From Methanobacteriota archaeon (GTDB lineage Archaea; Thermoplasmatota; Poseidoniia; Poseidoniales; Poseidoniaceae): 34,034 nt of DNA. Positions 1-34,034 of the stretch are shown here, one piece after another; positions within the stretch are counted from its first letter, which is position 1; each line of letters begins with the position of its first letter. The position numbers and the translations under genes are program-made. The notes beneath the pieces are model-generated. The model searched no databases. It was given only the letters and a program-made list of their open reading frames with translations, and was not told the DNA's origin. The stretch covers positions 1 through 34,034 of the forward strand of contig NZFU01000051.1 of assembly GCA_002689345.1 (NCBI GenBank), written 5' to 3'.

Positions 1-96
1 TGCCAAAACCGGGGAGTTGTTCAGACATATCACTACCTCATAGATGCAGTTTATGATACAACACCCTCGGAGCCGCTTTGCATGGTAATTGTTTAA
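1..96 (+). CDS. Possible C-terminal tail of an upstream gene (partial)
   Basis: Frame 1 is open from the window edge to TAA at 94-96 (CQNRGVVQTYHYLIDAVYDTTPSEPLCMVIV*). Frame 2 gives a shorter alternative tail (AKTGELFRHITTS*), so the frame is ambiguous. Confidence 0.35.
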   Translation, partial: CQNRGVVQTYHYLIDAVYDTTPSEPLCMVIV

Positions 97-156
97 ATCC
101 AAAGTATTTATTCTTTGATTTGAAAAGAACTAAACGCAATATATTGATGAAAAACC

Positions 157-1326
157 ATGGCAGGTAAGGATGGAGGCTTTCTCTCTTTTTTTGGAACGGC
201 TCAAGAACTCAGAGATTTCAGTGAGATTTATTTCGGCAGTTTAGCTATTGCATTAGTCTATTTCTTAATCCGGCATTTCAAAGGCGGAGGTATTGCCAAA
301 CTAGGAACTAAGCGTTTTGATTGGACAGTACTTACACTTGCAATTTGGTGTTTTGTTGGATTGTGTATCGATGGCTGGGCCCATAAGCACGGAGAAGTTG
401 ATGATTCATTCTTTACGAAATGGCATGCTGTTTGGTACTCTGGATTCACTGCATATGCAGGATATATTACATTCAGTTTATGGAAATTACATGATGGGCC
501 AATTCCAAAGAGTCCTACTGCGATTAAGGAATTCTTGAATGGAATGCCTAAGGGATATAGTGTGGGTGTAATCGGAATGGTAGTATTTTCGATATCAGGT
601 TTTGGAGATATGTTGTGGCATTCATTATTTGGGATTGAAGGCGGTACAGATATTCTTCTTTCACCAACGCATCTGGGATTGGCAGCAGGTCTGATTTTGA
701 GTTTGATGGTTCCTGTGATGAGTGCATGGCATAATCCAGATAGTGGCAAGACATTATCGGCACAGATCCCGATTATATTCGGCCTAGGTTGCTCATGGTC
801 AGTGATTACTTTGTTTACCTCTTATTCACATAATCTGACTATCAGTTACAAAGATTTGTGTGCAGGTAAAGGTTGTGCAATAGGAAGCGGAGGTCTTGAA
901 ACAGGAATCACTTCCATCCTACTTCAATCCGTAATTATGGCTGGGTTCGTTCTATTCTTCCTGAAAAGATGGAAGCCTCAATTTGGAGCATTTACAATTT
1001 TATTCTCTGTAAATGGCCTTGCAGTGGCAGCATTTGCACCTGGTGAACTCGGTGCAGCTTGGAAGCATCTATTGACTCCAATACTAACAGGAATACTTGT
1101 TGATATAATCTACAAGTTGTATGGTGAAAGGTCTAGGCTATTCGCATTCTGTCTGCCGTCTGTAGCAGTGGTATCATGGTTTATCATGTTGGTATTGATT
1201 TCCAAGAAAAATAACCTATTGGGATGGTCAATTCACGCAACAATCGGTGTAGTCTTCTTAGCCGGATGTGCGAGTTTGATGCTGAGCTTCCTTTCAGAAT
1301 CGGATGGTAATATTATTCGAGAGTAA
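157..1326 (+). CDS. Polytopic membrane protein with conserved-looking His/Asp motifs, function unknown
   Basis: 389 aa ORF with many hydrophobic segments; motifs DGWAHKHGEVD, FFTKWHAVWYSG, GDMLWHSLFGIEGGTDILLSPTHLG. Confidence 0.85.
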   Translation: MAGKDGGFLSFFGTAQELRDFSEIYFGSLAIALVYFLIRHFKGGGIAKLGTKRFDWTVLTLAIWCFVGLCIDGWAHKHGEVDDSFFTKWHAVWYSGFTAYAGYITFSLWKLHDGPIPKSPTAIKEFLNGMPKGYSVGVIGMVVFSISGFGDMLWHSLFGIEGGTDILLSPTHLGLAAGLILSLMVPVMSAWHNPDSGKTLSAQIPIIFGLGCSWSVITLFTSYSHNLTISYKDLCAGKGCAIGSGGLETGITSILLQSVIMAGFVLFFLKRWKPQFGAFTILFSVNGLAVAAFAPGELGAAWKHLLTPILTGILVDIIYKLYGERSRLFAFCLPSVAVVSWFIMLVLISKKNNLLGWSIHATIGVVFLAGCASLMLSFLSESDGNIIRE

Positions 1327-1356
1327 GAATGATATTCATGAACACCTTTGGCTTCT

Positions 1357-1476
1357 ATGATGAAGCGTTGTGAGAAGTGTGGTCGGACCTCGGCGTTGAC
1401 ATGTAAAAAGTGCCGTAAACCGCTTTGTAATTATCACTCCAAAAATGGTGTTTGTGATAATTGTAGCAAAAGATGA
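1357..1476 (+). CDS. 39-aa Cys-rich zinc-finger miniprotein
   Basis: ATG ATG AAG CGT TGT ... AGA TGA, reads MMKRCEKCGRTSALTCKKCRKPLCNYHSKNGVCDNCSKR*; four paired metal-ligand motifs (CxxC, CxxC, CxxH, CxxC). Not in the supplied ORF track (below length cutoff). Confidence 0.65.
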   Translation: MMKRCEKCGRTSALTCKKCRKPLCNYHSKNGVCDNCSKR

Positions 1477-1478
1477 AA

Positions 1479-2594
1479 TCATCTTTTGACGATAATTGAA
1501 AGTATATCTCCATCCTTCAATCTATGTTCTAGGCCAACCCTTTGCCAGTCAAACTTAGCAGACGGGCCCTTAACACGTGCGAATCTAAACTTTCTAACGA
1601 AATCTCTGTGCAGGTTGTTACACACATTTCGAACAGTAGAATCATCCTTGACAATAAGTGGCTCTTCCATATCTGCTTCTTGTCCTTGCGGTTTGAGATA
1701 GATACTCATGAATCCAAGATTATCGTAGATGAAATCCTTCAATTCATCCAAACCAGTTCCCTTGAATGCAGATATTCTCATAATTGGCCAATCCTGAGGA
1801 AGTGCCTTTTCTGCGGAAGAAATTTCTTCCTCGGTTGCAATATCAATTTTGTTGACTGCAATTACTGACTTCGAATATACTCTGCTACCTGCCAAAGTAT
1901 CGACTAACATTTCCGCAGTTGTGTCCTTTCTCAGAGTTACAACTGCCGATGTATAACCGAATGAACGAATGATTTCTCCCATCTCATCAGCAGTTAGATG
2001 AGTTTGTTCAACAGTGGTACGAACATCTATTCCACCCTTGTCTACCCTCTTTACGAATACTGGTGGCTTAGTTTGATTAAGCCTTATTCCTGCATTTTCT
2101 AATTCACGATGCAACACTCGGAAATGAGCATCTTGGAATGGGTCAACAATGTAGAGTACCATGTCACACGATCTAATTACTCCAAGGATTTCTTTACCTC
2201 TACCCTTTCCTTCAGCAGCACCTTTAATCAGACCTGGTAAATCAAGAATCTGAATTTTTGCACCTCTGTGTTCCATCAGCCCAGGAATACATGTTAGGGT
2301 AGTAAATGCGAAATTACCTGCCTCAGATTTCGCATCGGTCACTTGGGTGATTAATGTGGATTTACCAACAGATGGGAAACCCACCAATGCAACCGAAGCA
2401 TCACCTGATTTTTTTACTTCAAATCCCTTTGCAGGCCCAGCAGCTTTAGCAGATGCAGCGGCTTTCTCTTCCTTGAGTTTAAGTTGAGCAATTTTAGCCT
2501 TTAGTTTACCGATGTGTGCATTGGTGGCTTTGTTTTTTTGAGTCTTGTTGATCTCGTCATAGAGGGCCTGAATTTGCTCTTTGATAGTAGCCAT
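1479..2594 (-). CDS. DRG/Rbg-family GTP-binding protein (Obg superfamily with C-terminal TGS domain)
   Basis: GFPSVGKSTL (G1), DLPGLIKGAAEGKGRG (G3), NKID (G4), C-terminal TGS-like region; N-terminal helical hairpin MATIKEQIQALYDEI. Start chosen at MATIKEQ (2594) rather than ORF start 2630. Confidence 0.95.
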   Translation of the reverse strand: MATIKEQIQALYDEINKTQKNKATNAHIGKLKAKIAQLKLKEEKAAASAKAAGPAKGFEVKKSGDASVALVGFPSVGKSTLITQVTDAKSEAGNFAFTTLTCIPGLMEHRGAKIQILDLPGLIKGAAEGKGRGKEILGVIRSCDMVLYIVDPFQDAHFRVLHRELENAGIRLNQTKPPVFVKRVDKGGIDVRTTVEQTHLTADEMGEIIRSFGYTSAVVTLRKDTTAEMLVDTLAGSRVYSKSVIAVNKIDIATEEEISSAEKALPQDWPIMRISAFKGTGLDELKDFIYDNLGFMSIYLKPQGQEADMEEPLIVKDDSTVRNVCNNLHRDFVRKFRFARVKGPSAKFDWQRVGLEHRLKDGDILSIIVKR

Positions 2595-2661
2595 CGCACA
2601 CCCTCCTATTCGCATCGGGCGGATGGGCATTCTTGAATGCTATCACCCAATCGGCTCGCAT

Positions 2662-3006
2662 ATGAAGAATGCAGAACTCGCAGTCCTCTTCTTCAGGCTA
2701 AAAGATATGCTTAGCAAATATGAGTCATTTTTACGTATTGTCAAGGATGAAGATGGATATTATCGACTGTATACGCCAACAAGGCGCCCCTTCATGGGAA
2801 TCTGTGTTCAGAGGAAGCATGTTGGGGTCTATGTGATGCCAATGTGCGAGAATGAATTTCTAGTCGGTGAACTATCTGAAAAGCAAATTGGTAAAGGAAC
2901 GTTAGGATTCACTAGGGATGATGACCCCTTTCTAGAGAAAATGCCTTCATTCATTGAAAGATGCTTCCAGCACTGTATTGATACGAACCAAGTCCCGATG
3001 GACTGA
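2662..3006 (+). CDS. Hypothetical protein
   Basis: ORF divergent from the DRG GTPase; internal start MKNAELAVLFFRLKDML preferred over the 2581 ORF start, which overlaps the DRG 5' end. Confidence 0.7.
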   Translation: MKNAELAVLFFRLKDMLSKYESFLRIVKDEDGYYRLYTPTRRPFMGICVQRKHVGVYVMPMCENEFLVGELSEKQIGKGTLGFTRDDDPFLEKMPSFIERCFQHCIDTNQVPMD

Positions 3007-3032
3007 TGAGGAATATCCTACACGCCTAACAC

Positions 3033-3692
3033 ATGGGGATTGACATGCGACTGCATCTAGTCGATGGTGAGTCATTACTAAATCTCCTAAATATGGATTG
3101 GAATGAAATCATATCGCAGATGAGCAATAATACTCTACGCTCATCCAGACCGGCACTTGACCCCAAATTAAATCGAGATTTTGATATTGATTGTGAAGCG
3201 GAATTTCTCGATATTGCAGAAAATATTTCTGGTACTGGAACAGTACGAGAAGTATTATTGGAAAATTTTGCCTTTGATGCCTTATTGAAGTTAGTAGAAT
3301 GGGTTAGTGTAGGCTATTGGGAAGCATGGGAAGGTAGATGCTTCCTCTATTTGGAGAATGCAATTGGAAGAAGTATGAAGGATGTTGAAGACATGTATTC
3401 TCATTCTACATGGATGGAACTTAGAGATTCATTATCTGGAATGAGCGAATCTGAATTTTCAGAGAAAGTTTGCTCGGATTGGATGCAAAGAAGAAAGGAT
3501 TTAGGAGAAACTTTGGATGAGAAAAAAGACCCCCGAATTATTCCTACATTCGAATCTCATGATCGGAATTCCAGGGGATTACATTACGCAGTAAATCAAA
3601 AACAACACGTCCAAATATTGGGCCGTGACCACTTAGATGCAAAATTCTGGGGCCACGGAGATTGGAATCTTGATAATTTACTAAATTCGTGA
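3033..3692 (+). CDS. Hypothetical acidic protein
   Basis: 219 aa ORF with plausible composition, co-directional between neighbouring genes with short gaps; no recognisable family. Confidence 0.75.
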   Translation: MGIDMRLHLVDGESLLNLLNMDWNEIISQMSNNTLRSSRPALDPKLNRDFDIDCEAEFLDIAENISGTGTVREVLLENFAFDALLKLVEWVSVGYWEAWEGRCFLYLENAIGRSMKDVEDMYSHSTWMELRDSLSGMSESEFSEKVCSDWMQRRKDLGETLDEKKDPRIIPTFESHDRNSRGLHYAVNQKQHVQILGRDHLDAKFWGHGDWNLDNLLNS

Positions 3693-3708
3693 AATTGAAA
3701 AACGGGCT

Positions 3709-4242
3709 ATGAGTGGAATGTCTATGGACGAAGACGAAGTTGTTGTGGAAGATGCTACTTCTGAAGATTCAGAAGTAGAAGAAACTGTAGAAGAAATAGT
3801 AGAAGAAATAGACCCTCTAACAGAAGCCCTTCAGAGGGCTGAATCTGCTGAAAAGGAAATCACTTATCGTGATGCTGAGATTCAAAACGTCCGTAAAAGA
3901 TTTATGTCTGAAAAGGCCACTGCGATACAGTATGGGGGCATGGGTATGGCAAGAAAAATGCTTAATGTCCTTGGAGATATAGACCGTGCATTATCAGTAA
4001 ATGAAGATGAAGGCTTGGTTTTAATCCGTTCAAAAATGTGGTCAGAATTATCTAGTGACGGAGTTGTAAAAATCGAAACCAAGGGTGAAAAATTTGATCC
4101 CGCAAAAATGGAAGCGATAACAACTCTACCCCCTTCTGACCAATTCCCTGCGAATTCGGTTATCGATGAACTTGAATCTGGATACCTCTACAAGGATAGA
4201 GTGTTAATTCCTGCAAGAGTCGTGGTTGCTTCTGACCAATGA
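3709..4242 (+). CDS. grpE: GrpE-type nucleotide exchange factor for Hsp70
   Basis: Acidic N-terminus, coiled coil (AEKEITYRDAEIQNVRKRF), C-terminal KGEKFDPAKMEAITTLP...GYLYKDRVLIPARVVVA typical of GrpE. Confidence 0.92.
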   Translation: MSGMSMDEDEVVVEDATSEDSEVEETVEEIVEEIDPLTEALQRAESAEKEITYRDAEIQNVRKRFMSEKATAIQYGGMGMARKMLNVLGDIDRALSVNEDEGLVLIRSKMWSELSSDGVVKIETKGEKFDPAKMEAITTLPPSDQFPANSVIDELESGYLYKDRVLIPARVVVASDQ

Positions 4243-4245
4243 TGG

Positions 4246-5343
4246 TCATCGGATTTCATTGAGATGAACCACTCCAACTTCTAGTCTCTCGTGAGTAGGG
4301 TGGACTTCAACCATCAGTACAGGTACCGAGAGGTACTCTGCAACTTCTTCTGCAGCAGAAAGAGGTATTTCGATGCGCTGAGAAGGTGCATCAAAACGAA
4401 TCCATCCCTCGTGAAGACCTAGTGTTTCTACGAGTTCTTGAACATCACCAGCAGCATCTTCGAGCGTGCAAGGAATCGCACCAAACAGAATGGTGTCATC
4501 TCCAGACAGGATTTCATAAGGTCGCAATGTAGCTTCACCCCTTCTTCTGAATCTGCTTCTTAACTGACCAGCATCTTTGAAGGAAGCAGTACAAAATTTC
4601 ACATGGAAATCTAAGTGTTCAGCAGCCTTTTTTAATTCGATTGCAAGTTCAGCAGAACCATCTGCAGCAGCAGTAATTCCTCCTGCTAAATTGAAGCCAC
4701 GGACATCCATATTCTCTTGATTTCCAACAGTGATCTCTAACTCGTTAAGATTCAGAAATTGAACAGGAGAATCATGTAGTTGGTCAAGAAGTCGATGCAA
4801 TTTTTCATTCTTATCTGGTTCTGCTGGCAATTCAACACCAACACAAATCCCTGCATCATGTGCTGCAATTACTGATTTGCGATACATGCTTAAATCAAGG
4901 TCAAGTAAATGGAATCGCAATTCGTCCAAACCTGCTTGACCTAATTGTTTAGCCTGTTCTGGTTTTATCGGAATCGAGGTATAGCAATGGATATGATGCT
5001 CTTTTCCGAATTCCGATTTTAATGCAACTATCGCTTCAACTGTTTTGTCAAAGTCCAGCATTGGGTCTCCGCCAGTAATGCCGGTTCCAGTTGCCCGCAT
5101 CGCTTTTGCCTCTTCGATAACTTCATCGAAATTAGAACATCTTCTCTCGTTAGCAAACATATCTGGTGATTCTCTACGGTTATCAGACAGCGGGCAATAA
5201 TCACATCCCCAATGACACTTTCCGGTTACAAACAGAACTAATTTACTCCCACGTTGGCACTGTATGCAACCTTCAGCCTCACCCTGTTCGGGGGGGGCTA
5301 TCTCGCTTGCCATTTGTAGTTGCACAACCGTTCGGTCTAACAT
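4246..5343 (-). CDS. Radical SAM superfamily protein
   Basis: CHWGCDYC (CxxxCxxC cluster motif), TGGDPMLD (GGxP-like motif), plus N-terminal GCIQC pair. Confidence 0.9.
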   Translation of the reverse strand: MLDRTVVQLQMASEIAPPEQGEAEGCIQCQRGSKLVLFVTGKCHWGCDYCPLSDNRRESPDMFANERRCSNFDEVIEEAKAMRATGTGITGGDPMLDFDKTVEAIVALKSEFGKEHHIHCYTSIPIKPEQAKQLGQAGLDELRFHLLDLDLSMYRKSVIAAHDAGICVGVELPAEPDKNEKLHRLLDQLHDSPVQFLNLNELEITVGNQENMDVRGFNLAGGITAAADGSAELAIELKKAAEHLDFHVKFCTASFKDAGQLRSRFRRRGEATLRPYEILSGDDTILFGAIPCTLEDAAGDVQELVETLGLHEGWIRFDAPSQRIEIPLSAAEEVAEYLSVPVLMVEVHPTHERLEVGVVHLNEIR

Positions 5344-5372
5344 CTAGGGTTTGAACTCACTGGTTGGATATA

Positions 5373-5939
5373 TCAATCCGATTGCATTGCTTGTTCTAAC
5401 AACCATGCGTGGAATCGATAATCTTCAGTTAATTCTGGATGAAATGTGAGAGCCAATATTTTCCCTTCAAGAACTCCTACAACTTCTTTTTCAAGCCAAG
5501 CGATTGGGTACTTGCTGCCCTCGGTAAAACGAGGTGCTCTGATGAAAACACCTGGAAATTGCCCCTTGCTGCCTATGTCGATTTTGATTGCTGATTGGAA
5601 ACTCTCCTTTTGTCGACCAAAGGCATTTCTGACTATTGGCGTCTCAATCAAGCCCTGTTGTGATAGTAGAATCGCTCCAGCACATGTGCCAAGTACTGGA
5701 ATCTGAGCGGCTCGTATTTTATTCCATATTCCTGAAAATAAATCTTCAGATCGGCTTGCAATTTTCATTGCAGTCGATTCTCCACCCGGTAATATGATTG
5801 CATCTATTCCATCTACGTCACTCGATTTACGTAATTCGCGTATGTTGATTTCAATGTTGATTGATTCAGCAGCCTTTAGCAATGCATGCATGTGCTCATG
5901 TCGAGCACCCTGCAACATGGCTATGCCAACTGTCAGCAT
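5373..5939 (-). CDS. pdxT: Pyridoxal 5'-phosphate synthase glutaminase subunit PdxT
   Basis: MLTVGIAMLQGARHEHMHAL, LPGGESTAM, GTCAGAILL (nucleophile Cys), FHPEL (catalytic His-Glu). Start at MLTVG preferred over the 6020 ORF start. Confidence 0.95.
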   Translation of the reverse strand: MLTVGIAMLQGARHEHMHALLKAAESINIEINIRELRKSSDVDGIDAIILPGGESTAMKIASRSEDLFSGIWNKIRAAQIPVLGTCAGAILLSQQGLIETPIVRNAFGRQKESFQSAIKIDIGSKGQFPGVFIRAPRFTEGSKYPIAWLEKEVVGVLEGKILALTFHPELTEDYRFHAWLLEQAMQSD

Positions 5940-6018
5940 GATTGATGCTAGCGGCATGAAGTTCTTCAGCAACTCGGTTTGTAGTTCACTTATTGAACCG
6001 GGAGTGTATCGGCTTAAC

Positions 6019-7203
6019 ATGGGTCACGAAGGTGATTGCTTTTTGGTACCCGGGCCGGTACGTATGAACCAGGCTTGCTTAGAAGCAATGTCAACTCCTA
6101 CAATCACTGCTAGAGGAACTGAGTTTCGTGACGTAATGGCTAGACTGAATAGTGGTTTGCGATACGCATTTAATCTTACACCATCATCTTCTGAGAGGAA
6201 AAATCAGTCGTGGACTGGTGATGATGGATACAAAGTCATAGTAGTATCTGGTTCTGGTACCGCTGCTATGGAAATGGTCATGGCAAATCGATTTCGACAC
6301 AATGACAGAGTATTAGTTCCTACAAACGGAAAGTTTGGTGAAAGAGTTGCTGAAATGGGTTCTAGATTTTGCAATGTTAAACATCTGAAATATGAGTGGG
6401 GACGAGCCTTCGATTTTGGAGAAATCGAAGAGCAATTGGCTAGAGGTAATTGGGAAGCAGTTGCCATTTGTCACAATGAAACTTCCACGGGAATAACTCA
6501 AGATGCTACCGAACTGGCAGAGATGTGTCAGCGTCATGGAGTTGCATTTATCATCGATGGAATCACAAGTGTTGGTGGTCTTCCTGTTCATCCTAATGAA
6601 TGGGGTGCCGAGGCGGTGGTTGTCGGAGCTCAGAAGTGTACGGCTGGTCCAAGTGGAATTGCAGCTATTGCAGTAAACCAGCATTTCATTGATCGATGCA
6701 CTGCAATAAGAAATCAAGACGATTCCAATCCTACATATTACCTGGATATTTTAGCGGCATTGAAAAAAGGAGATGATGACCAAACACCTTGGACTCCAGC
6801 GATTAATCCAGCCATGGGCTGGGCTGCTTCTCTTGAATACCTCAAGAATGAAGGATTAGAGCAACGCTGGAATAGATGTGCTCTAATGGCCAAAGGTGTT
6901 AGAAATTTATTCACTGATTTAGGATTTGAATTATTGGCTGATGAATTTTTCCGCTCAAGTACCGTTACAGCAATCATGTATCCAGATGGTATTGACGATT
7001 CTTGGAGAACTCGTCTGAAGGACGAGTATGATACTCAGGTTATTGGCGCACAGGACCATCTCAAAGGAAAGATGTTCCGCGTTGGAAGTATGGGGGAGAC
7101 AACAGTTTCTGAGATGATTGAAGGATGCAAGAGAATGATATCTTGCTTTGAGGATTTTGGAATGGAATTTTCACAAGTCGAAGTCGAGTCATATTTTGAG
7201 TGA
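6019..7203 (+). CDS. Class V PLP-dependent aminotransferase (serine-pyruvate/alanine-glyoxylate aminotransferase-like)
   Basis: FLVPGPVRMNQACLEAMSTPTITARGTEF, SGSGTAAMEMV, DGITSVGGLPVHPNEWGAEAVVVGAQKCTAGPSG (PLP Lys region). Start set at MGHEGDCF; the upstream extension to 5794 is antisense to pdxT. Confidence 0.93.
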   Translation: MGHEGDCFLVPGPVRMNQACLEAMSTPTITARGTEFRDVMARLNSGLRYAFNLTPSSSERKNQSWTGDDGYKVIVVSGSGTAAMEMVMANRFRHNDRVLVPTNGKFGERVAEMGSRFCNVKHLKYEWGRAFDFGEIEEQLARGNWEAVAICHNETSTGITQDATELAEMCQRHGVAFIIDGITSVGGLPVHPNEWGAEAVVVGAQKCTAGPSGIAAIAVNQHFIDRCTAIRNQDDSNPTYYLDILAALKKGDDDQTPWTPAINPAMGWAASLEYLKNEGLEQRWNRCALMAKGVRNLFTDLGFELLADEFFRSSTVTAIMYPDGIDDSWRTRLKDEYDTQVIGAQDHLKGKMFRVGSMGETTVSEMIEGCKRMISCFEDFGMEFSQVEVESYFE

Positions 7204-7208
7204 TTGGT

Positions 7209-7739
7209 ATGAACATAGTATTGGGGCGATTCCAACCCTTCCACAAAGGTCATGCCTACTTGGTAAATGCAGCATTAGAGAATGGACCTACTGTTATTGC
7301 AATAGGTTCTAGTGAAGCAGATGCTAGTTTGGAAAATCCTTGGAATGCAGAGGAAAGAGAGGCAATGATACGTTCTTGGTTAGGTCAGAGAGAGGCGGAG
7401 ATTGTTCGGATCCCTGACATTAACGACCCCCCAAACTGGGTTGAGCATGCAACAAAATTCCATGGCGATGGTACACTTTTTACAAGTGACGAACCTACTA
7501 AGGCACTGTACCAAGAGTCCAGTTTTCCTGTAGAATGGGTTGAACTTTCACAGCGTGAATCGTATGAAGGTTGGAGGGTTAGAACGACACTCAAGATGCT
7601 ATCAACGGTATATGAGAGAGATGCTCAACATGAAGTTATGTCGGCATCAATACCTGTGAAAGTTGTTGATTGGCTAATCGAAAATGATGCTTTACATCGC
7701 TTATATTCTATGTCTCAGGGCCTAGAACATGCCGGTTAA
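7209..7739 (+). CDS. nadM: Nicotinamide-nucleotide adenylyltransferase, archaeal NadM type
   Basis: MNIVLGRFQPFHKGHAYLV (GRFQPFHxGH nucleotidyltransferase motif), RIPDINDPPNWVEH. Confidence 0.9.
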   Translation: MNIVLGRFQPFHKGHAYLVNAALENGPTVIAIGSSEADASLENPWNAEEREAMIRSWLGQREAEIVRIPDINDPPNWVEHATKFHGDGTLFTSDEPTKALYQESSFPVEWVELSQRESYEGWRVRTTLKMLSTVYERDAQHEVMSASIPVKVVDWLIENDALHRLYSMSQGLEHAG

Positions 7740-7781
7740 AGTAGTCTCAACACTTATCACTAACTTAGTACACGTAATAAC

Positions 7782-8009
7782 GTGGACCTGGTCAAGAAGA
7801 TAGGAGTAATGGCAGCCGGCCTTGGTATCAGTGGGGCGATTGGAGCCATTTCTGGAATACTTCTTCTCTATGTTTTGATCGATGCAGCAATTGCGGGTGC
7901 AGATGATGCAATCTGGCTATATCTTTGTGCAGCAGTAGGAATTATTGTAGGCGGAATCTGTTTCAAGGTAGTTCTTTGGGCAGGAAAGAGTAAGAAAGTG
8001 TTTCAATAA
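7782..8009 (+). CDS. Small two-helix membrane protein
   Basis: 75 aa, GTG start, two hydrophobic segments (GISGAIGAISGILLLYVLIDAAIA; IWLYLCAAVGIIVGGICFKVVLW). Confidence 0.7.
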   Translation: MDLVKKIGVMAAGLGISGAIGAISGILLLYVLIDAAIAGADDAIWLYLCAAVGIIVGGICFKVVLWAGKSKKVFQ

Positions 8010-8078
8010 TCGATATTGAAGTACAAAAACGGGCTTTTACACGCGACTTTCATAACTCGTCTGATTCAGCAGGGCAAC

Positions 8079-9803
8079 ATGGGTCTGAAGGAACGGCTAG
8101 GTATTGACCTCGGCGTTTTCAAAGAATCTACAACATGGAAAGCGTTAGGAATTGGAATAGTTCTGTTCTCCATAATCGGATATGCAGGCCTTTCAATGTT
8201 CGATATCGCTTCATCGGGTTATGGAGTTGATAGAGACGAGATTCGTCTTGCACCAGATTTCGAAGTAGAGACTGTAAATCGAACGGTTGAGGAGTCTGAA
8301 TTAGTCAATGAAAGCGGGTGGTTCAAACTTTCAGACCACCGAGGCAAAGTCGTAATCATTGATTTTATGGCAATAGATTGTGCTAATTGTCATTTAGTCC
8401 AAGAGCATCTGGAAAATGAAATTGAAGATTGGAGAGATTATGATGGAGAATATGAAATCGTCATCATATCAGTAGGTAGCTGGTATCCTTCTCCAGTGAT
8501 GGAAGGTGAATCATTGGAGATGCTGAATGAGACATTTGGTGATACCGACTCAGATTCTCATATGCCGTGGATTGTTGCTACAGGAGATATGGATTCGGTT
8601 TTGAAATCAGAAGTAATCCACTCCGGAATGAATAATTCCTCGCTTTCACTTGACGATGGAGTATATTGTTTGGAAGCTTGGGTAGATGATTCTGAAAGGG
8701 AAATTTCCTGTATCGATATTGGTGTAACCGATAACTCGCACGATAACGATGATTTGTCCAACGATGTTGATGGAATTGAAATTATCTTTGAAGCAAATTC
8801 CTCACTTAATTTCACTATCGATACATCACTTGAAGGAAATGTCAGTTGGGAATTAATTGAAATGATTAGAGGCGATATGGTAGAGGAATATCAAGCACAA
8901 GCAATTCCTGTTGCTCTAATCATAGACCATGAAGGATTCATTATTGCAAAGGCAAGTTCGGGAACACCTACTGGTGGCTGGGGTGATTTCGATTCAGCAG
9001 TATTGGCTGCTGCCGATGGTGAGGCAGAGGATTTGCGATTCTCCCTAGCCAAAGTTGATCGATCAGCAGGTGCTATTTTCTCGATGGGATTATTGCTTGG
9101 AGTATTGGTATATTTCTCTCCTTGTGCATTCCCAATCTTACCTGGATACATCTCATATTACATCGGATTAGGGCAGCGTGAAGATGAATTAATCGAGGCT
9201 GGCAAACTGGAAAGTAAAATGCCTGCACATTGGATATTGGGTGGTCTTGCAGCATTAGGGCAGTTGACATTCTTCGCTATCATTGGAATTATTGTATTCG
9301 GCCTTGGTAGTGTAATCAATCTATCAGGTGTTCTGCATTATTTCGCATTAGCAGTTGCGATATTATTGATTGTTCTTGGTGCATTCATGCTAACTGGAGG
9401 AACAGCACACTTACTCGGATTCGTGCAGAAATTAGTTGACAAGTATTCTACAACTGAAATGGATGACCGATTTACTCCCAAGCGAAATATGTACCTTTGG
9501 GGAATTGGATATTCTGCAGCATCCATCGATTGTACAGCAGCCGCGGTGATTCCTTTCATCGCATACCTTGCAATCATTGGTGGAGCGGCAACATGGACTG
9601 GATTAGGTGGTCTCATGCTATCTGTAAGTCTTCTAATGATTACAGTGACCACGGTTGTAGGCCTAGGTCAGCAACAATTCATCACAATTCTCAGAAGATC
9701 AACTGGCTTGATCAAGGCTATTGGTGCATGGATGATGATGATGGCAGGAATCGCTCTAACTTTCTACTTGACTCAGCCTGAACTAATCGCAAGTTGGCTG
9801 TGA
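8079..9803 (+). CDS. Thioredoxin-like domain fused to DsbD/CcdA-type transmembrane thiol-disulfide transporter
   Basis: N-terminal TM anchor, redoxin-like region with CANC (MAIDCANCHLVQEHL), then hydrophobic domain with SPCAFPILPGYISYYIGL and GYSAASIDCTAAAVIPF, the paired Cys of CcdA/DsbD. Start at MGLKERLGI preferred over ORF start 8016. Confidence 0.92.
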   Translation: MGLKERLGIDLGVFKESTTWKALGIGIVLFSIIGYAGLSMFDIASSGYGVDRDEIRLAPDFEVETVNRTVEESELVNESGWFKLSDHRGKVVIIDFMAIDCANCHLVQEHLENEIEDWRDYDGEYEIVIISVGSWYPSPVMEGESLEMLNETFGDTDSDSHMPWIVATGDMDSVLKSEVIHSGMNNSSLSLDDGVYCLEAWVDDSEREISCIDIGVTDNSHDNDDLSNDVDGIEIIFEANSSLNFTIDTSLEGNVSWELIEMIRGDMVEEYQAQAIPVALIIDHEGFIIAKASSGTPTGGWGDFDSAVLAAADGEAEDLRFSLAKVDRSAGAIFSMGLLLGVLVYFSPCAFPILPGYISYYIGLGQREDELIEAGKLESKMPAHWILGGLAALGQLTFFAIIGIIVFGLGSVINLSGVLHYFALAVAILLIVLGAFMLTGGTAHLLGFVQKLVDKYSTTEMDDRFTPKRNMYLWGIGYSAASIDCTAAAVIPFIAYLAIIGGAATWTGLGGLMLSVSLLMITVTTVVGLGQQQFITILRRSTGLIKAIGAWMMMMAGIALTFYLTQPELIASWL

Positions 9804-9819
9804 ATACGGTAGTGAGCAA

Positions 9820-10572
9820 ATGAAAGACATCAAGACATGTTTGATTCTACTTTTGCTTTTCTCAGCAAGTATCGCTGGTTGTTTATCAGAGGATGAAGAA
9901 AAGTCTGAACTCAATTTACAAGTCGATTATGATTCACTGAATGGAACAATTATCGAATCTTATTCTGATGGTGAACTTATCTCATCAGATATTGTAACAA
10001 TCAAATTTGATTTCTCTAAAACAACCTCAGCCCATGACTTATCACTATTTGGAGTGGATACTAATGATAGTCGTGACCCGATTGAAGTCAATGCTAAAGA
10101 GGCCTCTATAATCATGATTGATTTTTCAGAACATGGAATTTATGAGTTGTCACTATATGCAATTGATGAGGATGGTAATCAAGAAGACCAGTCGCTAAAA
10201 GTCAAAATCAATCTGCGCATCGAATGGATTGAATTGAGCACTATTAGCCCCGAATCATTGATGTTTGATCCAACTCCTAGCAATGGTGGCGAGCATGCAG
10301 AGTTTATTGAAATCGAATCTACTGTTGAAAATCCAAATCAGATTGAAGAATTTGGAGGTGGACAATCTGTGGGAATCACTTGGAGTATTATTGACGAGTA
10401 TGATGATACCTGCCAAAAAAATAGCGACCAAGTGGATAATGGCGACTCAGTGACTTGGATTACAATTCACTTTAACACATACTTGGTTCATGAATTAAAC
10501 ATCGAATACGATGATGGCCAGGATGACATTAATGTAAATCAATCAGTATCAATTATTTACGGTACTGAATAA
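9820..10572 (+). CDS. Putative secreted lipoprotein
   Basis: Signal peptide MKDIKTCLILLLLFSASIAGC with lipobox-like SIAGC, then acidic beta-rich region. Confidence 0.8.
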   Translation: MKDIKTCLILLLLFSASIAGCLSEDEEKSELNLQVDYDSLNGTIIESYSDGELISSDIVTIKFDFSKTTSAHDLSLFGVDTNDSRDPIEVNAKEASIIMIDFSEHGIYELSLYAIDEDGNQEDQSLKVKINLRIEWIELSTISPESLMFDPTPSNGGEHAEFIEIESTVENPNQIEEFGGGQSVGITWSIIDEYDDTCQKNSDQVDNGDSVTWITIHFNTYLVHELNIEYDDGQDDINVNQSVSIIYGTE

Positions 10573-10600
10573 TTCTAAACTACAAATTCAAATTTCTAGT

Positions 10601-11329
10601 TTACTCTGTGCTAGGAAATGCTTCATTCCATTCCTCATTGTTTGAAGATTTCATTGCAGGAATACACATCCAATACCAGCAACATATTCCAGTGACAATG
10701 CCAGTTATTAGGTCGAAAAAGAAATGTTGCTTTGTAGTCATTACTGAGATGCATAGAGCAACCCAAGCAACCCACACAAGCACTTCTTTGAATCCAGTGA
10801 TTATTTTCCAATGACGTAGCAACATCACAATCATCAGCGATTGAACTACATGCAGGCTCGGCCAAGCATTGTATGGCATGTCTGTGTTATGCATCAAATC
10901 TCCAAACCAGAATCCCCAGAAACCTTCACCCGCTCTTACATCTGCCGGTATTTGGTCACGAATGTACACTTCTGTTGGGAATAGGATGAATATCAGATTA
11001 ACAACCCAAGTCATTACAAATAGAGCCTGGTAAAATGCAAACATTTCCCTAATTCTTTCATCATTAACTCTACCAAACCATGCTGCTGCTGGGTAATACA
11101 AATACAAAGTAAGGTAAATGATAAAACTCCATCCGATGAATGGAACCATAGAATCAATTGGCATTATTGGGTCCATTACTGACCTGTCAAAATATCCCAT
11201 GATTTGGTTGATCACAGAATAGGGTAATGCCATGGCTAAAATCAATGATATTATTGTATACCAAAATAATTTGCTGTTTCCTTTTTCACGCCAGTGAGGT
11301 TGCCATACCTTCCATGGGCGCTTGAACAT
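10601..11329 (-). CDS. PAP2-superfamily membrane protein (PAP2_3 / Aur1-like lipid phosphatase or phosphotransferase)
   Basis: Multi-TM; motifs NAWPSLHVVQSLMIV and TTKQHFFFDLITGI match PAP2 C2/C3-type catalytic motifs. Confidence 0.85.
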   Translation of the reverse strand: MFKRPWKVWQPHWREKGNSKLFWYTIISLILAMALPYSVINQIMGYFDRSVMDPIMPIDSMVPFIGWSFIIYLTLYLYYPAAAWFGRVNDERIREMFAFYQALFVMTWVVNLIFILFPTEVYIRDQIPADVRAGEGFWGFWFGDLMHNTDMPYNAWPSLHVVQSLMIVMLLRHWKIITGFKEVLVWVAWVALCISVMTTKQHFFFDLITGIVTGICCWYWMCIPAMKSSNNEEWNEAFPSTE

Positions 11330-11353
11330 GGCCCTGCGAATACTTCTAACTAT

Positions 11354-12550
11354 TCAGGCAATCGGCGAGCCACAACTTGGGCAGGCAATCCATCCTGGTG
11401 AAATAACAGTTCCACAACACATTTTCGGAGCACTTGGCTTTTCGCCCCCAGCACCATCAACTACCTTCTGAGCAGTCTGCTGACGCAGCATTTCTTGCAT
11501 AACTTCAGGGGTTAGAGCGCCATGTTCGGCTGCCATTTCCATCATTTTCTGTTGGAATTCGTTTTGGCTATCCATTCTTTGAGTTTGGAAATTCTGTTGA
11601 TTTGCAATTCGGTCTGCCTTTCTAGCTTGAACTTCTGCAAACATGTCCATCGCTCTCTTTGATTTAGCATCGGCCTCATCAACACGGACTTCCATTTTAC
11701 CACGTTCATAATTTACTTCAGCTTCCCACTTGGCTTCTTGAGCCCTTAGGCCCTTCAATTCATGCTCTAATTCAGCGGTAACTTGCCCACGTGCTTTCGC
11801 TCTTGCGACATTGGACTCCATTTCGATACGTGCTAAAGTAATGGATTCAGTTTGTGCATAATGTGCTAATTGAGCTTCGGTATTTACTTGATTACCAGCG
11901 GTCTGTGCTTCTACAGCAGCACGGTGTCTTTGTACTAATTCCATATCTGTAGGATTGGTTACTGGGAATGCTTTGAGTAAAGTGAATCCTAGATTAGACA
12001 ATAGATTTCTCATGCCGGATTCAGCAGACATCTCAAATCTCTCTAAGAATGAAGCATCTCTTAATCCAGCAGCGTCTTGGCATGAAGCAAGACAAGGTGC
12101 AACGACACGTGCCTTAACTTCATCACCGACAATGGCGATCAAGCCATCTCGAGTAAGTGTAGGTGCATTATTCGCAAAGAAATTCAAAAGTTTAGGAATG
12201 TCATCAAGATTCATTCTCATTCTCAGGTTAGCAAAACCTTTCACTTTCTCTCCATTTGCAATTTGTCCCTCGAATGGAACCCAGTAGTCCATTGGTCCAG
12301 TCATTGCAAACAATAGACGTCTATCGCTGGCGGTAACGCCCATCTTGTCCCCAATCCAACGGCTAAAGCCACCGGCCATATTTTTGAGTAAAGTCTCGGT
12401 TAGAACATCTCCTATTCTACCATCTACAATCATAGCACAAGCTTCGTTAGGCTTGAGCATAACTTGCTGAGTAGAAAGGGTTTGTATCTTTTCTGCATTA
12501 ACCAATCTAGCAATTATATCGGGGCTATCTCTCCATCTGTAATTCGCCAT
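11354..12550 (-). CDS. SPFH-like domain protein with coiled coil and C-terminal zinc ribbon
   Basis: N-terminal SPFH/virion-core-like region (TQQVMLKPNEACAMIVDGRIGDVL), long charged coiled coil, C-terminal MCCGTVISPGWIACPSCGSPIA; no N-terminal TM segment. Confidence 0.8.
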   Translation of the reverse strand: MANYRWRDSPDIIARLVNAEKIQTLSTQQVMLKPNEACAMIVDGRIGDVLTETLLKNMAGGFSRWIGDKMGVTASDRRLLFAMTGPMDYWVPFEGQIANGEKVKGFANLRMRMNLDDIPKLLNFFANNAPTLTRDGLIAIVGDEVKARVVAPCLASCQDAAGLRDASFLERFEMSAESGMRNLLSNLGFTLLKAFPVTNPTDMELVQRHRAAVEAQTAGNQVNTEAQLAHYAQTESITLARIEMESNVARAKARGQVTAELEHELKGLRAQEAKWEAEVNYERGKMEVRVDEADAKSKRAMDMFAEVQARKADRIANQQNFQTQRMDSQNEFQQKMMEMAAEHGALTPEVMQEMLRQQTAQKVVDGAGGEKPSAPKMCCGTVISPGWIACPSCGSPIA

Positions 12551-12554
12551 AGTA

Positions 12555-13106
12555 TCACTTCTTTACTTTCTTTTGTTTTAGTCCGGAAAGGACATTTGCT
12601 CTTGCTCCGAAAAATCCTCGGCAACTGGTGACCATCTGTGTAGTTTGTAAAGCCAACTGGCGAGGTTCACCTTCTCCTGTTGCAATACAATGTTCAGCAC
12701 TATTTGCAATATTTACTGCTTTAGTAACCATGTCGATGACCTCATGGTCATGTTTGATTAATTTTTTGAGGTCCTTATTTGATGGTGATCTTTGTCCTGA
12801 AAGGAAAGCATGCTCCATACCGGCAACAGCCTTATTCACATCTTCAATCAAGTAATCACATTCTTCGAGACACTGTTTTGCAGCACGTGCGACTTCGATG
12901 TTTCCTGAACGGAATTGACTATCAAACATATTCTGCATGTGGCTCCTAACTCTTCCTGCTGCACGAGAGATTTCATCTCGAACCATTTTGTCAGTTTCAA
13001 TGCGAGAGCCCTTGGTATAACCATTGTATCCAAGCAGGACTAATTGTACACCGCGAATGTATGGCACAACATCGAGTGGAGTTCCAATCATAGTCTTCCC
13101 TAACAC
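12555..13106 (-). CDS. Hypothetical alpha-helical protein, co-oriented 4 bp upstream of the SPFH gene
   Basis: 183 aa ORF, helical character, basic C-terminus (GLKQKKVKK). Start could be MLGKTM or MIGTPL. Confidence 0.78.
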   Translation of the reverse strand: MLGKTMIGTPLDVVPYIRGVQLVLLGYNGYTKGSRIETDKMVRDEISRAAGRVRSHMQNMFDSQFRSGNIEVARAAKQCLEECDYLIEDVNKAVAGMEHAFLSGQRSPSNKDLKKLIKHDHEVIDMVTKAVNIANSAEHCIATGEGEPRQLALQTTQMVTSCRGFFGARANVLSGLKQKKVKK

Positions 13107-13172
13107 TATTAGGTGCGCACTACCATATGATGCTAACGCTAAAAACAGCCAAAAATCACAAAATAAGCCAAA

Positions 13173-14636
13173 TCACTGGTCTAAATTTGATTGATTTCGA
13201 GAAACTATCTCCGAACCGATAATCGTCACCAATCCTGAACCGATTAATGCAGACAAAAACACTTCTAAATTAGCTAGTCCAAAATCATTGGTTGGTGATG
13301 TCAAGTATCCAATTCCTGTACTGAAATCAGCAGTATACATTCCATATATTACTACTGAAAGTAATCCACTTATTGCACCTGCTAAAGATGCACGTGAATC
13401 GATACGATGCCATAGTGTTAGTAGTACGGGTAAGACGGTGGCAGCAGCTAGTAAATCAGCAAATAAGAAAATCCCGAATACACTTGCAGCATCGAATGTG
13501 AAACTGCCAATAGTAGGCCCAGTCGCTAGATATATCGCCAACGGTATCATTGCAACAGTGGCGATTCGAGCCTGGTTCAAATTCATTTTTCCATCAGAAA
13601 GATCTCTGGTAATAGATGCTGAAATCGCATTTTGTAATGTATCAACACTTGAACAAACTAGTGCGATTCCAAGAACTACAAATCCTGCAATAATTAGCAC
13701 ATGTACATCCTCCAACAAAACGAAGAATGCAGCTGATGGGTCTGAAGCAGTTCCCTTTGCAGCCGCAACGGTTCCCAGAACTCCCATAATGAATACCAAT
13801 GGTAAAACAAGTCCAGCTGCAAGTAGAGACCCCTTTTTGAGAGCTTCTTCGTCTTCTGATGCCCATGCTCTTTGCCAATTCCCTTGCGAAAACATTTCAG
13901 CGGCTGTAATCGCTACAACAAGCGCCAACCCTGATTTGAATGAATCCATGTAAGACATACTTCCAATACTCCAATTATCTTCACCTTCGGGATTGTATGC
14001 TTTGGCATCTGAAATCAAAGAACTTAGGTCTCCTGCAAATAATACCAATAGAAGAGTAATGATGAGCCATAGTACTACCCATGCCTGGATTTTATCAGTT
14101 CGAAGCGAGGTAGGTAATCCTCCATATGCAGTATATGCTGCAGTTACGATACCGACTGCAACCATCGGAATGATTGGGTCCATGTCAGATAAAACATGCA
14201 TAGCTTTACCGATGGCTGTAAATTCTGCAAACAGGAATGTGAACATGTAAGTTACTGATATGATACCCACATAGATCTGCATAGGCCTGCCTATTTGCAT
14301 TCTTACATAATCGGCAAGGGTAACTCCATCCGGCAATTTCCTTCGAATCTTCGGCCCCACGTATGCGAGAAGGAGAAATGGTGTTGAGGCAGAGACAGCA
14401 TATCCTACAACATCCCAAAATCCACCCCAATACCCTACTTCGGATGGACCAAACAATATCCATATTCCCATTCCTGAGGCAAAAAGACTGAGTCCAATCT
14501 TTAGCCAATTTTGCGTACCTCTAGCTGATAAGTATTCATCAGCATCTATTTTTTTTGTTGTTGCAGCCTTGTATCCAATGTAGCCGAAGAATCCAAGCGT
14601 TGCAATCATCAACCAATATGCAATATTCGTGTTCAT
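13173..14636 (-). CDS. Sodium:solute symporter (SSF) family transporter
   Basis: About 13 TM segments; VTAAYTAYGGLPTSLRTDKIQAWVV is characteristic of SSF. Confidence 0.93.
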   Translation of the reverse strand: MNTNIAYWLMIATLGFFGYIGYKAATTKKIDADEYLSARGTQNWLKIGLSLFASGMGIWILFGPSEVGYWGGFWDVVGYAVSASTPFLLLAYVGPKIRRKLPDGVTLADYVRMQIGRPMQIYVGIISVTYMFTFLFAEFTAIGKAMHVLSDMDPIIPMVAVGIVTAAYTAYGGLPTSLRTDKIQAWVVLWLIITLLLVLFAGDLSSLISDAKAYNPEGEDNWSIGSMSYMDSFKSGLALVVAITAAEMFSQGNWQRAWASEDEEALKKGSLLAAGLVLPLVFIMGVLGTVAAAKGTASDPSAAFFVLLEDVHVLIIAGFVVLGIALVCSSVDTLQNAISASITRDLSDGKMNLNQARIATVAMIPLAIYLATGPTIGSFTFDAASVFGIFLFADLLAAATVLPVLLTLWHRIDSRASLAGAISGLLSVVIYGMYTADFSTGIGYLTSPTNDFGLANLEVFLSALIGSGLVTIIGSEIVSRNQSNLDQ

Positions 14637-14645
14637 ACTTATCCC

Positions 14646-15482
14646 TCAATTTAGTTGTGCAATTATTTTGTGCATTCTATCTACTAATTCTAAAGGATTG
14701 TGCGCTAGAATATACAGTGCAGGCTCCCATCCAAAAGCGCCCTCATCCAGAATAATATCAATTCCTTGGTGGGGTACTAAATCTCCTTTAGGGGCAAATG
14801 TCAGATTGAAATCTAATTCCTCACAAATAGTCTCGATCCTATCCTTGTCATCTCCTGGATGAATATTCAATATTGCAGTTTTTGCGCCATCATGGACTCT
14901 AGCATCAAGTAGCATGTTAGCTAAATGTTTAGATGCTCCAAACGCTGGAGTTTCATGATGGCGTAATGTGTTGTCAACTATTGTCACTTTGCCCGGGAAT
15001 GCAGCAACTTCTGCTGTTGATCTTGATGATTCGAGACAACAAGCGATATTCATTCCAACCGCTGGCATTTGCTTTTTCAATCTGTTAACATCAATTCTAG
15101 AAATCGCCCATTCCAATCTCTTCAGTAATGCTGTTTGTTCTTGGTCTGAATCAAGATCTGTACCTGTCAAAGACTTGTCGAACCGCAGTACTTGGCCTGG
15201 TGCAAATGCTATTTCCATGACAAATCTTGTACGGCTAGGTTTTGCGTTTGGTCCAAGTTGGCGAAGAGCCATTGATATTTCATGCGCCCAGCCATCGATA
15301 GTAGATCCATCAGACGTTCCAGCCATATGAGGCAATTCACGGTGTGCCATTCGTGATATTGTTGACTGGGTAGAACCCAAAATATCAGCTATTTCAGCCT
15401 GTGACCAATTCGAAGCCTTCAAATTTCTAGCTAATTGCATATGCAAACGTTCGAGCCACGCAGAGCCATCTGATCCTAACAT
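14646..15482 (-). CDS. thiR: HTH transcriptional regulator with C-terminal ThiN domain (ThiR-like)
   Basis: N-terminal HTH (NWSQAEIADILGSTQSTISRM); C-terminal MPAVGMNIACCLESSRSTAEVAAFPGK...FGASKHLANMLLDARVHDGAKTAILNI...GIDIILDEGAFGWEPALYILAHNPLELVDRM matches the ThiN (archaeal thiamine-phosphate synthase-type) pattern. Confidence 0.87.
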   Translation of the reverse strand: MLGSDGSAWLERLHMQLARNLKASNWSQAEIADILGSTQSTISRMAHRELPHMAGTSDGSTIDGWAHEISMALRQLGPNAKPSRTRFVMEIAFAPGQVLRFDKSLTGTDLDSDQEQTALLKRLEWAISRIDVNRLKKQMPAVGMNIACCLESSRSTAEVAAFPGKVTIVDNTLRHHETPAFGASKHLANMLLDARVHDGAKTAILNIHPGDDKDRIETICEELDFNLTFAPKGDLVPHQGIDIILDEGAFGWEPALYILAHNPLELVDRMHKIIAQLN

Positions 15483-15525
15483 ATACTTTCCTGAGGGCTA
15501 TACTTATTCAATATTCCTAACTAAA

Positions 15526-15540
15526 AATGCATATTGCATT
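15526..15540. promoter_or_regulatory. Inverted repeat AATGCA-TAT-TGCATT, candidate operator upstream of thiR-like gene
   Basis: Perfect 6-bp arms, 3-nt spacer, 44 bp upstream of the thiR-like start codon. Confidence 0.45.
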
Positions 15541-15704
15541 AAGTTTTACAGTCGCATTGAAAAATCATCCTATGGCATTTTTTCTATATCCTGCATAAAA
15601 CGGTGTACTGGGAGCATTACCTAAACTCGGTAAAAAAGACTCCTATTTTTTGAAATTCTAAGGTGTGGATTAAGCATATTTATATTTCACAAAAGGTAGT
15701 GTAA

Positions 15705-15752
15705 ATTATGACATAATGTTCTAATTATTCATTATGCATAGTTAAATATGCA
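15705..15752. promoter_or_regulatory. Cluster of two inverted repeats: ATTATG-A-CATAAT (15705-15717) and TGCATA-GTTAAA-TATGCA (15735-15752)
   Basis: Perfect 6-bp arms in both, just downstream of a TATA-like run (catatttatatttc, ~15675-15688). Confidence 0.4.
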
Positions 15753-16022
15753 CCTCAACGAAAAAGACTACAGGGAGCGATAAATGTAAAATTTTCATGT
15801 TAAATAGCCTAAAAAACGAGAATAATCTCACAATATCTGGATATGGCAAAAACACTGAGAGTTGTAATTCTAAATAATCAAATTATGGCAAATATTTGTC
15901 AATAAATTAGTTCGGATAGCAATCGTATGTATTGAGCCTTACAATTGAATTCAAAAAACTAGTATAACAGCCCGGTTATACACAGGGTTCTAAACCCGCC
16001 TCCGATGGGGTAAGCCTGAGGG

Positions 16023-17432
16023 ATGACCATGGATGTCGACGGCTTCTTAGATGAAATCTTAGTCAAGATACGTGAACACCTCAATGGGACAGAGAAGGTT
16101 GTGGAATATATTCCGCAATCGAGTCTGCGAAAAACCGCAGACTTGAATTTACCATTGGAGGGATTGGGACTTGATACTGTCATGTCAGATATCGATCATT
16201 ATCTACGATATAGTGTGAAAACAAATCATCCAGGTTTTATGAATCCACTTTGGGGTGGCATAAATATCGCAGCCTTTGCTGGAGAAGTGATAGCAACTTT
16301 ATCCAATAATTCGATGTACACTTACGAGTTATCTCCATTGGCAACACTATTCGAACAAGCGTTAATTCGCAGAATGTGCGAAATTGTAGGATTCGGCGAT
16401 GGAAATGGAACCCTTACTACTGGAGGCTCAAATGGAAATATGATCGGTATGATGTGTGCGAGATACCAAGTCGACCCATTGGGCCAACAGAGAGGATTTG
16501 ATGGAGAGAAATTAGTATGCTTTGTTTCAGCCGAGTCTCATTACTCTGTTTTGATGGCTGCAAACGTATTAGGAATCGGGTTTGATAATGTAATCAAGGT
16601 GCCATGTGATGAAGATGGCCGAATGAGATGTGATAAGTTGATTGAAGAAATTGAACGTTCACGAATGAATAATCAAATTCCATTTTGTGTGGTAGCAACT
16701 TCAGGTACCACAGTTAGAGGCGCATTTGACCCAATTAAGGAGATTGCAGGTATTTGTTCAGATCAAAACCTATGGTTCCATGTGGATGCTGCGTGGGGTG
16801 GTTCCTGTCTTTTCAGTGCTAAGTATAGAGAATTGATGGATGGCGTTGAATTGGCAGATTCAATCTGTTGGGATGCCCACAAAATGATGGGAGTGCCATT
16901 AGTATGCTCAGCATTTTTGATAAAACGTCCGGAAATATTGAGGAAAATATGTTCGCATGGAAATGTTGCACACTACCTATTTCTTGGAGATGCCGAGGAT
17001 GTTGATTTAGGACGTATAAGCTTACAATGTGGTCGTAGAAATGATGCATTGAAACTATTTTTGGCCTGGCGAGAAAAAGGAGATGCTGGTTGGGCTAGAT
17101 TGATTGAATCTTACATGCATCTGGCCGACTATTTACAAGATAAAGTTGAATCAAATCCTCAGTTGGAAATGATGTCTACTCGTGATTGGACAAATGTCTG
17201 TTTGCGGTTTAGAGAAGATGGAATCGACAAAAATGAGATAAATGGACAGATTCGAGATCGAATTGTAAAGTCGGGAAGATTCATGGTTTCACAATCAAAC
17301 ATCGGAGACGATGTTATCTTGAGGCCAGTCATAGCAAACCCTGCAGTTACTAAACTACAACTCGATAAATTAGTTGAAGAAATAGTTTCGACTGGAAATG
17401 ACATCATACGTGGAATTCCATTTTCAGAATGA
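16023..17432 (+). CDS. Group II PLP-dependent amino acid decarboxylase
   Basis: CFVSAESHYSVLMAANVLGIG, WFHVDAAWGGSCLFS, DSICWDAHKMMGVPLVCSAFL (PLP Lys in DAHKMM). Confidence 0.92.
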   Translation: MTMDVDGFLDEILVKIREHLNGTEKVVEYIPQSSLRKTADLNLPLEGLGLDTVMSDIDHYLRYSVKTNHPGFMNPLWGGINIAAFAGEVIATLSNNSMYTYELSPLATLFEQALIRRMCEIVGFGDGNGTLTTGGSNGNMIGMMCARYQVDPLGQQRGFDGEKLVCFVSAESHYSVLMAANVLGIGFDNVIKVPCDEDGRMRCDKLIEEIERSRMNNQIPFCVVATSGTTVRGAFDPIKEIAGICSDQNLWFHVDAAWGGSCLFSAKYRELMDGVELADSICWDAHKMMGVPLVCSAFLIKRPEILRKICSHGNVAHYLFLGDAEDVDLGRISLQCGRRNDALKLFLAWREKGDAGWARLIESYMHLADYLQDKVESNPQLEMMSTRDWTNVCLRFREDGIDKNEINGQIRDRIVKSGRFMVSQSNIGDDVILRPVIANPAVTKLQLDKLVEEIVSTGNDIIRGIPFSE

Positions 17433-17474
17433 GTATAAGCAAGTTATCAAATAACTTGACCTTGACAAATAATC

Positions 17475-18086
17475 GTGAAGGTTGGTAAACCAGATTGGTG
17501 GGATTCTGCAAAAGAATTCTTACTACAAGACCCTATTCTAGGACCTGTAGTGTCGAGGTATGGCAATGAATCATTGATTGGTAAAGGCGACCTCTTCTCT
17601 ACATTGGTTCGCTCAATAGTCGGGCAACAGATATCCGTTATTGCAGCTGATTCTATTTGGAACAGATTAGTAGATTTAGTGGAAGATATAGCCCCTAGTA
17701 ATATTTGCAATTTTACTCCTGAACAAATTGCATCCTGTGGCCTAACCAAATCCAAAGCGAATTATATTCATGGAATAGCGAATGACTCAGAGAATTTCCT
17801 TTCACCAAATTGGAGTGATTTGACTGACTCAGAAGTGAATAAACATTTGACAAGTTTTAGAGGAATTGGTCCATGGACATCTGAAATGATAATGATTTTT
17901 TCATTACTCAGACCTGATGTTTTCAGTATAGGAGACATTGGTCTAATCAATGCTGTCAAGACTTTAGTTCCTGATGCCAAAACCAAGGAAGACGTACTCC
18001 TTGTATCTCATTCATGGGCACCATACAGGACTGCTGCAAGTTGGTATCTATGGCGAATGTTAGATCCAGTGCCAGTAGAGTATTAA
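17475..18086 (+). CDS. HhH-GPD DNA glycosylase, AlkA-like 3-methyladenine glycosylase
   Basis: LVRSIVGQQISVIAADSIW, helix-hairpin-helix FRGIGPWTSEMIMIF, catalytic Asp region RPDVFSIGDIGLINA; GTG start. Confidence 0.92.
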   Translation: MKVGKPDWWDSAKEFLLQDPILGPVVSRYGNESLIGKGDLFSTLVRSIVGQQISVIAADSIWNRLVDLVEDIAPSNICNFTPEQIASCGLTKSKANYIHGIANDSENFLSPNWSDLTDSEVNKHLTSFRGIGPWTSEMIMIFSLLRPDVFSIGDIGLINAVKTLVPDAKTKEDVLLVSHSWAPYRTAASWYLWRMLDPVPVEY

Positions 18087-18124
18087 TGGAAAATCCGTTA
18101 TAGTTAATCCTTCAAAAGGCATCC

Positions 18125-18370
18125 ATGGAGTTTGCATATTATTCCATCTCGCTTATTTTTGCATATGCAATTACTAGATGGATTACTGAAAATGTGAAGT
18201 TCCATTTTAGGAACAATAAAATTTGGCTTCATCATTGGATTATATCTGCTATTGTTATGCTTATCTTGTTGTATTTACAATATGAATCTCCTTTCATTTG
18301 GGGTGCATTAACCGGGGTTGCCTTAGAGGGAATTAGTCGGAAAAATTGGTCGATTCTCCGAAATAAATGA
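18125..18370 (+). CDS. Small membrane protein, unknown
   Basis: 81 aa ORF with hydrophobic segments, co-directional, in-register spacing between genes. Confidence 0.65.
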   Translation: MEFAYYSISLIFAYAITRWITENVKFHFRNNKIWLHHWIISAIVMLILLYLQYESPFIWGALTGVALEGISRKNWSILRNK

Positions 18371-18420
18371 AACTTCATTCATCCGTGATGATTTAATGCC
18401 TACCTTGCCACCGTTGCTTC

Positions 18421-19530
18421 ATGTCAGATGGCGAACCGGTTCGTACTGCACTATACGATGAGCATGTTTCCTTAGATGGAAACATCGTTGATTTCCATGG
18501 TTTCGAATTACCAATTTGGTATTCGAACATTACAGAAGAACATCTTGCTTGTCGTTCAAGCGCTGGTTTGTTCGATGTTTCTCACATGGGGTCTTTTCGA
18601 TTTAGTGGAGAAAATGTGAGAGGTTGGTTAGAATCAATTGCAACTCAGAAATGTAGTTCAATAAGTCCCGGAAGATGTGCATACACTCATTTTTTGGACC
18701 ATGATGGTTATCTTATTGACGATATGATTTTCGCAGTAGTCTCTGAAACTGAGATTTTGGGCGTGCCTAATGCAAGTATGATTCCAGTGATGTGGAAATG
18801 GTTCAACTCCTTATTGCCAGATGACGATTCAATCACTCTGGAAGACCTATCACCCGAGACTAGTATTTTGGCATTGCAAGGACCGAAGGCCAAGGAATTG
18901 TGTGAATCGGTATTGGGTCCAGAAAACCATGTAGGCCGATTCAAATGGTCATTAATCAAAGAAAATCCTCTTGGAATTAGTGGCTGGATTCAAGGAACTG
19001 GTTATACTGGTGAAGCAGGATATGAGATTTTCATTCCCAATGACCAAGTTGCTTTACTTTGGCGCAGTCTGATTTCAGCAGGAGCTACACCTGTTGGCTT
19101 AGGAGCTAGAGACACGCTTCGATTGGAAAAAGGGTTCTTATTATCCGGAGTAGATTTTGCTTCACGAATTTTAGATGATAATCAATTATTGCATCGGGAC
19201 TCTTGGGAAACAAATGTGCCATTTGGCCTGGATGTTGAACACGATTTCGTAGGGCGGGATCGAGTGATTTCACATGGTGAAAATGACGCACGATTGTGGG
19301 GTGTAAAGCAATTGGAGAGAGGGCCACTTCCACGTGGTGGTAAAGATGTTGAAGATCTGAATGGAAACGTAATCGGTACATTGACCAGTGGTGCACCAGC
19401 ACCGTCACTGGATAGAACCGGAATTGGAATGGGTTACATCGCAGGTGTTAGGCCTGGAGATGAGGTGATGATTGTCGCATCTCCACGCAAAAAAGTTCGA
19501 GCAATTATTGCTCGTCCACCATTCGTTTGA
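18421..19530 (+). CDS. gcvT: Glycine cleavage system T protein (aminomethyltransferase)
   Basis: DFHGFELPIWYSNITEEHLACRSSAGLFDVSHMG, GTGYTGEAGYEIF, GLGARDTLRLEKGFLLSG. Confidence 0.96.
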   Translation: MSDGEPVRTALYDEHVSLDGNIVDFHGFELPIWYSNITEEHLACRSSAGLFDVSHMGSFRFSGENVRGWLESIATQKCSSISPGRCAYTHFLDHDGYLIDDMIFAVVSETEILGVPNASMIPVMWKWFNSLLPDDDSITLEDLSPETSILALQGPKAKELCESVLGPENHVGRFKWSLIKENPLGISGWIQGTGYTGEAGYEIFIPNDQVALLWRSLISAGATPVGLGARDTLRLEKGFLLSGVDFASRILDDNQLLHRDSWETNVPFGLDVEHDFVGRDRVISHGENDARLWGVKQLERGPLPRGGKDVEDLNGNVIGTLTSGAPAPSLDRTGIGMGYIAGVRPGDEVMIVASPRKKVRAIIARPPFV

Positions 19531-19531
19531 T

Positions 19532-19550
19532 AACGCCCCTAAGGGGCGTT
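19532..19550. other. Perfect hairpin AACGCCCC-TAA-GGGGCGTT immediately after gcvT stop
   Basis: 8-bp GC-rich arms, 3-nt loop, 1 bp after the stop; not followed by a T-tract. Confidence 0.6.
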
Positions 19551-19582
19551 GACTTGATGAAGGGTCAGCACTACGCCATGTC

Positions 19583-22500
19583 ATGCGCCGAACAATCGCC
19601 CTTGGGATTCTTGCTTGCTTCCTGCTCTCAATCATTCCAGCAATCTCTAATTCCACTCCTATTTCTGATAGTGAGGGAGAGGTTATTGTCAATTCAAAAA
19701 TGATTGATGATTCTGAGTTGACACTATCACAATTAGATGCATTAAATGCAATCGGTATGAGCCGTGGAACAAACTCAAATTGGTCAGCTGCCGGTGGCTC
19801 AATGAATGATGATGAGATATACGAAATGGTATTCGATTCACAAGGCAATGTAATCATCTGTGGCACGATTTATCAAGCATCTCAATTCGGTGCAATCCAA
19901 GTTTATACCGAGGGTGAAGGCGATATTCTATTGGCCAAACTTTCCAAGGATGGTGATTGGGAGTGGGCTGTTTCAGCAGGAACTGCACTCTACTATGACG
20001 AATGCCGTGGGGTTACAATCGATTCTAATGACAATGTGTATGGAACCGGATATTTCCAGGGTTCAGTGAATTTCGGTAATACTACGGTAACCACTACTGG
20101 TTTCGACGGATGGCTAGCACGAGTGAATAGTACAGGGCAATTTGATTGGGCTATGAAATTCGGTGGTTTTGATGTGGATGTAGGTTGGGATTTAGCAGCT
20201 GACAATTACGATAATCTCTATGTGACAGGGTATTATCAAAACTTCACCGAATTCGATGCTACGCAGTTATCTGCGCAAGGAGAATCTGAAAATGCGAGAT
20301 TTTTCGTGGCATACTTCAATGTGAGTGCAAATCAATGGGATTGGGCCAAGGATACTTCTGGTTCTGGAAATGCAGTGCCTTATCAGGTGGTTGTAGAAGC
20401 TTCAACAAATGATGCATATATCGCCGGATACAATACTGGAACTGAACAATGGGGTAACGGTTCCTTCACTTCCAGCCCCGAATCTACCTATGCTGGATTC
20501 CTAGTGAAGTATGGCGATAATGGGACTTTCAAATGGGGTCAAAATACCGGAGGTAGCCAATGTTTCGGAGGCAATTGTGGCGTCTATTTCAATAATGTAG
20601 TAATGCATCCAAACGGAGGAGTTGTCGTTGGTGGAAACTTCTTGCAAACCTACAAGCAACAAGGTGGAAATGTAATCAATGGACAAGGCAGCTGGGATGT
20701 CCTCTTGTTGCGTTATGATGCTTCAGGTTCACAAATATGGGATTATCATGCTGGAGGAAATAGTGATGACCGTTTGCAAGCATTGTCAATTAATCCTAAG
20801 GGGCAAGTTCAGTTTGGAGGAAATCATCTCGAGGATATGAAATTCGGAACAACTACCTTACAGAAGAATTTCACAGCAGTGAAGTACGACGGTTTCATAG
20901 CTCAACTTGACAATAATTCTGATTTCCAGTGGGCTATGAGCATCGGCGGAGCAGATAATGATACTGTGGGTGCGCTTTTGGCATTGGATGATGGAACATT
21001 GGTTGCTGGAGGAGATTTCAGCGGTACTGTTTGGTTCGGAGATACTCCACGTACTGCAACTGACCAAGATGTATTCGTTTGGAAGTTCCAGCATGATAAA
21101 GACGATGATGGAATTACAGATTATACTGACAATTGTCTTAATACACCTAACGCTAATCAGAGTAATTATGATTCAGATATCAAAGGTGATGCTTGTGATA
21201 ATGATGATGATAACGATGGCTTACACGATGTTTTAGATGATTGTAAATACGGTGTGTTAGAATGGAATCAATCCAACTCAACACTAGATCACGACGGTGA
21301 TGGATGCAAAGATATCGAAGAAGATAGCGATGATGATAATGATGGTATTGATGATGGCGATGATAACTGTCCTAGTGGAGTATTAGATTGGACAATAGAT
21401 GCATCTAGTGATCTTGATAATGATGGATGTCGAGATATCGACGAGGATAACGATGATGATGGAGACAGTATTCTTGATGTCGATGACAACTGTCACTTTG
21501 TTTCCAATCCACTTCAAGAAGATTTCGAAGAAGATGGAATCGGTGATATTTGTGATGGTGATGACGATGGCGATGGAGTCGATGACACCTCAGATGATTG
21601 TTCACAAGGAGCCAAAAATTGGACCTCTGAAGCACAAACCGACAAAGATGGAGATGGCTGTGAAGATGAAAATTCTAATGAAGATCTAGACGATGATAAT
21701 GATGGAGTTTCAGATGATTTAGACTTTTGTCCAAGGGGTGTAACTGGATGGAATTCAACACAATCTAATGACCGAGATGGTGACGGTTGTCGCAATTTCA
21801 ATGAAGATAGCGATAATGATAACGATGGTGTAATCAATGCAGATGGTAATGGAATTGCCATTGATAATTGTCCTAATGGTATTACCAATTGGACAAGAAA
21901 CAGTACCAATGATAACGATGGCGACGGCTGCTTAGATGATAGAGAAGACGATGATGATGACAATGATGGCTTTTCAGATATCGATGACTACTGTCAATTG
22001 ACCGAAGGTTATGCAACCCAAGGAAGTAGAGGTTGCCCTGACTATGATGAAGATGGATGGGCAGATCAAGATGATGCCTTCTTCCAAGATGAGACTCAAT
22101 GGCAAGATTTTGATGATGATGGCTTTGGAGACAATCCAGATGGAAATAATCCCGACGCCTGCCCATTTGAATGGGGTAATTCTAGTAAGGATAGAGATGC
22201 ATGCCCTGATGATGATGGTGATGGATACTCAAATCCCGATTTACTTTGGACTGAATTGAATGGTGCAGATGCATTTGAAGATGATCCACAACAATGGTCA
22301 GATATCGACGAAGATGGCTTTGGAGATAATTTCGAAGGAGATGTTTTTGATAGATGCCCTGAGGTTAAAGGTACTTCTACAATCGATAGATTCGGTTGCC
22401 CGGATTCAGATGGTGATGGCTATTCGGAACCAGATGCTTTCTGGACTCTAGATAGATGGGAATCGTTAGGATATGGTCCTGACCAATTCAAATTCGACCC

Positions 22501-23155
22501 AACTCAATGGTACGATACAGATAATGATGGCTTTGGTGACAATTGGGGTAATCCTGAATGGAACGACACCAGAGATGAAGGCTGGCCTGGTCAATTTGTT
22601 GAAAATGCCACTTCTGCTGACATGTGTCCTTTAGAAAAACCGGATGGACGGTTCGATGATAATATCAACTACCCTGGATGCTTGCTTTCTGAACCGAGTG
22701 ATGGTGGAAAGATAACTACTGATGACACCTCTTCTGTTGATGATGAAGGAATGGGGACTGTCACAATTATCGGGATAATTGGCGGGGTAGTAGTCTTGGC
22801 ATTAGTCGGAGTACTTGTAGCTATAATGAAGAAAAAGAATCAGCCAAAGAAGAGGCGTCCAAAACCCAATCTATTGTCTGAACTTCCAAAGCCACAACCG
22901 CCAATGGCAGCAGGACCAACAGGTCCAGCACCTCCTTCTTCTGAAGAGGTTGGCGAAGATGCTGATGATATAACGGATGACTCCTCATCTGATGATGGAG
23001 CTTCTGATGATGAAGTTACAGTCGGTTCCTGGGAAGATTTACCTGCGGGTGACTATCTAGACCCTGATGAAAATGGTACTGTTTGGTTCAAGGCAAATGA
23101 TGGCGATAATTGGTATCAAAATGCCGATGGAACCTGGACAAAGTGGCAAGATTAG
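19583..23155 (+). CDS. Large secreted/surface protein: beta-propeller-type repeats, thrombospondin type 3-like Ca-binding repeats, TM anchor, short cytoplasmic tail
   Basis: N-terminal signal (MRRTIALGILACFLLSIIPAIS), SBBP-like repeats (DSQGNVIICGT, DSNDNVYGTGYFQG), Asp-rich DxDxDGxxD repeats with DNC/DGC pairs, TM TVTIIGIIGGVVVLALVGVLVAIMKKK, tail ending NWYQNADGTWTKWQD. Confidence 0.93.
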   Translation: MRRTIALGILACFLLSIIPAISNSTPISDSEGEVIVNSKMIDDSELTLSQLDALNAIGMSRGTNSNWSAAGGSMNDDEIYEMVFDSQGNVIICGTIYQASQFGAIQVYTEGEGDILLAKLSKDGDWEWAVSAGTALYYDECRGVTIDSNDNVYGTGYFQGSVNFGNTTVTTTGFDGWLARVNSTGQFDWAMKFGGFDVDVGWDLAADNYDNLYVTGYYQNFTEFDATQLSAQGESENARFFVAYFNVSANQWDWAKDTSGSGNAVPYQVVVEASTNDAYIAGYNTGTEQWGNGSFTSSPESTYAGFLVKYGDNGTFKWGQNTGGSQCFGGNCGVYFNNVVMHPNGGVVVGGNFLQTYKQQGGNVINGQGSWDVLLLRYDASGSQIWDYHAGGNSDDRLQALSINPKGQVQFGGNHLEDMKFGTTTLQKNFTAVKYDGFIAQLDNNSDFQWAMSIGGADNDTVGALLALDDGTLVAGGDFSGTVWFGDTPRTATDQDVFVWKFQHDKDDDGITDYTDNCLNTPNANQSNYDSDIKGDACDNDDDNDGLHDVLDDCKYGVLEWNQSNSTLDHDGDGCKDIEEDSDDDNDGIDDGDDNCPSGVLDWTIDASSDLDNDGCRDIDEDNDDDGDSILDVDDNCHFVSNPLQEDFEEDGIGDICDGDDDGDGVDDTSDDCSQGAKNWTSEAQTDKDGDGCEDENSNEDLDDDNDGVSDDLDFCPRGVTGWNSTQSNDRDGDGCRNFNEDSDNDNDGVINADGNGIAIDNCPNGITNWTRNSTNDNDGDGCLDDREDDDDDNDGFSDIDDYCQLTEGYATQGSRGCPDYDEDGWADQDDAFFQDETQWQDFDDDGFGDNPDGNNPDACPFEWGNSSKDRDACPDDDGDGYSNPDLLWTELNGADAFEDDPQQWSDIDEDGFGDNFEGDVFDRCPEVKGTSTIDRFGCPDSDGDGYSEPDAFWTLDRWESLGYGPDQFKFDPTQWYDTDNDGFGDNWGNPEWNDTRDEGWPGQFVENATSADMCPLEKPDGRFDDNINYPGCLLSEPSDGGKITTDDTSSVDDEGMGTVTIIGIIGGVVVLALVGVLVAIMKKKNQPKKRRPKPNLLSELPKPQPPMAAGPTGPAPPSSEEVGEDADDITDDSSSDDGASDDEVTVGSWEDLPAGDYLDPDENGTVWFKANDGDNWYQNADGTWTKWQD
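21095..22680 (+). repeat. Coding tandem degenerate repeats (thrombospondin type 3-like, Asp/Cys-rich)
   Basis: Recurring DDxCxxGxxxWxSxxxxDxDGDGCxDxxEDxDDDNDGxxDxxDxC pattern in translation; GATGATGATGG-rich DNA. Confidence 0.85.
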
Positions 23156-24177
23156 TCTAGTAATTTCTCAATGACTGAGATGAATGAATCTCTGTCTTCA
23201 CCTGCTACATTTGTAATTTCCATGCCATGTGCCAGTTCCATAGCCTTGGATATATCTTCAATATCCCCATAAGCGGCAGTCACACCCAGTCCTTCAGATT
23301 CACACATTTCACCCATAGGTGTGTTTGAATTTACTATACTAGGGCGACCAAATGCTGCGGAATCCAGCATTTTAGTTGGAATAGCTCCATTACTGATATT
23401 ACCTCTATTAGTATTATACATTGCATACATGACACTTACTTCTTTCATCAAGCGAGGTAAATCATCTTCATCAAATGCACCTCTGTAATCGATATCTGGG
23501 TATGTATCCATAACTTTTGCAACAGCACTTCCATCCCCTGCTAGTATTAACTTGAATCCAGAATTATTTGCAGCCTTGTATAACATCTCAATAGAATCGA
23601 ATTCTCTAATTCTACCAAAATATCCGATCACCCTTTCTTCACAAGGTGACAAGAATTCAGGATTTCTTCTATTCATAATTACTGTTGAATCTCGCCCAAA
23701 ACCAGATATCCAATTTGAAAACCCGGGGGCAGATACAATAATTTCATCTGCAGATTTGATTATTTTTTTTGCATTTGCTAGCATTTTGTGTGATGCGAAT
23801 CGATGAACAAATGAATTTCCACGCATCAGCGGCCAAGTGTGAGCCATATCATGAATATCAAGTAATTTGAGTCCATTAAATGAGATATTACCCGTATCTG
23901 TATCATTATAAATTAGCATTTGTGCATTTATTCTAAGACTAGAAATAAATTTTTTCTTACGAAACCAAGTTCTTATCGAACTGGAATATTTCGTATTTCC
24001 AAAACGGTATCTTCGGATATTATATCCTTTCAGTGAATCGTTTTCGGGATGAATACACATGCGGTCCCATGCATGAATTGTAACTTTGTGACCTGCATCA
24101 ACGAGCCATCTTGCATGCCTTTCGACCCGTGGGTCTGGAGCGCATGCATTGGTTACCACCATTGCAATATCCGCCAT
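23152..24177 (-). CDS. GT4-like glycosyltransferase (group 1)
   Basis: MADIAMVVTNACAPDPRVERHARWLVDAGHKVTIHAWDR, ERVIGYFGRIREFDSIEMLYKA, ILAGDGS, PTKMLDSAAFGRPSIVNSN; start at MADIA chosen over 24231. Confidence 0.85.
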   Translation of the reverse strand: MADIAMVVTNACAPDPRVERHARWLVDAGHKVTIHAWDRMCIHPENDSLKGYNIRRYRFGNTKYSSSIRTWFRKKKFISSLRINAQMLIYNDTDTGNISFNGLKLLDIHDMAHTWPLMRGNSFVHRFASHKMLANAKKIIKSADEIIVSAPGFSNWISGFGRDSTVIMNRRNPEFLSPCEERVIGYFGRIREFDSIEMLYKAANNSGFKLILAGDGSAVAKVMDTYPDIDYRGAFDEDDLPRLMKEVSVMYAMYNTNRGNISNGAIPTKMLDSAAFGRPSIVNSNTPMGEMCESEGLGVTAAYGDIEDISKAMELAHGMEITNVAGEDRDSFISVIEKLLD

Positions 24178-24268
24178 AATTACCTCGAAGAGGTCACCCT
24201 CAATTGCCTTTGCTACTAAACCAACATTCATGTTGGTTACGCGTTACGAGTAGTTTGGAGGCCACACT

Positions 24269-25651
24269 ATGGTTGACCAACTACCCAACCTGGGACGAGA
24301 AAAAGAGATGCTTGTAGCAATGGGAATGTCCTCTATGGACGACCTGTTTGCAGATATACCAACAGCGGTGAGAATGAAAGGCGATTTACCACTTCGTAAT
24401 CCTCAATCAGAAGAAGAAATCATTGCCGATGCTAGACGAATACTTGGTGCCAATGTTGCTTTAGGTGACCGTGTAAACTTCCTTGGTGCTGGATTAAATC
24501 GTAATTATGTACCTGCAAGTGTGTTTCAATTAATCACCCGTGGTGAATTTTTGACATCTTACACGCCATATCAGCCAGAGGTAAGTCAAGGGATGCTACA
24601 GGCTATGTGGGAGTTTCAAACTTTGATCAGTGAGCTTGTAGGATTAGAGGTTGCAAATCTCTCCGTATATGACGGTTCAACAGCAGCAGCCGAAGCGATT
24701 ACCTGTGCTGTGCGAATTCACAATAGAAAGGCAGAGCAAAAAGATACGATTTACATTAGTGAGTTAGTACCACCATCTCGCCAGTCAGTTATCTACAATT
24801 ACACCCAAGGCGGTGGAATTCAAATCAAGACATTGAAGCACAATTCCGATGGTACTCTTGATTTGGAATCCCTTGCAGAAGCAGCTGGTTCATGCGGAGT
24901 GTATGTTGAACAACCAAATCCGTTGGGTATTCTCGATGGAGGATTGACTCGTGTAAAGGAGATTATTGGGGAAGGAACTGCTTTCATTGTGGGAGTTGCT
25001 CCAACCAGCCTAGGAATGATTGAAGCTCCTGGTAATTATGGTGCAGATATTGTTGTTGGAGAGGGACAAGCCCTTGGTTCTCCAATTACATATGGTGGTC
25101 CATTGTATGGTATTTTTGCGTGTACTAAAGCATATTTGAGGCAAATGCCAGGCCGAATTGTAGGGCGTTCAATCGACGTTGATGGCAAGGAAGCATTTTG
25201 CTTGACCCTATCTACTAGAGAGCAGCATATTAGACGTCATAGGGCAACTTCGAATATTTGTACAAATGAAACACTAATCGCTCTTATGGGTGCAATGCAT
25301 ATGTCATTACTCGGTCCTGAAGGATTAGAAAAATTAGCGAGAAGAAATATGGCCGCATGTCATCTTGCCAAGCAGAAATTATCCGAAATTCCAACCATAG
25401 CGGTTCCACATTTGAATAATAGTCATTACAATGAATTTGTAGTCGAATTGCCAGGTAATGCATCAGATTGTATCGCATACTTAGACACTCAAGGCTTGAT
25501 TGGAGGTTTTGATTTATCAGCGTGGTATCCTCGTAGAGGGAATTGGTTACTTGTTTCATTCAATGACCAAACCAAAGCCACTGAAATCGAATTATTAGCA
25601 GCCCATCTTGCAGTGTGGTCCGCATCCTTAACACAGGGGGTGAGCGCTTGA
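24269..25651 (+). CDS. gcvPA: Glycine dehydrogenase (decarboxylating) subunit 1
   Basis: FLGAGLNRNYVPASVFQLITRGEFLTSYTPYQPEVSQGMLQAMWEFQTLISELVGLEVANLSVYDGSTAAAEA. Confidence 0.96.
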   Translation: MVDQLPNLGREKEMLVAMGMSSMDDLFADIPTAVRMKGDLPLRNPQSEEEIIADARRILGANVALGDRVNFLGAGLNRNYVPASVFQLITRGEFLTSYTPYQPEVSQGMLQAMWEFQTLISELVGLEVANLSVYDGSTAAAEAITCAVRIHNRKAEQKDTIYISELVPPSRQSVIYNYTQGGGIQIKTLKHNSDGTLDLESLAEAAGSCGVYVEQPNPLGILDGGLTRVKEIIGEGTAFIVGVAPTSLGMIEAPGNYGADIVVGEGQALGSPITYGGPLYGIFACTKAYLRQMPGRIVGRSIDVDGKEAFCLTLSTREQHIRRHRATSNICTNETLIALMGAMHMSLLGPEGLEKLARRNMAACHLAKQKLSEIPTIAVPHLNNSHYNEFVVELPGNASDCIAYLDTQGLIGGFDLSAWYPRRGNWLLVSFNDQTKATEIELLAAHLAVWSASLTQGVSA

Positions 25652-27147
25652 GTCACTTGTTTGAGCACAATGGTGCTGATGGTAAGGGTTATTCTCAACC
25701 AGAACCGATTATCTCCACAGATAATCTCCAAATTCCATCTTCATTGACCAGAAAGAATCTACCTAGATGGCCTCGAATTTCCGAGCCAGAAATGGTTAGG
25801 CATTACACTTGGTTGTCGACTCGAAATTTTGGAATCGACACTGGATTTTATCCACTGGGTTCTTGCACGATGAAACACAATCCAAGAATCAATGAAGTCA
25901 TCGCGCAATTACCAGGTATTGCAGATATTCATCCATTACAGCCAGATCATCAAATTCAAGGAACATTAGCAATTTTCCATGAAATGCAAGAAATGCTTGG
26001 TATTTGTGCTGGCATGGATGCAGTTACGCTACAGCCTGTTGCAGGTGCTCAAGGAGAATTCACCGCAATTCGCTGTATTCAAGAATACTTCAGGTCGAGA
26101 GGAGAACTACAACGAACTAAGGTGATAGTTCCAGATTCTGCTCATGGGACCAATCCTGCAAGTGCAGCTATGGCTGGTTTTGAAATTGTAGAGATACCGA
26201 GTCAAGAAGATGGCCGAATCGATTTGAGTGCTTTGAGGGCTGTTGTTGGAGACGATACAGCTGCAATGATGATAACAAATCCAAGCACTCTTGGAGTGTT
26301 TGAGCCCGAAATTGCAGAGGCTGCAGCAATAGTGCATGCCGCTGGTGGACAAATGTACTATGACGGTGCTAATTTCAATGCAATTTTGGGTCTTACAAGT
26401 CCAGGTTTAATGGGATTCGATGCGGTTCACTACAACCTTCACAAGACCTTTAGTCAGCCCCATGGAGGCGGAGGTCCGGGTTCTGGACCTATTGGAGTGA
26501 AATCTCATTTGGCAGAATATTTGCCGGGTCCTATTGTGAAGAGAAGACCAATTCTTTCCGAAGATCGCCTAACTGCAGTAAATCAAGAATGGTGGTACCA
26601 TTGGCAGCAACCTGCTAACAGTATCGGTAAGGTCCAACAATGGCACGGTAATAGCGGTGCAGTAGTGCGCTCTTGGGCGTTTTACCGCCGCTATGGAAAG
26701 GACTTGAAAACCATGTCCGAGCATGCGGTTCTAAATGCGAATTATCTACGTCACAAAATAATGGAAGAAGCCGAAAAGAGTGGTGTTTCACATCTGTTCA
26801 ATGACGGCGCTCCTGCTGATGTAGTGAAGCATGAATTCACTCTTTCATTCGCTGCAATGAAAGAGGAGAAAGGAATTGGTGCAATGGACATAGCCAAAGG
26901 TTTGTTGGATAAAGGATACATGGCTCCAACGGTCTATTTCCCTTTGATTGTTCCAGAATGTATGATGATTGAGCCTACAGAGACTGAATCAAAGGAAGTT
27001 CTAGATGAATTTGCAGAGAAGTTTGTAGAGGTATTACACGAGGATGCAGAAGTTTTGCACAATGCACCAGTCACTACTAATGTTCGCAGAGTTGACGAGG
27101 TATATGCCGCAAGGAACTTGACCCTCGCGTATCCATTTGATGAGTGA
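25648..27147 (+). CDS. gcvPB: Glycine dehydrogenase (decarboxylating) subunit 2
   Basis: YPLGSCTMKHNPRINE, PDSAHGTNPASAAMAGFEIVEI, NLHKTFSQPHGGGGPGSGPIGV (PLP Lys). Likely TTG start overlapping gcvPA stop (TTGA). Confidence 0.96.
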   Translation: MSHLFEHNGADGKGYSQPEPIISTDNLQIPSSLTRKNLPRWPRISEPEMVRHYTWLSTRNFGIDTGFYPLGSCTMKHNPRINEVIAQLPGIADIHPLQPDHQIQGTLAIFHEMQEMLGICAGMDAVTLQPVAGAQGEFTAIRCIQEYFRSRGELQRTKVIVPDSAHGTNPASAAMAGFEIVEIPSQEDGRIDLSALRAVVGDDTAAMMITNPSTLGVFEPEIAEAAAIVHAAGGQMYYDGANFNAILGLTSPGLMGFDAVHYNLHKTFSQPHGGGGPGSGPIGVKSHLAEYLPGPIVKRRPILSEDRLTAVNQEWWYHWQQPANSIGKVQQWHGNSGAVVRSWAFYRRYGKDLKTMSEHAVLNANYLRHKIMEEAEKSGVSHLFNDGAPADVVKHEFTLSFAAMKEEKGIGAMDIAKGLLDKGYMAPTVYFPLIVPECMMIEPTETESKEVLDEFAEKFVEVLHEDAEVLHNAPVTTNVRRVDEVYAARNLTLAYPFDE

Positions 27148-27209
27148 GAGTTGCTCACAATTCAAGAATTGATGAAATCATTCAAGGATAGTGACTATCA
27201 GGCATTTAC

Positions 27210-27743
27210 ATGGAATGGTCCGAGGTCGAAACTCCGGGCCCGGGTCCAAAGATGCTCTGGCCGATGGCTTGGTCACTACTTCCGTTGGTAGGTGGGCTCC
27301 TCCTTCTTCTTCAGGATAGGGGTCTGTTAGCAACATCTTTGCTAGCCTTGGGAATAATGGTATCTTTAAGCGCAGTTTGGATAGGTGCTAATTCTAATCC
27401 AGGTAGAGTCGATATGCTAGTTCTGCTAGTTTCACCATTTACAGCATTCATTCTATTCTTCCAACCTCCTAATGCTATTCAAGCCATAATGGCAATTATT
27501 GCTTGGTCAATCAATTACCGTACAGCAGCATTTTTGTCAGCACTTTCAGGCAAGGTCTACCGTTGCGATTGGGACCCAAGAGTACCTTTACCAGATGTTG
27601 ATGGTGCGACTTATTTTCATAGAAAATGGGCTGCAAGGCCACTGTTTAGAGTTGGCTCAAACATAGTTAGAGGAGTCCGTATTAACGAAGATGTCATGTT
27701 GGAAGCCGATGCTCCAATCACTTTCACATTCAGTGAAGAGTGA
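27210..27743 (+). CDS. Membrane protein, unknown
   Basis: 177 aa ORF with several hydrophobic segments. Confidence 0.75.
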   Translation: MEWSEVETPGPGPKMLWPMAWSLLPLVGGLLLLLQDRGLLATSLLALGIMVSLSAVWIGANSNPGRVDMLVLLVSPFTAFILFFQPPNAIQAIMAIIAWSINYRTAAFLSALSGKVYRCDWDPRVPLPDVDGATYFHRKWAARPLFRVGSNIVRGVRINEDVMLEADAPITFTFSEE

Positions 27744-27782
27744 GCAAAATAACTGCCTACTTTATTTTGAATATCTCAGAAT

Positions 27783-28352
27783 ATGCGCGAATATCCACTA
27801 GATATCAGAGGCCTCATTCTTCACCACCTCCTACCGGAAATTGAGTATAGATGGGTGGCACCATTTCTGTGGAATGATTCATTAGATCTAAGAGAGCATA
27901 TGATGGATGAAAATCTTGTAAGGAAATATGAGATTTTACTTGAAGTAGATAGTTTAGGTCATGGGAGAATTATCCCTAGAGCAGCAGGGATTGCAGCAAG
28001 ACAAGGAAGAATCGGCCTAGCAAGAATTCTCATGTCGACCCATTTGTACAATCGTCAACCAGAACCTGAATTGGAAGCTAGAGCACTCAATCTACTCAAC
28101 GATGAGAAAAGAAAGGTACGCCGTCTTTTGAATCGCAATCGAGAATGGCCACAAGATGTGTGGAATTTGCAAGATACACCTGCGTGGATTATTCCATCTT
28201 TTATTAGAAGATTCAGAGCCATGGTTAACAGCAGGGCGATTTCAATAATCTCAGGCGGCCATCTTCTAGCAGCAGGCAACTGGATGTGGAAATTCAATAG
28301 TAAATCGCATATTCCTTCATTGATTAAATCTCATGAAATCAAGGAAAATTAG
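27783..28352 (+). CDS. Hypothetical Arg-rich protein
   Basis: 189 aa ORF, co-directional; no recognised family. Confidence 0.72.
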   Translation: MREYPLDIRGLILHHLLPEIEYRWVAPFLWNDSLDLREHMMDENLVRKYEILLEVDSLGHGRIIPRAAGIAARQGRIGLARILMSTHLYNRQPEPELEARALNLLNDEKRKVRRLLNRNREWPQDVWNLQDTPAWIIPSFIRRFRAMVNSRAISIISGGHLLAAGNWMWKFNSKSHIPSLIKSHEIKEN

Positions 28353-28423
28353 TAATTTTCTTGTAAATAAGAAAACAAAATCAGCGCGGTACGTTGATGA
28401 ACCACCGTCCATGGCACAACATC

Positions 28424-28906
28424 ATGGACGTGACAATCCTCCTCGGTTCCAAATCGGATATGCCTGTTGCTGAAAAGTGTACTAAGATTCTCGAGCACTT
28501 TGGTGTTTCATACCAATTACGTGTTGCTAGTGCACATCGCTCACCAGCCTTTGTTGAACAAATCATTCATGATGCTGAAGCGGATGGATGTACTGTTTTC
28601 ATTGCAATGGCTGGACTTGCAGCAGCTCTACCTGGTGCAGTTGCAGCACTTACTACTAAGCCGGTAATCGGTGTTCCATGTGGTGGAAGAGTTCCATTCG
28701 ACAGTTTACTATCAATCGTACAATTACCGCCGGGTGTTCCAGCTGCAACAGTTGGTGTTGACCGTGGCGATAACGCCGGATATCTTGCAACCCAAATTTT
28801 AGCACTTGGTAACGAAACTTATGCTGCTGCACTAAAGCAAAATAAACTAGATCAGGTTGCTAAAGTAAAGCAAATGGATGCAGAGGTAAACGGAAGGGAT
28901 GCTTGA
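28424..28906 (+). CDS. purE: N5-carboxyaminoimidazole ribonucleotide mutase (PurE)
   Basis: MDVTILLGSKSDMPVAEKCTKILEHFGVSYQLRVASAHRSP, AMAGLAAALPGAVAALTTKPVIGVP. Start at MDVTILLG preferred over 28394. Confidence 0.95.
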   Translation: MDVTILLGSKSDMPVAEKCTKILEHFGVSYQLRVASAHRSPAFVEQIIHDAEADGCTVFIAMAGLAAALPGAVAALTTKPVIGVPCGGRVPFDSLLSIVQLPPGVPAATVGVDRGDNAGYLATQILALGNETYAAALKQNKLDQVAKVKQMDAEVNGRDA

Positions 28907-29853
28907 TGTTCGATACAGCATCATTCATTGAAGAGTCCGCTCAGAAAATGAAAGATGAAATCGATGAGATAGCAATCATTGCTTGCAGTGGAGGAGTAGA
29001 CTCAACAGTAGCAGCAGTAATCGCAAACCAGGCGATTGGAGATAAGCTGCATTGTGTCTATGTAGATACAGGATTGATGCGAAAGAACGAAACCGCAGAA
29101 ATCCAAGAAATGCTTGCAGCACATGGCCTAAATCTAACTACTGTATTCGCTGAAGAACGTTATTTTGAGGCTTTGGCCGATGTTACTGAACCGGAGCATA
29201 AGCGGAAAGTAATCGGTGAATTATTCATAAGAATCTTCGAAGAAGAACAAGTGAAAGTTGGAGCCAAGTATTTGGTTCAAGGAACAATTGCACCTGACTG
29301 GATTGAATCAGGAGGCGGCGTTCGTGACACTATCAAGAGCCACCACAATGTTGGGGGATTACCTGATGATATGACCTTAGAAGTGGTTGAACCACTACGA
29401 GATTTATACAAAGACGAGGTTCGAGATTTGGCACGTGCCCTAGAAATTAGAGTAGCAGATCGCCAACCATTCCCTGGACCCGGACTAGCAGTCCGTTGTC
29501 TAGGCTCACTTACACCTGAAAGAGTGCATGTGGTGAGAGAGTCTTGTGCTATTGTCGAAGAAGAATTCGAAGCTGCAGCAGCAGCAGGAAAAATGGAGAT
29601 TCCATGGCAATATTTCGCAGCCCTCCTACCAGTTCGCTCTGTTGGAGTTCATGGTGATGTACGTGCATATGGAGAGACCGTTGTTGTAAGAGCAGTCCAA
29701 TCACTAGATGGTATGTCAGCGAGATATTCTGAAATCCCACACGATGTTCTTGCAAAGATTAGTACCCGTATCACTAATACTGTGAAAGGTGCAGTAAACC
29801 GTGTTGTTTACGATATTACTCACAAGCCACCTGGTACCATAGAATGGGAATGA
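28906..29853 (+). CDS. guaAb: GMP synthase ATP-pyrophosphatase/synthetase subunit (split archaeal type)
   Basis: ACSGGVDSTVAAV PP-loop, YLVQGTIAPDWIESGG, RQPFPGPGLAVRCLG, C-terminal KPPGTIEWE; no glutaminase domain. Confidence 0.95.
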   Translation: MFDTASFIEESAQKMKDEIDEIAIIACSGGVDSTVAAVIANQAIGDKLHCVYVDTGLMRKNETAEIQEMLAAHGLNLTTVFAEERYFEALADVTEPEHKRKVIGELFIRIFEEEQVKVGAKYLVQGTIAPDWIESGGGVRDTIKSHHNVGGLPDDMTLEVVEPLRDLYKDEVRDLARALEIRVADRQPFPGPGLAVRCLGSLTPERVHVVRESCAIVEEEFEAAAAAGKMEIPWQYFAALLPVRSVGVHGDVRAYGETVVVRAVQSLDGMSARYSEIPHDVLAKISTRITNTVKGAVNRVVYDITHKPPGTIEWE

Positions 29854-29863
29854 TTTGAGATCT

Positions 29864-30091
29864 TCAAATTGGGGTTTTGAATCCCATCGCTCTAATTACA
29901 CACCAACCGGCTCTAGCTTCAAACACTGAGAATGCTCCACCAAATGCGATTGCTGCAACGGCATACCACCATAGTACCGAGTCAAGGACTCCTGTCAAAA
30001 CAACAGCGGCTAGAAGAGTTGCGAACACCAGTGCCATTATTCCCATTTTCAAGCGAACAGCCTTTCCCTTTGCTCCAATATTACATTGCAT
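29864..30091 (-). CDS. Small YgaP/DUF2892-like membrane protein
   Basis: MQCNIGAKGKAVRLKMGIMAL...ALVWWYAV-type two-TM layout ending ARAGWCVIRAMGFKTPI; start MQCNIGAK preferred so as not to overlap crtB end. Confidence 0.6.
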   Translation of the reverse strand: MQCNIGAKGKAVRLKMGIMALVFATLLAAVVLTGVLDSVLWWYAVAAIAFGGAFSVFEARAGWCVIRAMGFKTPI

Positions 30092-30117
30092 GTTATCACC
30101 TAGTTTGTCATTGAATA

Positions 30118-31113
30118 CTAATCTGTTGCCATCCGAATTTTCAATTTCAGATAATTGATTTTCATCCACAATGACATTTTAGAGATTGCAGACAGTTTGA
30201 GTGGAGTAGTGAATACATCACCCGATCTTCGAATAATTTCGTTGAATATTTTTGTGTATGCATCGAGCATAATTTTTGGTTGTACTCTAGAACGTGAATC
30301 TAGATAGTCGAAAAGATGCAATGCTGAAGCTTGATGTCTGCGTACAATCTCAAAGTATTCACGAATGAATGATTTCCATGAGGGATTTTGAGCAAGGTTT
30401 GGATTTGATAAATCTTTGATTTCAAGATTATGTGATGCTAGAACATCTTTTGGGAGATATACACGTCCACGTTCGAAATCTTCTACCACGTCTCTTAGAA
30501 CGTTGATTAATTGCATCTGTATTCCCAAATCAATAGCATGCAGTCGTGCAGATCTATCCTCGTAACCGTATATCTCAATCAGTATCAGTCCAACGGCTGA
30601 TGCAACCTTGTAACAGTAAGAGCGTAATTCATCCCAAGTATTGCATTGAACCGGGAACAAGTCATCTTCCATACCCTCAATTACAGTTTCAAAGTCTTGG
30701 ATTCTGATTGAATATCGGCTGAACACATCTTGTAGTGCAATGAATATTGGATGCTCATCAGATGTGATTTCTCCATCATTTGCACGATGTAAGTTGTTTC
30801 GGATAGAGACAAGCGCCATTAGTCTCTGCAAATGAATTGATTCTGAATTTGCAGGTTCTCGACCGGCATGAATCTCTCTTAGGAGGGTATCCCTTTCCAT
30901 TGCCTGGTGAAGTAAATCTTCAGTTACAGTAACATTTGGCTCATCATCACCGTCAACAATGTCATCAACCCAACGACATAATGCATAAACAGCGTGAACC
31001 GCTCTTCGCTTTTCAATTTCTAAAGCTGAAAATGAACTAAAGAATGTAGTAGATGCATTTTTACAAATTGTTTGACAATGTGTATATGCATTATCAATGA
31101 TTTGTTGCTTCAT
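30118..31113 (-). CDS. crtB: Phytoene/squalene synthase family, likely phytoene synthase
   Basis: YALCRWVDDIVDG (first Asp-rich motif), LGIQMQLINVLRDVVEDFERGRVYLPKD (second motif). Confidence 0.92.
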   Translation of the reverse strand: MKQQIIDNAYTHCQTICKNASTTFFSSFSALEIEKRRAVHAVYALCRWVDDIVDGDDEPNVTVTEDLLHQAMERDTLLREIHAGREPANSESIHLQRLMALVSIRNNLHRANDGEITSDEHPIFIALQDVFSRYSIRIQDFETVIEGMEDDLFPVQCNTWDELRSYCYKVASAVGLILIEIYGYEDRSARLHAIDLGIQMQLINVLRDVVEDFERGRVYLPKDVLASHNLEIKDLSNPNLAQNPSWKSFIREYFEIVRRHQASALHLFDYLDSRSRVQPKIMLDAYTKIFNEIIRRSGDVFTTPLKLSAISKMSLWMKINYLKLKIRMATD

Positions 31114-31122
31114 TTTTATTCC

Positions 31123-32742
31123 TCAGTTGTGACTTGGGCTACCTGCTGTGATCTCTGTATTTTTCCTAATGGATTGTTGAGGCTTACTTCTTCGCTTACG
31201 GCTACTGAACCATGTGTCAACACCATTCCAATCTGGTCTGATGCCTAGGCTATCAAGAAGTAGTTTCGAACTGATTCTTGCAGACTCATAAATTACAGGA
31301 AGTCCACTTCCTGGGTGAGTTCCCCCACCAACCAAGTATAGGTTTTTTATTTCATCAAATTCGTTCTTTGGTCGCCTCCAAAGCATTTGGTCAAGACCGT
31401 GTGCTAGATTGAAAACAGCCCCTCTGTAGCAGTGTTCTCCCCAGCCCTCAGGAGTGATGACTAATTCAGAAATTATGTGGTCACTCAACCCTTCATAGCC
31501 TAATTTCGTTTCAATTTGTTCTATGATTCTATTTCGGAATGGGTCTTTCTCATCATCCCAATTGATATTTTCATGGATGTGGGATACCGGCACTAATGCA
31601 TAAACAGTAGAGCAACCTTCTGGAGCCATTTGTGGATCGGTTACACATGCATTTTGAACATATACTGAAGGATCATCCCAAGTCAATCTGTGATGCTTTT
31701 CAATATCTTCCAGATTCTCAACATAATTCTTTGAAGCATATATTTGGTGATGTGGCAGGTGGTCAAATTTCTTGTCAACACCTAGGTATAACATGAAGGT
31801 GGAACAGGAATACTTCTTCTTGTCGATCTTTTTATTGGACCACTTCTTTCTTACATTGTCTGGGAACAATGAAGTCATTCCCTGAGCGAAATCCGCATTC
31901 ATGATTACTTTGTCAGCATGGAAAGGACCATTCTTGGTAATTATTCCCTTGATGGTTTTCTTTTCCATGACCACTCCGGTTACCTCTTCCTCCATACGGA
32001 ATTCGACACCCATGTCCTTGGCGATTTGGCCCATCCTAGCTGAAACGGTTCCTAGGCCTCCCATTGGATGGAAAATCCCGTACTCATATTCCAAAAAGGC
32101 CAGCATAGTGAATAAACTAGGACAATTGAATGGAGACATTCCAAGATATTTCGTCTGGAATGACATTGCTAACATTAGTCTCTCATCATCGAATAGTTTC
32201 ATCAAATCCTTTGCTACAGATCTGGTTGGTCTCAATACTTTGGAGACTCTAAAGGCCCTTTCAGATATCAAATCTGAAATTCCAAACCATGGCTCCTGCA
32301 GGCATTGTTTTGATTTGTCCAACTTGTTACGATTGTCCTCGAGATACTTTTTGAATGCTAGAGCGTTCTTCTCTCCAGACAACTTTTCAATCCTTTCACA
32401 CATTTGCTCAACATTGCTTGTGCAATCTAGCACGCCGCCTTGGCCAAATATGAGGCGATAATTGATATCCAACCTTTTCAATTTCAATTCTTCATGTGCA
32501 TCGAGGCCAATAGCCTTGAAAATATCTTCAATGACTTCAGGGTAATGGAAAAAGGTCGGACCCAAATCAAATTTAAATCCATCTCGTTCGAAGACTTTGT
32601 TACGTCCTCCTACCTCTTTTGACCTCTCAAAAACCGTGACCTTAACTCCTGACTTTGCTAGAAGTAGCGCTGATGCTAGACCACCTGGACCTGCTCCAAT
32701 TATCGCAACTGATGCTTGACTCTGGTCGGACATAACTTTCAC
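31123..32742 (-). CDS. crtI: Phytoene desaturase
   Basis: VAIIGAGPGGLASALLLAKSGVKVTVFERSKEVGGRNKVFERDGFKFDLGPTFF; C-terminal LYLVGGGTHPGSGLPVIYESARISSKLL. Confidence 0.94.
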   Translation of the reverse strand: MKVMSDQSQASVAIIGAGPGGLASALLLAKSGVKVTVFERSKEVGGRNKVFERDGFKFDLGPTFFHYPEVIEDIFKAIGLDAHEELKLKRLDINYRLIFGQGGVLDCTSNVEQMCERIEKLSGEKNALAFKKYLEDNRNKLDKSKQCLQEPWFGISDLISERAFRVSKVLRPTRSVAKDLMKLFDDERLMLAMSFQTKYLGMSPFNCPSLFTMLAFLEYEYGIFHPMGGLGTVSARMGQIAKDMGVEFRMEEEVTGVVMEKKTIKGIITKNGPFHADKVIMNADFAQGMTSLFPDNVRKKWSNKKIDKKKYSCSTFMLYLGVDKKFDHLPHHQIYASKNYVENLEDIEKHHRLTWDDPSVYVQNACVTDPQMAPEGCSTVYALVPVSHIHENINWDDEKDPFRNRIIEQIETKLGYEGLSDHIISELVITPEGWGEHCYRGAVFNLAHGLDQMLWRRPKNEFDEIKNLYLVGGGTHPGSGLPVIYESARISSKLLLDSLGIRPDWNGVDTWFSSRKRRSKPQQSIRKNTEITAGSPSHN

Positions 32743-34034
32743 GCTGCTGTTTTAGTAATTAAAGGACGGTTTTTCTCCACCAAATCGATTTGTTTATTCG
32801 GAGATTTCTCAAGTAAGGTTGTAGGGTCGATTAATGTTGCAAATTCGTCTAGATATGGACCCATTGAAGAGATAAGATCAACATCTGGATGACCCTTTAG
32901 TACCATGCCGTCCATATACATCAAAGAGCGAATAATTGGAAATGCATCTTCTCCAAATGAACATCCAGCAAGAACTGATGCTTTGATAGTCTTCATCATT
33001 TGCTCAGTTAGAGATACTTCACTAACAGAGGTCCCTACAAATCCATCATACAATTTGTGCATTGATGAGTAGTAGGTTTCGAGTGTTTTACCAGTAGGTG
33101 TGACGTCAGCCATTGTTAACATTGCATCAAAAGCATTTCTTAACTCTCCTTTTGCTAGGAAGTAAAAGAATCCAAATAGGGCCTTTCGAACATGGTTAGG
33201 AGCTTCACAGATCGCCCCTGTGTCAATGAAAATGAAATTCTTTTCTTTTGTCATCATTGCATTACCTGGATGCAAGTCTCCGTGGAATACTCCCATTCCA
33301 AACATGAAGGCACCATGAATGCGAAATAATTGCAATAAATCTTCCCAATCCATTGAATTGGAATTCAAATGTGATTCTAGAGTAGGAGAGGTGATTTCTT
33401 CTACTACCAATACATGCTCATTGGACAAGTCTTTCCAGATTTTGGGGAATTGTAATTTCGGCATAGGGAATTTGTCACTATAGTCACTTGCTAATTGCAT
33501 TAAACGCTCTTTACCCTTAATCTCGTTTAACAGATTTAGTTCTCTCAAGGTATAATCTTCGATATGCGATAGTAGTCCAATCGGGTTACCTACTTTTTTT
33601 AATCGGGGATTTAGCAATAATCCTAATCTCATCCATCTCTTCATTCGACGTACATCTCTCTTGAAGGATTTTTCAAAATCTGCTTTGATAATTTTGATGA
33701 CAACTTTAGTCCCATCTAATAACTCGGCGCGGTGAATCTGTCCAATACTAGCCGCAGCAAATGGTTTTGAATCGATATAATTGAAATTTGTTCGAAAATC
33801 GTATGCAGTGAATTTTGACAATAGCCGCTCAAAATTTTCCTCGGGAATAGTTGGTGCTCTACTGTACAATTCCTGTAGTTGTATACACCTTTCTGGATCT
33901 AAGAGGTCAGGTCTTAGTGCACAAATCTGTCCTAGCTTAACAGCTAGCAAGCCCATAGATTGAATTTTATCAATGTTGACTGGCTTTTTGCCCTTCAGTT
34001 CCCTAGCGAATCGCAGAAGTGTCCTCAGGCGCAT
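32739..34034 (-). CDS. ABC1/UbiB (AarF) atypical kinase-like protein, possibly running past window edge
   Basis: GLLAVKLGQICALRPDLLDPERCIQLQELYSRAP (KxGQ motif), FAAASIGQIHRAELLDGTKVVIKI, GVFHGDLHPGNAMM, FIDTGAI. ATG falls exactly at the window end, so the true start may lie outside. Confidence 0.9.
   Translation of the reverse strand: MRLRTLLRFARELKGKKPVNIDKIQSMGLLAVKLGQICALRPDLLDPERCIQLQELYSRAPTIPEENFERLLSKFTAYDFRTNFNYIDSKPFAAASIGQIHRAELLDGTKVVIKIIKADFEKSFKRDVRRMKRWMRLGLLLNPRLKKVGNPIGLLSHIEDYTLRELNLLNEIKGKERLMQLASDYSDKFPMPKLQFPKIWKDLSNEHVLVVEEITSPTLESHLNSNSMDWEDLLQLFRIHGAFMFGMGVFHGDLHPGNAMMTKEKNFIFIDTGAICEAPNHVRKALFGFFYFLAKGELRNAFDAMLTMADVTPTGKTLETYYSSMHKLYDGFVGTSVSEVSLTEQMMKTIKASVLAGCSFGEDAFPIIRSLMYMDGMVLKGHPDVDLISSMGPYLDEFATLIDPTTLLEKSPNKQIDLVEKNRPLITKTAA

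Follow-up and report, generated by a model that had tools for sequence, protein, structure and literature searches.

The locus studied here raises the question of what a symporter of the SSF family imports when its gene directly follows that of a regulator with an HTH-ThiN architecture (thiR), and whether the regulator controls this import. In the window, i.e. the whole analysed stretch of 34,034 nucleotides, both genes lie on the minus strand and thiR ends 9 bp before the start of the SSF gene (Table 1). This layout was the basis of the original prediction, and profile matches confirm the families of both products: the ThiN domain (PF10120) scored 91.7 bits against a cut-off of 25 (E 5.4e-26; Pfam), and the SSF profile (PF00474) 69.5 bits against 22.8 (E 3.3e-19; Pfam). 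Judging from sequence comparisons, the pair is very probably an autoregulated operon for the uptake of vitamin B1 in a Poseidoniales (Marine Group II) archaeon that is apparently auxotrophic for thiamine. According to this model, the symporter would import thiamine together with Na+, and a cytosolic thiamine pyrophosphokinase (TPK) would turn the imported thiamine into TPP. Upstream of its own promoter, ThiR would bind the AATGCAnnnTGCATT palindrome; with a thiamine compound in its ThiN domain, it would most likely repress thiR and the co-transcribed transporter gene.

Table 1. Positions of the predicted uptake operon and its control elements within the window.
Feature	Position	Strand	Evidence or remark
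SSF Na+/solute symporter, 487 aa, predicted thiamine importer	13173..14636	-	PF00474; predicted fold; riboswitch on relatives
thiR-SSF gap, 9 bp	14637..14645	-	GAGGG, resembling a ribosome-binding site, overlaps the thiR stop; TPP riboswitch absent, unlike in G003/G008/G023
thiR, HTH-ThiN regulator, 278 aa	14646..15482	-	PF10120 match; solved ThiN domains matched by sequence and fold
Predicted thiR operator-promoter, ATGCAATATGCAT-N15-TTGAATA	15505..15539	-	Sole match in the window's genome
Palindrome AATGCA-ATA-TGCATT, predicted ThiR binding site	15526..15540	-	Arms conserved

The transporter protein itself does not disclose its substrate. When solved structures were searched with the SSF protein alone, no match was obtained, and a search with an SSF profile retrieved only weak matches to SGLT2 and SMVT. 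With results that are empty or weak, the substrate is not readable from homology, as had been anticipated. The predicted fold matches SGLT, SiaT, CHT1 and SMCT1 with E-values down to 1e-10 (Foldseek); only the fold was taken from the structure models, whose confidence is moderate (65 pLDDT). A close kinship with a characterised SSF transporter, which would have spoken against a role in thiamine uptake, did not emerge from the structure searches or from the comparison with E. coli PutP: no close solved or characterised relative was found by sequence, nor could the protein be assigned to any characterised subfamily of the SSF transporters. Its similarity to PutP is remote according to hhalign (probability 79%, E 1.6e-5), which revealed no close sequence kinship. 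The proline/Na+ symporter belongs to the same family as the window protein, and its presumed Na2-site positions A53, M56, S340 and T341 (PutP numbering) may be alignable. Residues A53, M56, S329 and S330 are invariant in the SSF alignment; the first two align with A53 and M56 of PutP, which would fit the proposed coupling to Na+, and the others lie near S340 and T341, the second half having been aligned by eye. Unlike PutP, however, the SSF protein shows the regulation and replacement patterns of a thiamine importer.

The replacement pattern becomes clear when the thiR neighbourhoods, of which 20 loci were examined, are compared. SSF directly follows thiR in the window (G000) and in eight further genomes (G002, G003, G008:C22, G021, G023, L146, L151 and L154). 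In the remaining thiR genomes of the genus whose loci were read, with the exception of G020, the same slot is occupied by thiBPQ. The expected conservation of the gene pair was thus confirmed in further genomes, but the pair is not fixed, since SSF and thiBPQ are interchangeable. Behind thiR, 14 of the congeneric genomes carry a trio of genes for proteins of approximately 375, 555 and 196 aa. The first matches the substrate-binding protein of the thiamine ABC transporter (TIGR01254, 175 bits versus a cut-off of 93.4); for the second and third, the matches to ABC models of related kinds include ThiP and ThiQ. Where the contigs reach far enough (G000, G002, G003, G008:C22, G021 and G023), the flanks of the SSF slot are the same as those of the thiBPQ slot. 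SSF occurs in 16 and ThiB in 20 of 41 genomes, and both are found in only one (G008); the Fisher p of 1.4e-5 for this exclusion is indicative, as related genomes are non-independent. ThiBPQ is an ATP-driven binding-protein system with a fold unrelated to SSF. For two transporters that swap in one operon, also behind the TPP riboswitch of sister genomes, and that avoid each other across genomes, a shared function is the simplest explanation.

The thiR-SSF pairing exceeds chance, and since G003 (= L123, AG-404-K16) is taken to be a single-cell genome, the arrangement found there has probably not arisen through faulty binning. In the G008 bin, thiR occurs twice, once with thiBPQ and once with riboswitch-SSF (L028, L029), and the bin is probably a mixture of two strains. 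Almost every thiR locus, and part of the other SSF loci, has two adjacent genes behind the uptake operon, located at 11354-13106 (minus strand) in the window. Their products of 183 and 398 aa match no family over its cut-off, and the larger one shows merely a weak C-terminal zinc-ribbon match. Elsewhere in the window (19583-23155, plus strand), a predicted protein of 1190 aa has many Asp-rich repeats that resemble calcium-binding repeats.

An RNA element upstream of the transporter genes of relatives points in the same direction. The TPP riboswitch (RF00059) was detected in 11 of the 41 genomes, in nine of them above the gathering score. It lies directly 5′ of SSF in G003, G008 and G023, where it is situated between thiR and SSF, and in G027, G033 and G035. 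Four genomes have it directly 5′ of thiB (G025, G037, G038 and G039), and in G026 the contig ends just past the riboswitch. We also built a covariance model from ten sequences and ran it on 80 SSF loci from GTDB; the SSF-bearing relatives carry the database names Poseidoniales, Marine Group II, Poseidoniaceae and Thalassarchaeaceae. The riboswitch is located at the SSF start in 59 of the 80 copies, 58 of which are full and one of which is truncated by a contig end. With few exceptions, the model ends about 12 nt inside the SSF reading frame, and because of this overlap the aptamer's conserved GGAGG likely doubles as the ribosome-binding site. Compensatory changes are seen in six pairs of the stems, and single-strand folding energies were no better than those of shuffles; our evidence for the riboswitch is the covariance model together with the covariation. 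Whereas most SSF relatives share the element at the SSF start, it is missing from the window locus, in which neither the Rfam scan nor the covariance model found it.

Which B1-related compound is taken up may be judged from the pathway genes. We scanned the 41 genomes for ThiC, ThiD, ThiE and TPK, and control genomes gave the expected matches. ThiC, the absence of which had been proposed as a check, was found in none of the 41 genomes, and ThiE in none over the cut-off. A single genome had a partial ThiD match barely over the threshold (27.2 versus 27 bits). As the window's genome is only 77% complete, these absences rest on its relatives, 12 of which are at least 90% complete. On the other hand, TPK is present in 36 of the 41 genomes, including that of the window, where the catalytic and B1-binding domains exceed their Pfam cut-offs (PF04263, 32.7 versus 30.7; PF04265, 29.4 versus 22) and TIGR01378 stays below its own (70.2 versus 76.4 bits; NCBIfam). 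Since neither HMP nor the thiazole is usable without ThiD and ThiE, thiamine is the likely substrate of SSF, which narrows the original prediction of an importer for thiamine, a precursor or an analogue. ThiV of SAR11, an SSF-family symporter under a TPP riboswitch and a likely HMP importer (PMC11452348), offers a precedent for the view that the substrate of SSF is instead HMP, the pyrimidine precursor, or a product of thiamine breakdown. ThiV shares with the window protein its family and the B1-related type of compound, and with most SSF relatives the riboswitch control; its signature is Tyr78, Asp139 and Phe254 in SiaT numbering (PMC11452348). However, the window SSF would be controlled by ThiR rather than by a riboswitch. 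Furthermore, a host that can use HMP by means of ThiD and ThiE, as in the ThiV type, was not encountered among the 41 relatives, which kept the TPK required for thiamine use, and SSF is exchanged for a thiamine importer, ThiBPQ. We therefore regard uptake of HMP or of a breakdown product as improbable, and the pathway genes favour thiamine.

The gene just upstream of most SSF copies outside the thiR genomes suggests a further reading. It encodes a P5C dehydrogenase (TIGR01236, 749 bits versus 613.6), so that SSF could be a PutP-like symporter of proline or another amino acid, with its adjacency to thiR being incidental. Likewise, in 14 of the 80 copies (L128, L129, L130, L133, L143, L144, L155, L160, L167, L169, L178, L180, L190 and L199) SSF comes directly after the P5C dehydrogenase gene and is accompanied neither by thiR nor by a riboswitch. 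Yet the same dehydrogenase also precedes the riboswitch-thiBPQ unit in G037 and G038 and the riboswitch in G026, and thus it marks the slot rather than SSF; because it stands before thiBPQ as well, the proline symporter was rejected. The riboswitch in the majority of SSF copies and the remoteness of PutP likewise make an amino-acid symporter very unlikely. If SSF is a thiamine importer, the 14 copies apparently reflect a loss of thiamine control. As to the other copies, thiR is found just upstream of SSF in seven, two of which have the riboswitch, too (L122 = G023 and L123 = G003); one copy (L127 = G020) has the operator described below with no thiR nearby, and one is cut at a contig end. One record named Acidimicrobiaceae bacterium (L148) carries a Poseidoniales-type SSF contig and is probably a misnamed or mixed bin.

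The thiR product has the N-terminal HTH and the ThiN domain that characterize the ThiR family. Its C-terminal half matches the solved ThiN domains 2php and 2pb9 in sequence and fold searches. For the N-terminal part, HTH_3 scored slightly under its cut-off (21.1 versus 23 bits; Pfam), and the predicted structure (confidence 65) has helices at residues 6-47. The gene is common across family f1, with one copy in most genomes, and rare in f2, where it occurs in two genomes of one genus. Upstream of thiR, nearly every genome of the genus has the element ATGC(A/G)NNNTGCAT with TTGAATA 15 bases on, which in most genomes begins 57 bp ahead of the start codon; in G013 it has diverged. In 20 matches, both arms of the palindrome are conserved and the 3-base spacer is variable. 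Searching the 41 whole genomes for the pattern ATGCAnnnTGCAT-N15-TTGAATA gave exactly one match in 18 thiR genomes, located upstream of thiR, and no match in the genomes without thiR; the reversed pattern, which served as a control, matched in none of the 41. G020 alone has two matches, one at thiR and one 113 bp upstream of its SSF gene, which is unlinked to thiR and resides on another contig. This second operator is the strongest evidence that ThiR may regulate SSF, beyond itself, and together with the riboswitch of the relatives and the replacement by thiBPQ in the same slot it supports the proposed ThiR-regulated importer. A scan with bacterial promoter and terminator models, which are ill-suited to archaea, found no more than in shuffles. 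In several relatives, a gene for a uracil-DNA-glycosylase-like (Mug-type) protein lies just upstream of thiR (e.g. L027:5074-5634, L023:4999-5574), and the thiR operator is inside its 3′ end.

The thiR product might also be seen as an enzyme, a thiamine-phosphate synthase of the ThiN type whose N-terminus only resembles a DNA-binding domain. Arg154 and His186, which are kept and align with an Arg and a His of 2pb9 that presumably correspond to putative catalytic residues of ThiN enzymes, would fit this reading. In close orthologues, however, they are replaced by Lys/Ser and Tyr. The substrates of such an enzyme could not be made without ThiC and ThiD, and a single conserved palindrome per genome marks the thiR promoter, plus the unlinked SSF gene of G020; an enzyme in place of a regulator is hardly credible. 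A role as regulator agrees with the HTH-ThiN regulators of archaea (Rodionov 2017, doi 10.1128/JB.00743-16; Hwang 2017, doi 10.1128/JB.00810-16; both as cited elsewhere). The shared features are the domain architecture, the link to thiamine transport genes and a conserved upstream palindrome, a family trait that the window locus appears to have at its predicted thiamine-uptake promoter. It would differ in that the regulon in the window's genus apparently comprises only thiR and one transporter. Moreover, in a host without TMP synthesis TMP does not arise as an intermediate of the pathway, so that ThiR may have a different ligand.

To trace the history of the pairing, we inferred a tree of 81 SSF proteins, in which those linked to thiR fall into separate groups, namely L146/L151/L154, L191, and the window together with L122, L123 and L124. 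Forcing all eight together was rejected (p-AU 0.005), while doing so for the window group of four was allowed (p 0.12). This phylogeny thus rejects one common origin for all thiR-SSF pairs; it contains some long branches and was rooted at the midpoint, so that the direction of change is an inference. The simplest reading would be repeated entry of a riboswitch-SSF unit into the thiR operon in place of thiBPQ, with the riboswitch retained in some genomes (G003 and G023) and lost in others (the window and G021). Both the transporter (SSF or ThiBPQ) and the regulator (ThiR or TPP riboswitch) have evidently been exchanged in Poseidoniales. We lean slightly towards a broader proposal, in which control of one symporter passed repeatedly between an RNA and a protein sensor via intermediates with both, and in which ThiR senses thiamine or TPP, not biosynthetic TMP.

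Neither SSF-type importers of vitamin B1 (ThiV) nor ThiR regulators in archaea are new as such. What appears to be new is the thiR-SSF combination, the exchange of transporter and regulator, and the assignment of thiamine uptake in Marine Group II archaea; a search of the open-licence literature found no paper that deals jointly with Marine Group II and the TPP riboswitch. These archaea are abundant and uncultured; they are predicted to be auxotrophic for thiamine, not for HMP, and an importer is proposed for each lineage. The same transporter under a riboswitch, a protein regulator, both or neither constitutes a natural series, which makes the exchange of a riboswitch for a protein regulator directly testable.
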